From assembly GCF_003885105.1 (NCBI RefSeq), contig NZ_QWZQ01000009.1, forward strand, positions 1 to 64,000: a stretch of DNA of 64,000 nucleotides. Direction: 5' to 3'. The notes under the pieces are model-generated. The model did no database searches. It had not been told where the DNA came from and was given only the letters and a program-made list of their open reading frames with translations. Shown piece by piece: positions 1-64,000 of this stretch. Position 1 is the stretch's first letter, and each line of letters begins with the position of its first letter. Source of the DNA: Lactiplantibacillus garii (lineage in GTDB: Bacteria > Bacillota > Bacilli > Lactobacillales > Lactobacillaceae). Both the position numbers and the translations under genes were made by a program.

Positions 1-24
1 AAAAGTTTTCAAGTAAACTCCTTT

Positions 25-636
25 TTACTTTAGCAATTGATGTTTCAATTCATATTTAACATAGTGACCAGCCTTTTTTGCACTGATCATTTTCAGCCCA
101 CTAATTCTAGACTTTTTAGGTTTGATATTTTCTTCAATATGACTAAACTTATGATTATTTATACGCCAGGCGTTATTATCGCCCCGATAAATCGTCGGAA
201 TCTTGTAACTATTTTTACCGGTTCGAACAACTTTGAGAGTACCTGAGCCACTAGCAAAATTATAACCTTTTTGATTCTTATTTAGTAACGTCTTTAGTTT
301 AAACGTGAGTGTGTTACCCTTGGCAGTTTGTTTAGTAATCTTGTAATTTAAACTGCTCGTATACATCCCATTATCACAAACCATGAACAGCTTCTTGGCA
401 GATTGTTGGTGTAGCGTTATTCCCATGTCTTCGGCGGTATATTGTTTAATCAAATATTTTTTCTTTGACCGTAGCAAGTTTTTACTGATCTTGTAAGTCT
501 TCGCCTTTTTCTTGTTAACTTTCTTAGCCCTTTTGACCGTTTTAGCCTGTGCGACCGAGGGATTTACTACACTGGCTAACGGCACAACTGTGATTGTGGC
601 AAGCGTCACAACTCCTAATTTAGTAACTAAATTCAT
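25..636 (-). CDS. Secreted lysine-rich protein, paralogue A
   Basis: A 203-residue protein of unknown function. It has a signal peptide (basic start MNLVTK, hydrophobic core to about residue 25, cleavage site AQA before Lys32), followed by a very basic stretch rich in Lys (about residues 32-60, with KKAKTYKISK) and then a mixed, probably beta-rich region with the motif RTGKNSYKIP near residue 140. No anchor motif (LPXTG), catalytic motif or known domain is visible, so it is probably released or held to the wall by charge. The next upstream gene (682-1299) is its paralogue, nearly identical over the first 30 residues and alignable throughout, so this is a tandem duplication. GGAG lies a normal distance before the ATG. 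Base composition is visibly more AT-rich than the rest of the window. Confidence 0.8.
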   Translation of the reverse strand: MNLVTKLGVVTLATITVVPLASVVNPSVAQAKTVKRAKKVNKKKAKTYKISKNLLRSKKKYLIKQYTAEDMGITLHQQSAKKLFMVCDNGMYTSSLNYKITKQTAKGNTLTFKLKTLLNKNQKGYNFASGSGTLKVVRTGKNSYKIPTIYRGDNNAWRINNHKFSHIEENIKPKKSRISGLKMISAKKAGHYVKYELKHQLLK

Positions 637-681
637 GTCGGGTATCTCCTCTTTAATCGTAAATAACTATCAATTCTAAAC

Positions 682-1299
682 TTAGTAGAATGAGTAGAAT
701 TTCATTGCTATGGCATTGGAATTACTGGTGGCTGTTTTGTTATTGGCTGTTTTAAGTGTCTTTAAACTAGTCAATTTACCCTTATAAGTAGTTCTCTTTT
801 CTTTCCACCACTGATTTTGAAACTGGACTTTGTTACCGTTAACTCGCGTTCCGCCGTTACCAGAATAAATTGGCATCTTATAACTATTCTTACCAGTTCG
901 AGTAATTTTAACCATTCCAGCACCCTTAGCTAAACCATACTTTTTCTCTCTTTTGCTCAGCTTAGGCGTCAACTTCATAGTCATGGTTTTACCTTTTACC
1001 TTTTGACCAGTAACTTTATAATCAATAGCGTTTGAATCTGCAGAGGCAGAATCGATAATTCGAAGATTATTAGCTTTATTTTGCTCAACAATGACACTCT
1101 TATTAAACACCATAATGTTCTTTTTGCTACGTAGAACTTTCTTGCTAATCTTATAGGTTTTAGCTTTCTTCTTGCTGACCTTCTTAGCTTTTTTTACAGT
1201 TTTGGCTTGTGCATTGACCGGACTGATGGTGCTAGTTGCTAACGGTGCAACCGTGATTGCTGCTAACGTTACGACCCCTAACTTGGTAACCAAGTTCAT
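682..1299 (-). CDS. Secreted lysine-rich protein, paralogue B
   Basis: A 205-residue homologue of the neighbouring gene at 25-636. The signal peptide (cleavage likely after AQA at about residue 32) and the following KTVKKAKKVSKKKAKTYKIS block are almost the same in both; the C-terminal halves share RTGKNSYKMP and a similar layout but have diverged strongly and differ in length at the end. Ribosome site AAAGGGG precedes the ATG. The gap to paralogue A is only 45 bp, so the two may be cotranscribed. Function is not recognised. Local GC content is lower than in the housekeeping genes downstream, which fits acquired or fast-evolving surface genes, but this is an inference. Confidence 0.8.
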   Translation of the reverse strand: MNLVTKLGVVTLAAITVAPLATSTISPVNAQAKTVKKAKKVSKKKAKTYKISKKVLRSKKNIMVFNKSVIVEQNKANNLRIIDSASADSNAIDYKVTGQKVKGKTMTMKLTPKLSKREKKYGLAKGAGMVKITRTGKNSYKMPIYSGNGGTRVNGNKVQFQNQWWKEKRTTYKGKLTSLKTLKTANNKTATSNSNAIAMKFYSFY

Positions 1300-1539
1300 A
1301 ACAAATATCCCCTTTAATAAATAAAATTATGGTTCAATTAGATGATACCGCTATTATTGAATAAATCTAGTACTAATCAGCAATTAAAACTCCACACTGG
1401 CAGTCGCCGACCATCAACCGCCCAATCATTGCATATCCGGCTACTACTCACTTATTGGTGCTTTTCCCTTAATTTTATGTTTTTACACCATCCCCACCCT
1501 GCGCAACTAACTTGGCAAGCTTGATACAACGAGGGCATC

Positions 1540-1575
1540 AAAAAAGGCTCGGCAGTCAAGGTGTACTGCCGAGCC
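1540..1575 (-). terminator. Terminator of the CAP-domain gene
   Basis: Perfect 11-bp stem (GGCTCGGCAGT at 1546-1556 with its complement at 1565-1575), 8-nt loop, followed on the minus strand by a run of six T. It lies just after the stop of the gene at 1593-2705. The remainder of the 1300-1592 gap shows no supported gene. Confidence 0.9.
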
Positions 1576-1592
1576 AATCATTAATTAACAAT

Positions 1593-2705
1593 TTATTTAG
1601 TTACAGCGGGGGTCACAACTTGGTCCTTGCCTAGTTCAATGACTAAGTAAAGGTTACCAGCTTGCTTGTACGCCGTAATCCCAACCTTGGTGTTGGTCTT
1701 ATCCGTCAACGTAGCCCAGTCAGCGGACGAACGCCGTAAGTTATCCGTCAATAAACTAGCGTTAGCGTCGTCACTAGCAACGAAGCCGCCGTTAGTGGTA
1801 ACTTCACCAGTGAAGTAATCACCAATGCCAATGCTCTTGGCTAAATCGTTAACGGTGACCTTTGAGTCGGCTTTCAACTGTAAGGCACGGGTTTCAGCCA
1901 TGTGTTGTAACGTCGCATCGTTAGTTAATTCCGCTTCACCGTTAGCTTTGCGCGTCTCGTTGATGGTCTGCGTAACGGCCTTTACAACGACGGTCCCGTC
2001 GTACGGCTTAGTCGTATCAGTGTTCGGTTCCGTTGGTTCCGTCGTTGCGGGTTTGTCAGTTGGCGCGGTGTAAGTTCCAGCCTTCAAGTAGTTGCTCCAT
2101 ACCCAGCCTTCGGTACCGTTCGTACCGGTGACGTAGTAATACTTGTAAGTCTTCCCCTTCTTATAAAAGCTCCGTTGCTGGGTCGCTTCATAGGTTGCCG
2201 TCTTACTTAACTTAACGCCCTTACTGAACACGGCGTTGTTAAGATCTGTATTTAATTGATAAACTTTTCCGGACTTAGCTTGAACGTAATTTGTAGCCGT
2301 CATTTTCTTTGCGGCGGTCATTTGATAATTACGCCCAGCTTTCAGGTATTTGTGCCAGACCCAACCCTTAGCACCGTTCTTAGAGTTAGTCACGTAGTAG
2401 TATAAGTATTTCTTACCGTGCTTCGTCACGTACGTCTTTGAACTGCGCGTCCAAGTGGTCTTCTTGTAATTGGCTAAGTTATGGTTGGACTTAAACTTGA
2501 ACTTCTTAGTCGTCCCAACAAACTTATAAGTCTTCGCACTGCTCGTGGAGTAGTAAGCAGCTTTGCTGACCTTGGCCGTCTTGGTCCGGTGATAATAGGT
2601 TGCCGCTTGGGCACTGATCGGTTGAGCGGCAATACTGCCACCCACCATGACAACGGCTGCTAACGCGGTCGTGCCAAACTTAAGAACACTACTTTTTTCC
2701 AACAT
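1593..2705 (-). CDS. Secreted CAP (SCP-like) domain protein with two SH3/GW-like repeats
   Basis: 370 residues. A signal peptide (to about residue 34, SAQAA) is followed by two homologous modules, about residues 55-125 and 130-212, each ending in a KGWVWHKYLKAG / EGWVWSNYLKAG type motif that resembles the GW/SH3-like wall-binding repeats of lactobacilli. A Thr/Pro-rich linker (about 213-238) leads to a C-terminal region with the look of a CAP/SCP domain: an NETRKANGEAEL helix start, MAETRALQLK, and a final IELGK strand. CAP domains are common in extracytoplasmic bacterial proteins, mostly of unknown activity. The protein is therefore probably wall-associated through the repeats. A strong hairpin terminator follows. 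Its promoter region at 2709-2795 has TATAAT and a cre-like palindrome. Confidence 0.75.
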   Translation of the reverse strand: MLEKSSVLKFGTTALAAVVMVGGSIAAQPISAQAATYYHRTKTAKVSKAAYYSTSSAKTYKFVGTTKKFKFKSNHNLANYKKTTWTRSSKTYVTKHGKKYLYYYVTNSKNGAKGWVWHKYLKAGRNYQMTAAKKMTATNYVQAKSGKVYQLNTDLNNAVFSKGVKLSKTATYEATQQRSFYKKGKTYKYYYVTGTNGTEGWVWSNYLKAGTYTAPTDKPATTEPTEPNTDTTKPYDGTVVVKAVTQTINETRKANGEAELTNDATLQHMAETRALQLKADSKVTVNDLAKSIGIGDYFTGEVTTNGGFVASDDANASLLTDNLRRSSADWATLTDKTNTKVGITAYKQAGNLYLVIELGKDQVVTPAVTK

Positions 2706-2778
2706 AAGTGAAAATCCCCCTTAGTATTTTTAAATCAAATTAATTATATAACAATAAGTCATTATCGTTAATTAGTTT

Positions 2779-2792
2779 TTAAAACGTTTTCA
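2779..2792 (-). promoter_or_regulatory. cre-like site upstream of the CAP-domain gene
   Basis: The sequence TTAAAACGTTTTCA (plus strand) matches the CcpA operator consensus TGWAANCGNTNWCA at 13 of 14 positions, and 13 of 14 when read on the other strand. It lies upstream of a TATAAT box (with a weak TTAACG at 17 bp) that serves the gene starting at 2705. Control by CcpA is an inference. Confidence 0.4.
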
Positions 2793-2794
2793 TT

Positions 2795-2834
2795 AAAAAA
2801 GCTACAAACCATTGACACTCGTTGGTTTGTAGCT
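2795..2834 (-). terminator. Terminator of the DsrE-like gene
   Basis: Perfect 12-bp stem AGCTACAAACCA (2800-2811) with its complement (2823-2834), followed on the minus strand by six T. It ends the operon 4030 to 2851. Confidence 0.9.
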
Positions 2835-2850
2835 CATAAATTATTTTATT

Positions 2851-3171
2851 TTAGGGTTTTAAATACGCGTACCCTTGTTCCTGCAATTCCACCAAACGGA
2901 CCACGCCGGCGGGAACCACCGTAACTCCCGCTGGTAAGTCCGCCGCCGTTAATTGGTGACTCGCCATCGCGTTATGACAAGCGTCCAGTTCCACTTGTGG
3001 TAATGTCGTCAATAATGGTGCCCATTTGCCATCGGCCAGCGTCGTAATGGCGGGACCGTTAACGACGATCACCACCGTACTCATCGCTCGCAACGCTAAA
3101 AAGTTGCGGACGTTGCCAATCGCCATGCCAACCTTGGCCGGCTCGTCGACGTGGACGACTAACTTACTCAC
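2851..3171 (-). CDS. DsrE-like small protein
   Basis: 106 residues, starting GTG with AGGGGG eight bases upstream. The pattern of strand-helix repeats, MSKLVVHVDEP at the start, the central VVIVVNGPAI strand and the late Cys (ELDACHNAM, about residue 64) resemble the DsrE/DsrF-like (YchN) fold family, which includes sulfur-relay proteins; similarity is by pattern only. The gene overlaps the stop of the upstream isomerase-like gene by 8 bp (GAGTAA), so the two are translationally coupled and probably act together. No partner sulfur-transfer genes are nearby, so a sulfur role should not be assumed. Confidence 0.55.
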   Translation of the reverse strand: MSKLVVHVDEPAKVGMAIGNVRNFLALRAMSTVVIVVNGPAITTLADGKWAPLLTTLPQVELDACHNAMASHQLTAADLPAGVTVVPAGVVRLVELQEQGYAYLKP

Positions 3172-4030
3172 CGTGACGGCCCCCTTCGATCAAACGGGTC
3201 TCCATGTTCCGCAAGTAGTGGTAGCTGCTGAGCATGTTCGCACAGGTGGCATCGGTCTCGTCCGGCACTTCATAAATCATGGTGGCTTTCGGGTTCAGCA
3301 TCGGTAAAACACGCTGCCAATCAATCAATCCGTGTCCTAACGGCAGGCTATCGTGTTGCTGTCCGAGCGAATCCACCAGATGGTAGTGCTGGATCAGCGG
3401 TCGTAGTCGTTTTAACGCCAGCATCGTTAGGCCCATGTCACCGTGTAACCCGATAAAGACGTGGCTCAAATCGCAAACCAACGGTAAGTGGTGTTGAATA
3501 ATCATTTCGTCCAACTGCGGATCACCGTACATAAAACTCGGTGTAATCCCATTTTCGATGATGACGTGACCGTTAGCCTGACGTACCAGCTCATCCAAAC
3601 GACTGAAGACCACCGTCCGTGCTTCACTGACTGACGGGTACTGGTCCAAGAGTTCACTCCCCCCGTAACCACCGTGTACTAAGACCCGGACGTCCAAATC
3701 GTTCGCCAAATCTAAAAGTTGAGCCGTCGACGATTGCAAAAATTGGTAGGCTTCCGGTTGCCGTTGAGGGTCCAATAACTGGTCCAAATGCAGCCCCTGA
3801 TAATTCATCGGGTGGTGGATGATTACCTTAGTCGTCACGTTAGCCTGCACAAATTTAACGGCCGTTTTTAGTTCCTTGAACGCCGCCGGTTCAAAATCCG
3901 CGGGACTCGTAAAGAATTCAAAAACGTCCGGCCGGTATTGCAACCGGTTCAACAACTGCTCGGGCTGATCAGAGGCCTTTAAGCCCAAGCGCACTTTTCC
4001 GGGGCACGCCGGTAATACTAATTTTGCCAT
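3164..4030 (-). CDS. Sugar phosphate isomerase/epimerase-like TIM-barrel protein
   Basis: 288 residues with the layout of the AP endonuclease family 2 / xylose isomerase-like TIM barrel: beta strands containing possible metal ligands in HHPMNY, HGGYGG, VIIENGI (Glu), CDLSHVFIGLHGD (Asp/His) and a terminal IYEVPDE (Glu). This family binds divalent metals and isomerises or epimerises sugars, or cuts AP sites; the substrate cannot be told here. Ribosome site GAGAGGATGG. Downstream is the coupled DsrE-like gene; upstream is ccpA, with a terminator (4060-4090) between, so this pair should have its own promoter. Confidence 0.65.
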   Translation of the reverse strand: MAKLVLPACPGKVRLGLKASDQPEQLLNRLQYRPDVFEFFTSPADFEPAAFKELKTAVKFVQANVTTKVIIHHPMNYQGLHLDQLLDPQRQPEAYQFLQSSTAQLLDLANDLDVRVLVHGGYGGSELLDQYPSVSEARTVVFSRLDELVRQANGHVIIENGITPSFMYGDPQLDEMIIQHHLPLVCDLSHVFIGLHGDMGLTMLALKRLRPLIQHYHLVDSLGQQHDSLPLGHGLIDWQRVLPMLNPKATMIYEVPDETDATCANMLSSYHYLRNMETRLIEGGRHGE

Positions 4031-4059
4031 TTAATCCATCCTCTCTAAACGGTCCGAAC

Positions 4060-4090
4060 AAAAAAGGTTCAGAACCGAAGTTCCAAACCT
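4060..4090 (-). terminator. ccpA terminator
   Basis: AGGTT-TG-GAAC-TTCG-GTTC-TG-AACCT hairpin with a stable TTCG tetraloop and a run of six T on the minus strand, about 60 bp after the ccpA stop. A second, looser inverted repeat (CGCTAAG...CTTAGCG, near 4098-4140) sits between. Confidence 0.8.
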
Positions 4091-4152
4091 AGTATAACGC
4101 TAAGTAGCCCCCCACCGCCGTGGAGAAAACCAGCTTAGCGTCAAAAATTAAA

Positions 4153-5163
4153 TTAGTCGGCCGACTTAGTCGAAGCCCGGCGAACGATGCCGTATGGTAA
4201 CGTAACCGTCTTTTCGTCAAGTTCCTTATCATTCATCAGTTTAGTCAACATCCGCATTGCCACGGCACCAATATCGTACAGTGGTTGCGTAATGGAGGTA
4301 ATGGCTGGCCGGGTGATCTGCGTGACGATGGTATCGTTACTCGTAACAACTTCCAAATCGTTTGGCACGTTGATGCCGGATTCCATGCTGGCATTGATAA
4401 TGCCGGCAGCCATTTCGTCGTCACCAACGAAGACGGCCGTCGCACCACTATCCGCAATGACCGGTTGTAACTTGGTCCCGGCATCATAGGAGTAGCCCGC
4501 TTCGTAAACCAGTGCATCGTCGTACGGTAACTTGGCCTTGTTGAGGGCCCGCTTGTAACCCGTTAACCGGTATTCCGCGTTGATCGACTGTGATAATGAC
4601 CCTAACGCCAGGGCAATCTTCTTGTGACCGCGTTTGATCAAATTAGTCACGGCTTCTTCAACGGCGGCCGCGTAGTCGATATTAACGCTCGGTGTATCCC
4701 CTTCAGGATCAACCGTACCAGCTAAAACGACCGGTGCCTTAGCCCGTTTAAATTCGGCCCGTAACTTGTCGTCGATGTGGTTCCCCATGAAAATGATACC
4801 GTCAACTTGCTTAGCCATTAAGGTGTTCAGCACGTTAACTTCTTGTTCGCCAGCATCGTCGGAGTTGGTTAAAATAATGTTGTACTTGTACATCATCGCA
4901 ATGTCGTCAATCCCACGGGCAAGTGAGGCAAAGTAAATGTTGGTCACGTCGGGAATAATGACCCCAACGGTCGTTGAGCGTTTACTTGCAAGCCCCCGGG
5001 CAACCGCGTTTGGCCGGTAGTCTAAGCGTTCAATAACCGCCAAAACCTTTTTCCGCGTCGCTGGTTTAACGTTCGGATTCCCGTTAACCACCCGTGAAAC
5101 CGTCGCCATTGAAACCGCTGCTTCCCGGGCAACGTCATAAATCGTTACTGTCTGTTTTTCCAT
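4153..5163 (-). CDS. ccpA: Catabolite control protein A
   Basis: 336 residues, LacI/GalR family. The N-terminal helix-turn-helix reads VTIYDVAREAAVSMATVSRV (about residues 5-24), followed by the hinge and a periplasmic-binding-protein-like core that in CcpA binds HPr-Ser-P. Full length for the family. CcpA is the global regulator of carbon catabolite control in low-GC Gram-positives and binds cre operators. Assignment rests on the sequence and on the divergent pepQ gene, the standard arrangement in lactobacilli. The 268-bp intergenic region holds two good promoters reading into ccpA, a perfect cre (5269-5282) and a cre-like site inside the nearer promoter, which points to autoregulation. Confidence 0.95.
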   Translation of the reverse strand: MEKQTVTIYDVAREAAVSMATVSRVVNGNPNVKPATRKKVLAVIERLDYRPNAVARGLASKRSTTVGVIIPDVTNIYFASLARGIDDIAMMYKYNIILTNSDDAGEQEVNVLNTLMAKQVDGIIFMGNHIDDKLRAEFKRAKAPVVLAGTVDPEGDTPSVNIDYAAAVEEAVTNLIKRGHKKIALALGSLSQSINAEYRLTGYKRALNKAKLPYDDALVYEAGYSYDAGTKLQPVIADSGATAVFVGDDEMAAGIINASMESGINVPNDLEVVTSNDTIVTQITRPAITSITQPLYDIGAVAMRMLTKLMNDKELDEKTVTLPYGIVRRASTKSAD

Positions 5164-5188
5164 ATATAATAGCCCTTTCTTAACTGAT

Positions 5189-5217
5189 ATGATATGTTTT
5201 CATTCGTTTTCATGCAA
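5189..5217 (-). promoter_or_regulatory. Proximal ccpA promoter with cre-like spacer
   Basis: TTGCAT (5217-5212), 17-bp spacer, TATCAT (5194-5189) on the minus strand. The spacer contains TGAAAACGAATGAA, an 11-of-14 cre-like sequence. Confidence 0.6.
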
Positions 5218-5225
5218 CATCAACC

Positions 5226-5254
5226 AATATAGCAAAATAATGGTCCTGATGCAA
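5226..5254 (-). promoter_or_regulatory. Distal ccpA promoter
   Basis: TTGCAT (5254-5249), 17-bp spacer, TATATT (5231-5226) on the minus strand. The perfect cre at 5269-5282 lies just upstream of its -35 box. Confidence 0.55.
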
Positions 5255-5268
5255 CTTAAGATACTAAT

Positions 5269-5282
5269 TGAAATCGCTTTCA
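5269..5282. promoter_or_regulatory. Perfect cre operator between ccpA and pepQ
   Basis: TGAAATCGCTTTCA matches TGWAANCGNTNWCA at all 14 positions. It sits between the divergent ccpA and pepQ genes and could control both. Confidence 0.85.
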
Positions 5283-5431
5283 TGAAAATAATACCGTACT
5301 TGTTTTCAAAAATCAAGATTTTACAACGAAGATAATATTATTTTCAGCTCATAATTCTCAGCTTTTTTTAAGGAACAGCGCTATACTGGACTATATCAAC
5401 AACTAAACCTATCTTTCAAGGAGTGATTGAA

Positions 5432-6541
5432 GTGGCAGATTACACTAAGCTGCAACAAGTTCGTCAATGGACCGTGGATAACCACGTCGACGTAACTTAC
5501 GTCAGCAATTTTCACACGATTTCATATTTAACCGGATTTGAGAGTAACCCGTACGAACGGACGCTCGCACTATTTATTTTTGCGGACGCCGAACCCTTCC
5601 TGTTTGCTCCGGCCTTAGAAGTTGAAGCCATTAAAGAAATGGGCTGGCCTTACAAAGTCTTTGGTTACTTGGACCATGAAGATCCGTACGCGTTGATTGC
5701 GGACCACATTCACGAACAGTTAACCGACCCCAAAGTTTGGGCGCTGGAAGAAGGCAACCTCACTTTGGACCGGTACACGGCCTTAAAAGAACAGTTCCCG
5801 GCCGCACACTTTGACAAGGACCTGTCCCCTTACATTCAACAGTTACGGTTAGTAAAAACGGCCGATGAATTGGAAAAGCTTAACGTTGCCGGCGAATGGG
5901 CCGACTTTGCGTTTGAACACGGCTTTGCCGCCGTTAAAGCCGGCCGCACGGAACAACAAATTGCCGCCGAACTCCAATACGCCTTAATGCAAAAAGGAAT
6001 CATGGAAATGAGTTTTGGAACCCTGGTTCAAGCTGGCGAACACGCGGCCAATCCGCACGGTGCCACTAACGAAACGCAAGTGAAACCGAACGAACTCGTA
6101 TTGTTTGACCTCGGCGTCATGTATAAGGGTTACGCTTCCGACGCTTCACGGACCATTGCTTACGGTCAGCCAACCGACAAACAAAAGGAAATTTACGACG
6201 TTTGTTTGGAAGCTCAACTGACCGCCCAAGCCGCCGTTAAACCCGGAATGGCCGCCGAAGACGTCGATAAACTCGCCCGCGACGTCATTACCAAGGCGGG
6301 CTACGGCGAATACTTCATTCACCGCCTCGGCCACGGAATCGGCCAAACCGACCACGAATTTCCGTCCATCATGGCTGGTAACCACATGCCGTTAGTTGAA
6401 GGCATGTGCTTCTCAATTGAACCCGGAATCTACATTCCGGGCGTTGCCGGTGTCCGGATCGAAGACTGTGGGGTCGTTACTAAGGAAGGCTTTAAGCCGT
6501 TCACCCACACTTCTAAAGATCTCAAAATTTTAGACCTCTAA
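5432..6541 (+). CDS. pepQ: Xaa-Pro dipeptidase (prolidase)
   Basis: Cytoplasmic M24 metallopeptidase that splits dipeptides with C-terminal proline, finishing casein/peptide breakdown. The creatinase-like N-terminal domain (to about residue 125) is followed by the pita-bread domain with the five metal ligands visible: Asp226 (LFDLG), Asp237 (ASDAS), His301 (LGHGIG), Glu330 (SIEPG) and Glu344 (VRIED). I chose GTG at 5432 (369 residues) because AAGGAG at 5418-5423 is eight bases before it; the GTG at 5423 overlaps that ribosome site. Divergent from ccpA, sharing its perfect cre; in lactobacilli pepQ is a known neighbour of ccpA. A bidirectional terminator follows. Confidence 0.95.
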   Translation: MADYTKLQQVRQWTVDNHVDVTYVSNFHTISYLTGFESNPYERTLALFIFADAEPFLFAPALEVEAIKEMGWPYKVFGYLDHEDPYALIADHIHEQLTDPKVWALEEGNLTLDRYTALKEQFPAAHFDKDLSPYIQQLRLVKTADELEKLNVAGEWADFAFEHGFAAVKAGRTEQQIAAELQYALMQKGIMEMSFGTLVQAGEHAANPHGATNETQVKPNELVLFDLGVMYKGYASDASRTIAYGQPTDKQKEIYDVCLEAQLTAQAAVKPGMAAEDVDKLARDVITKAGYGEYFIHRLGHGIGQTDHEFPSIMAGNHMPLVEGMCFSIEPGIYIPGVAGVRIEDCGVVTKEGFKPFTHTSKDLKILDL

Positions 6542-6548
6542 TTTCATC

Positions 6549-6596
6549 CAAAAACCGTCGCCGTCTGAGCATTTACTCAAACGACGACGGTTTTTT
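6549..6596. terminator. Bidirectional terminator between pepQ and the aldo/keto reductase
   Basis: Hairpin AACCGTCGCCGT / ACGACGACGGTT with an inner TGAG...CTCA stem, T run of six on the plus strand and an A run on the left side, so it can serve both convergent genes. Confidence 0.85.
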
Positions 6597-6616
6597 AGTG
6601 GCGTTCTTTAAACGGT

Positions 6617-7570
6617 TTACGGTAAATCGTTGCCAGCGGCGAAGTATACGTCGTACCATTCCTGTTTAGTCAGGTCAACGGTAGTTCCGGCGATGCTTTC
6701 CGTCAGGTGTTGCGGGTTCATGGACCCTAAAATAACTTGCATGTGGGCCGGGTGCCGTAGAATCCATGCAGTCGCAATGGCGTTTTTGGTGACCGCGTAC
6801 TTGTCGGCTAACGCTTGTAACTTAGCGTTCAGTTCGGGAAACTTCGGGTTGTCAATAAAGGTACCCGCAAACATCCCGTACTGGTATGGCGACCAGGCTT
6901 GAATCGTCATCCGGTGTAACCGTGAATATTCAATGATTTCACCATCGCGGTTAATGCTGGAAGCGTCCTGCATGTTGGTGTGTAACCCAAATTCAATTGG
7001 CCCGGTGTGCATGACGCCAAACTGTAACTGGTTGACCATTAATTTTTGGTTCAGGGCCGCTTGTACCAGTTCAACTTGCATCGGGTTAAAGTTTGACACC
7101 CCAAAGTGACGAACTTTCCCGGCAGCTTGCAACTCATCAAAGGCCGCCGCAACTTCTTCCGGTTCCATCAATGCGTCGGGACGGTGCAACAGAAACGAAT
7201 CCAAGTAATCCACTTGCATCCGCTGTAAAATACCGTCGACCGCTTCGATGAGGTGCTGCTTGGAAAAGTCGTAACGTTGACCGAGCACCACTTCCCCACT
7301 GCTCTTAGCCGGATCCAACACGATCCCACCCTTAGACTGGATGAAGAAATCGTCCCGATTTAAGCCAGATTGTTTCAGGGCCTGCCCGAAAATCGTTTCG
7401 GATTGTCCGTTACCATAAATATCGGCACTATCAATGAAATTGATTCCCTGGTCGTGGACCGTACTCAAAATATTAGCGGCCTGTTGCACGTCCAAGCGCA
7501 CCATCCGCATAATTCCCAGCGCCACTGCCGAAACACTCTGGTTAGTACCACCAAATTTAACTTGTTTCAT
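6617..7570 (-). CDS. Aldo/keto reductase (YdhF-like)
   Basis: 317 residues, NAD(P)H-dependent oxidoreductase with TIM-barrel fold. The catalytic tetrad is visible: Asp47 (NFIDSADIY), Tyr52, Lys80 (FIQSKGG) and His129 (SFLLHRPD). The GVSNF motif and the C-terminal ILGSMNPQHL cofactor segment are also present. Sequence features suit the YdhF-type group; the physiological carbonyl substrate is unknown. The gene follows a MerR-family regulator on the same strand, and its promoter has the 19-bp spacer with a palindrome typical of MerR targets, so it is probably induced by that regulator under a chemical or redox stress. Confidence 0.85.
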   Translation of the reverse strand: MKQVKFGGTNQSVSAVALGIMRMVRLDVQQAANILSTVHDQGINFIDSADIYGNGQSETIFGQALKQSGLNRDDFFIQSKGGIVLDPAKSSGEVVLGQRYDFSKQHLIEAVDGILQRMQVDYLDSFLLHRPDALMEPEEVAAAFDELQAAGKVRHFGVSNFNPMQVELVQAALNQKLMVNQLQFGVMHTGPIEFGLHTNMQDASSINRDGEIIEYSRLHRMTIQAWSPYQYGMFAGTFIDNPKFPELNAKLQALADKYAVTKNAIATAWILRHPAHMQVILGSMNPQHLTESIAGTTVDLTKQEWYDVYFAAGNDLP

Positions 7571-7648
7571 AAAATTATTCCTCCTTAGTTACAACAACGT
7601 CGGCAACTAAAAAATCCCTTAGTCGCTGACGTTTTCGTCATCTTCTAA

Positions 7649-7679
7649 AGGATAGGTCTTAGAGCTAACTCTAAGTCAA
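7649..7679 (-). promoter_or_regulatory. MerR-type promoter and operator of the aldo/keto reductase
   Basis: On the minus strand: TTGACT (7679-7674), a 19-bp spacer, TATCCT (7654-7649). The spacer holds the near-palindrome CTTAGAGTTAGCTCTAAG (7675-7658). A 19-bp spacer with a central dyad is the hallmark of promoters twisted open by MerR-family activators. A further inverted repeat (about 7593-7636) lies in the leader. Confidence 0.8.
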
Positions 7680-7697
7680 GTCAATCTATTTATTTTT

Positions 7698-8156
7698 TTA
7701 CAACGGGTGTTTAATTTCGTAGGCCGCAACCTGTTTAAGTAATTCGGCCGACGACCGTTTAGAGATCACGTCACAGTCCACCGCGGCCTCACTCCCAGCC
7801 TGACAAGCTTGCCGGTAAGTATCAATTTTATGGTTGACCTTCTGTAAATTCTTTAACGACTCATGTATCTGCGCAACGACCGCCTCACGCTGGGTTTCAA
7901 ACATCGCTAAACGTTCGGACAAGGTTTGATCCCCCGCTTCACACCAGCTAATGAACTGGCGAATATCTTCCAAGGGCATCCCGGTTTGTTTTAAACACCG
8001 AATTAAGGCTAACGAATCCAGGTCGTCATCGTTAAAGACCCGCCGGCCCTGAGCATCCCGTTTCACAAACGGGGTCAGTCCCGCCTTATCATAATACCGT
8101 AGCGTATAACTTGAGATACCGGTCTTTTTTGCAACCGTCCCAATCGAATACATCAT
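7698..8156 (-). CDS. MerR-family transcriptional regulator
   Basis: 152 residues. The winged helix-turn-helix is at the start (YSIGTVAKKTGISSYTLRYY, about residues 3-22), followed by the second MerR arm (GRRVFNDDDLDSLALIRCL) and a long dimerising helix (about residues 75-120). Cysteines at about 66 (RCLKQTG), 83 (SWCEAG), 118 and 128 could sense redox or electrophiles, but the pattern is not diagnostic. It belongs to the group often found beside aldo/keto reductases in Firmicutes. The start may be the first or second ATG; AAGGAG precedes both. It reads towards the aldo/keto reductase, whose promoter carries its likely operator. Confidence 0.85.
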   Translation of the reverse strand: MMYSIGTVAKKTGISSYTLRYYDKAGLTPFVKRDAQGRRVFNDDDLDSLALIRCLKQTGMPLEDIRQFISWCEAGDQTLSERLAMFETQREAVVAQIHESLKNLQKVNHKIDTYRQACQAGSEAAVDCDVISKRSSAELLKQVAAYEIKHPL

Positions 8157-8174
8157 GTTAAACTCCTTCCAAAC

Positions 8175-8198
8175 AAAAAAGGCCGGGTAAGCCCAGCC
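8175..8198 (-). terminator. Terminator after the YtxH-like gene
   Basis: GGCTGGG-CTTA-CCCGGCC stem and six T on the minus strand, between the YtxH-like stop (8220) and the merR start (8156). Confidence 0.85.
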
Positions 8199-8219
8199 TC
8201 GCTAAATCAACTGACTAAA

Positions 8220-8723
8220 TTACTTTGCAGGGTGCTCGTCGTCCGTTGGGGCTTCACTAGCCGCACTGGCCGACGGTTCTTCGGCACTGTCCGGGGTATC
8301 GGTCGCCTTTTCAACGTCCTGATCATCATCGCCAAAAGCTGCGGCGCTGTCAATCACGATATCATCTTCATCACCCTGGTCGTCTTCTACTTTGGCAAGT
8401 TCTGAGCGGAGACTGTCGGTTGCTTGATCTAAGTTGGAGCTGAAGTTACCGCCATCGGTTTCCTTAGCGGCCTGATACTGATCAGCAAACTCACTGACCT
8501 TGCCCTTAGCATCTTCAAAGTACTTGCTTGCATCGGCCTTAAAATCTTCAGCCGCGTCGTTGGCGTAAAAAGCGTAGTCAATCGCGCGATCTTTAAAGTC
8601 CGCAATTCCTTGTTGGGCTTTTGCCTTTAATTCGGCCTTTTTATCCGCATCCATTTTATTTGCAATTGTCGCGATTACGGCACCGCCGACTGCTAAACCA
8701 AATAAGAATCCTTTTTTCGACAT
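8220..8723 (-). CDS. YtxH-like envelope protein
   Basis: 167 residues, start ATG at 8723 with GAGGAG upstream (the longer reading frame to 8849 runs through the preceding gene). The N-terminus has a short glycine-rich membrane segment (FLFGLAVGGAVIATIA) followed by a Lys/Ala/Asp-rich amphipathic helix (DKKAELKAKAQQGIADFKDRA), the usual YtxH pattern, and a long acidic, disordered tail of about 60 residues rich in Asp, Glu, Ser and Ala. YtxH proteins are small stress-linked membrane proteins of unclear function. It starts 2 bp after the DUF948 gene and is cotranscribed with it. Confidence 0.8.
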   Translation of the reverse strand: MSKKGFLFGLAVGGAVIATIANKMDADKKAELKAKAQQGIADFKDRAIDYAFYANDAAEDFKADASKYFEDAKGKVSEFADQYQAAKETDGGNFSSNLDQATDSLRSELAKVEDDQGDEDDIVIDSAAAFGDDDQDVEKATDTPDSAEEPSASAASEAPTDDEHPAK

Positions 8724-8724
8724 G

Positions 8725-9153
8725 TTAAGACTCCTCACTATCATTATTATCGTTATTCTTCGAACGCCGGTTCCGGTAGACATCGAAGGCGGCTTTTCCA
8801 ACCTTGCTTGCACTGGCGAACTTACTCCGCTTTTCGTTCGTCTTACCAATCTTAGACGTTAATTCCCGGGTCGCATTGTTCAAATCAGAAACGCTTTGTC
8901 CGAGGTCGCCCATCGCTTGAAACGCTGGGTCGATCGTGGCAACTTTACCGTTCACATCTTTCAGTAATTCGTTCGCATTCGACATGATTTGTTCAGTTTG
9001 ATGGGATAGGGCATCCACGTCGTCCGTGATGGCGTTCAAGCTTCGGTTGACTTCCCCCATGGTTTTTGTGATCCGCATCAAGAAAATCCCGATGAAGACG
9101 ACTAAGAGCAAAAACGCAATGGCGGCAATGATCCCCGCAATGTGTGTAATCAT
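8725..9153 (-). CDS. DUF948 membrane protein
   Basis: 142 residues. One N-terminal membrane helix (about residues 5-27, IAGIIAAIAFLLLVVFIGIF) is followed by a long coiled-coil-prone region (about 30-110) with spaced hydrophobic residues, typical of DUF948 proteins found beside YtxH in Firmicutes. The C-terminus is charged and Asn/Asp-rich (KNNDNNDSEES). Function is unknown; general-stress or envelope association is only by family context. Ribosome site AAGGAGGA. Confidence 0.85.
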   Translation of the reverse strand: MITHIAGIIAAIAFLLLVVFIGIFLMRITKTMGEVNRSLNAITDDVDALSHQTEQIMSNANELLKDVNGKVATIDPAFQAMGDLGQSVSDLNNATRELTSKIGKTNEKRSKFASASKVGKAAFDVYRNRRSKNNDNNDSEES

Positions 9154-9192
9154 TTTAAAATTCCTCCTTCAACTGCCTTTAACATTAGAACT

Positions 9193-9221
9193 AGCATAGC
9201 ATTGTCTTAATTATACTGCAA
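9193..9221 (-). promoter_or_regulatory. Promoter of the DUF948-ytxH operon
   Basis: Minus strand TTGCAG (9221-9216), 17-bp spacer ending TGC, TATGCT (9198-9193): an extended -10 promoter about 40 bp before the start codon. Confidence 0.6.
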
Positions 9222-9283
9222 TTAAAAAAGTGCTTACACCCCCGTGAGAAGCGAGTTAACTAAACTTCCCGTTCGTCGGGAAC

Positions 9284-9312
9284 TTGGTGCGCGTGCCAAA
9301 ATCTGCTAAACT
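9284..9312 (+). promoter_or_regulatory. mscS promoter
   Basis: TTGGTG (9284-9289), 17-bp spacer ending TGC, TAAACT (9307-9312). A small hairpin TTCCCG-TTCGT-CGGGAA (9266-9282) lies just upstream of the -35 box. Confidence 0.55.
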
Positions 9313-9345
9313 AGTGAACAGACAATTTTATATGAAGGTGAATTT

Positions 9346-10233
9346 ATGTTTTCTCCACTCGCACTTGCCATCGACGCCCCGACTAAACAGGTCTCGGTGT
9401 GGGTCAAACTGGCTCAAAAAATCGACTGGCAACAAATTATCATCAACATTGGTGGTAAGATTATTGAAATTATTCTTTTTATTCTTTTATTTTGGGTGAT
9501 TGATCGCCTTGGTAAACGATTGATCCACCACGTCTTTTTATCCAACGCCAGCACCAGTGATACGGCCAATAACCGTATTTCAACCATTTTTACGCTGACG
9601 CTGAACATTTACCACTACATTATCATGTTCTTCGGGATCTACGCGGTTCTCTCCGTCTTAGGCGTCCCAGTTGGCACCCTGATTGCTTCCGCCGGGATTT
9701 TCAGTGTCGCGTTAGGGTTAGGTGCCCAAGGATTTGTCAGTGACATTGTGACCGGCTTCTTCATTTTACTCGAAGATCAAATTGACGTGGGTGACTCGGT
9801 TAAAATTGAATCCATCGAAGGAACGGTTTCCGCAATTGGTCTCCGAACCACCCAAGTCACTAGTCCTGACGGTACGCTTAACTTCATTCCCAACCGTAAA
9901 ATTTTAATTATCAGCAACCAATCCCGTAATGACATGCGGGTCTTGATCGACCTCTATATCGAACCACACACTGCCATCAAAACGTTAACCGACGCGGTCC
10001 GCACCACCAACAAACAGTTAGTTCCCAAGTATCCAGACATCATCGGTGAGCCGGACATTCAAGGGGTCACCACTCAAAGCGATGGGACACTAGTTTTTCG
10101 TACGCAGTTCTACGTCAAAAACGGCATGCAGTTCGCAATTCAACGGGACTTTTTAGCAGCCTACCTCGCCGCTGCCAAAGCCGCGGGAATTGAACTTCCC
10201 TCGCCCCGGTTAAACATCAACAGTACCCATTAA
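9346..10233 (+). CDS. mscS: Small-conductance mechanosensitive channel (MscS family)
   Basis: 295 residues. Predicted membrane helices lie at about residues 35-55, 85-105 and 110-135. The pore-lining third helix has the family's Gly/Ala-rich face (SAGIFSVALGLGAQGFVSDI), followed by the beta domain (VGDSVKIESIEGTVSAIGLR, then SPDGTLNFIPNRKI) and a mixed C-terminal domain. MscS channels open on membrane tension and release solutes during hypo-osmotic shock. GAAGGTG serves as ribosome site. It stands alone as a plus-strand transcript between minus-strand genes and is ended by a strong hairpin. Same size as the YkuT/YhdY-type relatives of Gram-positives. Confidence 0.9.
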   Translation: MFSPLALAIDAPTKQVSVWVKLAQKIDWQQIIINIGGKIIEIILFILLFWVIDRLGKRLIHHVFLSNASTSDTANNRISTIFTLTLNIYHYIIMFFGIYAVLSVLGVPVGTLIASAGIFSVALGLGAQGFVSDIVTGFFILLEDQIDVGDSVKIESIEGTVSAIGLRTTQVTSPDGTLNFIPNRKILIISNQSRNDMRVLIDLYIEPHTAIKTLTDAVRTTNKQLVPKYPDIIGEPDIQGVTTQSDGTLVFRTQFYVKNGMQFAIQRDFLAAYLAAAKAAGIELPSPRLNINSTH

Positions 10234-10291
10234 TAACCACCTGTGAATGCTGGGTTACACTGCTTCAGGACCCAATTAAAACTTATCACAC

Positions 10292-10340
10292 AAATAGCCA
10301 GTAAGTTGGCGCACCACGTCCAACTTACTGGCTATTTTCC
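10292..10340 (+). terminator. Perfect 18-bp hairpin after mscS
   Basis: AAATAGCCAGTAAGTTGG (10292-10309) and its exact complement (10320-10337), 10-nt loop, followed by TTTT on the plus strand. Best read as the mscS terminator. Confidence 0.8.
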
Positions 10341-10479
10341 CGTCTCATGTGAGATGCCTAGCGGTTGCACAACCAGTTAGGATTAATATTTTAATCTTAA
10401 CAGTCATTGAGGAGTGACCCGCAGCGGCTGGCGTCAGGATGGGTGTTCTAACTCAAATAGTTTTTGGGATTGTTTATTC

Positions 10480-10530
10480 AAAATAGTTGGTACATTGGGA
10501 ATTGTCTTTTCCAATGTACTGACTATTTTT
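10480..10530 (+). terminator. Second hairpin, similar in layout to the mscS terminator
   Basis: AAATAGT-TG-GTACATTGG pairs with CCAATGTAC-TG-ACTATTT across a short loop, followed by TTTT. It lies in the 10234-11081 gap, where no gene is supported, and resembles the hairpin at 10292 in both arms. Confidence 0.55.
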
Positions 10531-10708
10531 ATGCAATGTTATGGATATTTTGAGTTTTAGACGCAATTGATTAAAAATAATTAATTGTTATTTAGCGAAA
10601 AACAATCCGGTTGGCATTTAAAACTAAGTATTCCAAGCAACGTGCCATTAAGACTAAGCAAATTAATGTTTAACACCCGCCAACGACTAGTTAAAGCCTG
10701 GAGGGAGC

Positions 10709-10836
10709 GCGTGGATGGCCCCAGCGGTGAAATTTCACTTGGTCGGGGTCTTTTCCCGGCCTAGTGAAGGGCCAATGGTTGAGACCTGGGTTATGGGCTC
10801 AAGCTTGTGCCCACCGATTTTTGGGCCAGTCCACGC
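10709..10836. ncRNA. Candidate structured RNA in a gene-free gap
   Basis: This GC-rich block lies in an 850-bp gap of otherwise AT-rich, gene-free DNA. The ends pair over 12 bp: GCGTGGA-T-GGCCC (10709-10721) with GGGCC-AG-TCCACGC (10823-10836). Enclosed are at least two hairpins: GGTCGGG (10741-10747) with CCCGGCC (10755-10761) around a 7-nt loop, and the near-palindrome at 10795-10812 (GGGC...GCCC); a third palindrome GTGAAATTTCAC is at 10727-10738. This is a multibranch fold seen by eye. Strand, promoter and terminator are not clear, and I do not match it to a known RNA family. A decayed repeat or gene remnant is the alternative. Confidence 0.35.
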
Positions 10837-11043
10837 CGACCGGAAGACTGGAAAGTGCGACCTAACTTGGAATCGATAGGTGGAATTTGAAACAAGCTAG
10901 GTCAACTAGTTTAGTTTGATCCAACTGTTCAAAGTTAGTAGCGTAGGTTTTAGTCCTCTGAAACAGCTGATATTCATATCGTCTATATTTAATAACGGAA
11001 TGAGTGTCATGGCTGGGTAACGTGCTTTCAAGAATAACGGAAC

Positions 11044-11073
11044 AAAAAAACATCGTTGATAAAATCAACGATG
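11044..11073 (-). terminator. Terminator of the ykuR-dapH operon
   Basis: CATCGTTGA / TCAACGATG stem with a 5-nt loop and seven T on the minus strand, just after the ykuR stop at 11082. Confidence 0.9.
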
Positions 11074-11081
11074 CTTAACAG

Positions 11082-12236
11082 TTATTTTCTAAGTGCGTTG
11101 CGGTGCGTCAGAAAGCCGGTCATCGCGTCGACGCCGCTCATGATGGCATCGGTGTGCGGTACCATGCTTTCGGAGTGTAGCGAGTATGGGCTGTCAACAC
11201 CGAGCCAAAACATTGTTCCGGGGATTTGGTGAATTAAGAAACCAAAGTCTTCCCCTGTCATGGCTGGTTGCGTTTCGATGAAGTTAACGTCGTCCGCTTT
11301 TTGCATGTAATCGATGAAGTCGGCCGTAATGGTGTCGTTGTTCTCAACCGGGTAATAACCACCCTGGTTGAGCTTTAAATCGATGTTGCAATCGTAGGCT
11401 AACGCAACCCCTTCGGTAATCGTGCGGACCCGTTTTTGAATGTGTTCATTCATGTCCTGGGTCAACGCCCGGATGGTCCCGTCAATTTGGGCTTCACCCG
11501 CAATGACGTTACCGATCGTACCGGCCGTGAAGTGCCCCAAAGTGACCACGCCGCTTTGGATGGGGTCCACGTTACGGGAAACGATCGTTTGCAATTGTTG
11601 AACCAGGGCCGCACCGGCAACAACCATGTCGTTCGCTTGGTGCGGATAAGCCGCGTGACCACTCTTACCGTTCAGGTGGGCGTGAATCTCACAAGTTCCG
11701 GCAAACAACGTCCCCATACGACAGCCAATGGCGCCGGTTGGGAGGTTGGGATTGTCGTGAAACGCGAAGATCTCATCCGGCATCCAGTCAGCGTCCAAAG
11801 CGCCGCTTTCATAAAGCCGTTTGCCACCTGAGGCGTTTTCTTCGGCCGGTTGGAACATGAAGACCATGTCGGTCGTAGGCTGGTGTTCCGCGAAATAACT
11901 CAGGATTCCCAGCGCCACGGACATGTGAATGTCGTGTCCGCAGGCGTGCATCTTCCCGGGATGGGTCGATGCAAACGGTAAACCGGTTTTTTCGGTGACC
12001 GGGAGCCCATCAATGTCGGTCCGGTAACCGATCCGGTAATCGTGCTTCAACCCACTAACTTTAACCAAGATGGCCGTATCCAGCGACGGAATCTTTTTAA
12101 CGGTTAAGTGGTCTTGCGGCATCTGCGCGATAATTGATAGCAGGTAGGCCTGCGTTTCGTGTTCTTCTAAACCGAGTTCGGGAATCTGGTGAAGATGTCG
12201 ATAAATCGGAATTAATTCGGTTGCCCGTAATGCCAT
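11082..12236 (-). CDS. ykuR: N-acetyl-diaminopimelate deacetylase (M20D family)
   Basis: 384 residues, M20D amidohydrolase. Metal-site motifs: GYRTDIDGLPV near residue 70, HACGHDIHM (about 97), QPAEENASGG (about 132, catalytic Glu) and the late HSESMVPH (about 355). It removes acetate from N-acetyl-LL-diaminopimelate in the acetylase branch of lysine/meso-DAP synthesis. M20D enzymes also hydrolyse other N-acyl amino acids, but the gene lies 19 bp after dapH, which makes the N-acetyl-DAP role the best call. Product feeds peptidoglycan. The strong terminator follows. Confidence 0.88.
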   Translation of the reverse strand: MALRATELIPIYRHLHQIPELGLEEHETQAYLLSIIAQMPQDHLTVKKIPSLDTAILVKVSGLKHDYRIGYRTDIDGLPVTEKTGLPFASTHPGKMHACGHDIHMSVALGILSYFAEHQPTTDMVFMFQPAEENASGGKRLYESGALDADWMPDEIFAFHDNPNLPTGAIGCRMGTLFAGTCEIHAHLNGKSGHAAYPHQANDMVVAGAALVQQLQTIVSRNVDPIQSGVVTLGHFTAGTIGNVIAGEAQIDGTIRALTQDMNEHIQKRVRTITEGVALAYDCNIDLKLNQGGYYPVENNDTITADFIDYMQKADDVNFIETQPAMTGEDFGFLIHQIPGTMFWLGVDSPYSLHSESMVPHTDAIMSGVDAMTGFLTHRNALRK

Positions 12237-12255
12237 TATTTATCCCTCCCCAGAA

Positions 12256-12966
12256 TTAAAGGTTCCGTAATTCACTCATTAGTTCAGTTTTACTCTTGGT
12301 TTTATCGTCGATGTCCTTCAACTTGCGAGCAGGTACCCCACCCACAACGGTGTTCGGTTCAACGTCACTAATTACAATGGCACCGGCCGCAACGACGGCA
12401 CCCTTACCAACGTGAACGCCTTCCAAAACGGCTGCGTTGGCGCCGATTAAAACGTCATCGTCGATTTGAACGGGTTTTGCCGAAGGTGGTTCTACCACGC
12501 CGGCTAACACGGTACCAGCACCAATGTGACAGTTTTTACCAACGATGGCTCGACCACCTAAGATGGCCCCCATGTCGATCATTGAACCTTCACCAATTTC
12601 GGCACCAATGTTAATCACGGCCCCCATCATAACCACGGCGTTATCGCCAATTAAAACTTGGTCACGAATAACGGCACCGGGTTCGATCCGCGCGTTATAT
12701 TGCTTTAAGTCCGCCATCGGAACCGCTGAGTTACGCGCATTGTTTTCTAATTCGTAATCTTCGATGTGGTCAGCGTTGGCCTTTAAAAACGGTTCAACGT
12801 CGGCCCAATCACCGAACAATACGCCCGCGTTACCGCTGAAAAAAGTTTTAATTCCAGCTGGGACGTTCAGTTGGTCAAGTTGGCCCTTCACGTAGACTTT
12901 AACGGGTGTTTTTTTCTTGGCACTGCCAATGTAGTTAATAATTGATTGTGCATCTAATTTTGCCAT
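12256..12966 (-). CDS. dapH: Tetrahydrodipicolinate N-acetyltransferase
   Basis: 236 residues from ATG at 12966, preceded by GGAGGG; the longer frame to 13023 would overlap cbpB and lacks such a site. It has the DapH N-terminal domain ([24 protein letters not shown]) and a left-handed beta helix of hexapeptide repeats (about residues 90-200; [24 protein letters not shown]-type turns) with a C-terminal [14 protein letters not shown] helix. Acetylates tetrahydrodipicolinate with acetyl-CoA on the way to meso-diaminopimelate. Forms an operon with ykuR downstream and probably cbpB upstream. Confidence 0.95.
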
Positions 12967-12985
12967 CGGAGACCCTCCATAATTT

Positions 12986-13477
12986 TCATTTGGCTTTTTC
13001 ACTAACGGAAAAATCCTTTTCAATCATATCATACTGTTTCCCAATTTCATGGGTCAAGAAGTTAAAACTCTTCATGTATTCACGGCGCGTCACGATTCCC
13101 TTAAACATCCCGGCTTGATCCACGACCGGGACGAACGGATTATCAATCATTAAGTGTAACGTCGCTTCAACGTTGTCCACGTTCGGCACCGTTTTCACTT
13201 TAGTTTCCATCACGTCACTGACCCGTTTTTCCATCAGGATATCGGTGTTCAACTGGTCAAAGCCTAACATCTGCTCGGTGATCAAAGGTAACGATATCAA
13301 GCCTTTAAAGTGGCCCGCGTGGTCGAGAACCGGAATCTTGGAATACTTGATTTTGGTCAGGACTAAAAACGCGTGATACAGATTATTATCAGTTTGGACG
13401 TTGGCTACGATGTCGGCCGGAATCAAATAGTGGTCGGCATTGCGTGACAACAAATCCGCAACTGGTTGAATTAACAT
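12986..13477 (-). CDS. cbpB: CBS-pair protein, CbpB/DarB type
   Basis: 163 residues made of two CBS domains (about residues 15-70 and 85-145; motifs [20 protein letters not shown] and [25 protein letters not shown]). It looks like YkuL/DarB of Bacillus and CbpB of Listeria, which bind cyclic di-AMP and, when unbound, stimulate the RelA stringent response. The same dap genes lie near ykuL in Bacillus, which supports orthology. The gap to dapH is 19 bp, so cotranscription is likely. A cre-like site lies 42 bp upstream. Confidence 0.8.
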
Positions 13478-13518
13478 TCAAACGCCTCCTCGTCACAGGT
13501 ACATAGTCCTATTCTACC

Positions 13519-13532
13519 TGAAAACGCTCTTA
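13519..13532 (-). promoter_or_regulatory. cre-like site upstream of cbpB
   Basis: TGAAAACGCTCTTA matches the cre consensus at 13 of 14 positions (T for C at position 13) 42 bp before the cbpB start. Function not shown. Confidence 0.35.
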
Positions 13533-13565
13533 AGTTAAGCTGTCTGAACGAATTTTAACAATCTT

Positions 13566-14084
13566 TTAGTTGGAAAAGTGAAATTTTAACTCGGGAACGG
13601 CCTGCATCTGACGGTCATAATACTGTACGTCAATAGCCTTTTCTGCCGTGGTTACGATGGCGTAAGTGCCACCGATCCGTGTAAATTCTCCACGGGGAAA
13701 GCTAATGCTACCAGGGTTCAGCATTAAGATCCCACCGTGCCGTTCCACGCCTAACTGGTGCGTATGGCCGAAGAAGGCTAACTGTGCACTGACCGCTTCG
13801 GCGTTCGCTAGCAAATGGTCAAGTCCGAGGTTTACCCCTACCAGGTGGCCGTGAGTCATATAGACCGGCACACCGCTAACGGTAGGATGCTGTTCCTCTG
13901 GTAACTGACCATCAAAATCCATGTTGCCACGAACAACGTACATATTATCAAAAACCGGGTCATCGTGTTGTAACTCGGAGTCGCCACAGTGAAAAAAAGC
14001 GTCGACCTTTCCCCGATACGCGTTTAAAAGTTGAACTAAAATATCGCGATCGCCATGGCTATCGCTAACCACTAAACATTGCAT
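13566..14084 (-). CDS. YfcE/MJ0936-type metallophosphoesterase
   Basis: 172 residues from the ATG at 14084, which overlaps the rdgB stop (TAATG); a start five codons earlier is possible. All metallophosphoesterase motifs are present: VVSDSHGDRD, FHCGDSE, VVRGNMD, MTHGH and FFGHTHQ. This small calcineurin-like family uses two divalent metals and hydrolyses phosphodiesters; the Bacillus relative is YsnB. The native substrate is not known. It is the third gene of the murI-rdgB-ysnB-like operon, an order kept in many Firmicutes. Confidence 0.88.
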   Translation of the reverse strand: MQCLVVSDSHGDRDILVQLLNAYRGKVDAFFHCGDSELQHDDPVFDNMYVVRGNMDFDGQLPEEQHPTVSGVPVYMTHGHLVGVNLGLDHLLANAEAVSAQLAFFGHTHQLGVERHGGILMLNPGSISFPRGEFTRIGGTYAIVTTAEKAIDVQYYDRQMQAVPELKFHFSN

Positions 14085-14689
14085 TATTGTGCCCACCATT
14101 CATCAAATTTTTGCATCAGCTTGCGCAACGCGTCGCCGCGGTGACTGATAGCGTTCTTCTGTTCCGGTGTCAATTCTGCTAAGGATTTTTGGTACTGCTC
14201 TGACCAGAATAACGGGTCGTAACCAAAACCGTTGTCCCCGCGCGGGGTGGTCAGAATCCGCCCAGGTAACTCGCCGTTCACCACTAGCTTCGCCCCATCG
14301 GGTTTAATGGCGACCAGGGTCGTATGGAAAGTCGCCGTCCGTTTTTCGGGTGGCACCCCGCCTAAATTAGCTAACAACTTTGCGTTATTAGCCGCGTCGT
14401 TGTGGTCACCCGCGTACCGGGCGGAAAAGACCCCCGGATCACCGTGGAGTGCGTCCACCATCAACCCGGAATCGTCCGCAATGGCCGGCAAACCGGTCGC
14501 ATCAACGACCGTTTGGGCCTTCTTAGTGGCGTTTTCTTCAAAGGTGATCCCGGTTTCCTTAATCGCCGGAATTGCCGGGAAATCGGCCAGCGTTTTAATG
14601 TCAATTGCGTACTGCTCAAACATCGCAGCAAATTCACGGGCCTTATTGGGATTATTCGTCGCAATGATCAGCGTTTGTGGTTTAGCCAT
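14084..14689 (-). CDS. rdgB: XTP/dITP diphosphatase (HAM1 family)
   Basis: 201 residues from ATG at 14689, with AGGA eight bases upstream; the GTG at 14698 touches the ribosome site. Family motifs: LIIATNNPNKAREF at the start (substrate loop), FEENATKKA, the catalytic AIADDSGLMVDAL (Asp about 70), PARYAGD-like FSARYAGD, and GDNGFGYDPLFW and SHRGDA near the end. It removes ITP, dITP and XTP from nucleotide pools so they are not built into DNA or RNA. It overlaps murI by 8 bp and the downstream phosphoesterase by 1 bp. Confidence 0.95.
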   Translation of the reverse strand: MAKPQTLIIATNNPNKAREFAAMFEQYAIDIKTLADFPAIPAIKETGITFEENATKKAQTVVDATGLPAIADDSGLMVDALHGDPGVFSARYAGDHNDAANNAKLLANLGGVPPEKRTATFHTTLVAIKPDGAKLVVNGELPGRILTTPRGDNGFGYDPLFWSEQYQKSLAELTPEQKNAISHRGDALRKLMQKFDEWWAQ

Positions 14690-15503
14690 TCTGTTCACTT
14701 CCTAAGTCAATGTGGGTCGCTTTAAAGTTTGGTAATTCTAACCAATCAGCCGCAATCGCAGTAAACTGGTCCGGTGAACCGGTCGTAAAGTACTCATCCG
14801 GATACGCCTTCGTCGCACTGGTGTTGGCAATGTCTAAGTACGCCAACATGGATGAAACGTCGTTGACCGTTTCCGCTCCGGAATCAATCAAGGTCACGTG
14901 GGACCCCATCACGTTTTGGATCAACGGTCGCAGTAGTGGGTAGTGGGTACAGCCCATCACCATCGTATCAATGTTTTGGGACTTAAAATCCTTTAAAGTT
15001 GCCGCCACGACCCGTTTAGCCACCGCCGAATGGTACTCATTTGACTCGACTAACGGGACAAATTTGGGACAAGCTTTAGAAATCACCGTCACCGACGGGT
15101 CCTGCCGTAAAATCGCCTGACGGTAGGCATCACTCTTAATGGTTCCCTCGGTCGCGATGACTCCGATCCGGTGACTCTTAGACGCCTTAATCGCCGCCCG
15201 GGAACCGGGTGCAATCACCCCAATGACCGGGATCGGTAACTTCGCCTTCAAATCCGGCAGTGCGGCCGCCGTCGCCGTATTACATGCGATGACCAACATT
15301 TTGATTTTTTTCCGCAATAAAAAGTTAGCCATTTGCCAAGAAAACTCACGCACCTGTTCAGTTGGTCGTGGGCCGTACGGTAAGCGCGCCTGGTCGCCCA
15401 CGAAGTACACCGTCTCACGTGGAAGCTGCTTTAAGGCCTGTTTGACTACGGTCAACCCGCCAACTCCCGAATCCATGAAGCCAATTGCATGTTCATCTGA
15501 CAT
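14682..15503 (-). CDS. murI: Glutamate racemase
   Basis: 273 residues from ATG at 15503, nine bases after GGAG (the TTG at 15509 is too close). Supplies D-glutamate for peptidoglycan. Both catalytic cysteines are visible: VIACNTATAA (Cys about 75) and GCTHYPLLRP (Cys about 186); the N-terminal FMDSGVGGLTV carries the catalytic Asp/Ser. Length and motifs are typical. The operon continues into rdgB and the YfcE-like gene. Upstream, the plus-strand yslB gene is divergent. Confidence 0.95.
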   Translation of the reverse strand: MSDEHAIGFMDSGVGGLTVVKQALKQLPRETVYFVGDQARLPYGPRPTEQVREFSWQMANFLLRKKIKMLVIACNTATAAALPDLKAKLPIPVIGVIAPGSRAAIKASKSHRIGVIATEGTIKSDAYRQAILRQDPSVTVISKACPKFVPLVESNEYHSAVAKRVVAATLKDFKSQNIDTMVMGCTHYPLLRPLIQNVMGSHVTLIDSGAETVNDVSSMLAYLDIANTSATKAYPDEYFTTGSPDQFTAIAADWLELPNFKATHIDLGSEQNG

Positions 15504-15704
15504 TTTCAAAATCTCCGTTCGCTGAATTCTGAAACTACATTATGTTCTTTTTTAAAAGTGATTTCAAGCCGAACCAATTGTAATCTATTTGTAAAGTTTC
15601 GGTTCATATACTTTAAAAAATCCCGCATTCGAACGGAAACAAGGTATAATATCTATTATAAAGTGGTGACCATACCACGATTTTTTGCATGGAAAGGAAC
15701 TATT

Positions 15705-16235
15705 ATGACGAACGCCTTTTATTCTCAATTTGCGGGTAACTCGATCAAGGCTTCCATTTTAAGCGTGGAAGTCTTGCGGGATGCCTTAATACCAAACCTA
15801 CTCGGAGACGAGCGTAGCGGAATCCTCTACTGGGCTGGGAAAGACTTGGCGCGGCAGTTTCCAACTGGTTCAACTGAGGACCTAGTCACTTTCTTTGAAC
15901 AAGCTGGTTGGGGGCACCTCGTCCTCGTAAAGGCAACTAACGATCTGATTACTTACGAACTGACCGGTGAACCGGTCGCACGGCGCAGTGCCACCGTCAA
16001 AGACCCCGATTTTATGCTTGAAACGGGATTTTTAGCTGAACAAGCGGTCCAACACTCTGGTTGTGTGAGTGAAGCCGAGATCACTTTCCAAAACCGGATG
16101 CGATTGCGCATTGCGGTCACAGTGGACCATAACCAACCACTGACCAACCACGATCCCGCAACGCCACTTGAAATCGTGCATCCCCAAGTTGACGAGCACC
16201 CCACTGAAGACGCCACCCCCGAATCAGAAGCTTAA
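15705..16235 (+). CDS. yslB: DUF2507 protein (YslB-like)
   Basis: 176 residues from ATG at 15705 after GGAAAGGA; the longer frame from 15558 runs through the promoter region. The body (MTNAFYSQFAGNSIKASILS, then LLGDERSGILYWAGKDLARQF and FFEQAGWGHL) matches the DUF2507/YslB family, a V4R-like fold of unknown function that lies next to glutamate racemase in Firmicutes, as here. The last 35 residues are a Pro/Glu-rich tail outside the family core. TATAAT at 15645-15650 is a likely -10 box. Confidence 0.8.
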   Translation: MTNAFYSQFAGNSIKASILSVEVLRDALIPNLLGDERSGILYWAGKDLARQFPTGSTEDLVTFFEQAGWGHLVLVKATNDLITYELTGEPVARRSATVKDPDFMLETGFLAEQAVQHSGCVSEAEITFQNRMRLRIAVTVDHNQPLTNHDPATPLEIVHPQVDEHPTEDATPESEA

Positions 16236-16266
16236 AAAAAGACGACCATCGCTGGCCGTCTTTTTT
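16234..16266. terminator. Bidirectional terminator between yslB and trxA
   Basis: GACGACC-ATCGCT-GGCCGTC stem flanked by seven A on the left and six T on the right; serves both convergent genes. Confidence 0.9.
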
Positions 16267-16292
16267 AGTCCCTAAAATCCAAATGCCGAATC

Positions 16293-16604
16293 TTAAAGGT
16301 ACTGATCAAGTTTTTGCTTAATTTGTTCTTTTGAATGGTAACCGACCAGGGTGTCGACTACTTCACCGTCTTTTTTAACGAGTAACGTGGGAATACTCAT
16401 GATGCCAAAGCTGCTGGCCGTTTCGGGGTTCGCATCGACGTCCATTTTATTAAAAGTGACCTTGTCACCCATTTCATCAGCTAATTGTTCAACGACTGGT
16501 GATTGCATCCGACAAGGACCACACCAAGTTGCCCAGAAATCAGTTAACGTGACGCCCGTGGCAGTATCCGTTGTAAAAGTTTTATCAGTAGTTGCTGCGA
16601 CCAT
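16293..16604 (-). CDS. trxA: Thioredoxin
   Basis: 103 residues from ATG at 16604, which follows AGGAGG; longer in-frame extension lacks a site. The active site WCGPC is at Cys28/Cys31, with the cis-proline IPT near residue 72 (GIMSIPTLLVKKDG) and the usual DFWATWC strand. Reduces cytoplasmic disulfides using thioredoxin reductase. It lies 110 bp downstream of mutS2, the arrangement known in other lactobacilli and Bacillus, and probably has its own promoter. Confidence 0.95.
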   Translation of the reverse strand: MVAATTDKTFTTDTATGVTLTDFWATWCGPCRMQSPVVEQLADEMGDKVTFNKMDVDANPETASSFGIMSIPTLLVKKDGEVVDTLVGYHSKEQIKQKLDQYL

Positions 16605-16714
16605 TTCAATCGGCCTCCTAAATAATATTTCGTTACTATAAGTAAGTATAACCAGTTCAACCGCTGAACACAAACAATTCGTTCACAATTGAATGTTTTT
16701 TACAGTTGACCGGA

Positions 16715-19081
16715 CTACTTAAATTGAACTTCGGTTGCCCCGTTACCACCGTGGTTAGGTGCAGCGAAGTGGAAGGATTTGACCTGCCGGTTGGTCTTCA
16801 AGTAATCGGTGATACCCTGCCGTAACGCCCCGGTTCCCTTCCCGTGGACGATGGTGACGGACGGATAGCCCGCCAGTAGCGCCGCGTCAATGTAGCGGTC
16901 GACCTGGGTCATCGCGTCCTCATAACGGACCCCGCGTAAATCTAGGTTCGGGGAAACGTGGCTGGCGTGCGCACTCTGCACGGTTGCCCGGGCCCGTTTA
17001 GGTTCGGCTTCCGGTTTGACCCGCTCCATGTCCGCGTCCGCAATTTTCATCTTTAAGATTCCTAATTGGACTTCCCAAGCGTGTTTACCCATCTTCTGGA
17101 CCAACACACCCCGTTGCCCGTAGGATTTGACCATCACGTCGTCACCTTCGTGGAAGTCCTGTTGGGCCTTAGCCCGCCGTAAAATCCGGTTTTTCTTCAA
17201 CTTAGGTTGCTGCTCCAAGGCGTTTAACGCGCCCTTAGCATCGATCAGTTCGTTTTCCTTCACAACGCTGTGACCACTAGCCAACTGTTTTTTCCGCAAA
17301 TCACTAATAATGGCATCCGCCTTAGTTTTGCTCTTTTCAACGATGGCGTTGGCTTGAACCTTGGCATCTTCAATCAGCTGGTCCTTACGTTGTTGATAAG
17401 CGTTAAACTCACTCTTCAGTTCCCGATGCAGTTGGTCGGAATCCGCCAATTCATCCGTTAAGTGCCGTTGCTCGTCTTCAACCTGCTTACGTTTTGCAAC
17501 CAAATCGGCAATCATGGCGTTTAGGTCCTGGCTATCCGAGTCGGTCAGTGACCGGGCCTGATCCACGATACTCTGGGGAATTCCCAAGCGTTGCGCAATG
17601 TCCAACGCGTTACTGCGACCAGGAATGCCAACTAATAACTTGTAGGTCGGTTTCAGCGTGGCTTCATCGAACTCCATGCTGGCATTAATTGTGTCCGGCC
17701 GGTTAAATCCGTATGCTTTTAGTTCCGGGTAATGGGTCGTCGCAACGACCTGCGTCCCCTTAGCCCCAATCGCATCCAGGATGGCAATGGCTAACGCCGC
17801 CCCTTCCTGAGGATCGGTCCCAGCCCCGAGTTCGTCGACTAAGACTAAACTACGCTGGTCAATTTTTTTCAGGAAACTTTCGATATTTTCCATGTGGGAT
17901 GAAAAAGTACTCAAGTTTTGTTCAATCGACTGTTCGTCACCAATGTCGGCAAAAATTTCATCGTAGATTCCAATGCGGCTACCGGCTTCAACCGGGATAA
18001 ATAGACCGGACTGGCCCATCAACTGCAATAAACCCAACGTCTTTAAAGTGATGGTTTTCCCACCGGTGTTGGGCCCGGTGATGACGATGGCTTGATAATC
18101 GGTTCCCAGTGCGATATCGTTTGCAACGACCTTTTTCGGGTCGATCAGCGGGTGCCGGGCCTGCCGTAAGTAAACCTGGTTATCCGTTGAAATGGCCGGT
18201 TCACTGGCCCGCATATCGTGGGCGTAACGCGCCTTGGCGTTAATAAAATCAAAATGGCCTAAAATTTGTGCGTTTTGCAGGATTTCATCCTGGTACGGCG
18301 CAATCAGGTTAGACAGTTCTTCCAAGATACGCTGCTCTTCCTGTTTTTCGGCCACTTGATTTTGGCGTAAGCGGTCGTTTAAGGCCATGACGGCTTGGGG
18401 TTCAATAAACAGCGTTTGACCACTGGCACTCTGGTCGTGAACGATGCCCCCAAACCGGGAACGATTTTCCGCCTTAACCGGAATAACGTAACGATCATTT
18501 CTAATGGTAATAATTGGATCACTTAAATACTTAGCGTCCCGGCCACGGGTAAAGTGTTCCATCTTGGCGCGAATTTCACCCTCGGTCCGACTAATATTGC
18601 TGCGAATACTACTCAACTTGGGGGACGCGTCGTCGGTAATGTGGCCGTCACCTTCAATTGCCGTCGCGAGTCGTTTGGTCACGTCCGGAAGGGTCACTAG
18701 TTCTTGAACTTCGTCAAACAGGTGCCGAATGTCATTTTCGGGCGCGTCTTCTAATAGCTCGTCAAAAAAGCGGGTAATGGCCCGGGTTGTTTTTAGAACC
18801 CGGCCAACTTGTCCCAGTTCACTTCCGTTTAGCGTGGCGCCGATTGCTAACCGCTTCATGTGCGGCGCAATGTCCGCCAAACGGGCAATCGGAATGCCCC
18901 CCTTTAACCGGTAGACTTCCGCCCCGTCGTTAGTCTCGTCAAGCGCGCGCTGTACCGCCGCCACGTCACTTTGCGGTTGCAACCCATTCAATTCTTTTTG
19001 TCCAGCTGCCGAAACTAAGTACGGCGCCAGCCGCTGTTTAATTTGCTGATATTCTAAGGTGTTTAATACTTTAGGATTCAC
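16715..19081 (-). CDS. mutS2: MutS2 (MutSB) ATPase/endonuclease
   Basis: 788 residues. An N-terminal lever/core region is followed by the MutS-type ATPase: Walker A GPNTGGKTITLKT (about residue 335), Walker B LVLVDELGAGTDP (about 415), then a coiled coil (about 515-610), a KOW-like segment and the C-terminal Smr nuclease domain with LDLRG and HGKGTGALR (about 705-780). It has no mismatch-recognition domain, so it is not the repair MutS (which is at 39.4-42.1 kb). MutS2 acts on recombination intermediates and on stalled, collided ribosomes. Start ATG after GGAGG. zapA is just upstream, with a terminator across the zapA stop. Confidence 0.95.
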   Translation of the reverse strand: MNPKVLNTLEYQQIKQRLAPYLVSAAGQKELNGLQPQSDVAAVQRALDETNDGAEVYRLKGGIPIARLADIAPHMKRLAIGATLNGSELGQVGRVLKTTRAITRFFDELLEDAPENDIRHLFDEVQELVTLPDVTKRLATAIEGDGHITDDASPKLSSIRSNISRTEGEIRAKMEHFTRGRDAKYLSDPIITIRNDRYVIPVKAENRSRFGGIVHDQSASGQTLFIEPQAVMALNDRLRQNQVAEKQEEQRILEELSNLIAPYQDEILQNAQILGHFDFINAKARYAHDMRASEPAISTDNQVYLRQARHPLIDPKKVVANDIALGTDYQAIVITGPNTGGKTITLKTLGLLQLMGQSGLFIPVEAGSRIGIYDEIFADIGDEQSIEQNLSTFSSHMENIESFLKKIDQRSLVLVDELGAGTDPQEGAALAIAILDAIGAKGTQVVATTHYPELKAYGFNRPDTINASMEFDEATLKPTYKLLVGIPGRSNALDIAQRLGIPQSIVDQARSLTDSDSQDLNAMIADLVAKRKQVEDEQRHLTDELADSDQLHRELKSEFNAYQQRKDQLIEDAKVQANAIVEKSKTKADAIISDLRKKQLASGHSVVKENELIDAKGALNALEQQPKLKKNRILRRAKAQQDFHEGDDVMVKSYGQRGVLVQKMGKHAWEVQLGILKMKIADADMERVKPEAEPKRARATVQSAHASHVSPNLDLRGVRYEDAMTQVDRYIDAALLAGYPSVTIVHGKGTGALRQGITDYLKTNRQVKSFHFAAPNHGGNGATEVQFK

Positions 19082-19121
19082 TTACATACCTCCGAAGCTT
19101 CGATTCAATTACGAAGGTTGC

Positions 19122-19157
19122 AAAAAAAAGATGATGCAGTTATTTGTCGGCATCATC
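19122..19157 (-). terminator. Terminator overlapping the zapA stop codon
   Basis: GATGATGC (minus strand 19157-19150) pairs with GCATCATC (19137-19130), followed by eight T. The loop contains the zapA TAA, and mutS2 starts 41 bp beyond the T run, so it may act as an attenuator between the two genes. Confidence 0.75.
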
Positions 19158-19391
19158 CGTTTGCATCTTCAATAATTCTGCTTGCTTATCCACCTGATCC
19201 GAGATCGCGTTAAAGGCGAGCAACGTCGCCACTTCTTGATCAGAAAGGTCAGGAGCTAATTTTTTTAATTGTTTAATTTGTTCGTTCATCATCCGCGTCA
19301 CCGTTTGCATGTGACGGTCGGACGCCGTGCCGATGATCGTATAGGTGTGACCATCAATTTCCGCTTTAAAGCGCCGCTTATTCGCAGTCAT
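19140..19391 (-). CDS. zapA: Cell division protein ZapA
   Basis: 83 residues from ATG at 19391; in-frame ATGs lie at 19397 and a longer start at 19418, but AGGAAG is best placed for 19391. The N-terminal strand KRRFKAEIDGHTYTIIG and the long C-terminal coiled coil (MMNEQIKQLKKL, ISDQVDKQAELLK) are typical of ZapA (YshA), which bundles FtsZ filaments at midcell. The pair zapA-mutS2 is conserved in Bacillus and lactobacilli. The last codons form part of a terminator hairpin. Confidence 0.88.
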   Translation of the reverse strand: MTANKRRFKAEIDGHTYTIIGTASDRHMQTVTRMMNEQIKQLKKLAPDLSDQEVATLLAFNAISDQVDKQAELLKMQTDDADK

Positions 19392-19583
19392 CAACATCCC
19401 GCTTCCTTTCAGTAACACCTAACATTTTAGCATGATAGCAGCGTTTATGCTAACCATAGAATCAAACGCCAACTAGCAGTTAACCCGTGGCTGCATTTTA
19501 CCCACTCTCCCGACAAACCCCGTTCTTAATGCCAGTTTTCTAACCGGACTTAAAAATGGAAATAAAAGGCGCTAGCTCGCTAA

Positions 19584-19620
19584 AGAAAGCGTTTACATAA
19601 TTATAAATATCTGTTATAGT
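19584..19620 (+). promoter_or_regulatory. glpF promoter overlapped by a cre operator
   Basis: TTTACA (19592-19597), 17-bp spacer ending TGT, TATAGT (19615-19620). The -35 box is part of AGAAAGCGTTTACA (19584-19597), which matches the cre consensus at 13 of 14 positions, so bound CcpA should block RNA polymerase. Confidence 0.75.
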
Positions 19621-19670
19621 TCAATTTGTCAAAGCTGATAAACACAATGCTAAAAAAGGAGGATTAGCAG

Positions 19671-20423
19671 ATGACAGGTTCATGGGATGCACGCTACGCA
19701 GCGGAGTTTTTTGGCACGTTAATCTTAGTCGTACTTGGTAACGGGGCTGTCGCCAATGCATTTCTGAAGAATACAACTGGTAACGATGATCCGGGGCTCG
19801 CTAACGGGGGCTGGTTACTAGTCGCTTCAGGGTATGGTTTGGGGGTCATGTTGCCAGCAATGATGTTTGGCTCGATTTCGGGGAACCATTTGAATCCGGC
19901 GGTGACCCTCGCGCAGGCCTGCGCGGGTATTTTTCCGTGGTCACACGTCACGCCCTACTTGCTCTGGCAATTTTTAGGCGCGATGGCGGGACAGATCCTG
20001 ATTTTGATCGTTTACTGGCCCCACTACAAGAGTACGACCGACCCCAACTGCGTGCTCGGCACGTTTGCTACCAGTGACGAAGCCGATAGTCAGCTCAACG
20101 GTTTTATCACTGAAATGGTCGGTACGGCGGTGTTATTATTTGGTGCGATGGGACTGTACCGGGGCATGTTTTTCCATCAAAACGTCGACATTGCCAACAT
20201 TGGGGTTGGGTTATTGATTGCCGCGATGGTCATTTCCCTCGGGGGGCCCACCGGACCGGCACTTAATCCGGCCCGGGATCTCGGTCCCCGGTTAGTTCAC
20301 GCGTTACTCCCCGTTCCGAACAAGGGGAGCTCCCACTGGGAATATAGTTGGGTTCCAGTCGTCGCCCCCATCGTTGGTGGGATTATCGGGATCTTCGTTT
20401 ATAAATCATTCTTCGGCTTATAG
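19671..20423 (+). CDS. glpF: Glycerol facilitator / aquaglyceroporin
   Basis: 250 residues of the MIP family with six membrane helices and two half-helices carrying the pore motifs NHLNPAVTL (about residue 68) and PALNPARDLGPRL (about 203). The Asp after the second NPA (ARDLGPR) marks the glycerol-permeating subgroup rather than strict water channels. Lactobacilli often have several such proteins that also pass water, dihydroxyacetone or lactic acid, so the exact solute is open. AAAAGGAGG lies ten bases before the ATG. No glycerol kinase gene is adjacent. The promoter carries a cre site, fitting glucose repression. Confidence 0.92.
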   Translation: MTGSWDARYAAEFFGTLILVVLGNGAVANAFLKNTTGNDDPGLANGGWLLVASGYGLGVMLPAMMFGSISGNHLNPAVTLAQACAGIFPWSHVTPYLLWQFLGAMAGQILILIVYWPHYKSTTDPNCVLGTFATSDEADSQLNGFITEMVGTAVLLFGAMGLYRGMFFHQNVDIANIGVGLLIAAMVISLGGPTGPALNPARDLGPRLVHALLPVPNKGSSHWEYSWVPVVAPIVGGIIGIFVYKSFFGL

Positions 20424-20487
20424 TCCGGTCGCAACGGGGGGCTTTGATCTTATACTTAAATAACGCTATTATTCAAACCCGAAGCGC

Positions 20488-20526
20488 AAAAAAAGCTCGT
20501 AGACCATTCGTGGCTACGAGCTTTTC
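20488..20526. terminator. Bidirectional terminator between glpF and yrzB
   Basis: AAAAGCTCGTAG / CTACGAGCTTTT stem, inner CCA-TTCG-TGG tetraloop hairpin, with A and T runs on both sides. Confidence 0.88.
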
Positions 20527-20542
20527 CGTTTATTAACTAGCC

Positions 20543-20836
20543 TTACTGCATACCGCCGTCATCGGCTAAGAAAGTATTTAACACTTGTTCAACCATATCC
20601 CACTCTTCATCGGATTCGATCAGTTGTAATTCGCCGTTATCGCCATCTTCAGGATCAAAAATGTAGGCTTGAATGTCGACTTCATCGTCGGCCGCCGCGT
20701 CAGCTGGGTACAGCAAAATGTACGAATGACCAAAATCTTTGGAATCAAACGTGAATAAAATATTGAATAAGGTTTCGTTACCGTCGTCGTCGACTAAGGT
20801 AATCACATCGTTATCTTTACTTTGGTTTTGGCTCAT
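20543..20836 (-). CDS. yrzB: DUF1292 protein (YrzB-like)
   Basis: 97 residues, very acidic (runs such as DAAADDEVDIQAYIFDPEDG). The pattern VTLVDDDGNETLFNILFTFD followed by YILLYPAD is the DUF1292/YrzB core. Function unknown. It is the third gene of the ireB-ruvX-yrzB operon, a gene order kept across Firmicutes (yrzL-yrrK-yrzB in Bacillus). It starts 12 bp after ruvX. Confidence 0.9.
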   Translation of the reverse strand: MSQNQSKDNDVITLVDDDGNETLFNILFTFDSKDFGHSYILLYPADAAADDEVDIQAYIFDPEDGDNGELQLIESDEEWDMVEQVLNTFLADDGGMQ

Positions 20837-20848
20837 GTTAGTTCCTCG

Positions 20849-21283
20849 CTATTCTTGTGTGAGTTTGCCGTGGCGATCAAGGTAGTTCTGCAAAATCAAA
20901 CTTGCTGCTAACTTATCGATCACCTTTTTACGCTTTTTGCGTGAAACGTTGGCTTCTTCCACCAACATACGGTCGGCTTCGACCGTCGTTAAACGCTCGT
21001 CTTCAAAATCCACCGGTAAGTGGAAGCGTTCCGTTAATAAGTCGCCATAATGTTTGGACGCTTCGGCCCGTGGTCCCAACGAGTTGTTCATGTTCTTCGG
21101 CAACCCCAACACGAAACCAGTTGTCTCGTGCTCCTTAACGAGTTCGGCAATCCGGTCGATTCCGAACTCCTCCTCGTCTTCGTTGATACGAACAATTTCA
21201 ACGCTCTGCGCAGTCCAACCAAAAATATCGCTGACCGCTACGCCCACCGTTCTAGAACCAACATCTAACCCCATTAACTTCAT
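20849..21283 (-). CDS. ruvX: Holliday junction resolvase-like protein RuvX/YqgF
   Basis: 144 residues, RNase H fold. N-terminal [17 protein letters not shown] carries the first catalytic Asp; [16 protein letters not shown] and [13 protein letters not shown] follow (second acidic residue), and [14 protein letters not shown] is the last helix with the third. The YqgF family is tied to 16S rRNA 5'-end processing in some bacteria and named as a putative resolvase. Overlaps the stop of ireB by 4 bp. Confidence 0.92.
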
Positions 21284-21549
21284 GCATTAACATCCTTATC
21301 CGCCTTCAAGTAAGACTTGACCAGCTCTTCGATAATTTCGTCGCGTTGATGCTTACGAATTAAATTCCGGGCATCGTTTAAGCGCGGGATATAGGCCGGA
21401 TCACCAGATAGCAAATAACCCACAATCTGGTTAATCGGGTTATAGCCCTTTTCTTGTAACGCTTCATAAACCGTCGTTAACGTGTCGTGGACATCCTTAA
21501 CGTTGTCATTATCGAAGTCAAAGTACATTGTTTTGTCTAATGAACTCAT
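21280..21549 (-). CDS. ireB: IreB-like regulatory phosphoprotein (DUF965)
   Basis: 89 residues from ATG at 21549, eight bases after GGAGG; the GTG at 21558 is too close. Family signature: [20 protein letters not shown] at the start (the Thr residues here are the known phosphorylation region), [20 protein letters not shown] and [16 protein letters not shown]. In Enterococcus IreB is phosphorylated by the IreK kinase and lowers cephalosporin resistance; the Bacillus relative is YrzL. First gene of the operon with ruvX and yrzB. Confidence 0.92.
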
Positions 21550-21584
21550 ATAAAGCACCTCCCGCTAGTTTCCGCTTCTAATCT

Positions 21585-21613
21585 ATTTTACTAAATGGCC
21601 ATATGAAGTACAA
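21585..21613 (-). promoter_or_regulatory. Promoter of ireB-ruvX-yrzB
   Basis: Minus strand TTGTAC (21613-21608), 17-bp spacer, TAAAAT (21590-21585), 36 bp before the start codon. Confidence 0.55.
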
Positions 21614-21886
21614 TCAATCCATTCTGATGTAACACATTCGTAATAAAACGATTAGCAAAACCGGTTAATACCGGCCTTGTAACCGCAACCACCATTACAC
21701 CATCCCATCTAACTAGTTTTCGGATACTACCGCCAAGAAGACCTTTGAACAAACGCCCGCTCTCGTTGCTAAATGGTAAAGATATTCTACCAATTTTGCA
21801 AGTATTCGTCACTGGTTTCCAAATTACAATCAGCCAGCCAGACCAGTCACAAAATGCGCCACGCTAAGTTAGTCCGACTATAACGT

Positions 21887-21930
21887 AAATGCCGTAATTA
21901 TTCCCAAAATCAGGACTAATTACGGCATTT
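21887..21930. repeat. 14-bp perfect inverted repeat downstream of alaS
   Basis: AAATGCCGTAATTA (21887-21900) and its exact complement (21917-21930), 16-nt loop. It has no T run on the minus strand, so it may be a weak terminator or a protein site. A smaller hairpin GTCAGC/GCTGAC (about 21959-21977) lies nearer to alaS. The rest of the 21614-22017 gap shows no supported gene. Confidence 0.6.
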
Positions 21931-22017
21931 GAATTACGCACAGACGTAAACTAACGGAGTCAGCAGTTTAAGCTGACACCCCAGTTTTGTCCCGCCCGTA
22001 AGTTTAATTTTGGCTAC

Positions 22018-24660
22018 TTACTGCTCGTTCAACCAGTCGTGCGCGGCCTTCAGTGCGTCTGGTAACCCGGCCGGTTTTTTACCCCCAGCTTGGGCCAGGG
22101 TTGGTCGGCCACCACCACCGCCACCGACTTTCGGGGCAATGGCTTTGATCAAGTCGCCGGCCTTTAAGCCCGCTTTGACCTTGGCATCGCTAACGGCGAC
22201 TAGTAAGTTGACCTTCTCGCCAATGGCGGTCCCTAAGACCAGCACGTCGGAGTATTGCTTAGCTTTCCAAGTATCCGCTAATTGACGGAGTTGATCCATC
22301 CCGGAAACTTCCACTTGTTGGGCAATTAGCGTCGTCCCGTTAACGTCGTCGACTTGTTCAAAGACCGCACCAGCCTGTTGTTTGGCTAGCCGACTTTCCA
22401 ACTTAGCACTCTTTTGTTGTTCGGCTTTCAAGTCCGCTTGCAACTGGCTGACCCGTTCCGGCACGTCGCTCAGCTTCGGTGCCTTGACCTGCGCGGCAAT
22501 GGCCTTTAAGCTCTGTTCTTCACCGGATAACAGTTCGAACGCTTCCTTGGAAGTAACGGCCTCAATCCGGCGTACCCCGGCACCCACACCAGCTTCGGAA
22601 ACAATCTTGAACAAGCCGAGCTCACTACTGTTCTTCACGTGGGTCCCACCATCAAATTCAATGGAGTAGTCGCCAATTGACACGACTCGCACGATTTTCC
22701 CGTACTTCTGAGTAAAGACGGCAATGGCGCCCATCTTGTGACCGGTTTCCTGATCGGTTTGAATGGCCGAAACTGGCAGGGCCGCCCAGATCTTATCGTT
22801 AACGATCTGTTCAACTTTGGCCAGTTCTTCAGCGGTCACCTGACCGAAGTGGGTGAAGTCAAACCGTAAGTAGTCGGGTTCAACCAATGAACCGGCCTGT
22901 TGAGTGTGTTCACCTAAAACGTCCCGTAATGCTTGATCCAGTAAGTGGGTCGCGGTATGGTTCTTTTCGACCTTTGCGTGAAAGGCTAAATCCACGTTCA
23001 TGGTGTACGTCTGGTCCTTGTGCATCGGCTTCAACACTTCCACCGTGTGCAGGTGTTGCTTATTCGGCGCGTTTTGCACGTCGGTTACCTTAGCAACCGT
23101 CTCACCGTTAGCGTCTAAAATAACCCCACGGTCGGCAACTTGACCACCCATTTCCGCGTAGAACGGCGTCTTGCTGAAAATCATTTCGGCCGTCCCGCTT
23201 TGAACGTCATCAACGAGCTTTTCGTCAACGATAATATCGTTTAGGACGCCCTGAACGTTGGTCAATTCATCGTAACCAACGTATTCACTCGGCGTCTTAA
23301 TATCAATCAACAAACTCCGTTGCACACCCATGGACTTAGCGTTACCCCGGGCATTGCGGGCCCGGTCACGTTGCGCCTTCATTTCAACTTCAAAGCCGGC
23401 TTCGTCGACCTTCAGCTTTTCGTCGCCCGCGTATTCCTTAGTCAATTCAAACGGGAACCCGTACGTATCGTACAGTTTAAAGGCGTCGACGCCGGGTAAG
23501 GTATCACTACCGGCCTTTTTAGTTTCGGCAATCAAATTGTTTAATAAGTTCAGCCCGTCGTTTAACGTTTCGTTAAAGCGACTTTCTTCGGACGCCACGA
23601 TTTTTTCAATGTACGGTGCGTTCTTCAACACGTCGGGGTAGTGTGACTGCATGATTTCACCGACAATTGGCACCAGCTTATCAAGAAAGGCTTCCTTTAA
23701 GCCTAACTTTTGGCCGTGTAAGATTGCCCGCCGGATCAACCGGCGAATAACGTAACCCCGGCCTTCGTTGGAAGGTAGGGCCCCGTCAGAAATGGCAAAG
23801 GTAATGGCCCGCGCGTGGTCGGCGATCACTTTAAACGAGACGTCGTCTTGAGCGTTGGCGCCGTATTTTTTGCCATCACTTAACTCTTCCGTCTTACGAA
23901 TGATTGGCAAGAATAAGTCGGTTTCAAAGTTGGTTGGCGCGTTTTGGAAAATTGAAACGACCCGTTCAAGGCCCATCCCCGTATCAATGTTTTTCCGGGG
24001 AAGGGGTTCGTAAGTTCCTTCCGGCGTATGGTTAAACTGTGAGAACACGATGTTCCAGACTTCAAGGTAGCGTTCGTTTTCACCACCAGGATAATTTTCG
24101 GGATCATCGTCGGCCAAGTTATTAAACGCTTCGCCACGGTCGTAAAAAATTTCGGAATCGGGACCGGATGGGCCCTGACCAATATCCCAAAAGTTATCTT
24201 CAACTTTAACGATGTGGTCGGGTTTGACCCCGGCTTCTTCCCAGAACTTAGCGGCGTCGGTATCTTTCGGGTAAACCGTCATAAACAATTTTTCCGGATC
24301 CCAACCAAACCATTTGGGAGACGTTAAAAGTTCCCAAGCCCAGGTAATGGCTTCTTTCTTGAAGTAGTCCCCGACCGAAAAGTTCCCCAACATTTCAAAT
24401 AACGTGTGGTGCCGGGCGGTCCGACCAACGTTTTCAATATCGTTGGTCCGAATACTCTTTTGTGAACTGGTCATCCGCGGGTTTTCTGGAACAACGGAAC
24501 CGTCAAAATACTTTTTCATCGTGGCAACCCCGGAGTTGATCCACAGTAAAGTCGGATCATCCACCGGAACTAACGACGCACTAGGAACGATCGTATGGCC
24601 CTTTTCGTGGAAAAAGTCCAGGTACATTTGCCGAATTTCACTACTGCTTAACTTCTTCAT
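22018..24660 (-). CDS. alaS: Alanyl-tRNA synthetase
   Basis: 880 residues from ATG at 24660 (GAGAGGGTG upstream); the longer frame to 24753 runs into the T-box terminator. Class II catalytic domain ([35 protein letters not shown] motif 2; motif 3 [13 protein letters not shown] about residue 300), editing domain with [13 protein letters not shown] (about 570), and the C-terminal coiled coil plus DHHA1 domain with [15 protein letters not shown]. The usual zinc motif ends CGGTH; here it reads FDGGTH, so the Cys ligand is an Asp (about residue 660) while the three His remain. Charges tRNA-Ala; expression is controlled by the Ala T-box upstream. Confidence 0.97.
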
Positions 24661-24696
24661 TAAATTTGGCACCCTCTCTAATTTATGTCTTAAAGG

Positions 24697-24904
24697 CAAA
24701 AAAACACCGTTGCTAGCAAAGACGCTGTTAACGCGGTACCACTTTGCTTGCAACGATGTGTTCGTTTACCTCTTAAGCTCATTAACGCTGAGAAACGGAC
24801 TAGTTTGCTAGTCATTGATCACAGGTAGCATTTAAACCGTACCGCACTTTTTCCAGCAACCAAAGTGTTTCTAGACCGACGCACGGTTTAAACATGTCCT
24901 TACT
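24697..24904 (-). promoter_or_regulatory. T-box riboswitch of alaS
   Basis: The leader carries the T-box sequence AAGTGGTACCGCG (minus strand 24744-24732). The terminator stem is CATCGTTGCAAGCAAAG (about 24758-24742) with CTTTGCTAGCAACGGTG (24721-24705), then seven T. The upstream part folds as stem I with an AGTA motif near the 5' end; a GCT triplet followed by A (24829-24827) is placed as an Ala specifier. Uncharged tRNA-Ala would stabilise the antiterminator and allow alaS expression. Confidence 0.9.
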
Positions 24905-24910
24905 TTGAAA

Positions 24911-24939
24911 AGTATATGGCACCATCGTTACGGTGTCAA
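24911..24939 (-). promoter_or_regulatory. alaS T-box promoter
   Basis: Minus strand TTGACA (24939-24934), 17-bp spacer, TATACT (24916-24911): a near-consensus promoter just after the cshB stop. Confidence 0.85.
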
Positions 24940-24953
24940 TAGCGCGACCCGAA

Positions 24954-26297
24954 CTAGGACTTACGATCCTTACGTGCTTGGCGCATCGCTGCCCGTTGTT
25001 CGATTCGGCGGTCCATCCGAGCCTTGTCACTGATCTTTTTGCGAATTCGGCGCTTATAGCCCGGTTTGATTTTTTTCTTGGATTTTTTGACGTAACCAAT
25101 TAAAGTTGGGTCCAGCTTTTCCTGCTTAGGCCCGCGGTTCGCCCGGCGGTTGCGGTCGTAGGAATCCACAATTTCACCATCACGAATGGCTTTGGGCTTG
25201 AACTTAATACCCATGGCTTCCACCGCACTGACCTTCTGCTCTTCTCCCGGACTATAAAGGGTGATGGCCGTTCCCGGCATTCCGTTACGGCCCGTCCGGC
25301 CCACCCGGTGAATGAAGAATTCCAAGTCGTTCGGAATATCGTCGTTAATGACGTGCGAGACGCCTTGAATATCAATGCCACGGGCCGCTAGATCGGTCGC
25401 CACTACAAACTGGTACTTTAACTGTTGCACGTCACGCATGACGCGTTTCCGTTCCCGTGGTTGAATGTCACCGTGAATCATCGCTACCGTTAACCCCTGT
25501 TGACGCAAGTAGTGGGTCAGTTCCTGGACCCGTTCCTTAGTGTTGGCAAAAATCAACACTAAGTAGGGTTCCCCAATGGTCAGCAAGCGGTAAATGATAC
25601 TGTTCTTATCGTGACTCTTCGTTGAAATTAACCAGTTATCAATCGTCGGGCTAATCACTGACTCGACCGGAATTTCTTCCATCACCGGATTATTCATGTA
25701 CTTCTTCAAAAACGGTGTTAGTTTTTGGGGCATGGTCGCCGAAAAGACCAACATTTGTAAGTCGGCCGGCATCCGACCAGCAATCTGATCAACCACGTTT
25801 AAGAACCCGAGGTCCAACGTCATATCGGCTTCATCGACCACTAACTGGCCCGCCGTATGAACGTCCAACGCCTGTGACCGCATTAAATCCAAGATACGGC
25901 CCGGCGTCCCGATAACGAGTTGTGGCTGGTGGCGGTGTAACTTGTCGATCTGTTCCTGCTTATCAGTCCCGCCAACGTACAACCCAATGTGAATCGCCTT
26001 GGGGCTGTGCTTGATCAACTGCTTGGCCGCGGTCTGGATCTGGTAAGCCAGTTCCCGGCTAGGTGTCGTGATCACGTCTTGGACCCGGCGTTCGTCGGGG
26101 TTTAACTGGTTGATCATCGGCAACAGGAAAGTATGGGTTTTCCCACTCCCCGTTGCGGATTGCCCAATCACACTGCGACCATCGGCAATCACCGGAATCA
26201 ACTTTGCTTGCACCGTCGTTGGCTTCCGAAAATTAATGTCGGCTAACGCCTGCATCAAAAACGGCTGCAATTTAAAATCTTCAAAACTTGCGGTCAT
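24954..26297 (-). CDS. cshB: DEAD-box RNA helicase (CshB-like)
   Basis: 447 residues. All helicase motifs are present: Q motif (FRKPTTVQAKLIPV), Walker A SATGSGKTHT, PSRELAYQ, GTPGRILD, VDEAD, SAT, and the second domain with TDLAARGID and HRVGRTGRNG. The basic C-terminal tail (about residues 390-447, KKSKKKIKPGYKRRIRKK) should bind RNA. Tail and motif details fit the CshB (YqfR) group, cold-shock helicases that unwind mRNA or act in ribosome assembly. The upstream gene nrnA ends 3 bp before, so they are one operon. Confidence 0.88.
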   Translation of the reverse strand: MTASFEDFKLQPFLMQALADINFRKPTTVQAKLIPVIADGRSVIGQSATGSGKTHTFLLPMINQLNPDERRVQDVITTPSRELAYQIQTAAKQLIKHSPKAIHIGLYVGGTDKQEQIDKLHRHQPQLVIGTPGRILDLMRSQALDVHTAGQLVVDEADMTLDLGFLNVVDQIAGRMPADLQMLVFSATMPQKLTPFLKKYMNNPVMEEIPVESVISPTIDNWLISTKSHDKNSIIYRLLTIGEPYLVLIFANTKERVQELTHYLRQQGLTVAMIHGDIQPRERKRVMRDVQQLKYQFVVATDLAARGIDIQGVSHVINDDIPNDLEFFIHRVGRTGRNGMPGTAITLYSPGEEQKVSAVEAMGIKFKPKAIRDGEIVDSYDRNRRANRGPKQEKLDPTLIGYVKKSKKKIKPGYKRRIRKKISDKARMDRRIEQRAAMRQARKDRKS

Positions 26298-26299
26298 AC

Positions 26300-27256
26300 T
26301 TAAACCTCTTTCTCATAATGACTGGCAACTTGGTCCAGTTCCCGGACAACGGCCTCGATTTCTTGCTGGTTAGCCGCTTTAGCCCCACTAGCCATGGCGT
26401 GACCGCCACCGCCGTGTTGCTTGGCAAGTTCGTTAATAGCCGGGCCCTTCGACCGTAATCGAATCCGGAAGTCGCCTTCCTTTTGCTGTACAAAAATTGC
26501 CCAACACTTCACGGTGTCAATTCGACCGGGTAACGGGACAACGCCCGCCGTGCTGGCATCCCCGATTTCAAACGAATCCATGAGGTCGTTCGTTAAGATG
26601 ACGTACGCGGCACCCGAATCCATTTGGGTCAAGTGTTCGTACACGTAAGCCGATAATCGGGCTACGGGCAACGTAATCGTATCCTCAATGCGGTTGACGG
26701 CGGTGGCATCGGCCCCGGCTTCCATCAGCGCCGCAGCAGCCCGCATGGTACTAGGTTTAGTTGCCGAGTATAAGAAGCGCCCGGTATCACCCACAATACC
26801 AGCATAAAGTAACCGGGCAGCGTTGGCCGTTAACGTCAAGTCAGCGCCGACTTGGGCGTACCAGTTATAAATCATTTCACTCGTACTAGAAGCGTCCACG
26901 TCCACCCACTGCGGGTCACCAAACGCGTCGTCGTTCGGGTGGTGGTCAATTTTAACTAACCGTTGACCCTTTTCGTAAAATTCACCGTCAATCCGGGGCT
27001 GGTTAGCCGTATCCAATACCATGACGAGGGCGTCGTGGTAATTTTCTTCGGTAACGGTATCCATCTGACCTAACCAGTCAAAACCGTGGTACTGCTTTCC
27101 CGGTGTCAACACCTTTTTATCCGGAAAACTCGTCTTGAGGATGTCGGCCAACCCGAGTTGACTACCGATGGCATCCGGGTCTGGGCGTTGGTGGCGGTGA
27201 ATAATAATCGTTTTTGCTTGTTTAATTAAATTTAAAATTTCTGTTTGGACGGTCAT
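26300..27256 (-). CDS. nrnA: Oligoribonuclease / pAp phosphatase NrnA
   Basis: 318 residues from ATG at 27256 after GGAAGG (the longer frame has no site). DHH family motifs: HRHQRPDPDAIGSQLGL (metal site), MVLDTANQPR (Asp), KIDHHPNDD (DHH) and a C-terminal DHHA1 domain with the GGGGHAMASGA substrate loop (about 285-295). NrnA degrades nano-RNAs from the 5' or 3' end and dephosphorylates 3'-phosphoadenosine 5'-phosphate. Neighbour of cshB, as in other lactobacilli and Bacillus (ytqI/yqfR types differ in place). Confidence 0.9.
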   Translation of the reverse strand: MTVQTEILNLIKQAKTIIIHRHQRPDPDAIGSQLGLADILKTSFPDKKVLTPGKQYHGFDWLGQMDTVTEENYHDALVMVLDTANQPRIDGEFYEKGQRLVKIDHHPNDDAFGDPQWVDVDASSTSEMIYNWYAQVGADLTLTANAARLLYAGIVGDTGRFLYSATKPSTMRAAAALMEAGADATAVNRIEDTITLPVARLSAYVYEHLTQMDSGAAYVILTNDLMDSFEIGDASTAGVVPLPGRIDTVKCWAIFVQQKEGDFRIRLRSKGPAINELAKQHGGGGHAMASGAKAANQQEIEAVVRELDQVASHYEKEV

Positions 27257-27346
27257 AATGATCCTTCCCATTTCTGAATTTACTGGTGGCTGAAAAGCTG
27301 TCACAGTACTCCAGTATACCGAACAATGCGGCATTCGCCAAATGAA

Positions 27347-28480
27347 TTAGTGTTCATTCGGGTAAAGCGGTAACGTCAGGTTCTCAAACGCCAGTGGGGC
27401 TAAGCCCGTTAACGTGATTCCGAGTAACCGGATTCCCGTGTCAAAATGATCATCCACCACGTCGTCAAAAATTTCTTCGGCATAACGGTCAAAGACCACC
27501 GGATCATTCGGTAAAAACTCCCCGAAGGAGCGCCGCTTAGTAATGGTCACAAAGTCCCCGTAGCGTAACTTTAAAACTAGGGTCTTACCGTGCCGTTGGT
27601 GGGCCGTCATCGTCTCGGCAACCATCTGAGCCAGCGTTTTTAAATGTTCAGTAACCTCAACCTGGGTCGTTAAAAACGGCCCAAAGGTGCGTTCCTTCCC
27701 GATGGACTTACGTTCACGCTGGTACTCCACCGGCCGGTCGTCACTTCCCCGGACCCGCCGGTATAAAATGTAACCCAACTTACCAAAGTTTTTGATTAAA
27801 TCCAGCTCCGACTGGTCAAACAAGTCCTGACCCGTTTTGATTCCCAAATCATGCATCTTGGGGACGGTCTTCTTCCCAACTCCCCGAAACTTTTCAATTG
27901 GCTCGCGGAGTAAAAACGGCTCCGCGTCCCGTGGTAATACGATCGTTACCCCGGCAGGCTTCCGGTAATCAGAGGCTAATTTAGCAATAAATTTATTGTA
28001 CGAGATCCCAGTGGAGCAGGTTAGGTGCGTCCGTTGCCAAATTTCTTGTTGCAACTCGTGGGCTAACTGCACCGCACTGTGCAGGTGTTTTTTATTATGA
28101 GTCACGTCTAAGTATGCTTCGTCAAACGCAATCGGTTCGATCATGTCGGTATACTCGTGAAAAATCCGGTGAATTTGCGCGGAAACTTGTCGATAGAGTG
28201 GAAAGTTCGGCGTTTTAAAAACTGCTTGGGGACAAAGTTCCAGTGCCTTAGCAGCCGGCATGGCCGAGTGGACGCCAAACTGACGGGCAACGTAATTGGC
28301 GGTCGTTACCACTCCCCGGCCACCGGTTTGCCGGGGATCGTGGGCAATCACCAGCGGCTGGGTCTTATAAGCTTCGTGTTCCCGTTCTTCAATTGACGCG
28401 TAAAAAGCATCCATGTCCACGTGAATGATTTTACGACTACTATCAATCCGGATCGGTGCTTCAATAATCGACTGGGCCAT
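27347..28480 (-). CDS. dinB: DNA polymerase IV (Y family)
   Basis: 377 residues. Catalytic acidic residues are in [12 protein letters not shown] (about residue 21) and FDEAYLDVT (about 119); the HhH region follows ([16 protein letters not shown]), then the little-finger domain. No clear beta-clamp motif is singled out, though the tail (TLPLYP) may serve. Error-prone translesion synthesis. A perfect LexA box lies 34 bp upstream of the start, so it is SOS-controlled. Ribosome site AGGGAGGG. Confidence 0.95.
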
Positions 28481-28513
28481 GACCGTTCCCTCCCTTGTTG
28501 ATTACATTATACA

Positions 28514-28527
28514 CGAACATACGTTTC
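28514..28527 (-). promoter_or_regulatory. LexA (DinR) box upstream of dinB
   Basis: CGAACATACGTTTC matches the Gram-positive SOS consensus CGAACRNRYGTTYC at all 14 positions. Confidence 0.85.
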
Positions 28528-28548
28528 GTTTGTAGTCTGTGCGCGCAC

Positions 28549-28581
28549 AAAAAAATCCAGCCCTAACAGACTGGATTTTTT
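28549..28581 (-). terminator. Terminator after yajC
   Basis: AAAAAATCCAG / CTGGATTTTTT stem with a 10-nt loop and T run on the minus strand, ending the ruvA-ruvB-queA-tgt-yajC group. The A run on the other side also makes it fit the plus strand. Confidence 0.85.
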
Positions 28582-28590
28582 CACGTGGTC

Positions 28591-28983
28591 CTATTTAGCT
28601 TCGGAATCGTCGGCCTGACTATCAGCACTTGCAGCGCTGCTATCATCGGCACTGCTATCGGCTTCACTAGTCGTGGCAGTCCCGTCGGTGGCCGACTTAG
28701 GTGCTTCGGTCTTGGCGTCTTCGGCTGGTGCAATTTTGGCAATTGCGTTTAAATCAAAGACTAAGAAGATGCCGTCGCAGTCAAGCGTAACCGTCTTGTC
28801 GGCTTCGTTGACTTCATCAACGACCCCGTGCAAACGGCCAATCGTGGTGACCTTGTCGCCCCGCTTGATTTTACTTAACATACTTTGGTGTTGTTGTTGC
28901 TGTTTACGCTGTGGACGAATCATGAAGAAGTACAAGAACGCGAACATGACCACGATAAACAGAATTGATGTCATTTGACCCAT
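28591..28983 (-). CDS. yajC: YajC, preprotein translocase accessory subunit
   Basis: 130 residues. One membrane helix at about 5-22 (ILFIVVMFAFLYFFMIRPQ) ends in the RPQRK motif, followed by the SecDF-associated beta domain (MLSKIKRGDKVTTIGRLHG, then VDEVNEADKTVTLDC). Partner of SecDF at the SecYEG channel. It sits after tgt as in most bacteria. The last 45 residues are an unusual acidic, Ser/Ala/Asp-rich low-complexity tail, longer than in typical YajC (about 90-110 residues). Confidence 0.93.
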   Translation of the reverse strand: MGQMTSILFIVVMFAFLYFFMIRPQRKQQQQHQSMLSKIKRGDKVTTIGRLHGVVDEVNEADKTVTLDCDGIFLVFDLNAIAKIAPAEDAKTEAPKSATDGTATTSEADSSADDSSAASADSQADDSEAK

Positions 28984-29060
28984 TTAAAAATCGCTCCTAA
29001 TCTATTCAATGTTTGACTATCTTTAACTTTAACAAATTACACCCAAAATTACTAGTAACC

Positions 29061-30242
<1,182 letters not shown>

Positions 30243-30300
30243 TCATAGCACGAAACGCACGCCCTCACCAGCGGGACCGCTTTAGCGCCCCATTTAGAAA

Positions 30301-30388
30301 GAGGCTGTGACAAAAGTCACAGCCTCTGCATTATCTCCGAACAATTATTGTCGAAACGGGTTTCAAAAGTCAGCGGGCTCCGCTTAAC
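30301..30388 (+). repeat. Dispersed intergenic repeat, copy 1 (queA-tgt gap)
   Basis: Perfect 11-bp hairpin GAGGCTGTGAC-AAAA-GTCACAGCCTC (30301-30326), then the core beginning AAACGGG (30354) and ending CTCCGCTTAAC (30388), containing CAAAAGTCAGCGGGCTC. The same hairpin and core recur at 47536-47622 and, on the minus strand, 63032-63119. Confidence 0.8.
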
Positions 30389-30401
30389 CTCGTCATTTAT
30401 T

Positions 30402-31436
30402 TTAATGAATGAACATGGCGTCCCCAAAACTAAAGAAGCGGTAACGTTCGTCAATGGCGTGCTGGTAGGCGTTTAAGATCATGTCACGGCCAGTGAAGGC
30501 GGCCACTAACATGACCAGGGTCGACTTAGGTAAGTGGAAGTTCGTGATGAAGGCGTCCACCACTTTCCACTGGTAGCCCGGCTTAATGAAAATGTCGGTC
30601 CAACCCGAATCCGGCTTAATTTCGCCGTCAAACTTGGTCCCAATCGTTTCCAACGTTCGGATCGAAGTCGTTCCGGTCGCAATAATTCGGCCACCATTGG
30701 CCCGAACGTCGTTTAACGTTTTAGCCGCGGCTTCGTCCAACCGGTAAAATTCACTGTGCATCTTATGGTCTTCGATGTTATCCTCTTCAACCGGTCGGAA
30801 CGTCCCCAACCCAACGTGTAAAGTTAAGTAGACCAACTTGACGCCCTTATCCTGAACTTTTTGTAACAAGTCCTTGGTCCAGTGCAACCCGGCCGTGGGT
30901 GCGGCCGCCGAACCGTTTTCCTTCGCATAAACCGTCTGGTAACGGTCCGGATCATCCAACTTTTCTTTGATGTACGGCGGTAATGGCGTTTCGCCCAGGC
31001 TTTCCAAGATCTCCATGAAAATACCATCGTAATGGAATTCAATCAACCGAATTCCATCCTCTTTTTCGGCAGTCACGGTTGCGGTCAACTTCCCGTCGCC
31101 AAACGAAATAACCGTCCCAACGTGGGCCCGTTTAGCGGGTTTCATCAACGTTTCCCACTCGTCACCCTCTGTGTTGTGCAATAACAGCACTTCGGCGTGA
31201 CCACCGGTTTCAGGCTTGACCCCGTATAACCGTGCCGGCATAACCCGCGAGTTATTCATGACAACCGCGTCACCGGGGTTTAACTGGTCGATAATATCGT
31301 AAAAGTGTTTGTCCTGCATTTCACCAGTTTGCCGGTCTAATTCCAATAACCGGGACGTGTCCCGCTGCTTAATTGGTGTTTGGGCAATCAGTTCGTGTGG
31401 TAAATCATAGTCGAAATCTTCAAGTGTTAAGCTCAT
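30402..31436 (-). CDS. queA: tRNA preQ1(34) S-adenosylmethionine ribosyltransferase-isomerase
   Basis: 344 residues, full length. N-terminal [19 protein letters not shown] and [37 protein letters not shown] and the C-terminal [15 protein letters not shown] and [12 protein letters not shown] are family signatures. Converts preQ1 in tRNA to epoxyqueuosine with SAM. Lies between ruvB and tgt; the start is 17 bp after the ruvB stop and preceded by AAGGGG. Confidence 0.96.
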
Positions 31437-31453
31437 GTTGCAACCCCTTATCT

Positions 31454-32467
31454 TTAGTTATTTGACGGGTACGCTAACCCTAAGTGTTGGTAGCCCTTGA
31501 TCGTAACGACCCGGCCACGTTGTGTGCGTTTCAAAAAACCAATTTGTAGTAAATACGGTTCCACCACTTCGGCGATCGTATCGGTTTCTTCGCCAATGTT
31601 GGCCGCAATTGTTGCTAAGCCAACCGGACCACCGTCGTAGTATTCGATCATCGTCCGTAACAGTTTGTTATCCGTTTCGTCTAACCCGTCCTGATCAACC
31701 CGCAAGTAAGTCAGTGACCGGTTAACGATCATCTCGTCAATCGCGTCCTGATCAGCAACTTCCGCGAAATCCCGAATCCGCTTAAACAACCGGTTCGCGA
31801 TCCGGGGCGTTCCCCGTGACCGGCGCGCAATTTCGTGCGCGCCGGACGGTTTGATACTCGTCTGAAAAATATCCGCTGTCCGCTTGACGATGTCCTCTAA
31901 GTCGGCGACCACGTAATACTCCATGTGCTCGACGATTCCAAACCGGTCCCGTAACGGTGCCGAAAGCATCCCGGCCCGCGTCGTTGCCCCAATCAGAGTA
32001 AACGGCGGCAACGGGAAGTGCACCGGGTGCGCGGTTGGTCCCTGTCCAACCACGATGTCGACGTAAAAGTCTTCCATCGCGGAATAGAGCATTTCCTCCA
32101 CGATTTTTGGTAACCGGTGGATCTCATCAATAAATAAGATATCACCCGGTTCCAGTTCGTTCAAGAGGGCCACTAGATCACCCGGCTTTTCAATGGCCGG
32201 GCCGCTCGTTGTTCGAATGTGGACCTGCATTTCGTTAGCAATCACCATTGCCAAGGTCGTTTTCCCTAAACCGGGCGGTCCAAACAGCAGCACGTGGTCT
32301 AGGGATTCCTCCCGTTTACGCGCGGCCTCAATGTAAACCCCCAGTTCGTGTTTGACCTGGTCTTGACCGATGTACTGGGCTAAAGTTTGCGGACGCAGTG
32401 ATTTTTCAATCGAAGCTTCGGCATCATCAGCCTTATCGCCGGATAATAACTTGTCATCGTCGTCCAT
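31454..32467 (-). CDS. ruvB: Holliday junction helicase subunit RuvB
   Basis: 337 residues from ATG at 32467 (GGAGG eight bases upstream; the TTG at 32470 is less likely). AAA+ motor: [11 protein letters not shown], Walker [12 protein letters not shown] (about 63), Walker [11 protein letters not shown] (about 113), sensor 1 LIGATTRAG, Arg finger and the winged C-terminal domain ([22 protein letters not shown]). Drives branch migration with RuvA. No ruvC, as is normal for Firmicutes, which use RecU. Confidence 0.97.
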
Positions 32468-32481
32468 CAATGATTCCTCCC

Positions 32482-33090
32482 TTACTTGGTCAATAACCGT
32501 AAGCCTTCACTTAACAACGCGTTGGTATCAGCCGGCTTACTCTGGCTATAGGCTTCCAACTTTTTCGTAATCTTTTTAACCTCACGCTGCGAATAACCGA
32601 GCGCTTCTAAGGCCGCCAACGCGTCGGCTAAGGCGTCATCGACGGCCGGTGCCGTAACGTCGAGTTCGGTTTGCCCGGTAACGTCAACGTTCAAGTCGTT
32701 TAATTTACCCTTCAGATCCAGCACAATTTGTTGCGCGGTCTTTTTACCAACCCCCGGAAAACTGGTTAAATAAGTTGCGTTTTCCTGGTTGATTGCCTGG
32801 ATCAAACCCGAATGGTCGTTATTGGCTAAAATTGCGAGTGCCGACTTCGGACCAATTCCGGAGACGTTGAGTAGTTTTTCGAACAGCGCCTTTTCGTCGG
32901 CGTCGTAAAACCCAAACAAACTCATGCCGTTTTCACTAACGGCTTGGTGAATGTACATCTTAACTTGCGCGTCACCGACTTGGTAACGGTACGGATTGGC
33001 CGTCAAGACTTTATAGCCAATGCCACTCACTTCAATCACCACGAAGCTGGGTGTCACATCGGCAATCTGGCCGAGAAAATATTCATACAC
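32482..33090 (-). CDS. ruvA: Holliday junction DNA-binding subunit RuvA
   Basis: 202 residues, GTG start ([12 protein letters not shown] is the usual N-terminus). OB domain (to about 65), two helix-hairpin-helix motifs ([13 protein letters not shown] and [17 protein letters not shown], about 73-120), then a flexible linker and the RuvB-binding domain III ([20 protein letters not shown]). Forms the tetramer that holds the junction. First gene of the operon into ruvB; an extended -10 promoter and a LexA-like box lie upstream. Confidence 0.97.
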
Positions 33091-33111
33091 GAACGAAAAA
33101 CTCCTTTAAAT

Positions 33112-33125
33112 AAAACGTATGTTTG
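33112..33125 (-). promoter_or_regulatory. LexA-like box at the ruvA promoter
   Basis: Minus strand CAAACATACGTTTT matches the SOS consensus at 12 of 14 positions, directly downstream of the extended -10 box. Confidence 0.55.
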
Positions 33126-33133
33126 CTTGCTAA

Positions 33134-33142
33134 ATTGTACCA
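33134..33142 (-). promoter_or_regulatory. Extended -10 promoter of ruvA
   Basis: TGGTACAAT on the minus strand, 44 bp before the start; no clear -35 box, as is common with a TGN extension. Confidence 0.5.
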
Positions 33143-33200
33143 CATTTCTACCCGGGCTTTATAGCACCACCTTCAGAAAAGCCCTTTTTCACGCAAATTC

Positions 33201-33230
33201 TTGCCGTAACCGTTATAAACGTGCTATGCT
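33201..33230 (+). promoter_or_regulatory. Promoter of the orphan gene at 33255
   Basis: TTGCCG, 18-bp spacer ending TGC, TATGCT (33225-33230). Confidence 0.5.
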
Positions 33231-33254
33231 CAGTGTTCAGGAGGCGTTCAATTT

Positions 33255-33773
33255 ATGGAAATCAAGCCCTTTACCGCCGTTTTACCCACCGAGGCGGGAC
33301 TTCACAAGCTCACCACTAACGACCACCAATGGACGTCCGCGGACGAACGGGTACAGCCCAGCGCCGGTTACTACTGGTATGAACTGACCCACAACGGCAT
33401 TCACCAGTGGCGATTAATTGCTAGCTGGCCCGAACAACTCAGCGTTACGACCATGCTTCCCGGCGGCATCAACACGGTGTTGTACCCCAAGCAGCCGGTT
33501 ATCGAAATGTTGATCGACGACTGGGTCGGCCATTTTCCTAAAACCTGTGAGTTTACCGACGCACAGGGTGTTACCCACCGGCTTTGGCAAGTAACTGAAG
33601 CGGAGGTTAACGCCGACATTACCGAAACGATGGCGCCCGTTGCCCCCCGTAAAACTTGGTTAACCACGACCAGCACACCACTGGTGATGCTCGTGGCGGA
33701 CAGTGAATGGACTAAGTTTAAGACCCAGCCCCAAGTCCCGGAACACCTGATTCAACAACTAACCAATCAATAG
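33255..33773 (+). CDS. Hypothetical protein, no recognised domain
   Basis: 172 residues, cytoplasmic (no signal or membrane helix). AGGAGG precedes the ATG, a promoter lies upstream and a perfect terminator downstream, so it is a real single-gene unit. The protein is rich in Trp (nine), Thr and Pro, with strands such as YYWYELTHNG, WRLIASWPEQLSVTTMLPGG and HRLWQVTEAEVN; the composition suggests an all-beta or mixed fold. No catalytic motif stands out. It is the only plus-strand gene between ruvA and yfhO. I do not recognise the family. Confidence 0.75.
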   Translation: MEIKPFTAVLPTEAGLHKLTTNDHQWTSADERVQPSAGYYWYELTHNGIHQWRLIASWPEQLSVTTMLPGGINTVLYPKQPVIEMLIDDWVGHFPKTCEFTDAQGVTHRLWQVTEAEVNADITETMAPVAPRKTWLTTTSTPLVMLVADSEWTKFKTQPQVPEHLIQQLTNQ

Positions 33774-33785
33774 CTAACACCCAAA

Positions 33786-33838
33786 ATACTAAAGCGAGCA
33801 ACCACCCGATCGTCAGGCGGTTGCTCGCTTTAGTTTTA
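33786..33838. terminator. Bidirectional terminator between the orphan and the YfhO gene
   Basis: Perfect 15-bp stem CTAAAGCGAGCAACC (33789-33803) with its complement (33819-33833), T run after it on the plus strand. Confidence 0.9.
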
Positions 33839-33915
33839 CGTTCATGGGACCCGTCACTTATTGATAACTAGGCGTTTTATGCAAATTTAGCCCCGGCACA
33901 GTTAGCCGTGATTCG

Positions 33916-36900
33916 TTAGCGCCACTTCTTCCAACCCCACCAACTGGCAAGTCCCAGTGTCGTCAAAGCACAAACCACCGTTAACCACCGCCCCACTGTC
34001 AGTCCCGGAGTTTGGTAAGTTAGCTTGATGACGTGGCATCCCGCGCTTAACCGGGCGCCCACGAAGGCCTGGTCAACGACCTGAGTCGCTACGGCCTTAC
34101 CGTCCACTTGTAAATGCCAGCCACTGGAATACGGAATCGACGTTGTTAAAACACTCGCCGCGGCAGTCGTCGTGGTAGTACCGGTGACCTGATTATCCGT
34201 CACTTTCAAGTGCTGCAACCCCTGCTTTTGTAGCCGCCGTGTTTGCTGGTGATAACGCCGGCCAAACGGCACCGCAACTAGCCGGGCGGATTTAAAATGC
34301 AGTCCCTTGATACTCGTAAAGTTTAACCCAATCGTCTTGCGCGCCGAGTGACTGTAACCCAAGTTGATAACCGCCTTAGTTCGAAGCTCGTAATCGGACA
34401 TGTTGGTCGTCCCCAGCTGATTAAAACTAACCAGGTTATCAACCGTCTGGGCCGTTAAAGAATACCCGCTCGCACTCAAGTTGCCCTTTAACCCGTCACG
34501 TACGTCGTTGAGCGTATCAACTTTGGTATACGGCCGGTCCGTAAAGACGGTCGTATTTTGACTCGTCAACAGTTCGTTTTGAATTGACGAGCGGTCGTAA
34601 GAAATCCCGTCAAGTACGAGGTACAACTCCGTATTACGGTACCGTTGCGGGTGCTTGATCGTCAGTTGATACGGGATTTGGTGGCCCTGTACGTCACTGA
34701 CCATTGATTTTAAGCCGTGGACGTTGGTCTGAGCGTTGCGCTGTAATAGTTGCTGATTAGCCTGAATCAGGCCGAGCAGTTTTTGACTGGGTGCGGTCAT
34801 CCCGGTCGCCGGGGTCAACTGTTGCCGCTGCTTTGCCGTTAATTTCACGGTTTTGGCGGGCAGCGCACTGCTCAAACCATTGGACGTTCCCGTTGCGTGT
34901 TGATTCCGGTAAATAATAACTTTGTCGGTACTATCAAGTACCGCCGTATCGTCGGCTTGGACCGTGTACGCCACGCGCTGACCAATTTTTTGCGGACTGA
35001 CCGTTTGAACCCCGCGTGCGCTCCCCGACGTCAGGACACCTTGTAAGAGGGCCTGTTCCTTATCCACCGCGCTCAGTTGCTTAAACTGGGTTGCGTTAAG
35101 CCGCCGCGTCTGGGTATAAACTAACGGTAAGGCGTCCTTAGACTTTAATAGGACCGTACCGGTATGGTTACTTAAGCCGTAAATAAACTGATCCGCGTAA
35201 ACTCGCGGTTCACCGCTTTTCGTCCGCACCACGTCGTACCCGGCCGGTAACGCGTGCCCCTTTAACTGGTCTTCGCGGGCAAACAAGTACTGCACACCCA
35301 GTAAATTATTAAAGGTCGTCCGGCCGTTCAGCGTCCCTAACGGTGAATTCATCGCGTATTCGGAGTTGCCTAAAGTTTGACTTAAACGGCCCACGTCCGC
35401 GTTTTGGACGGAAAAGTACGACCCCACCGTATGGGTGCCCAACACCATTGGGACGTCACTTTCCGCGGAACGCATCGTGTAATAATCCGGCACCAGGGCC
35501 GTCCGATAAAAGGCCCCCGTTCGTGGTAACCCTTGTTGCGCACCGTCAAGGTAACCCTTGACCCACTTCATTGCCGTTCCCTGGCGGATCTGTTCGGTAC
35601 TGTTCGCGTTGGTATTGGTACTGAGCCAGCCCAAACCGTTATTGACCAAGTTCAACGTCACCAGCGCAAGCAACAGCCCATTAAATTGCCGTCCAGTTAA
35701 GTGCAGACTATTCTTCGCCAGCAACAACCCGACTAACGCTAATAAAATGAAATAGGTCGCCAAGTCGTGCTTGCGAATGTTGAGGTAAAAGCCGTTAACT
35801 AACCACAGTAGGACTAACCACCCAAAGCTAACCCCAGCGATCCACTTTAAATCGGCCGCTGTCAAATCAGCCAAGTGATCCACTAGTTCCATCGTTGCGT
35901 ACGCAAAGACTAACGTCGCGAGTAATAGCCAGCGGTTAGACGGTGTCGAAAAAACGTTAAAAACGGCCGCAAAACTGGGTAGCAAGATTCCGATGGTCAT
36001 CACGATCAACACCCAGTTCAATACCCAGTAGCGTTTAAAGTGCCGTAACGTGTAAATCATGCTGATGAAGCTAATGCCGCTGAGCCCTAAGGTAATCCAA
36101 TACTGGACGCTGCCCCCATTTGTGAGTAACCGGTTGGGCAGGTTAACGTAGTAGTTAATGGGGTACGTCCACAGACCGTTTGCAAAGTTAAAACTCGCCC
36201 GGGTAGCATGAAGCATCGCGAGTAACGTTGGTACCAAAATGATTCCGGCCATGCCGACACCCAGTAAAACGGCTACTAATAACCGCCAAAATAGCTGTCC
36301 AAACGAGCGCATCGGCGCGTGGGCTCGTTTTCTGGACCAAAAACGCACCAGCGCGTAGATCAAACTCCCCAGTGCCAACAGGTAGGCGAAGTAAAAGTTG
36401 CTCATAATCACGATGGCCGTCATCACACTTAACGGCAACCATCCCCGACCACGTAGGACCCGTTCGATGGCCCAACATAGTAACGGAAACCAGATCATCG
36501 GGAGCAGAAAAAACGGGTGGTGCATCCCCACATAAAACGTATACGCAGTAAACGTGTACGTCAGCGTCCCAATCAGCTGACTAAGGCGGCTAAAGTGAAA
36601 TAGCCGACTGAAAGCTAAGAAGGCTAACCCCACACAGTACAGCCGTAACAAGATGAGGGCTTGGTACCCCCATTCGAGGTGCGCCGTTGGAATCAGTGCC
36701 ACTAGGTAGTTAAACGGGTCCCCTACAACGTAGTAGGCGAAAGTCGTGAGTTGGTCGGCCCCCAAGCCGAGATTCCACGACCAACTAAACAGACCCTGTG
36801 AACCGCCCCGTAATATCTTTTGAAATTCCAGTAAGATTGGAAAATGCTGGGCGATTCCGTCCACTTCCCAGATGAGTGTCCGCCCCGCCAAAAAAAGTCC

Positions 36901-36978
36901 GCTATAACTAATTGTCGCAATGACGACAAACATGATGCTATACCAGACAACTAACGGTATTTTACGTCCTTTAATCAC
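33916..36978 (-). CDS. YfhO-family multi-pass membrane protein
   Basis: 1020 residues, GTG start after GGGGAACG. About 12 membrane helices fill residues 8-470 (first: VVWYSIMFVVIATISYSGLF; family motif IAQHFPILLEFQKIL and YVVGDPFNYLVAL), then a large extracytoplasmic domain (about 475-990) and a last helix near the C-terminus (WLTVVCALTTLGLASWWGW). This is the GT-C-like YfhO fold; relatives add sugars to lipoteichoic acid or related polymers (Bacillus YfhO, Listeria GtlB type). No glycosyltransferase gene lies next to it, so the acceptor is not evident. Terminator hairpin follows downstream, shared with the convergent orphan. Confidence 0.85.
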   Translation of the reverse strand: MIKGRKIPLVVWYSIMFVVIATISYSGLFLAGRTLIWEVDGIAQHFPILLEFQKILRGGSQGLFSWSWNLGLGADQLTTFAYYVVGDPFNYLVALIPTAHLEWGYQALILLRLYCVGLAFLAFSRLFHFSRLSQLIGTLTYTFTAYTFYVGMHHPFFLLPMIWFPLLCWAIERVLRGRGWLPLSVMTAIVIMSNFYFAYLLALGSLIYALVRFWSRKRAHAPMRSFGQLFWRLLVAVLLGVGMAGIILVPTLLAMLHATRASFNFANGLWTYPINYYVNLPNRLLTNGGSVQYWITLGLSGISFISMIYTLRHFKRYWVLNWVLIVMTIGILLPSFAAVFNVFSTPSNRWLLLATLVFAYATMELVDHLADLTAADLKWIAGVSFGWLVLLWLVNGFYLNIRKHDLATYFILLALVGLLLAKNSLHLTGRQFNGLLLALVTLNLVNNGLGWLSTNTNANSTEQIRQGTAMKWVKGYLDGAQQGLPRTGAFYRTALVPDYYTMRSAESDVPMVLGTHTVGSYFSVQNADVGRLSQTLGNSEYAMNSPLGTLNGRTTFNNLLGVQYLFAREDQLKGHALPAGYDVVRTKSGEPRVYADQFIYGLSNHTGTVLLKSKDALPLVYTQTRRLNATQFKQLSAVDKEQALLQGVLTSGSARGVQTVSPQKIGQRVAYTVQADDTAVLDSTDKVIIYRNQHATGTSNGLSSALPAKTVKLTAKQRQQLTPATGMTAPSQKLLGLIQANQQLLQRNAQTNVHGLKSMVSDVQGHQIPYQLTIKHPQRYRNTELYLVLDGISYDRSSIQNELLTSQNTTVFTDRPYTKVDTLNDVRDGLKGNLSASGYSLTAQTVDNLVSFNQLGTTNMSDYELRTKAVINLGYSHSARKTIGLNFTSIKGLHFKSARLVAVPFGRRYHQQTRRLQKQGLQHLKVTDNQVTGTTTTTAAASVLTTSIPYSSGWHLQVDGKAVATQVVDQAFVGARLSAGCHVIKLTYQTPGLTVGRWLTVVCALTTLGLASWWGWKKWR

Positions 36979-37152
36979 AAATTCGTTCCCCTTTTTTCGT
37001 CTTACAACGCTTGGTAAGCCCCATCACTTAATCCGAACGGTTGGCCATGACCAACCGAAAAAACAATGCCCTAATTTTACCATTAATCTTTGCGGGAACC
37101 GCGCTCTTCATCAAAATCTTAAAGAATAAACAACGACCGCGAGTAAAACTTT

Positions 37153-37235
37153 CAAGCCCATAAATCACTCAAACTAAACTGAGCAATTTATGGGCTTGAT
37201 GGGTTGTAACAAGTTTTCAAAAGTCAGGTTTGTCC
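37153..37235 (+). repeat. Dispersed intergenic repeat, diverged copy (mutL-yfhO gap)
   Basis: Hairpin CAAGCCCATAAAT (37153-37165) / ATTTATGGGCTTG with inner ACTCA...TGAG, followed by TTTTCAAAAGTCAGG (37214-37228), which resembles the core of the other copies. The hairpin is a relative of the one at 53806. The rest of the 36979-37284 gap holds only a doubtful small ORF (37047-37163). Confidence 0.55.
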
Positions 37236-37284
37236 GTTGATGCTTCCACAACAAGTGACCTTTGATGCCTTCTTTAATTCACTT

Positions 37285-39336
37285 TTAGCCGTGCAATGGG
37301 GATTCGTGACTATCCTGAATTCGTTTAAACATCCGTTCCATGTCAGAGTTAGTAAAGTGGACCGTTACCGGCCGACCGTGGGGACAGTTAAACGGATTCT
37401 CACACGTCGGTAACTTAGCGAGTAAGGCCCGCGCCTGTTGATCATCAAGGTGGTGGTTCGCCTTGATGGCCCGTTTACACGACATCATAATGGCCGACTT
37501 TTCCCGAAATTGGGCCACGGTTAACTTATCATCCTGTAAGCACCAGTCCACCATTTCTTTGATGGTATCCTCCTCCTGGCCCGCTTTAAACCAAGTCGGG
37601 TGGGAATGGATGATAAAACTGTTACCGCCAAACGGTTCTAAGTGTAAGCCGAGTTCCGCTAACAGCGGTAACTTTTCTTTGATTTTTAAAACATCGCTCG
37701 TTGGGTAGTCCAACACGATGGGGACTAGTAAATTTTGCTGGTCCGCGCTAACTTCGCCAATGGCTTGCCGGTAGTACTCGTAGTTGATCCGCTCCTGCGC
37801 GGCGTGTTGATCCAAAATGTACATCCCGTCATCAGCTTCCGCTAATAAGTAGGTCCCGTGCATCTGCCCGAGGTAGCGCAATTGTGGAAACCGTTCGGTA
37901 CCCGGCGCTTCACTCGTTGCCTTCATCTGCGGGGCCACTGCCGGCGCGGCGGAATCGGCGACTTGGCCAAACGGCAACGCCGGCGTTTCGCGTTGGTACT
38001 TCTGATCAAACGCCGTCACGTCACGGGCTTGTAAATCGTGGCGGTCACTGATCATAATTTGCCGGGGTTCCGGCCCCGCGGCAGTGGTTGCCGTTGCCGC
38101 TGCCGCTTCAGAGGGGGCTTCCGCCCCGCTGCTTAACGGGGTGCTAGTTTCCTCCGCAGAAGCAGTTTTACGTGCAGTGGTCGCCGAAGACCCCGTTGCG
38201 ACCAACGACGCCGCAAAGTGTTCCACTGCCTGCGGACTGGCACTAGCGACGTGGTACTGTGACGACGCCGCGTTTAAATCAATCGCCAACTGGTCGGTAC
38301 TCAGCCGTTCACGCCGGTGGCTGCCTAAGTTAGTCAGTGCGGATGGAATTAAGTTACCGTCCGCTAACCGGGCGGTAATGGTCGTACTAATGAGCTTGGC
38401 CAGCTCCGCTTCCTTGCTTAAACGAACCTCCTGCTTCGTCGGGTGGACGTTCACGTCAACGAGCAACGGGTCCATTCGTAAATCGATCACCGCGATGGGA
38501 TACCGGCCCACCATTAACTTGGACCCGTAACCCTTGATCACGGCCTTGGTCAACTGTCGGTTTTTGATTGCCCGACCGTTGATCAGCACCGTCATGTACT
38601 GCCGGTTTGCGCGGGTCAGTTCGGGCAAGGCCACGTAGCCCTTTAATTGAAAGTCATCGGTTTGACCCGCAATTGCGACCATTTTACGGGCGTTTTGGAC
38701 CCCGTAGATGCCCGCGATGACTTGTTGCAAATCACCGCGTCCCGCCGTTTTTAGCAGCTCCTTAGCATTATGAACCAACCGAAAAGCGACGTCTGGGTAA
38801 CTCAGCGCTAACCGGTTCACCACGTCTAAAATGTTGGCGAGCTCCGTTTGCGGTGATTTTAAATACTTTAACCGGGCCGGGGTGTTGAAAAACAGGTCGG
38901 TCACGGTAATGTCGGTACCTTGGCGTAACGGCGCTGGCGCCTGGTGCAACAGTTTGCCACCACGGTAATGAATACTCGTTCCACTGCTCCCAGTACTCGT
39001 TGCCATCACGACGTCGGCCACCGAGGCGATACTTGGCAGGGCTTCACCCCGAAACCCAAGCGAATGCACCCGAAACAAGTCCTCACGCGACGTGATTTTA
39101 CTAGTGGCATGGCGCTTAAAAGCGGTCAGCACGTCCTCTTCGGCAATCCCGTCACCGTTATCAATGACCCGGATCGATTGAACTCCGGATTCTAATACTA
39201 AAACGTCAATTTGACTTGCGTGAGCGTCCAGGGCATTCTCAACTAATTCTTTGACGACCGAGGCGGGCCGTTCCACAACTTCACCCGCAGCAATTTGGTC
39301 CGCTAATACGGTGGATAACTCATGAATTTTTCCCAT
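37285..39336 (-). CDS. mutL: DNA mismatch repair protein MutL
   Basis: 683 residues from ATG at 39336 (MGKIHELST; the ATG at 39342 is nearer the ribosome site). GHKL ATPase with [22 protein letters not shown] and FRGEALPSI in the first 110 residues; low-complexity linker (about 350-470, Ala/Ser/Thr/Glu); C-terminal endonuclease site [12 protein letters not shown] (DQHAX2EX4E) and zinc-binding CPHGRP at the end. The endonuclease motif marks it as the nicking MutL used by species without MutH. It starts 30 bp after mutS and shares its transcript. Confidence 0.97.
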
Positions 39337-39366
39337 CACCATCGGCCTTTCCGTTAAAATTTAAAT

Positions 39367-42054
39367 CTATTTATTAAGCTTTTGCTGCCATTTGTAGAGC
39401 TGATTCATCACGTCCATCGGTGTCATCGCCATCAGGTTTAAGTTCTTGAGTTGTCCCAACACTTTTTCACCCTTAGCGTCCGCAACGGTTGGTTCGGCAA
39501 ACAACGACAACTGTTCGTCGGTTGCCGCGCTGGCTTTTGGTTGCTGTTCCACTGGTTCCGGTTCGGGTTCCGCTGGCGTTGCGGCTACGGCGGATTGTGA
39601 CTGCGCACTCACCGGAGTCGTCGGGTACGTCGCGGCACTTGCCGCCAACGAATCGGCCGTCGTCGATACCGTACTCGTTTGACTCTCCAAACTAGTCAGG
39701 ATCGTCGTGGCACGTTTTAATAGGTCGGCCGGCATTCCGGCTAACTTCGCCACGTGGACCCCGTAGGACTTGTCCGCGGCCCCCGCCTCTACTTTGTGCA
39801 GAAAGACCAGTTCACCGTTTTGTTCAGTCGCCCCCACGTGCACGTTACGCAATCCCGTTAATTCTTGATCAAGGGCGGTCAGCTCATGGTAGTGCGTTGA
39901 AAACAACGTTTTAGCGTGAATGTGGTTATGCACAAACTCAATGATGGCTTGCGCTAACGCCATCCCGTCGTAAGTTGCCGTTCCGCGACCAATTTCATCA
40001 AACAAGACTAAACTATTGGCCGTCGCGTGCTGCAACGCGTTGTTAGCTTCCTGCATCTCAACCATGAAGGTACTTTGACCGGAGATCAGGTCGTCAGTCG
40101 CCCCAATCCGCGTAAAAATCTGGTCAAAAATTGGTAATTTCGCCGCCTTAGCCGGGACAAAACACCCAATTTGGGCCATGATCACGGTCAAAGCCAGTTG
40201 CCGCATGTAGGTACTCTTCCCGGACATGTTTGGTCCGGTGATCAACAGTACGGTCTCATCCGGTGCCATCTTAACGTCGTTAGGAACGTAACTCTGGTTG
40301 CCCATGACCTTTTCAACCACCGGATGACGCCCGTCTTCAATTTGTAAATCGTGGGACTTAGTTAACGTCGGCCGCACGAAGTGGTAGTCCTCACTAACGA
40401 CCGCAAAGCTTTGTAAGACGTCAATGGCAGCCACCGCCTTAGCCAACGTTTGGAGCCGTTTAATGGCTCCCTTAACGGTTTCGCGGACCTTGGTGAAGAG
40501 TTGGTACTCCAACTGAGTAGAATGGCTCTCAGCCTCTAATATTAAGGCCTCGTGTTCTTTGAGCTCAGGAGTACTGAAACGTTCGGCGTTGGTCAACGTT
40601 TGTTTACGTTCATAGCGGTCACTCGGTAACTGTGCCAAGTTCGCTTTTGTGACTTCGATGTAGTAACCAAAGACCCGGTTGAACCCAATTTTTAGGTTCT
40701 TGATACCGGTAACCTGCCGCTCCTTAGCTTCTAATTCCGCGATCCATTTTTTCCCGTTATTCATCGCGTCACGGTACTTATCCAGTTGCGCATCGTAACC
40801 GTCCTTAATGACGCCACCATCCGTTACGGATAACGGCGCTTCCTCAACGATCGCCTGATCAATTAGATTGGCTACGTCTTCCACGGGGTCCAATTGACGC
40901 ACTTCCGCATCAAAAATTTTGGGATCTAATTCCGATAAGATATAGCGAATCTTAGGAATTTGACGTAACGACGTTTTTAACTGGATCAAGTCGCGACCGT
41001 TGACGCTCCCAAACGCGACGCGCCCCGCTAACCGTTCCAGGTCGTACACTTTAACGAGTTCTTCTTGTAAGTTACTCCGTTCAAAATAGTGGTCAAGTAA
41101 AGCCGCCACTTTATTTTGACGGGTTTCGATGTCCGCCTTAACGATCAGTGGGCGGTCCAGCCACTGCTTTAGTAACCGGCCCCCCATCGCCGTTTTAGTC
41201 TCATCAAGTAACCATAACAAGGTTCCCTGTTTTTTACCCGTCCGGATAGACTTCATTAACTCCAAATTATACTTGGAATTGTGGTCCAATTTTAAAAAGT
41301 ACGACGGTTCGTAAGCCACCGCTTTTTGTAAGTGGGCCAGGCTCCGTTTCTGGGTAACCGTAATGTACATTAACAAGTGTTCCACCACTTGTTTTTCCAA
41401 GTCGACGGTCAAATCCTGTGTTAAATAACTTAACTCGGCCTGGGGTTCCACCTGATTCTGCTCAGAAATCAAAATGCCTAAGGTTTTAATTTGTTCGCGT
41501 AATTCGGCTGAAACCGAATCATCGACCACGATTTCTTTAGTTTGCAAACTGGTCAATTCGTTAACCAGCGCGTCGTTAGTCGTCAGCAGGCTGGTCTTTA
41601 GTTCACCCGTTGACAAGTCGGCGTACGCAAACCCCAGTTGCGACCCCTTTTGGATCAGGGCCGTTAAGTAGTTATTCGACTTCGCTTGCTCAGCACCGCG
41701 TTCAAGCGTCGTCCCCGGAGTGACGAGCTGAATAACCTCCCGTTTAACCATGCCCTTGGCAAGCTTGGGATCCTCCATCTGTTCACAAATGGCAACCTTG
41801 TAGCCCTTGTCAACCAGGATGTCGATGTAATTTTGGACCGCGCGGTGCGGCACGCCGCACATGGGAATGGGGTTCTCCGCCGAATGATTCCGCGTCGTCA
41901 GGGTCAGTTCGAGTAACTGTGCTCCCTTGATGGCGTCATCAAAAAACATCTCGTAAAAGTCACCGAGTCGATAAAACAAAAACGCATCGGGATATTGATT
42001 TTTAACGGCAAAATATTGACGCATCATTGGCGTATCTTTAGTTTTTTGTGGCAC
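39367..42054 (-). CDS. mutS: DNA mismatch repair protein MutS
   Basis: 895 residues. Mismatch-reading motif in [14 protein letters not shown] (Phe-X-Glu), connector, lever and clamp domains, then ATPase with [15 protein letters not shown] (about 610), [15 protein letters not shown] and [10 protein letters not shown]. After the ATPase there is a long Ala/Thr/Pro/Glu-rich linker (about 805-850, PEPEPVEQQ) before the C-terminal helical dimerisation region. Works with MutL downstream. Start after a weak AAGTAGGAA site; ymdB lies 29 bp upstream. Confidence 0.97.
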
Positions 42055-42083
42055 GAATCATTCCTACTTTCTTATTCCAAACT

Positions 42084-42890
42084 TTAATCATCAAAATACG
42101 GGTGGTCGGGATTAATCAAAATTCGTTGAATCTTTTGCGCGTGGCCGGTCTTTTCGTTCACGTCAATAACGCAACCGGATAACACGGCCGGACTATCTTC
42201 CTGAACGTTAAAGCGCGTCGGCATCTGTTCCAAAAACCGTTGGATGACGTTTTCCCGGGTCATCCCCAAAATGCCATTATACGGGCCGGTAAATCCGACG
42301 TCACTTAAAAAGGCCGTGCCCTGCGGTAACACCCGTTCATCACTCGTCTGAACGTGGGTGTGGGTCCCTACGACCGCGCTAACTTGACCGTCTAAATACC
42401 AGGCCAAGGCTTCTTTTTCACTAGTGGTTTCGGCGTGAAAATCAATAAAGATGTTCGGCGTCGTCTGGCGAAGTTCCGCAATCAGCGGTTGAACGGTCGT
42501 AAACGGGTCGGCTAAATTCTGTCCCATAAAGACGTTGCCCTGCAAGTTGATCACGGCTAATTTGACCGTGTTCACCTTCACAACGGTATAGCCCTGACCG
42601 GGAGTCGTCGCCGGCGGAAAATTCAGTGGTCGCACCAGCTTTTTGGCCCCACCGATAAAATCAAAAATCTCGTTATTGTCCCAAGTATGGTTGCCCATCG
42701 TAATCACGTCCGCGCCAGCACTCAGAAAATCCTTATAAACTTCCTGACTAATGCCCCGGCCCCGCGTGGCGTTTTCACCATTAACGATGGTCACTTGCGG
42801 CTTGTAGCGCCGCTTTAATTTAGGTAAGTACGTGGCAACGGCGGTTTGGCCAACGTTACCCATGACGTCCCCGACAAATAAAATTCGCAT
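42084..42890 (-). CDS. ymdB: YmdB-type 2',3'-cyclic-nucleotide phosphodiesterase
   Basis: 268 residues. Metallophosphoesterase of the TIGR00282/YmdB type: MRILFVGDVMGNVG, INGENATRGRG, MGNHTWDN, DFHAETTSEK and VVGTHTHVQTSDERVLP provide the two-metal site. In Bacillus YmdB controls biofilm and motility states and hydrolyses cyclic nucleotides. It follows rny directly in Bacillus and lies after it here as well, then mutS and mutL. Confidence 0.93.
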   Translation of the reverse strand: MRILFVGDVMGNVGQTAVATYLPKLKRRYKPQVTIVNGENATRGRGISQEVYKDFLSAGADVITMGNHTWDNNEIFDFIGGAKKLVRPLNFPPATTPGQGYTVVKVNTVKLAVINLQGNVFMGQNLADPFTTVQPLIAELRQTTPNIFIDFHAETTSEKEALAWYLDGQVSAVVGTHTHVQTSDERVLPQGTAFLSDVGFTGPYNGILGMTRENVIQRFLEQMPTRFNVQEDSPAVLSGCVIDVNEKTGHAQKIQRILINPDHPYFDD

Positions 42891-43029
42891 AGATTGCTCC
42901 CTTGTTTAACGTTATACCAACTATTTTAGCATTATTTACGCCAGAAAACCGGCCTGAATTTTACGTACGTTCTTTCAAAATTCACACGCAATATCCCGAT
43001 AGTCATCCATTTTTACACGGCGCTAATCG

Positions 43030-43063
43030 AAAAAATAAGCCTGGGAAACTTTTCCCAGACTTA
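43030..43063 (-). terminator. rny terminator
   Basis: AAGTCTGGGAAA / TTTCCCAGGCTT stem with a 2-nt loop, then six T on the minus strand, 6 bp after the rny stop. Confidence 0.88.
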
Positions 43064-43068
43064 CTCGT

Positions 43069-44628
43069 TTACTTAGCGTAGTCAACTGCTCGAACTTCCC
43101 GAATAACGGTAACTTTAATGTGTCCGGGATATTCAAGTTCATTTTCAATTTGCTTTTTAATATCGTGAGCCAAAACGGTTGCCTGTAAATCAGAAATCTC
43201 GTTTGGCTTAACGATAACTCGAATTTCACGACCAGCTTGGATGGCGTAACTCTTCTTGACACCCGTTTCATCGTTAGCAATCGCTTCAAGTTTTTCAAGT
43301 CGGTGAATGTAATTCTCCAGCGACTCGCTCCGAGCACCTGGCCGGGCGGCTGAAATTGAATCAGCCGTGGCAACCAGTACGGCAATAATCGATTTTGCTT
43401 CAACGTCCCCGTGATGGGACGCGATCGTATTGATTACAACTGGACTTTCCTTGTACTTCGTTGTTAATTCCACGCCAATTTCAACGTGTGATCCTTCGAC
43501 CTCATGATCGACGGCTTTACCAATATCGTGTAATAATCCTGCGCGTTTCGCGAGTGTAACATCTTCACCAAGTTCAGCGGCCAAAACGCCCGCCAACTTC
43601 GCAACTTCAATTGAGTGATTTAAAACATTTTGACCATAACTGGTCCGATAATTCAACCGGCCGACTAACTTGATCAGGTCGGGATGCATCCCGTGTAACC
43701 CGAGATCAAAGACGGTTTGTTCACCGGTCTCACGGATTTTTTCATCCATTTCTTTACGTGCCTTTTCAACCATTTCTTCAATCCGTGCCGGATGAATCCG
43801 GCCGTCTTGAATCAGTTTTTCCAGCGCGATTTTTGCGATCTCACGACGAATCGGATCAAAGCCACTCAAAACGACCGCTTCGGGAGTATCATCAATAATT
43901 AAATCGATTCCCGTTAACGTTTCTAACGTTCGAATGTTTCGACCTTCCCGTCCGATAATCCGGCCCTTCATGTCGTCATTTGGTAAAGAAACCACTGAAA
44001 CGGTGGTTTCGGAGACCATATCGGCCGCACTTTGTTGAATCGCTTGGACAATTAAGTTTTTGGCTTCTTTTTCAGATTGCGCTTTCACTTCGTCCGTATT
44101 TTCTTTGATCATTACGGCCCGTTCATGCGTTAATTGTTCCCGCGTTTGGGTTAAAATCTGTTCACGTGCTTGGTCTTGCGACAAAGCCGCGACCTTTTCT
44201 AACTCAGCTTGACGTTGCGTGATTAGTGAAGCTGCACTTTGTTGCTGCTGTTCAACGCGTTTTTGTTCACTGGCAATTTTATCTTCCTTCTTGCCCAGAA
44301 CGTCTTCGCGTTTTTCAAAAGTATTTTCTTTGTGATCCAAAGTTTCTTCACGTTGGAGCAAACGGTCCTCTTGCTTTTGCACTTCGTTCCGTCGTTGCTT
44401 CAATTCATTTTCAACTTCGGTCCGGTAACGGTGACTCTCCTCTTTAGCTTCCAGGATTTTTTCCTTTTTATGAGTCTCCGCAGACCGTTTGGCCTCAGAA
44501 ATAATACCTTCGGCGGTGTTCTTAGCTACGTCCAATTCCTTTTCGTGGACATTCTTACGAACATAGTAACCAATCCCATAACCGACAACAATTGCGATGA
44601 CTGCGAGGATTATACCGAAAACATTCAT
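43069..44628 (-). CDS. rny: Ribonuclease Y
   Basis: 519 residues. N-terminal membrane helix (about 4-24, [20 protein letters not shown]), long charged coiled coil (about 30-200), KH domain ([21 protein letters not shown], about 215), HD domain with [12 protein letters not shown] (His-Asp metal site about 365) and ASHHGD. The membrane-bound endonuclease that starts decay of many mRNAs and matures others. ATG after GGAGGTGG. recA lies 215 bp upstream behind a strong terminator, so rny has its own promoter. Confidence 0.97.
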
Positions 44629-44801
44629 GTTTCCACCTCCGCATCACCAAAATCCAGTTAACATAAAATCAACTACAAATTTTCAGATGTTATATTTTGA
44701 TTATTTACACACTTGTTATTCTAATGTTTGCGGGGGGGAGTGTCAACTTAAAGTCCTATGTGAACCGGTAAGACTACGGGCATTAGCGCCGTTTTAAATG
44801 A

Positions 44802-44835
44802 TAAAAACGCCTAAAGCAACCGCTTTAGGCGTTTC
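44802..44835 (-). terminator. recA terminator
   Basis: AAACGCCTAAAGC / GCTTTAGGCGTTT perfect 13-bp stem, 5-nt loop, TTTTT on the minus strand. Confidence 0.92.
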
Positions 44836-44842
44836 TGAATCT

Positions 44843-45916
44843 TTATTTATCGTTTTGATCGTCACCCAAGTCCAACGCGGTCGGATCCGCTTGGCTGTCC
44901 GCCGTTTCATCCTCGGCATCACTAGCCGCGTCCATACCGTACGCGTCACGAACTTTCTGGCGAATTTCCGCCATCACGTCAGGATGTTCAACCAAGTACT
45001 TCTTGGCATTTTCACGTCCCTGACCAATCCGGTCATCACCGTATGAGTACCAAGAACCACTCTTCTTAACGATGTCCTTATCGGCAGCCATGTCGACAAT
45101 TTCACCGGTCTGCGAGATTCCTTGACCATACATGATGTCAACTTCGGCCCGTTTAAATGGCGGCGCTACCTTGTTCTTAACCACTTTAATCCGCACACGG
45201 TTCCCGATGATATCGGTCCCGTCCTTGATTTGTTCCGCCCGCCGAACTTCTAGGCGAATCGTAGCGTAGAACTTCAAGGCCCGGCCACCAGGCGTGGTTT
45301 CGGGGTTACCAAACATCACCCCGACCTTTTCACGAATTTGGTTGATAAATAACGCAATCGTCTTCGTCTTGTTTAGCGTCCCGGAAAGTTTCCGTAACGC
45401 TTGTGACATCAACCGGGCTTGTAGCCCCACGTGGGCGTCACCCATTTCACCTTCGATTTCAGCCCGCGGAACTAAGGCCGCCACTGAATCGACTACTAAA
45501 ATGTCCACGGCGCCACTTGAAACCAAAGCGTCCGCAATTTCAAGTCCCTGTTCACCAGTATCGGGCTGGGAGAGTAACAGGTCGTCGATGTTAACACCGA
45601 GGTGTTCCGCGTAAACTGGATCTAACGCGTTTTCCGCATCAATATACGCTGCGGTACCACCCTGCTTTTGAACTTCCGCAACGGCGTGTAACGCGACGGT
45701 CGTCTTACCGGAACTTTCTGGACCGTAGATTTCAACGATTCGGCCCCGGGGATAGCCCCCTACGCCTAACGCATCGTCTAAGGCTAATGACCCACTTGAA
45801 ACGGTGGAGATTTGGGTTTGAGCCGCATCGCCCATCCGCATAATGGAGCCCTTACCAAAGTTTTTTTCAATCTTCTTTAAAGCAGCATCGAGTGCCGCTT
45901 GCCGTGCATCAGCCAA
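44843..45916 (-). CDS. recA: Recombinase RecA
   Basis: 357 residues, starting TTG at 45916, seven bases after AAAGGAGG; the ATG at 45958 overlaps the promoter -10 region. [21 protein letters not shown] start, Walker [10 protein letters not shown] (about 68-76), [19 protein letters not shown]2 loop [17 protein letters not shown] and the acidic C-terminal tail (rich in Asp/Glu, about 325-357). Central to homologous recombination, SOS induction and, in this gene order (cinA-recA), natural-competence genes. Own promoter with a LexA-type dyad. Confidence 0.97.
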
Positions 45917-45953
45917 ATTATTTCCTCCTTTGGTGCTCGTTTTCACTCTTAAT

Positions 45954-45982
45954 ATCATAGCGGTTCAAACTAAGAAATGCAA
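45954..45982 (-). promoter_or_regulatory. recA promoter
   Basis: Minus strand TTGCAT (45982-45977), 17-bp spacer, TATGAT (45959-45954), 38 bp before the TTG start. Confidence 0.7.
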
Positions 45983-45990
45983 GCAAAAAG

Positions 45991-46004
45991 CGAACAAAAG
46001 TTCG
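45991..46004 (-). promoter_or_regulatory. LexA-like dyad upstream of recA
   Basis: CGAAC-AAAA-GTTCG is a perfect dyad and matches the SOS consensus at 12 of 14 positions, just upstream of the recA -35 box. Confidence 0.6.
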
Positions 46005-46012
46005 TATTATTT

Positions 46013-47269
46013 TTAAAGCTGGTGATCAGCCATTAGCGCGTGCCGCAACAAGTCCAAACCGACCAACACACTCCGTTCACGAATCTTTTGCCGATCACCG
46101 GCAAAGTGGTATAGCTTACCAATCGTCGGTTGATCCCGGTAAGCTAGGCCAATCCAAACCGTACCAGCCGGCTGATCCTCAAGTGCGTCCGGTCCGGCCA
46201 CGCCGGTGAAGCTCAACGCCGCATCCGTCCCCAGTTGGGCCCGGGCACCGTCCGCCATGGCAATCGCCGTCGCTTCCGACACAACGCCGTCTTGGTCAAT
46301 CGTAGCTTGGGGCACGTTTACTAACTGGTGCTTGGCCGCGTTAGCGTAGGTGACAAAGCCCCCGGGGAAGATGGCGGAAACCCCGGGCACGCCGCCAATC
46401 GTACTCTGAAATTCACCGGCTGTTAAACTTTCCGCGGCGGTAATGCTGAGCTTAGCCTTAATCATCGCGTTGATGACAACTTTGGCCAACGAGTTATCGT
46501 CGCCGTAACCATAAAAATAAGGGCCCACCTTAGCCTTAATTTGCGTTTCAACGTGGTCAAGGGCCGCCTTGGCCGCCGCCTGCGTATCAGCCTGAGCACT
46601 AATACGCAACGTGACCTCGTTCGTCTTGGCGTACGGCGCAATCGTCACACTTCCCTGTTCATCGATCATGGCCTGTAATTCGGTAACTAGTTGAGATTCA
46701 CCGATGCCAAAGAAGCGTAAGACGCGTGAATAGATTTGGGATTGTTGGCCGTAAGCCGCTTGTAATTTAGGCTTAGCCTCCGTATCAAACATCATCGTCA
46801 TTTCACGGGGTGGCCCGGGTAACAGCAAAAAGTCGGCTGAATCCGGAGACTGGTAAAAGGCCCCGACCGCTAATCCGTTATGGTTAGTGAGCGGCGTTGC
46901 GCCCTGCGGATACAGTGCCTGCAACCGGTTATTAGCCGTCATGACTTTGCCCGTTTGTTCAAAGCGGTTGGTAATGACTCGCATGGCCGCGGCGTCTTCC
47001 ACCAACGGCACGTTTAAATATTGAGCTAACGTTTGTTTTGTTAAATCATCCTTCGTCGGCCCGAGTCCCCCGGCCAAAATGACCAGGTCGTTACGTTGGG
47101 CCGCAATTTCAATCACGGTTGCTAAGCGTTTGGGGTTGTCCCCAACAACCGTTTGGTAATAACTATCAATGCCTAATTCAGCTAACCCCTGTGCAATGTG
47201 GGTACTGTTGGTATTGGTGATCTGCCCGAGTAAGATCTCGGTACCGACCGCAATAATTTCTGCTTGCAT
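46013..47269 (-). CDS. cinA: CinA, competence/damage-inducible protein (NMN amidase domain)
   Basis: 418 residues from ATG at 47269 (MQAEIIAVGTEILLGQ is the usual start). N-terminal MoCF-like domain (to about 170; GGLGPTKDDLT, PGPPREMT), middle region, and C-terminal CinA amidase domain (ITAAESLTAGEFQSTIGGVPG, FTGVAGPD). In other bacteria these domains remove ADP-ribose (COG1058) and deamidate nicotinamide mononucleotide; in streptococci CinA brings RecA to the membrane during transformation. The gene precedes recA, the conserved competence linkage. GAGGAGG lies 12 bases before the ATG. Confidence 0.92.
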   Translation of the reverse strand: MQAEIIAVGTEILLGQITNTNSTHIAQGLAELGIDSYYQTVVGDNPKRLATVIEIAAQRNDLVILAGGLGPTKDDLTKQTLAQYLNVPLVEDAAAMRVITNRFEQTGKVMTANNRLQALYPQGATPLTNHNGLAVGAFYQSPDSADFLLLPGPPREMTMMFDTEAKPKLQAAYGQQSQIYSRVLRFFGIGESQLVTELQAMIDEQGSVTIAPYAKTNEVTLRISAQADTQAAAKAALDHVETQIKAKVGPYFYGYGDDNSLAKVVINAMIKAKLSITAAESLTAGEFQSTIGGVPGVSAIFPGGFVTYANAAKHQLVNVPQATIDQDGVVSEATAIAMADGARAQLGTDAALSFTGVAGPDALEDQPAGTVWIGLAYRDQPTIGKLYHFAGDRQKIRERSVLVGLDLLRHALMADHQL

Positions 47270-47459
47270 TATAATTAAAAGCCTCCTCATAGCCATCATC
47301 AGACTATGTTCAGTATCGGCGTTAGTCCGACTAGCTTGCGACCAGCGTCTACACTAAGTATATACGAAAAAAATTTGAGCGCCCATTAAAAAGGTTGCCG
47401 TAAAAAGAGTATGGGCCAAAACGGTTAAAGCTCAGCTTCACGACTTAAATTTGCACAAA

Positions 47460-47525
47460 GACGAGCGCCATTTTGCTCGTCCGTGGTGCCGAAACGGGTG
47501 TCAAAAGCCTGTTTGTTCTGCTTAA
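47460..47525 (+). repeat. Dispersed repeat, partial copy next to copy 2
   Basis: Hairpin GACGAGC/GCTCGTC (47460-47481), then GAAACGGGTGTCAAAAG (47491-47507) and TTCTGCTTAAT, a diverged version of the core found 10 bp further on. Tandem with the full copy at 47536. Confidence 0.55.
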
Positions 47526-47535
47526 TAAAAATCAA

Positions 47536-47702
47536 GAGGCTGTGACAAAAGTCACAGCCTCTTTCCATCTCTGAATAATTATTGCCTAAACGGGTGTCAA
47601 AAGTCAGCGGGCTCCGCTTAACCCCGTATGTCAAACAATCCAAGCCCAGGATTATTCGCCATCCGCCGTTAATGCTCACCAGCTAACCGACTTTTGGCAC
47701 AC
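47536..47702 (+). repeat. Dispersed intergenic repeat, copy 2 (cinA-pgsA gap), full length
   Basis: Hairpin GAGGCTGTGAC-AAAA-GTCACAGCCTC (47536-47561); core from AAACGGGTGTCAAAAGTC (47588) to CTCCGCTTAAC (47622); 58-nt variable part; then AGCTAACCGACTTTTGGCACAC (47681-47702, written here in part as GACTTTTGGCACAC), which is the imperfect inverse of GTGTCAAAAGTC. The 47270-47716 gap contains only these repeats. Confidence 0.8.
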
Positions 47703-47716
47703 GCTGTTTACTTAGT

Positions 47717-48301
47717 CTATTTAAATCCGTCTGAAAAAACATCCCGATTCTGGACAAAATAATCGATGCCCGAGTAAATGACAAAGAATAGGCAGACGTA
47801 CAACATAATCAGCGCAAACGGCACGTGGATCGCCGCAAACAACACGTTGTTTAATAACAAAAAGATAATGGCAATCATTTGAGTCGTAGTCTTAATCTTG
47901 CCCGGCATGGCTGCTGCCATGACCTTACCATTGTTTTCAACGATCAATAACCGTAACCCGGTCACGGCCAATTCCCGACACATGATAATGGCCACAACCC
48001 AGTCCGGCGCCGCGTTTAACCGCACCAAAATAATAAAGGCCGTCATAACCAACATTTTATCCGCTAACGGATCAGCAAACTTACCAAAGTTGGTCACCAG
48101 GTGTTGGGAACGGGCAATTTTACCGTCCGCCAAGTCGGTCAACGAAGCCACTGCAAAAATGACCGTCGCCACGACCTGCGTTACGGGAATGGTCGTCCCC
48201 GCCCACACAACTTGTCCCCAACTTAATGGTAATACCATAATCAGGATAAACACGGGAATCAGAATAATACGAAAAACGGTTAACTTATTGGGTAAATTCA
48301 C
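47717..48301 (-). CDS. pgsA: Phosphatidylglycerophosphate synthase
   Basis: 194 residues, CDP-alcohol phosphatidyltransferase with about five membrane helices. The signature D(X2)DG(X2)AR(X8)G(X3)D(X3)D is intact in LTDLADGKIARSQ...FGKFADPLADK (about 54-80). Makes PG-phosphate from CDP-diacylglycerol and glycerol 3-phosphate, the first step to phosphatidylglycerol and the anchor pathway of lipoteichoic acid. It lies between rodZ and cinA, as in Bacillus and other lactobacilli; start codon 22 bp after the rodZ stop. Confidence 0.96.
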   Translation of the reverse strand: MNLPNKLTVFRIILIPVFILIMVLPLSWGQVVWAGTTIPVTQVVATVIFAVASLTDLADGKIARSQHLVTNFGKFADPLADKMLVMTAFIILVRLNAAPDWVVAIIMCRELAVTGLRLLIVENNGKVMAAAMPGKIKTTTQMIAIIFLLLNNVLFAAIHVPFALIMLYVCLFFVIYSGIDYFVQNRDVFSDGFK

Positions 48302-48323
48302 GATAATACTCCTCCGTCACGGT

Positions 48324-49199
48324 CTATTTAATGGTTAACGTAATCGTCCGGACTTGGGACGTACTATTATTCGGGTTAAAGTTAAACTTCTTCCCGTTGA
48401 TCGTAACCGACGTCGCAACCGCGTTACCAAATTGGAACTTAACCGTGGACGCGTTACTTGGTAACGTGACGGTGTGTGAGCCGTTTGCCGTCAAGGTTCC
48501 TTGCCAAGTTTGACTCCCGTTCGTTGTTACGGACGTCCAGGCCGCCTTAGTCGACTTAATGACCACCTTGTTCTTCGTTGCACCGTTAGTTAACGTGTAG
48601 GCCGTGTCGCTGCTACCGTTAGCCTTGATGGTTTGTTTGTTAGTCGTCGTCTTCTTCGAACTAGATTTAGCACTACTGCTTGCTTTAGAACTAGCTTTAC
48701 TGCTGGACTTTTTCGAACTGGAAACTTCAACCGACGAACTGGTTGCGGTTGCCGAACTAGACGTGGTGTGCGTCCGGGCAGCCATGAACCAAATGAAAAG
48801 TAGAATGATCACGACGATTGCCGTTACGATGATCGTTGGTAGGTAGTTACGAACTCGGCCGGCTGGCGTGTTAGGGTCCTCGCGGCTCGCGCTGCGGGTC
48901 AGTTGAACTTCATCTACGTTTTGGACGTAAGTTTCCGCGTGCGTGGTGGGTAATTCGTCACTGTATTCTTCCAGTAAAGAATTACCGTCCAAATCAACGG
49001 TGTCGGCGTACTGTTTCACAAACGCGCGGACGTAAAAATCGCCTGGCAACTTGTCAAACTGTTCGTCTTCAATCGCAATCAAATACCGTTTTTGAATCTT
49101 AGTAATTTGTTGCAAATCGTCAATTGTTAAACTTTTGGCGATGCGGGCCGCCTTTAGGCGTGCGCCGATCGTACTTTTTTCTTCACTATTTTCACTCAT
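48324..49199 (-). CDS. rodZ: RodZ-like cell-shape protein (YmfM)
   Basis: 291 residues from ATG at 49199 (GGAG nine bases upstream; GTG at 49214 is less likely). Cytoplasmic helix-turn-helix (STIGARLKAARIAKSLTIDD, about 10-75) of the Xre type, one membrane helix (YLPTIIVTAIVVIILLFIWF, about 125-145), a Ser/Lys-rich linker of repeated SSSKKSS/KASSK, and an extracytoplasmic DUF4115 domain (about 200-291). RodZ links MreB to the membrane. Sits in the ymfF-ymfH-ymfM-pgsA order. Confidence 0.92.
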   Translation of the reverse strand: MSENSEEKSTIGARLKAARIAKSLTIDDLQQITKIQKRYLIAIEDEQFDKLPGDFYVRAFVKQYADTVDLDGNSLLEEYSDELPTTHAETYVQNVDEVQLTRSASREDPNTPAGRVRNYLPTIIVTAIVVIILLFIWFMAARTHTTSSSATATSSSVEVSSSKKSSSKASSKASSSAKSSSKKTTTNKQTIKANGSSDTAYTLTNGATKNKVVIKSTKAAWTSVTTNGSQTWQGTLTANGSHTVTLPSNASTVKFQFGNAVATSVTINGKKFNFNPNNSTSQVRTITLTIK

Positions 49200-49285
49200 T
49201 GACCTTTTCTCCACCCTAAGTCTATTTTCATAATCTTACGAATCTTAGTATATCACAGCCACTTTAGTAAACCGTCGCCGTACCA

Positions 49286-50605
49286 TTAATTTTCAGATTT
49301 CTTTAATTCTTCCGCTTGGGGCCGAATCTGGTACTCGCTGATTGCTTGGGACTTCAATAACTGGCCCGCAACGGATTCCACGTCCGCTAAGGTTAACTGG
49401 TTAAGCACTTCCGGTTCGTCAAATAAAGTTACCGAACCAAATAACCGTTGATCGTACCGGTTAGCAATCGCTTCAAGCGAATTAGTCATGAAAACGACCC
49501 GGCCGATCATTTCTTTTTTGACTAGGGCCAGTAAGTCTTCTTGACCAGTAATGGCCGTTTGCCAATTTTCCAAGACGTCAATAACCGCCGCGTCAAACTT
49601 CGCCGGATCATCGCTTTCCCCGCTAAAGGTTAGGAAGTTAAACCCACTTTGAAGTTCAAAGTCGTAGCCAAAGGTATCGTCAATAACGCCCGCGTCGTAC
49701 AACCGCAAATAATTCTGGGACGTATCACCAAATAACATCTCGAGTAATACGTTCACGGCCGCACGGTACTTCAGGGCTGGCATTCCGGCCGTAATTGGCT
49801 GTAGGCCCTTGACCCCTACAATTGACTTGGCCCGGCTAACCGGCATTTCAATGGTCCGGTAAGGGATGATATCGTGCCCGTCTTCGGCGGTGGCCGGAAT
49901 CTTACGTTCAATGGGTTTAAAATCGGCAAACGTCTTAGCGGATTGGTTTGCTTCGATCCAACTTAAAACTTCGTCGGGGTCCAGTTTACCGACAATAAAC
50001 AGGGTCATGTTCTCGGGATGATAAAACGTCCGGTAAGCCGCGTACAAGTCCTCAGCGGTAATTTTAGCAATGGACTGCGTGGTCCCCGCAATGTCGTACT
50101 GTAATGGGTGGTTCGGGTACAAGTTACCAATCATGCCAAAGTATAACCGCCAACTGGGGTCGTCGTTATACATTTCAATTTCTTGGCCAATAATTCCCTT
50201 TTCCTTCTCGACGGTTTGCGTCGTAAAGTACGGGTCCTGTACAAAATCAAGTAACGTTTCCAGGTTCTCCTTCAGATTGCGGGTCGCTGAAAACAAGTAG
50301 CTTGTTTTAGTAAAACTCGTAAAGGCGTTGGCACTGGCACCGTATTCCCCAAACGTTTGAAATGCGTCGTGGTCGGCCTTTTCAAACATTTTGTGTTCCA
50401 AAAAGTGTGCGATACCGTCCGGAAACCGGTGCAACTCATCCCCACCAGCCGGAACAAACGTATTGTCAATCGAACCGTAGTTGGTCGTGAAGGTTGCGTA
50501 AGTTTTATGAAAGCCGGCCTTAGGAAGCATGGTCACGGTCAACCCGTTGCTCAGCTTCGTTTGGAAACAGCTTTCGTTAAATTGCTCATATTTTTTTACT
50601 TGCAT
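49286..50605 (-). CDS. ymfH: M16 family zinc peptidase (YmfH), active partner
   Basis: 439 residues. The inverted zinc motif HFLEH is present (GIAHFLEHKMFEKADHDAF, about residue 68), with the downstream Glu in EKEKGIIGQEIEMY (about 145). The C-terminal M16 domain follows (about 240-420). The upstream gene ymfF (overlap 10 bp) is a related protein without the zinc motif, so the two probably form the active/inactive heterodimer usual in M16B peptidases. Substrate unknown; relatives cleave small peptides. Confidence 0.9.
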   Translation of the reverse strand: MQVKKYEQFNESCFQTKLSNGLTVTMLPKAGFHKTYATFTTNYGSIDNTFVPAGGDELHRFPDGIAHFLEHKMFEKADHDAFQTFGEYGASANAFTSFTKTSYLFSATRNLKENLETLLDFVQDPYFTTQTVEKEKGIIGQEIEMYNDDPSWRLYFGMIGNLYPNHPLQYDIAGTTQSIAKITAEDLYAAYRTFYHPENMTLFIVGKLDPDEVLSWIEANQSAKTFADFKPIERKIPATAEDGHDIIPYRTIEMPVSRAKSIVGVKGLQPITAGMPALKYRAAVNVLLEMLFGDTSQNYLRLYDAGVIDDTFGYDFELQSGFNFLTFSGESDDPAKFDAAVIDVLENWQTAITGQEDLLALVKKEMIGRVVFMTNSLEAIANRYDQRLFGSVTLFDEPEVLNQLTLADVESVAGQLLKSQAISEYQIRPQAEELKKSEN

Positions 50606-51864
50606 GTTTGCGCCCCACTCAAGAAGAACCCGTCGTTTAGGGTTACCATCTTAGATACTTCGATAATCTGCTCCCTAGTCACCGCCTGGATCCTTTGTAA
50701 CCATTCGGCGTCCGGTAGGCTCTGTTGCGTCAAATCGTCGATCAATGCTTGAATTGCAAAGGTCCGTTGGCTATCCAAACTGGATTCAAAGTCGTTGATC
50801 AAGCCTAACTTCAACTGATCAACCAGTTCGTCGGTAAAATCACCATTTTGAATGGCCGTTAACTGTTCCCCAATAATTGCCAAAACTTGGTCGTGCTTTT
50901 TGCTATCGATCCCCGCCTGCACTTTCATCACGCCCCTAAAAGTGTCCAACGAGCTGCTGGCGTAATAGGCCAAACTAGCCTTTTCACGGACGTTCATAAA
51001 CAGTTTCGACAGTGGTGACCCACCGAATAATTCGTTAAACACGAGCGCCGCGTAATAGTGATCCCCGCGGTAAAAGACGGGCAAGTCATACCCTAAGTTC
51101 AGTTTAGCTTGACTCAAAGCTTGAATCTCGCTGTTTTCAACGTATTGGCGCCGGTTTTGATGGCGGTAGAACGGCTTGGGGCGCGCCGTTAAACGGTCGG
51201 TAAAGCCCACCGCCTGCCACTGTGCCAGGACGGCCGCCTCATCGACATCGCCCATGACAATGATGTCAATTTGGTCGTCTTTAAGCAGGGACTGATAATA
51301 GGTAAACAATTCCTTGGCCGTAATCGTTTCCAAGTCCGCCACGGTCCCGTAGCTCGGCACTTGTTGCGCCGGTTCATCTTGGAACAACGCCGCGTTTAAC
51401 CGTTGGGCAGCGTAATACTGCTTATCGTCCGCAACCGATTTAATGGCGGCCTTTAGATTGGTCACTTGCCGGTCAAACGTGGGTTGATCAAACTGGTCAC
51501 CAGTAACCAATGGTTTTAAAATAACGTTTTGTAAAAATTGAATGGCTTCGTGGGTCAGTGGCTGATCAGTCGTTAAATACTGTTCGTTGGCCACCGTTAA
51601 CGCTAAGCGTAAGTTGTGAGTCGGTCCTTTGCGACTAACTCCCGCACCGAACGCCGCACCGTACATGGCCGCTAACGCGTTCGCTAGTGCCCGCTGATCC
51701 GGATAATCCGCGGCACTCGTTTCCAATAAGTTGGAAAGTAACGCCCGCTTCGTGATGGTGTCCCGCCGCAGCGGTGCCCGGAAATTCACGATAATTTGAT
51801 TGGTTTTAAATTGATGACTCACAACCGTCGTCAATTGAACCCCTTTTGCTAACTGAGTTTGCAA
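50596..51864 (-). CDS. ymfF: M16 family non-catalytic peptidase homologue (YmfF)
   Basis: 422 residues from TTG at 51864, seven bases after AAGGAGG (the earlier ATG overlaps this site). Homologous to YmfH in domain layout (FRAPLRRDTITKR, YYAALVFNELFGGSPLSKLF, FRGVMKVQAGID), but the position of HXXEH reads LLSNLLETSAADY, so zinc ligands are missing. Expected to be the inactive subunit of a YmfF-YmfH complex. Confidence 0.88.
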   Translation of the reverse strand: MQTQLAKGVQLTTVVSHQFKTNQIIVNFRAPLRRDTITKRALLSNLLETSAADYPDQRALANALAAMYGAAFGAGVSRKGPTHNLRLALTVANEQYLTTDQPLTHEAIQFLQNVILKPLVTGDQFDQPTFDRQVTNLKAAIKSVADDKQYYAAQRLNAALFQDEPAQQVPSYGTVADLETITAKELFTYYQSLLKDDQIDIIVMGDVDEAAVLAQWQAVGFTDRLTARPKPFYRHQNRRQYVENSEIQALSQAKLNLGYDLPVFYRGDHYYAALVFNELFGGSPLSKLFMNVREKASLAYYASSSLDTFRGVMKVQAGIDSKKHDQVLAIIGEQLTAIQNGDFTDELVDQLKLGLINDFESSLDSQRTFAIQALIDDLTQQSLPDAEWLQRIQAVTREQIIEVSKMVTLNDGFFLSGAQTCK

Positions 51865-52003
51865 TTCAAATCCTCCTTGCATATGTAATAAATAATAAGC
51901 GAAAGCCCGGTTTGACGCAACTTTCCGTCCTATTGATTGTAAATTTTAATAAATCAAGGTCATTTCCAGGCAAAAATTAGATTCCCGTGAGGAGCGATTA
52001 CCG

Positions 52004-52032
52004 TTGCAAACTCAGGGTTTGTCTGCTATTCT
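52004..52032 (+). promoter_or_regulatory. Promoter of the aspartokinase gene
   Basis: TTGCAA (52004-52009), 17-bp spacer ending TGC, TATTCT (52027-52032): an extended -10 promoter. Transcription from about 52039 leaves a leader of about 27 nt. Confidence 0.65.
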
Positions 52033-52065
52033 TTTCATTATTGACAAATTGAGGAGCGATTTAAT

Positions 52066-53418
52066 GTGAAAGTAATTAAATTTGGTGGCAGTTCGTTAGC
52101 CAGCAGTACCCAACTGCAAAAAGTCCTGTCGATCGTCGAAGCTGATGACCAACGTAAATACGTGATCGTCTCGGCACCCGGGAAACGTTTCGATGGCGAT
52201 ACCAAGGTCACCGATTTGCTTATCCAGTATGCTCGTCAGACCATTCACCATCAGGATACCACCGCCGTTGTTCAGGCCATTATTGAGCGTTACGCGGAAA
52301 TTGGCCACGGGTTTAACGTCGCAGAGGACCAGCTGACCCCGATTTTTGAAACGATTCGGAACTTACCAAACCAAACGTACGCGGACAATACGTACCTCAT
52401 GGCAACCTTTAAAGCCCACGGGGAACGCCTAAACGCCCAACTCGTTGCGGCGGTCTTTCAGCAGTCCGGCTTAAACGCCCGCTACCTTGATCCGAAAGAT
52501 GCCGGCATGGTCGTTACCGACGTGCCCGATGATGCTCAGATCATTGCTAGCAGTTACGACCAGCTGGCACGGTGGGCCGATACCGATCAAATCCTGGTGA
52601 TTCCCGGTTTCTTTGCCTACAACCGTAACGGTCAAATTTGTACGTTTTCCCGTGGTGGTTCCGACATTACCGGGGCCATCGTTGCCCGTGGCGTTCACGC
52701 CGACCTCTACGAAAACTTCACCGACGTTGACGCCATCTACGCCGTTAACCCGTCGCTAGTCGAACAACCGGCCGCCATTTCAGAAATGACGTTCCGGGAA
52801 ATGCGTGAACTTTCTTACGCCGGTTTTTCCGTTTTCCACGACGAGGCGTTAATTCCGGCCATTCAGGGCGACATCACCGTGAACGTCAAAAACACGAATC
52901 ACCCGGAAGCACCGGGTACCCTGATCAAGTCTACGCGCGAACCCAACCCCCATTACCCGGTCACCGGGATTGCTAGTTCGTCTAGTTTTTGCTCGCTCTA
53001 CCTCCGCAAATATTTACTGAACAAGGAAGTCGGGCTGGGACGTAAAATTTTAACGATCCTTGAGACCCACCACATTAGTTATGAACACATGCCTTCCGGG
53101 ATCGATGACTTAACGATTATTTTTGATGAACACCAACTCACCCCGGAACTTGAAAAAACGTTGGTGGCCGAAATTTCGGCTGCGATCCACCCGGATGAGA
53201 TTTACTTCACCCACGATTACTCAATCTTGATGCTGGTTGGTGAAAGCATGCGTAACCGCGTCGGAATCATGTCCCGCGCGGCGACCGCCCTTGCTGATCA
53301 CAACATTAAATTGATCATGGTTAACCAGGGTGCCAGTGAAATTTCCATTATGTTTGGTATTCACGACCGCGACGCTGACCAAGCCGTCGTCGCCCTCTAC
53401 GACGAGTTTTTTAAATAA
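52066..53418 (+). CDS. Aspartate kinase
   Basis: 450 residues, GTG start (ATGTGA overlap in the sequence shows the start is at 52066) after GAGGAG. Kinase domain motifs KFGGSSLASS (about 5-14), RGGSDITGA (about 203) and YENFTDVDAIYAVNP; C-terminal pair of ACT domains (about 305-450; LMLVGESMRNRVGIMSRAATALADHNIKL). First step of the aspartate pathway to lysine/DAP, threonine and methionine. It is monofunctional and longer than the single-chain LysC of many lactobacilli; closest by layout to the YclM/ThrA1 group, so feedback by lysine or threonine cannot be told. No other pathway gene is adjacent. Confidence 0.92.
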   Translation: MKVIKFGGSSLASSTQLQKVLSIVEADDQRKYVIVSAPGKRFDGDTKVTDLLIQYARQTIHHQDTTAVVQAIIERYAEIGHGFNVAEDQLTPIFETIRNLPNQTYADNTYLMATFKAHGERLNAQLVAAVFQQSGLNARYLDPKDAGMVVTDVPDDAQIIASSYDQLARWADTDQILVIPGFFAYNRNGQICTFSRGGSDITGAIVARGVHADLYENFTDVDAIYAVNPSLVEQPAAISEMTFREMRELSYAGFSVFHDEALIPAIQGDITVNVKNTNHPEAPGTLIKSTREPNPHYPVTGIASSSSFCSLYLRKYLLNKEVGLGRKILTILETHHISYEHMPSGIDDLTIIFDEHQLTPELEKTLVAEISAAIHPDEIYFTHDYSILMLVGESMRNRVGIMSRAATALADHNIKLIMVNQGASEISIMFGIHDRDADQAVVALYDEFFK

Positions 53419-53497
53419 CCCCTCCCCAATAGGGAGTTAAAATTAACACCCGGGCCTTAATTGTCCGGGTGTTAATTTTTATTTAGCACGCGGCTTT

Positions 53498-53511
53498 TGA
53501 AAACGGTTTCA
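53498..53511 (+). promoter_or_regulatory. Perfect cre operator in the pspC promoter
   Basis: TGAAAACGGTTTCA matches the cre consensus at all 14 positions, ending 20 bp before the -10 box of the PspC gene. Confidence 0.75.
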
Positions 53512-53528
53512 CTAATGCTGGCTAAGTT

Positions 53529-53537
53529 TGCTATAAT
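53529..53537 (+). promoter_or_regulatory. Extended -10 promoter of the PspC gene
   Basis: TGCTATAAT (53529-53537); the -35 region lies in or next to the cre operator. Confidence 0.6.
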
Positions 53538-53622
53538 GAGCATGAATCAGTTAGACACCGCGGGGGCCGCGCTGTCTAATGAACCGTCTGACTAACGCAT
53601 TGATGATTGGAGGAGCAAGCAA

Positions 53623-53796
53623 ATGGCTTTACATAAATCACAAGACGACCGGGTCTTTTACGGGGTCTGCGGGGGCATTGCCGAAACCTTGGGAATCTCG
53701 TCAACCGTCGTTCGCCTCATCTTTTTCTTCGGTGGCAGTCTCCTTTTCTGGGTCTACCTGTACCTAGCGCTCCGCCTCCCGGACGAGTATTTGTAA
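53623..53796 (+). CDS. Small PspC-domain membrane protein
   Basis: 57 residues, with GGAGGAGCAAGCAAATG as start region. N-terminal PspC motif DRVFYGVCGGIAETLGIS (about 9-26) followed by VRLIF and one membrane helix (about 32-50, FFFGGSLLFWVYLYLALRL), ending LPDEYL. PspC proteins act in phage-shock/envelope-stress responses; short stand-alone ones in Gram-positives are poorly studied. It is a single-gene unit in a gap of minus-strand genes, with cre control suggested by its promoter. Confidence 0.88.
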   Translation: MALHKSQDDRVFYGVCGGIAETLGISSTVVRLIFFFGGSLLFWVYLYLALRLPDEYL

Positions 53797-53805
53797 GGCA
53801 GCTTT

Positions 53806-53980
53806 AAGGCGCATAAATTACTCAAAATAAACTGAGTAATTTATGCGCCTTACTGTTCCTTAGCGATGGTGCCAAGAGTCAGTTGGTCCCGCTTAACGTA
53901 AATTCGTCGACACTTTAAAGCCAGAAATAATTGCCAAATTCACGGTAATACTTACAAGCTAAACGACTTTTGGCTCACAC
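53806..53980 (+). repeat. Dispersed intergenic repeat, diverged copy after pspC
   Basis: Perfect 19-bp hairpin AAGGCGCATAAATTACTCA (53806-53824) with its complement (53833-53851), 8-nt loop; then core-like GTGCCAAGAGTCAGTTGGTC and CCGCTTAAC (to 53896); then the end motif CAAGCTAAACGACTTTTGGC (about 53955-53974). It lies between pspC and the convergent ABC operon and can act as terminator for either. Confidence 0.65.
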
Positions 53981-53997
53981 CTTTATAGAACGCTTGC

Positions 53998-54843
53998 TTA
54001 ATTTTCCACCTTTTGGTTCCCAAACCATTTCTTATTAATTTTGGCGAGGGTCCCGTTACGCTTCAATTCTTTCAAACCAGCATTGATTTTGCGGCGCATG
54101 GTCTTATCACCCTTACGCATTCCGACCGCAAAGTCTTCGGATTTAAAGTTTCCCTGCGTTTCGTTGTAGTCGGCTGAGTTAGCTTCGTGTTTAATGTAGT
54201 AGTTCGCGTACACACTATCGATCAACAACCCTTGGATCCGACCGGCGTTTAAATCCAAAAACGCGTTGGTAAAGGTATCGTACTGTACCGGCGTCTTTTT
54301 GGCGATTTTATCCTTTAAAAGTTTCGGGTTATTCTCCAACGATTCGTAACCCGACGATCCGGATTGAACCCCTAAGGTTTTACCGGTCATGTCGTTAAAG
54401 GAATTGATCTTATTTTTCTTGAGTGAAACTAAAATTTGTTTATTCTTTAAGTAAGTATTGCTAAACGCCACAACTTTTTCCCGTTGCGGGTTCTTCGTGT
54501 AGCCGTTCCAAATTAAATCAATCGTCCCGTTACGAAGCTCGGTCGCGTTCATCGACCAGTCAATGGTCTGAAAGCTAATTTTGATCCCGTAAAGTTTAAA
54601 AACGGCCCGGGCCAGGTCAATATCGTAACCGACCAACTTACCAGATTTTTCCCGGAACCCCATCGGAACAAAGCTATCGTCTAGCCCAACGACCACGGTG
54701 CCGCGTTTTTTAATCGTTGACCACGTATCCTGCGTATCGGCCCGCTTGGTAACGGACTCCCCACAACCACTGAGGGTGCCGGCCAGTCCGATTAGCATGA
54801 CTAGTAATAAGCTTAATGAAATTAATCGTTTTTTAACTCTCAA
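53998..54843 (-). CDS. Polar amino acid ABC transporter, substrate-binding lipoprotein
   Basis: 281 residues from TTG at 54843 (GGGGG eight bases before; GTG at 54852 touches it). N-terminal lipoprotein signal with lipobox LSGC (Cys about 28), then the SBP family 3 fold: GTVVVGLDDSFVPMGFREKSGKLVGYDIDLARAV and IDLIWNGYTKNPQREK, GKTLGVQSGSSGYE. Trap for a polar amino acid at the outer membrane face. Last gene of the permease-ATPase-SBP operon, controlled by the T-box leader. The exact amino acid depends on the specifier codon. Confidence 0.92.
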   Translation of the reverse strand: MRVKKRLISLSLLLVMLIGLAGTLSGCGESVTKRADTQDTWSTIKKRGTVVVGLDDSFVPMGFREKSGKLVGYDIDLARAVFKLYGIKISFQTIDWSMNATELRNGTIDLIWNGYTKNPQREKVVAFSNTYLKNKQILVSLKKNKINSFNDMTGKTLGVQSGSSGYESLENNPKLLKDKIAKKTPVQYDTFTNAFLDLNAGRIQGLLIDSVYANYYIKHEANSADYNETQGNFKSEDFAVGMRKGDKTMRRKINAGLKELKRNGTLAKINKKWFGNQKVEN

Positions 54844-54855
54844 TCGCCGCACCCC

Positions 54856-55497
54856 CTACTTCGAATTGTTCGGTTCAACGTGGAACATTTCGTCCGCGAT
54901 GTTTTCCGCAAACGTCAAATCGTGGGTGACCACAATTTGAGTCATGCCGTCCGCTTTTAAGCCCATGATCAACTTTTCAACTTCCTGCCGAAGGTTCGGA
55001 TCCAGCGCCGAAGTGGGTTCGTCATAACACAGGACGTTGGGCTTCATAGCCAAAGCCCGCGCAATGGCCACCCGTTGTTTTTGCCCACCTGAGAGCTCGT
55101 ACGGGTACTGGTCAGCGTGATCAGCTAAGGCCAAACGGGTCAACAGTTCGTTGGCTTGTTTTTGCGCTTCAGCTTGGGACTGTTTCAACACCATTGTTGG
55201 TGCTAAGGTAATGTTTTGCATCACCGTTAAATTTGGAAACAGTTCGAAGTTTTGAAAAACAACCCCGATTACACTCTCGTTGGTGCGGTTGGTATACGGA
55301 TCAAAGGCCTGTCCGTCAATGAAGAATTCACCGGCGTTTACCTTCTCGAGCCCGGTAATACACCGTAGCAACGTCGTTTTACCAGCTCCGGAAGGCCCTA
55401 CGATACTTAAAATTTCACCGTCTTTAACGGTTAAATTTAACTTGTTAATAATTGTTTTGTCACCAAAACTTTTCGTAATGTTTTTGAGTTCTAACAT
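54856..55497 (-). CDS. Polar amino acid ABC transporter, ATPase
   Basis: 213 residues, short but complete. Walker A GPSGAGKTTLLR (about 34-45), Q loop FQNFELFPNLTV, signature LSGGQKQRVAIARALA (about 132), Walker B VLCYDEPTSALDP and the switch VVTHDL. Single domain for one-half of the dimer. Downstream SBP starts 12 bp later, upstream permease ends 12 bp before. Confidence 0.94.
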   Translation of the reverse strand: MLELKNITKSFGDKTIINKLNLTVKDGEILSIVGPSGAGKTTLLRCITGLEKVNAGEFFIDGQAFDPYTNRTNESVIGVVFQNFELFPNLTVMQNITLAPTMVLKQSQAEAQKQANELLTRLALADHADQYPYELSGGQKQRVAIARALAMKPNVLCYDEPTSALDPNLRQEVEKLIMGLKADGMTQIVVTHDLTFAENIADEMFHVEPNNSK

Positions 55498-55509
55498 ATT
55501 GTGACCTCC

Positions 55510-56151
55510 CTATTTCCAGTAACTGTAGTGCTTTTCAATGCGACCCAGGATAAACGTGGTGACCGCCGTTAACAACAGGTAAATGACCCCGACAAGAACT
55601 AGTGGAACTAACGTTACGTCACGCGCCGTTGCCACGTTTCCGGCCCGGAGCAAGTCGCCCAAGCCAATCACGTAAACTAACGAAGAATCCTTAACTAAAT
55701 TAATGACTTCGTTCCCAACGGAAGGTAACACAATTTTGATGACTTGGGGAATGACGATTTTACGAATGGTCTGACCATAGCTTAACCGTAATACCCGGGC
55801 ACTTTCATACTGACCATCATCAATGGACTGTAAGCCGCCACGGAAAATTTCGGCGAAGTACGCGGCGTAGTTTAAGATAAACGCGAACAACGCGGCGTAG
55901 TAACGCGGAAAAACAATTCCAACCAGCGGTAAACCGTAAAAAACAAAAATCAGTTGTAACAGTAACGGTGTCCCCCGCATTAACCAAACGTAAAAATGCA
56001 GCAACCACTGCAACGGTTTGAAATTGGAAATCAGTCCCAAACTAACCACTAACCCCAACGGCAACGATCCAATCAAAGTCCAAATAAAAATCTTTAGCGT
56101 CATTCCGGCGCCGGCTACTAACGATGGCAAAATCTCTAAAATATAGTGCAT
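55510..56151 (-). CDS. Polar amino acid ABC transporter, permease
   Basis: 213 residues with five membrane helices, HisM/GlnP type. The cytoplasmic EAA-like loop (about 135-160, ESARVLRLSYGQTIRKIVIPQVIK) binds the ATPase. LMRGTPLLLQLIFVFYGLP (about 55-73) is the family marker. Single permease gene, so it should work as a homodimer. Its start follows AGGAGGG and it lies directly behind the second T-box terminator. Confidence 0.94.
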   Translation of the reverse strand: MHYILEILPSLVAGAGMTLKIFIWTLIGSLPLGLVVSLGLISNFKPLQWLLHFYVWLMRGTPLLLQLIFVFYGLPLVGIVFPRYYAALFAFILNYAAYFAEIFRGGLQSIDDGQYESARVLRLSYGQTIRKIVIPQVIKIVLPSVGNEVINLVKDSSLVYVIGLGDLLRAGNVATARDVTLVPLVLVGVIYLLLTAVTTFILGRIEKHYSYWK

Positions 56152-56178
56152 GTGCTTTCCCTCCTATTTTTGGCAACA

Positions 56179-56550
56179 AAAAAATCCCCTTAAGATCCAA
56201 TGATCTTAAGAGGACGTCTACGCGCGGTGCCACCTCACTTCGCAGTGACCTCACAGTCACTGCCTCAGGGAGTTTAGTGATAATAAAAAAATCGTCCTTA
56301 GGCCTAAAGCCTAAGAGGACGATTTCATCGCGGTGCCACCTCATATTTATCAATGGCTCACACCATTGAACTCAACGAGTTTATCACTAAACTCCGCCAA
56401 TAACGAGGCCAACCGGAACGGCTTACTATGATTTCAGCCACTCAACTCGCAGATGTGGTTCGTTCACGTTAAGGACCGTCTTTCCACCACCGACAGCTCG
56501 CTGGACATCTTAACGTCAACTACTCTTCTGTTCCTTGTTTTTTAATGTTG
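56179..56550 (-). promoter_or_regulatory. T-box leader with duplicated antiterminator-terminator module
   Basis: Minus-strand leader with one stem I (AGTA motif and pairing ACGTTAAG / CTTAACGT at about 56505 and 56470) and then two complete modules. Module 1: stem III CAATGG-TGTGAG-CCATTG (56368-56351), T-box GAGGTGGCACCGCG (56342-56329), terminator ATCGTCCTCTTAGGC.../GCCTAAGGACGAT with seven T (56323-56284). Module 2: stem III GCAGTGAC-TGTGAG-GTCACTGC (56263-56242), T-box GAGGTGGCACCGCG (56236-56223), terminator stem TCCTCTTAAGATC / GATCTTAAGGGGA with seven T (to 56179). The TGTGAG loop is the same in both. Specifier not certain: CGA (Arg) or CAC (His) can be read in the GAACGAACCACA loop. 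Confidence 0.85.
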
Positions 56551-56555
56551 TTCTC

Positions 56556-56584
56556 ATAATAATCGAATTTAACGGCACCGTCAA
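56556..56584 (-). promoter_or_regulatory. T-box leader promoter
   Basis: Minus strand TTGACG (56584-56579), 17-bp spacer, TATTAT (56561-56556), directly after the minD stop. Confidence 0.75.
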
Positions 56585-56591
56585 GTCTTTT

Positions 56592-57398
56592 TTACTTGTT
56601 TCGGTGAAAAATTCCGGTGATTCGGGACCACATTCCTGGTTTCTGAACTTCAATATTCATCAGCGGTACCGTTTCGCCTTCAAGCCGCCGGGCAATGTTC
56701 CGGTAGCCTTGTGAAGCGGAATTTTTAGGGTCCAACACGATTGGTTCCCCGTTATTCGACGTCCGAATCACGGCGTCATCGTCAAAGACGATCCCCAGTA
56801 AATCAATTGACAAATGGTGCGTAATTTCGTCAATATCCATGGTTTCACCGTCCTGCATCATCCGCCGCCGAATCCGGTTAATCACCAGTCGGGGGGCTTC
56901 GTTCAACGGATATTGTTCTAACAAACCAACGACCCGGTCCGCGTCACGAATGGCTGAGATTTCGGGTGTTGACACGATAATTGCCGCGTCGGCCCCCGCA
57001 ATCGCGTTCATAAAGCCCTGTTCGATTCCGGCTGGACAGTCCAGTAAAACGTAATCAAAATCGGGCTTTAATTCGTCAACAATCGAACGAACCTGATCAG
57101 GGTTTAGCGTGTTCTTATCCGCGTTTTGTGCCGCTGGTAATAGGAATAGTAAGTCGTCGAAGCGCTTATCCTTAACCAGAGCTTGACGCAACTGGGCCCG
57201 GCCCTGAGCGACGTCTACGATATCGTACAGAATCCGGTTATCGAGCCCTAAGATCACGTCCAGGTTACGTAACCCAATATCTAAGTCAACTAGGCAAACC
57301 TTTTTGCCCATCAAGGCTAAGGCCGTTCCCAAATTGGCCGTGGTCGTTGTTTTACCAACACCGCCCTTGCCAGAAGTGATGACAATTGCTTTTCCCAT
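56592..57398 (-). CDS. minD: Septum-site determining ATPase MinD
   Basis: 268 residues from ATG at 57398, which overlaps the minC stop (TGATG) and follows GGAGG by nine bases. Deviant Walker A GKGGVGKTTT (about 9-18), DLDIGLRNLDVI, LLDCPAGIEQG and the C-terminal amphipathic membrane helix WSRITGIFHRNK. Recruits MinC to the membrane to block FtsZ at the poles. Follows minC as normal; no minE and no divIVA in this window. Confidence 0.97.
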   Translation of the reverse strand: MGKAIVITSGKGGVGKTTTTANLGTALALMGKKVCLVDLDIGLRNLDVILGLDNRILYDIVDVAQGRAQLRQALVKDKRFDDLLFLLPAAQNADKNTLNPDQVRSIVDELKPDFDYVLLDCPAGIEQGFMNAIAGADAAIIVSTPEISAIRDADRVVGLLEQYPLNEAPRLVINRIRRRMMQDGETMDIDEITHHLSIDLLGIVFDDDAVIRTSNNGEPIVLDPKNSASQGYRNIARRLEGETVPLMNIEVQKPGMWSRITGIFHRNK

Positions 57399-58066
57399 CA
57401 AATATGTCCTCCATTCCGAGTAAACAACTTCGGTCGTACCCGTTTTAATTGATCCAATGGTTGGTAATCTAACGCTTGAATGTCGTTAATATAAACAACG
57501 TTTGTACCAGCTACCGTTTTATCGGCATCCACAAGTTCTAACAATTCACCAACCCGCACGCGGGGTACCGTGGTCAGCGCGCTAACGATAACGGCGTCAT
57601 TATGGTCCGGATAGCCGGCTTCCAAAGCACCAGCCACCTCACCCATCACAAAAATACTCCCAGTGGCGCGCAAAACGCCCCCTTCGTGAATTTTCCCAAA
57701 GAACAAGACGTCCCCGGTGATGTCAATGACCTGACCGTTACGAATAATCTGATTAACTAAGTGGACCGTATTTCGCTCAACCATCGCTAACGCGTCCGCC
57801 GTTAAAATTACGTCGGCACTTAATTTATGGATGCTGAACATGGGGTAACGCTGGACGAGTTGGGTGACCTGCTGATTTTGTTCAGGGGTCAACAAACGCC
57901 CCTCCGTGCCCATATCAAATGAAATCTGCTTATCAGTCGTATTATCCGCTTGTAAGCGGTCAAGCAAGGTTTTCAAATCAACCATGATGGCGTCGAAACT
58001 AGCGGCTTGTCGAAAAATTAGTTCGTAGCCGTCGTTGCTTGCTTTTAAAACCACACTTTGTTGCAT
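57398..58066 (-). CDS. minC: Septum-site inhibitor MinC
   Basis: 222 residues. N-terminal domain (about 1-100, DYELIFRQAASF-like start) inhibits FtsZ; C-terminal beta-helix domain (about 115-205) has DITGDVLFFGKIHEGGVLRATGSIFVMGEV and AGYP repeats, the family's mark, and binds MinD. Last-but-one gene of the mreB-C-D-minC-D transcript. Start ATG after AAAGGAA, 22 bp after mreD. Confidence 0.94.
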   Translation of the reverse strand: MQQSVVLKASNDGYELIFRQAASFDAIMVDLKTLLDRLQADNTTDKQISFDMGTEGRLLTPEQNQQVTQLVQRYPMFSIHKLSADVILTADALAMVERNTVHLVNQIIRNGQVIDITGDVLFFGKIHEGGVLRATGSIFVMGEVAGALEAGYPDHNDAVIVSALTTVPRVRVGELLELVDADKTVAGTNVVYINDIQALDYQPLDQLKRVRPKLFTRNGGHI

Positions 58067-58087
58067 GTTAGAATTCCTTTCTGCCGA

Positions 58088-58606
58088 CTAATTAACGCTA
58101 AAGTATAACCGTCGTACCGGGTAGTATAAAATGACGAAAATCGCCAGGTTGACCGCAATGGTCGGCCCTAACGTGTACACTGCAAAATCGGCAAGGTTAC
58201 CGTCAATGACGTTACTCATGCTGTACCAGATGTACACGAACGCTTCAACGATCGTCAAATTAATAATATAGACCATCAATAAGGTTAAAAAGTTCAGATC
58301 TAACCACGGCTTAATTTGCCGGCAGAGATAAACGATTAACGGGAGGGCGACAACGTAAACGCCCACCACTCCGGTATAGTATAAGTCAAAAACTAGGCCA
58401 ACGAATCCCGACCACAATCCCACGGCCAAATCGTCCCGGTCGTCTAGGAAAATGGCAAAAATCAGCCAGAGTAAGACTAAGTGCAGCGCACTACTGTAGG
58501 GGTATGAAAATAGGTGACCCGCAAACACGTTGGACAGTGACCCGTCCAAAAAGAGGGCCAAAAAGAGGCCAATCGGAAAAATGATTTTTAAACGTGAGTA
58601 TCGCAA
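58088..58606 (-). CDS. mreD: Rod shape-determining protein MreD
   Basis: 172 residues from TTG at 58606, seven bases after GGGAGG (the TTG at 58633 would lie within mreC). Five hydrophobic segments (for example IIFPIGLFLALFLDG and LHLVLLWLIFAIFL) make it an integral membrane protein of the elongation complex. Typical MreD length. Overlaps the end of mreC by a few codons' distance only. Confidence 0.92.
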   Translation of the reverse strand: MRYSRLKIIFPIGLFLALFLDGSLSNVFAGHLFSYPYSSALHLVLLWLIFAIFLDDRDDLAVGLWSGFVGLVFDLYYTGVVGVYVVALPLIVYLCRQIKPWLDLNFLTLLMVYIINLTIVEAFVYIWYSMSNVIDGNLADFAVYTLGPTIAVNLAIFVILYYPVRRLYFSVN

Positions 58607-58619
58607 CGTTGTGCCTCCC

Positions 58620-59465
58620 TTACTGTTCGGCAACCGTCACGACCGTTAGATCGCTCAAGTCCGCCGCGGGTGTAATTTCAACTTCAGAAGCCAAACCATA
58701 GTCGTCCTGTTTAACACTAGCAACGGTCCCAACGTATAGGCCCTTCGGCGTCGTTCCACCTAAACCAGAAGTCACGACCTTATCGCCCTTCTTAATTTTA
58801 ACGTTGGACGTAACGGAACCCATTTCAAGCGTATTAGCACTCTTATCGTAGCCCGAAATAATCCCGTTGACCGTTTTACCGGCCTTGTTTGTAATTTGAA
58901 TAGCAAACTTATTGGCCGTCGAACTCGTATTCGAAATTAATTCCACTTTAGAATTCGTTTGGTTCACTTCCACGACCCGACCAATCAGGCCGGATTGTGA
59001 CATGACGGGCATGTTCTTCTTGATACCAGCCGTAGCTCCCTTGGAGATCACGAGTTGGTTCATCCATGAAGAAGGTGTCCGGGTCAAAACGTTCGCCGTC
59101 ACACTAGTGTAGTTCGACAGTGAATCGTTTAGTTTCAGTTCTTTACGCAGTTGCTTATTTTCTGCGCTGGTCGTTTGGGCGGTAACCTTCGCCTGGGCGA
59201 GTTGGTCAACCTGCTTCTTTAACTTCTGGTTTTCTTGATAAGTGTTCAGTAGGTCCGAAACCGAATTAGTCGCGCCCTGTAACCCGTTAACGGGTAACGC
59301 TACCACCCGGTCGACCGCGCCGGCCACGTCATTACCAAATTGTTGGATCAACGGTGGCGTCGACTTTTTGTCACGAATCGCTACCGACACACTCATCAAG
59401 CCGAAACTAATAATCAATACGATAATCGCAATGACAAGTTTACGGTTAGAGAAAAACTTTTGCAT
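58620..59465 (-). CDS. mreC: Rod shape-determining protein MreC
   Basis: 281 residues. One N-terminal membrane helix (about 9-28), coiled coil (about 65-105; QENQKLKKQVDQLAQAKV), then two beta barrels with VVTSGLGGTTPKGLYVGTV near 230. Outer component of the Mre elongation machinery. A stable hairpin (59508-59529) without a strong T run lies between mreB and mreC. Confidence 0.95.
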   Translation of the reverse strand: MQKFFSNRKLVIAIIVLIISFGLMSVSVAIRDKKSTPPLIQQFGNDVAGAVDRVVALPVNGLQGATNSVSDLLNTYQENQKLKKQVDQLAQAKVTAQTTSAENKQLRKELKLNDSLSNYTSVTANVLTRTPSSWMNQLVISKGATAGIKKNMPVMSQSGLIGRVVEVNQTNSKVELISNTSSTANKFAIQITNKAGKTVNGIISGYDKSANTLEMGSVTSNVKIKKGDKVVTSGLGGTTPKGLYVGTVASVKQDDYGLASEVEITPAADLSDLTVVTVAEQ

Positions 59466-59507
59466 AATGAACCCCCGGTCGAAAATTCAAAGATTTAACA
59501 ATAAATA

Positions 59508-59529
59508 AGCGGGAAGATGTCTTCCCGCT
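59508..59529 (-). other. Hairpin between mreB and mreC
   Basis: AGCGGGAAG / CTTCCCGCT, 9-bp perfect stem with ATGT-type 4-nt loop, 7 bp after the mreB stop and followed by only a few T. It may set the amount of mreC-D-min message relative to mreB. Confidence 0.55.
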
Positions 59530-59535
59530 CACCTG

Positions 59536-60549
59536 TTATCGCTTTTTCATAACATCGATGCTCTTAAGTGATTTACCGGTACCAACGGCCACACAGTCAA
59601 GGGGTTCGTTAGCGATGAAAACTGGAACTTTGGTTTCATCCGCAATCACTTCGGAAAGATTCTTCAATAAGGCGCCACCACCGGTCAAAACGATCCCGTG
59701 GTCAATTACGTCAGAGGCAATTTCTGGAGAAGTTTCTTCAAGGGTTTCCTTAATTGCCGAAATAATTTCTGAAACGATTTCTTGAATCGCTTCGGCAACG
59801 TCTACCGCTGAAATTTCAACGGTCTTTGGTAACCCTGACAATAAGTCCCGGCCACGAATGGTAGAACCTTCAATGTCTTCAGCAGCTTCAAGTGAAGCTG
59901 AACCAACGTCAATTTTTAACTGTTCAGCAGTCCGTTCCCCGATTAGGAGGTTAAACTTTTGACGAACGTGGTAAATAATTGAATCGTCGATCTTGTCACC
60001 GGCCATTCGAATTGAACGACTTGAAACGATCCCGCCTAAGGAAATGGTGGCAACGTCGGTCGTCCCACCACCAATATCAACGACCATGCTACCGGTTGGG
60101 TCCATAACTGGCAAACCGGCACCAATGGCTGCGGCAAATGGTTCTTCAATGACGTAGGCGTCCCGCGCCCCCGCAACCCGGGTGGCGTCGATCACTGCCC
60201 GCTTTTCAACTTCGGTAACCCCACTCGGCACACAAACCATCACGTACGGCTTACCGTTTGACCGGCCTAAAGTCTTTTGAATAAAGTACTTCATCATTGC
60301 CACGGTGGTATCGTAGTCCGCGATAACCCCATCTTTCATTGGCCGAATTGCCACAATACTTGCTGGCGTCCGTCCAATCATGTCCCGTGCTTCAGAACCG
60401 ACGGATACAATTTCACCAGTCTTCGTGTTCTTCGCAACCACGGATGGTTCTCGTAATACGATGCCCTTGCCGTCAACGTAAACTATCGTGTTGGCTGTAC
60501 CGAGATCGATCCCGATATTTTTTGTCCCAAATCCGAACACTACATTCAT
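59536..60549 (-). CDS. mreB: Rod shape-determining actin homologue MreB
   Basis: 337 residues, full length. Actin-fold motifs: [28 protein letters not shown] (phosphate 1), [16 protein letters not shown] with [11 protein letters not shown] (about 158-168, phosphate 2), [11 protein letters not shown] (adenosine, about 288). Filaments guide wall synthesis along the cylinder. The promoter upstream is TGCTATAAT (60606-60598). Confidence 0.97.
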
Positions 60550-60597
60550 CCCTTCATTAATTACAAATTTAATTTTTTATTAGTCATAATAGTAAGT

Positions 60598-60606
60598 ATT
60601 ATAGCA
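60598..60606 (-). promoter_or_regulatory. Extended -10 promoter of the mre-min operon
   Basis: TGCTATAAT on the minus strand, 49 bp before the mreB start; -35 box not clear. Confidence 0.55.
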
Positions 60607-60699
60607 TAATCGTGCAGCATTAAAAATCCTGCTCGAAACCTAGCATACCGTAATCCGTTCAAAAATACAGTCCCACTATTTAACTTAGATAAAATTTAA

Positions 60700-60745
60700 C
60701 AAAAAAACGCGGCCAGGCGGAATAATATCCGTCCTAACCCCGTTA
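60700..60745 (-). terminator. Possible radC terminator
   Basis: Imperfect stem of AACGGGGTTAGGACGGA with TTCCGCCTGGCCGCGTT, followed by seven T on the minus strand, 13 bp after the radC stop. Confidence 0.6.
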
Positions 60746-60757
60746 TTTTACCACATT

Positions 60758-61396
60758 CTACTGAGAATCCGTATTACAATTTACCAACCCTTGCTCCGCA
60801 AAGCTAAAGTAATCGTTTGCACCGATAACAAAACTATCTAACAAAGGGACGCCCACAATTTCACCGGCTAATTGCAACCGTTTAGTAAACTCAACGTCCT
60901 TTTTACTAGGGGTCACGTCCCCACTCGGATGGTTATGGGCAATGACAATGCGTGCGGTCGCAACCGTCAACGCCGTTTGCATAATTTCCCGCGGATGAGC
61001 CGGACAACTGTTCAGGGTGCCCTGAAACACCACTTGCCGCTTAACGATTTGATTCTTGGTGTCCAGACATAATAGTAGTAACCGTTCTTGCTGCCAATTA
61101 GCAAAGTCGTGGGCCAACTGTGCACCGGTTTGCTGACTACCATAAATCTGCCCCACCACTACCTGATTGGGGTGGGGTAATAATTGGCCACAGCGCAAGG
61201 CGATTAATAATCCGTTCCATAACGGGTCACTCGCCGTCTGATTTAACCACGTCGTTGCACTTCCGGGCGGAAAAGTACGCTCAAAAGCGTGGGTCGCCCG
61301 CTTTAACGCCGGTCCGGTCAAGAAAGTGGCAAAGTACTGTTCAATTAGTGCGTGAATCTGGATCAACGGTAGATTTTGTTCGGTTAGGCTCGTCAT
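60758..61396 (-). CDS. radC: RadC family protein (JAB/MPN domain)
   Basis: 212 residues. C-terminal JAMM metalloprotease-like motif ARIVIAHNHPSGDVTPSKKD (about 152-170) with the following Glu/Asp, LLDSFVIGANDYFSF near the end. The N-terminal part is helical but has no clear helix-hairpin-helix. The true role of RadC is unsettled (no firm tie to repair). Lies upstream of mreB as in Bacillus and Lactobacillus. Confidence 0.88.
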   Translation of the reverse strand: MTSLTEQNLPLIQIHALIEQYFATFLTGPALKRATHAFERTFPPGSATTWLNQTASDPLWNGLLIALRCGQLLPHPNQVVVGQIYGSQQTGAQLAHDFANWQQERLLLLCLDTKNQIVKRQVVFQGTLNSCPAHPREIMQTALTVATARIVIAHNHPSGDVTPSKKDVEFTKRLQLAGEIVGVPLLDSFVIGANDYFSFAEQGLVNCNTDSQ

Positions 61397-61508
61397 TTAA
61401 CCACCCCTTCACTGAACAATTGCGTAAAAAACCGTTAGCACCATTTTCAAATTTAAGTTTTCCCTAAAAACGGACGGGCACCACAAGGCACTTCGTTTGT
61501 GATTATTA

Positions 61509-61559
61509 AGGTGAACCCGGCGACCATTCCTGAATTTGAAATGGTCACCGGGTTCACCT
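61509..61559 (-). terminator. 20-bp hairpin between radC and folC
   Basis: AGGTGAACCCGGCGACCATT (61509-61528) and AATGGTCACCGGGTTCACCT (61540-61559) pair with one mismatch over an 11-nt loop. The T run on the minus strand is weak (TTAATAAT), so it is a probable but imperfect folC terminator. The rest of the 61397-61655 gap shows no gene. Confidence 0.65.
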
Positions 61560-61655
61560 GTGGAATAAATTAAATTTTTACGACTGTTTCGGTACCCTTG
61601 CAACGAGCACGCAAGACACGGGCCCACTCGTTGGTGCAGCAGACTTTAAAAATTG

Positions 61656-62978
61656 TTACGCTTCCCGATTTTTAAAGTACGTCCGCACGTCGGAAATAAA
61701 GTACAGTGACCCGGTCAGTAACAGGACGTCCTCACTCGACATCTCCTGGGTTGCTTGGATCAACGCTGCCTGCCAATTCGCAAATAGCTCTGCCGACCGA
61801 TTCTGTGGTAATTCCGCTGCCAACTCGTTCGGGTCGGTGGCGTGGCGTTGCGGGTTCGGTCCGGCAAACTGGGTCAACAATAAGTGGACGTTGGTCAGTT
61901 GCCCCAAGGTTTGGATCATTTGAGCGTGTTGTTTATCGGCTAACACGGCAAAAATAATATACACGTTTTGCTGACCAAAACGCTCCTTGAGCGTTGTTGC
62001 CAACTCCGTCACCGCGGGTTCGTTGTGGGCCCCGTCAATCATGATCAACGGATCATCGTTTAGGCGTTCAAACCGTCCCGGCCACTGGACGTGGGCCAAG
62101 GCCGACTTCACGTCGCGGACTTGGACTGGTACACCGGTCTGCCGGTGATAATCCAAATATGCCGCCAAGGCTACCGCGGCGTTATCCACTTGATAATCGC
62201 CAAGTAACGGTGTGACTAAGTCCTTAAAGTGGTGCGCCGTACCATCGAAGTTAAAGCGTTCCTGCCAGCCTTGGGGGGCTAACAACTTAGTCGTGAAATC
62301 GACCCCGAGCGTTTGTAGCGGGGCCCCGTTCGTTTGGGCCGTCGTGACCATGACCGCCTGTGCTTCGGCGGGCAGCTTGCCGACGATCACGGGTACGTCA
62401 GCTTTTATAATGCCCGCTTTTTGGGTCGCAATTGCCGCCAACGTGTTCCCCAAAATTTGCATGTGATCGTAACCAATCGTCGTGATCACGCTCACCTGCG
62501 GGGTCCACACGTTGGTGGAATCGTACAACCCACCGATGCCGACTTCCACGATGGCTAAGTCAATGGGTTGTTCCGCAAAGTAGGTAAACATCATGGCGGT
62601 AATAATTTCAAATTCAGTGGGACCACCCTCCGGCAACTCGGCGTCAAGTTTAGACACGACCGGTTGAATTTTGTTTACTAACGTCACGAGGTCGGTGTCA
62701 CTAATTGGCTGACCATCTACGCTGATTCGTTCATTGAAGCGGATAATAAACGGCGACGTAAAGGTCCCCACGGTTAGACCGTCCGCCATGAACAGGTCGC
62801 GTAAATTAGCGACCGTTGAACCCTTACCGTTCGTTCCGGCCACGTGGATCCCGCGGACTTGTTGCTGGGGATCACCTAGCTCGTGTAAGAACCGGCGCAT
62901 CCGTTTGAGCGTTGGAATTTTCTTAAACTTTGTGCGACCGTGGATGAATGCCAGGGCCGCTTCGTAATCGGTTACCAC
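61656..62978 (-). CDS. folC: Folylpolyglutamate synthase / dihydrofolate synthase
   Basis: 440 residues. Mur-ligase fold: GTNGKGSTVANLRDLF (P loop, about 48-63), the Omega loop FTSPFIIRFNERI (about 74-86), EVGIGGLYDSTNVW (about 143) and the C-terminal MIDGAHNEPAV (about 313). Adds glutamates to folates. Lies between valS (62978 to 63132, with dispersed repeat) and radC. Start ATG after GGGGGAGG-like site. Confidence 0.94.
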   Translation of the reverse strand: MVTDYEAALAFIHGRTKFKKIPTLKRMRRFLHELGDPQQQVRGIHVAGTNGKGSTVANLRDLFMADGLTVGTFTSPFIIRFNERISVDGQPISDTDLVTLVNKIQPVVSKLDAELPEGGPTEFEIITAMMFTYFAEQPIDLAIVEVGIGGLYDSTNVWTPQVSVITTIGYDHMQILGNTLAAIATQKAGIIKADVPVIVGKLPAEAQAVMVTTAQTNGAPLQTLGVDFTTKLLAPQGWQERFNFDGTAHHFKDLVTPLLGDYQVDNAAVALAAYLDYHRQTGVPVQVRDVKSALAHVQWPGRFERLNDDPLIMIDGAHNEPAVTELATTLKERFGQQNVYIIFAVLADKQHAQMIQTLGQLTNVHLLLTQFAGPNPQRHATDPNELAAELPQNRSAELFANWQAALIQATQEMSSEDVLLLTGSLYFISDVRTYFKNREA

Positions 62979-63009
62979 TGTCCTTTTCCTCCCCCTTGCA
63001 AAAAACAGA

Positions 63010-63119
63010 GTGTGCCAAAAGTCGGTCAGCCGTTAAGCGGAGCCCGCTGACTTTTGAAACCCGTTTCGACAATAATTGTGCAGAGATACAAAAGAGGCTG
63101 TGACTTTTGTCACAGCCTC
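63010..63119 (-). repeat. Dispersed intergenic repeat, copy 3 (valS-folC gap)
   Basis: On the minus strand: hairpin GAGGCTGTGAC-AAAA-GTCACAGCCTC (63119-63094) followed by TTTTGT, then the core from AAACGGG (63066) to CTCCGCTTAAC (63032), then GGCTGACCGACTTTTGGCAC... (to 63010), with the variable part missing. It lies directly after the valS stop and can end its transcript. Confidence 0.8.
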
Positions 63120-63131
63120 CATTTTGTTAAC

Positions 63132-64000
63132 TTAAGCCTGTGCCTTAATGTCGGCTAACCGTTGTTTCGTAGCGGCTAACTTATTCTCATTATCAGCTAA
63201 CTTTTCTTTTTCACTGTTCACAACGTCTTCCGGCGCGTTTGCAACGAAGCGTTCGTTCCCCAGCTTCTTAGTTGCCCGGGTCACTTCGCTTTCAAATTTC
63301 GCTTGTTCCTTTTCCAGCTTCTTAACTTCTTCGTTCAAGTCTACTAGTTCGGCCAACGGAATGTAAACTTCGGCGTCACTGATGACTTGGGTCATCGAAA
63401 GTTTAGGCGCAGCCACGTCGGCCCCAATGGATAAGGTCTTCGGGTGCGCAAAGCGCTGGATGTAATCTTCATTCGTCTTAAAGACCGTTTGTAACCGTTG
63501 ATTATCGGTCTTGATCAGTAAGTCAAAGGCGGAGGACATCTTCGCGTTTGCTTCGGCCCGAATACTCCGAACCGCGGTGATCAATTCAATCAACGAAGCC
63601 ATGTCGCTTTCAGCGTCCTGATCGTCAAATTCTGGGTGGTCAACGGGATAGTCCGCAACCACTAAGGATTTGCCAACGTGTGGCATTGATAACCAGATCT
63701 TTTCGGTCACGAATGGCATGATTGGGTGTAATAAGCGTAAAACTTGGTCCAAAACGTAGGCTAAGACGTTTTGGGTGTTTTGCTTAGCGTGCGCATCGTC
63801 ACCGGTCAGAACTTCCTTACTCATTTCAATGTACCAGTCACAGAAGTCGTTCCAGATGAAGTTATACAGTGCCCGACCAGCTTCACCAAAGTCAAACTTA
63901 TCGAAGGTGGTCGTCACCTGCTTAACGGTTGCGTTCAACCGACTTAAGATCCACTTGTCGGCTAACGTCCACTCAGCCTTTTCTGGCAGAGTTGGTTGGG
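63132..64000 (-). CDS. valS: Valyl-tRNA synthetase, C-terminal part (start beyond window)
   Basis: Only the C-terminal 289 codons or so lie in the window; the reading frame continues past 64000. Visible are DKWILSRLNATVKQV and YNFIWNDFCDWYIEMSKEVLTG (anticodon-binding domain), FVTEKIWLSMPH, and the C-terminal arm (about 225-268 from the first internal Met) with the heptad coiled coil EEVKKLEKEQAKFESEVTRATKKLGNE. Charges tRNA-Val. KMSKS and catalytic domain are off the window. It lies upstream of folC, as in Bacillus and lactobacilli. Confidence 0.95.
   Translation of the reverse strand, partial: QPTLPEKAEWTLADKWILSRLNATVKQVTTTFDKFDFGEAGRALYNFIWNDFCDWYIEMSKEVLTGDDAHAKQNTQNVLAYVLDQVLRLLHPIMPFVTEKIWLSMPHVGKSLVVADYPVDHPEFDDQDAESDMASLIELITAVRSIRAEANAKMSSAFDLLIKTDNQRLQTVFKTNEDYIQRFAHPKTLSIGADVAAPKLSMTQVISDAEVYIPLAELVDLNEEVKKLEKEQAKFESEVTRATKKLGNERFVANAPEDVVNSEKEKLADNENKLAATKQRLADIKAQA

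Follow-up and report, generated by a model that had tools for sequence, protein, structure and literature searches.

In the window that we analysed, i.e. the whole stretch of 64,000 nucleotides of contig NZ_QWZQ01000009.1 of Lactiplantibacillus garii, whose numbering is used throughout, a T-box leader on the minus strand carries a single stem I followed by two complete decision modules, each with a stem III, a T-box sequence and a terminator. A long-range helix that would enclose the first module (hereafter the bracket helix) covaries between genera of Lactobacillaceae. Sequence comparison gives good support to the presence of two modules behind a single stem I, to the covariation of the helix and to the constant spacing of module 2. 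The reading that we favour, and consider probable, is that of a histidine T-box in which the decision block was duplicated behind its only stem I: the bracket helix would loop out module 1, module 2 would take its place, and the sensor would be read again.

One stem I and two modules in a histidine T-box leader

The whole leader extends from about 56544 to 56152, and the two modules together occupy 56395-56178; the range reported by an earlier sequence-only reading (56179-56400) spans both modules and not the whole leader. All the features described below lie on the minus strand. A search over the leader with the Rfam T-box model RF00230 (gathering cut-off 93 bits) gave a single full match, at 56544-56312 (117.5 bits, E 2.4e-25, model positions 1-219); specifier, F-box, stem III, T-box and terminator are all present. 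The alignment to this model places the sole copy of stem I at 56445-56538 and the stem II and F-box region (stem IIA/B) at 56401-56442. In module 1, stem III (56350-56369, from sequence and folding) is followed by the T-box sequence TGAGGTGGCACCGCG at 56329-56343, found by RF00230 alignment and sequence, with its core GGTGGCACCGCG at 56340-56329, and by the terminator hairpin with its T run (56285-56325, hairpin scan). Module 2 presents the same succession, with stem III at 56242-56263 (sequence and folding), the T-box sequence TGAGGTGGCACCGCG at 56223-56237 (sequence and partial RF00230 match; core GGTGGCACCGCG at 56234-56223) and the terminator hairpin with its T run at 56178-56215 (hairpin scan). 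The terminator-like hairpins with T runs detected by the scan, at 56316-56296 and 56215-56184, number two against a mean of 0.5 in shuffled sequences, and the core of T-box 2 follows the T run of terminator 1 at a distance of about 50 nt.

Taken alone, module 2 gives a partial, sub-threshold RF00230 match (14.2 bits), and because it matches only model positions 161-216, a second stem I is absent before module 2. The model search, the sequence and the terminator scan thus confirm the sequence-only reading, which had proposed one stem I with two complete blocks. The details on which that reading had relied are also present: the T-box sequences of the two blocks are identical, both stem III hairpins have the loop TGTGAG, and the AAACTC..TGAG noted at the start of both blocks is real, corresponding to the 3' strand of the hairpin in front of module 1 and to a second copy before module 2. 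The origin by block duplication that it had proposed is supported. With one stem I and at least two T-box/terminator modules, the leader has the organization of a partially tandem T-box; a fully tandem T-box would have another stem I and specifier ahead of module 2, and none was found here. A promoter between the modules would have spoken against a single unit, and a weak consensus scan of 56100-56800 found no promoter-like site there. The sole match, TTGACG-17-TATTAT at 56556-56584 (pattern scan), lies upstream of the leader; it fits 10 of 12 consensus positions and is weak, as shuffles yield 0.6 such sites per region. A match to NsiR1 at 56235-56178 (18.4 bits, cut-off 39, E 0.46), which overlies T-box 2 and terminator 2, was taken as chance. 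Another T-box match of the window, at 24715-24909 on the minus strand, scores 67.5 bits, under the gathering score.

The specifier codon read from the sequence is CAC (His), at 56455-56457, in the context GAA-C-CAC-A. The same format, GAA-N-XXX-R, reads CAC in another leader of this genome (L002), upstream of a hisZ-like gene whose protein has hisZ as best NCBIfam match (267.9 bits for a cut-off of 271.65). Readings of the specifier as Asn AAC or Pro CCA were rejected on the basis of this agreement. Candidate codons were found in the same format in the other leaders of the genome. Downstream of the leader, the first gene encodes an ABC transporter permease (55510-56151; HEQRo_perm_3TM above cut-off), followed by genes for an ATP-binding protein (54856-55497; best match GlnQ, under its cut-off) and a substrate-binding protein of the polar amino acid type (53998-54852; matches under cut-offs). 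These three genes form a polar amino acid ABC operon; we infer that it is specific for histidine, and that the permease is that of the T-box-regulated His transporter. Such transporters are described as common in Lactobacillales (PMC9413887).

The variable base of the T-box was compared with base 73 of the tRNA. This base is C in both T-boxes of the leader (56335 and 56229) and is not complementary to the tRNA, as reading of the acceptor end of both tRNA-His genes found (L231 and L232) gives C73, which calls for G. All 42 T-boxes of the 21 genus leaders carry C, A or T as their variable base, and the two modules differ from each other in 7 of the 21; base 73 therefore seems to be unread in this His T-box. 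In tRNA-His, base 73 is expected to pair with G-1, and this pairing may lie behind the mismatch.

A linker hairpin and a bracket helix that exclude each other

Directly after the F-box region, a linker hairpin, GAGTTTA-GTGA-TAAACTC (56377-56394, from folding), precedes module 1 and would correspond to the module-1 state; it is invariant in the 21 genus leaders. After terminator 1, the strand TTATCACTAAACTCC (56269-56283; folding, alignment and covariation) is complementary to the 5' strand and loop of this hairpin, i.e. to GGAGTTTAGTGATAA (56381-56395), with which it can form the 15-bp bracket helix of the putative module-2 state (56395-56381 paired with 56283-56269). The strand GGAGTTTAGTGATAA is common to the two pairings, which are mutually exclusive. 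Moreover, TTATCACTAAACTCC is not a copy of the hairpin, since its loop part is complementary and not repeated. The calculated energy of the bracket duplex is -20.2 kcal/mol for 14 of the 15 pairs. In minimum-energy folds of the growing transcript, begun at 56412 with stem I left out, the linker hairpin is kept up to 56283 and the bracket is found from 56276 on, so that the predicted fold switches once about half of the 3' strand has emerged. A hairpin was detected at the same place in 17 of 18 relatives with a single T-box core, by a lenient search with no chance control (L213 being wobble-rich), and its loop has at most 5 nt in 13 of those 17. The linker hairpin therefore seems to belong to the ordinary architecture of such leaders.

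The bracket helix, which the sequence-only reading had missed, is the best clue to how a lone stem I could work with both modules. The comparative evidence for it comes from 101 two-module leaders of Lactobacillaceae. Anchors (AGTT on the 5' side, [AG]ACT ahead of the second TGAG) could be placed in 89 of them, which yielded 49 distinct arm pairs from 12 genus groups. The anchor positions were left out of the score because duplication by itself would make the AACT copy complementary to the AGTT strand. Within a leader, standard pairs are found at 8.8 of the 10 non-anchor positions, against 4.7 (sd 1.69, n 2084) when arms are combined between genera and 4.1-5.2 when they are slid by 1-3 bases. 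When one leader was drawn per genus and the partners were deranged, none of 20000 such draws reached the value of the true partners, and the seven inner positions of the bracket have 6.08 pairs within leaders against 2.92 in the control. Up to six standard pair types are used at a position, and position +6 is paired in all 49 leaders. An earlier and smaller covariation run (55 loci, 30 distinct pairs) gave the same picture. The signal comes from other genera, because the 5' arm is invariant within the genus of the window, where an uncompensated mismatch occurs at one bracket position (+5) in 6 of the 21 leaders.

Comparison of each bracket with shuffled 3' regions gave p<=0.01 for 27 of 34 Lactobacillaceae loci and p<=0.05 for 32, the remaining two missing both thresholds. 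These shuffles and the derangement test supersede a lineage-mixing energy control of very uneven composition, in which the own mean was -20.0 versus -7.5 in Lactobacillaceae and -9.9 versus -8.2 in the others. The arms are complementary in all 12 leaders missed by the anchor (L182-L186, L192, L194, L196, L200, L204, L218 and L228): the duplex energies range from -11.4 to -23.4 kcal/mol (no shuffle control), and the duplex ends at or beside the second TGAG-like element, with T-box 2 lying 30-35 nt further on; in L182-L186 and L200, which belong to one genus, AGTT is replaced by GGTT, GGTC or another stem.

The spacing of the two modules was compared in the same way. In the window, about 38 nt lie between the end of the linker hairpin and T-box 1, and about 37 nt between the end of the bracket and T-box 2. 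For 58 of the 61 leaders in which both elements could be placed, the distance is 35-39 nt from the hairpin end (AACT) to T-box 1 and 36-40 nt from the bracket end to T-box 2. The distance from T-box to T-box ranges from 99 to 174 nt; as this distance is variable and that from bracket to T-box 2 is constant, inserts located between terminator 1 and the second arm fall inside the loop closed by the bracket. Such a constant spacing would be expected if, through the bracket, module 2 regains the geometry that module 1 had, and part of it would also follow from the block duplication. In five leaders with a T-box spacing of 133-174 nt (L200, L228, L192, L194 and L218), extra sequence lies between terminator 1 and the second arm, which still adjoins the second TGAG.

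Distribution of the two-module pattern and of the bracket

We searched GTDB contigs for a strict two-module pattern, defined as two T-box cores with T run and too little room for a stem I. At least 119 stretches were found, and arrays of two, three and four modules occur among the 119 matches listed. The comparative search in other lactobacilli that the sequence-only reading had suggested identified the pattern in 111 of 397 Lactobacillaceae genomes, distributed over 17 of 40 genera, against 1 of 397 in a backward-read control. The leader of the window itself was found in the 21 genus genomes searched, with both modules each time. The layout is therefore not unusual, contrary to what had been claimed for it, all the more so as the class already has a name in a review (PMC7583486). 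One Lactobacillaceae genome (G346) has two separate two-module leaders.

An orthologue of the permease is encoded in 142 of 161 genomes of the family searched, and from the coordinates the strict pattern lies directly upstream in 42 of them. Among 40 leaders from the other 100 permease genomes, 16 have a second T-box-like core (12 detected by script and 4 by eye), 18 have one core (L213, L214 and L226 being unclear) and 6 have none. In L226, a second CCGTTA-type F-box region follows the first module, perhaps a fully tandem T-box replacing the compact one. Conversely, the permease orthologue is downstream in 30 of the 119 two-module matches listed. Eighteen other two- to four-module loci, out of the at least 119, were searched against Rfam: a single T-box match exceeds the cut-off in 16, and none does in the other two (L047 and L065). 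Nine downstream proteins were compared with NCBIfam, and seven are above a family cut-off, those of L047 and L048 having matches below cut-offs only. These families are DAHP synthase (two Syntrophomonas and one Alicyclobacillus), a sodium-dependent transporter (one Lysinibacillus and one Paenibacillus), lysA (Pyramidobacter) and thrS (Clostridium).

The presence of a bracket in every two-module T-box is not supported. Outside Lactobacillaceae, with fixed windows and shuffled sequences as control, p<=0.01 was obtained for 1 and p<=0.05 for 4 of the 57 testable loci, the gap being too short for the bracket test in 28 of the 85 loci. Compact arrays of two to four modules in Bacilli leave no room for a bracket, which is therefore not needed in every array. 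With a module spacing of 87-92 nt, such Bacilli arrays have four modules in L119 and L138 and three in L027, L079, L090, L093 and L131; L119, L138 and L027 have one full Rfam T-box each, and the sodium-dependent transporter is downstream of L119 and L027.

In 16 loci of the Syntrophomonadaceae type, the mean duplex energy is -16.7 versus -14.8 (sd 3.7) with exchanged partners; 9 of 20000 permutations were as good, with windows fitted after inspection of the folds. Single loci of this type often rank low in their own row of the partner exchange, and a bracket-like helix in these loci is suggestive only. In L043, L051, L099, L100, L112, L124 and L130, leaders of this type, the minimum-energy fold has a helix of unrelated sequence that encloses module 1, and relatives such as L040, L068 and L070 fold with the local hairpin instead. 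A DAHP synthase gene is downstream of L043 and L112. In L100, the Rfam match extends across the two modules, so that module 1 looks like an insertion.

A proposed relay from one sensor to two terminators

In the mechanism that we propose, the local hairpin (56394-56377) would stand about 38 nt upstream of T-box 1 during the module-1 stage, and uncharged tRNA-His bound to stem I would decide the outcome at terminator 1. The strand 56283-56269 would be present only after read-through, and it would then capture the 5' strand and loop of the hairpin in a 15-bp helix around module 1. In this looped-out state, module 2 (TGAG, its stem III, T-box 2 and terminator 2) would come to the former site of module 1, placed relative to stem I and stem IIA/B irrespective of the intervening length. 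Module 1 would be beyond the reach of the tRNA acceptor end once the bracket is closed, and the charging of tRNA-His would be read a second time, at terminator 2. As the bracket can form only past terminator 1, it would act at the second decision. The bracket would form in the cell and hand the sensor to module 2, where the same or a fresh tRNA would be read in its turn. A lower leak and a steeper response, as guessed in the sequence-only reading, would be plausible outcomes of this second reading of one stem I.

Other functions of module 2 or of the bracket have to be weighed against this relay. Module 2 could act just as a back-up terminator lowering the leak, with a T-box 2 that is unread by tRNA and an incidental bracket; serial terminators by themselves are indeed known to cut basal read-through, and the sequence of terminator 2 is present in the genus alignment. 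However, this alignment also shows that T-box 2 and the antiterminator 2 pairs GAGG:CCTC and (G/A)CG:CGT are kept in the 21 genus leaders. The sequences of stem I and stem III drift in these leaders, and the pairs are still kept in the five in which T-box 2 reads ACCACG. From the conservation of these pairs, module 2 is probably more than a spare terminator. Moreover, without a functional T-box 2 the operon would hardly be inducible past a strong terminator, and the bracket covaries. We therefore regard a pure back-up role as quite unlikely.

The bracket helix could also insulate the near-identical modules from mispairing (e.g. between T-box 1 and terminator 2 strands), rather than position module 2. 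Cross-pairing is possible, since the terminator strands GTCCTCTTA and the identical T-boxes are common to both modules, and a closed domain would block it. Insulation would nevertheless require neither that the distance from bracket to T-box 2 equal that from hairpin to T-box 1, nor that the 5' strand of the linker hairpin be reused, and we give it a small, though appreciable, chance. It is highly improbable that the modules respond to independent tRNAs, module 1 via stem I and module 2 by catching an acceptor end without it. T-box sequences do pair with the tRNA 3' end and module 2 owns a stem III, but in known T-boxes the specificity and most of the affinity come from stem I, and this explanation accounts for neither the bracket nor the constant spacing. 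The relay, with the bracket replacing module 1 by module 2, is thus the reading that we retain.

Compared with the T-box described by RF00230, with which it shares the specifier, F-box, stem III, T-box and terminator, the leader adds a second decision block, which has its stem III, T-box and terminator but lacks a stem I. In addition, the hairpin in the linker that joins stem IIA/B to stem III has a second possible partner at long range, whereas this linker is unpaired in the Rfam consensus. Duplicated T-boxes are reportedly treated in the surveys of Vitreschak (2008) and Gutierrez-Preciado (2009). Partially tandem T-boxes are a named class whose mode of action is given as unknown in the available text of PMC7583486; they have one sensor and repeated downstream parts, and our leader is a member in the apparent sense of the name. 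By contrast, the covarying helix that would exchange one module for the other is absent from the description found there. For five Enterococcus species, PMC9413887 reports fully tandem T-boxes in front of the histidine transporter operon, and for most of its genomes a single T-box per regulatory region; no mention of the layout with one stem I and two modules in lactobacilli was found in its accessible portion. Fully tandem T-boxes and contiguous riboswitches (PMC12452182) likewise take serial decisions before one operon, and a sharper response is expected of them in print; they possess two complete sensors, whereas the leader has one stem I. No description of the bracket helix was found in the accessible open literature to which we limited the search, subscription literature being outside its scope. 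What is known is therefore the partially tandem class, and what is new is the covarying bracket helix as a variant of it.

We lean, a little less firmly than for the window itself, towards the more general view that one sensor serving two expression platforms in succession constitutes a co-transcriptional relay kept in about 12 genera of Lactobacillaceae. The bracket helix would then give a concrete answer, for one large group, to the question of how one stem I serves two successive terminators. If this is true, the RNA puts aside a decision module that has done its work and brings in the next one, which would provide a two-step check from a single aptamer and could also be of use for designed RNA switches.
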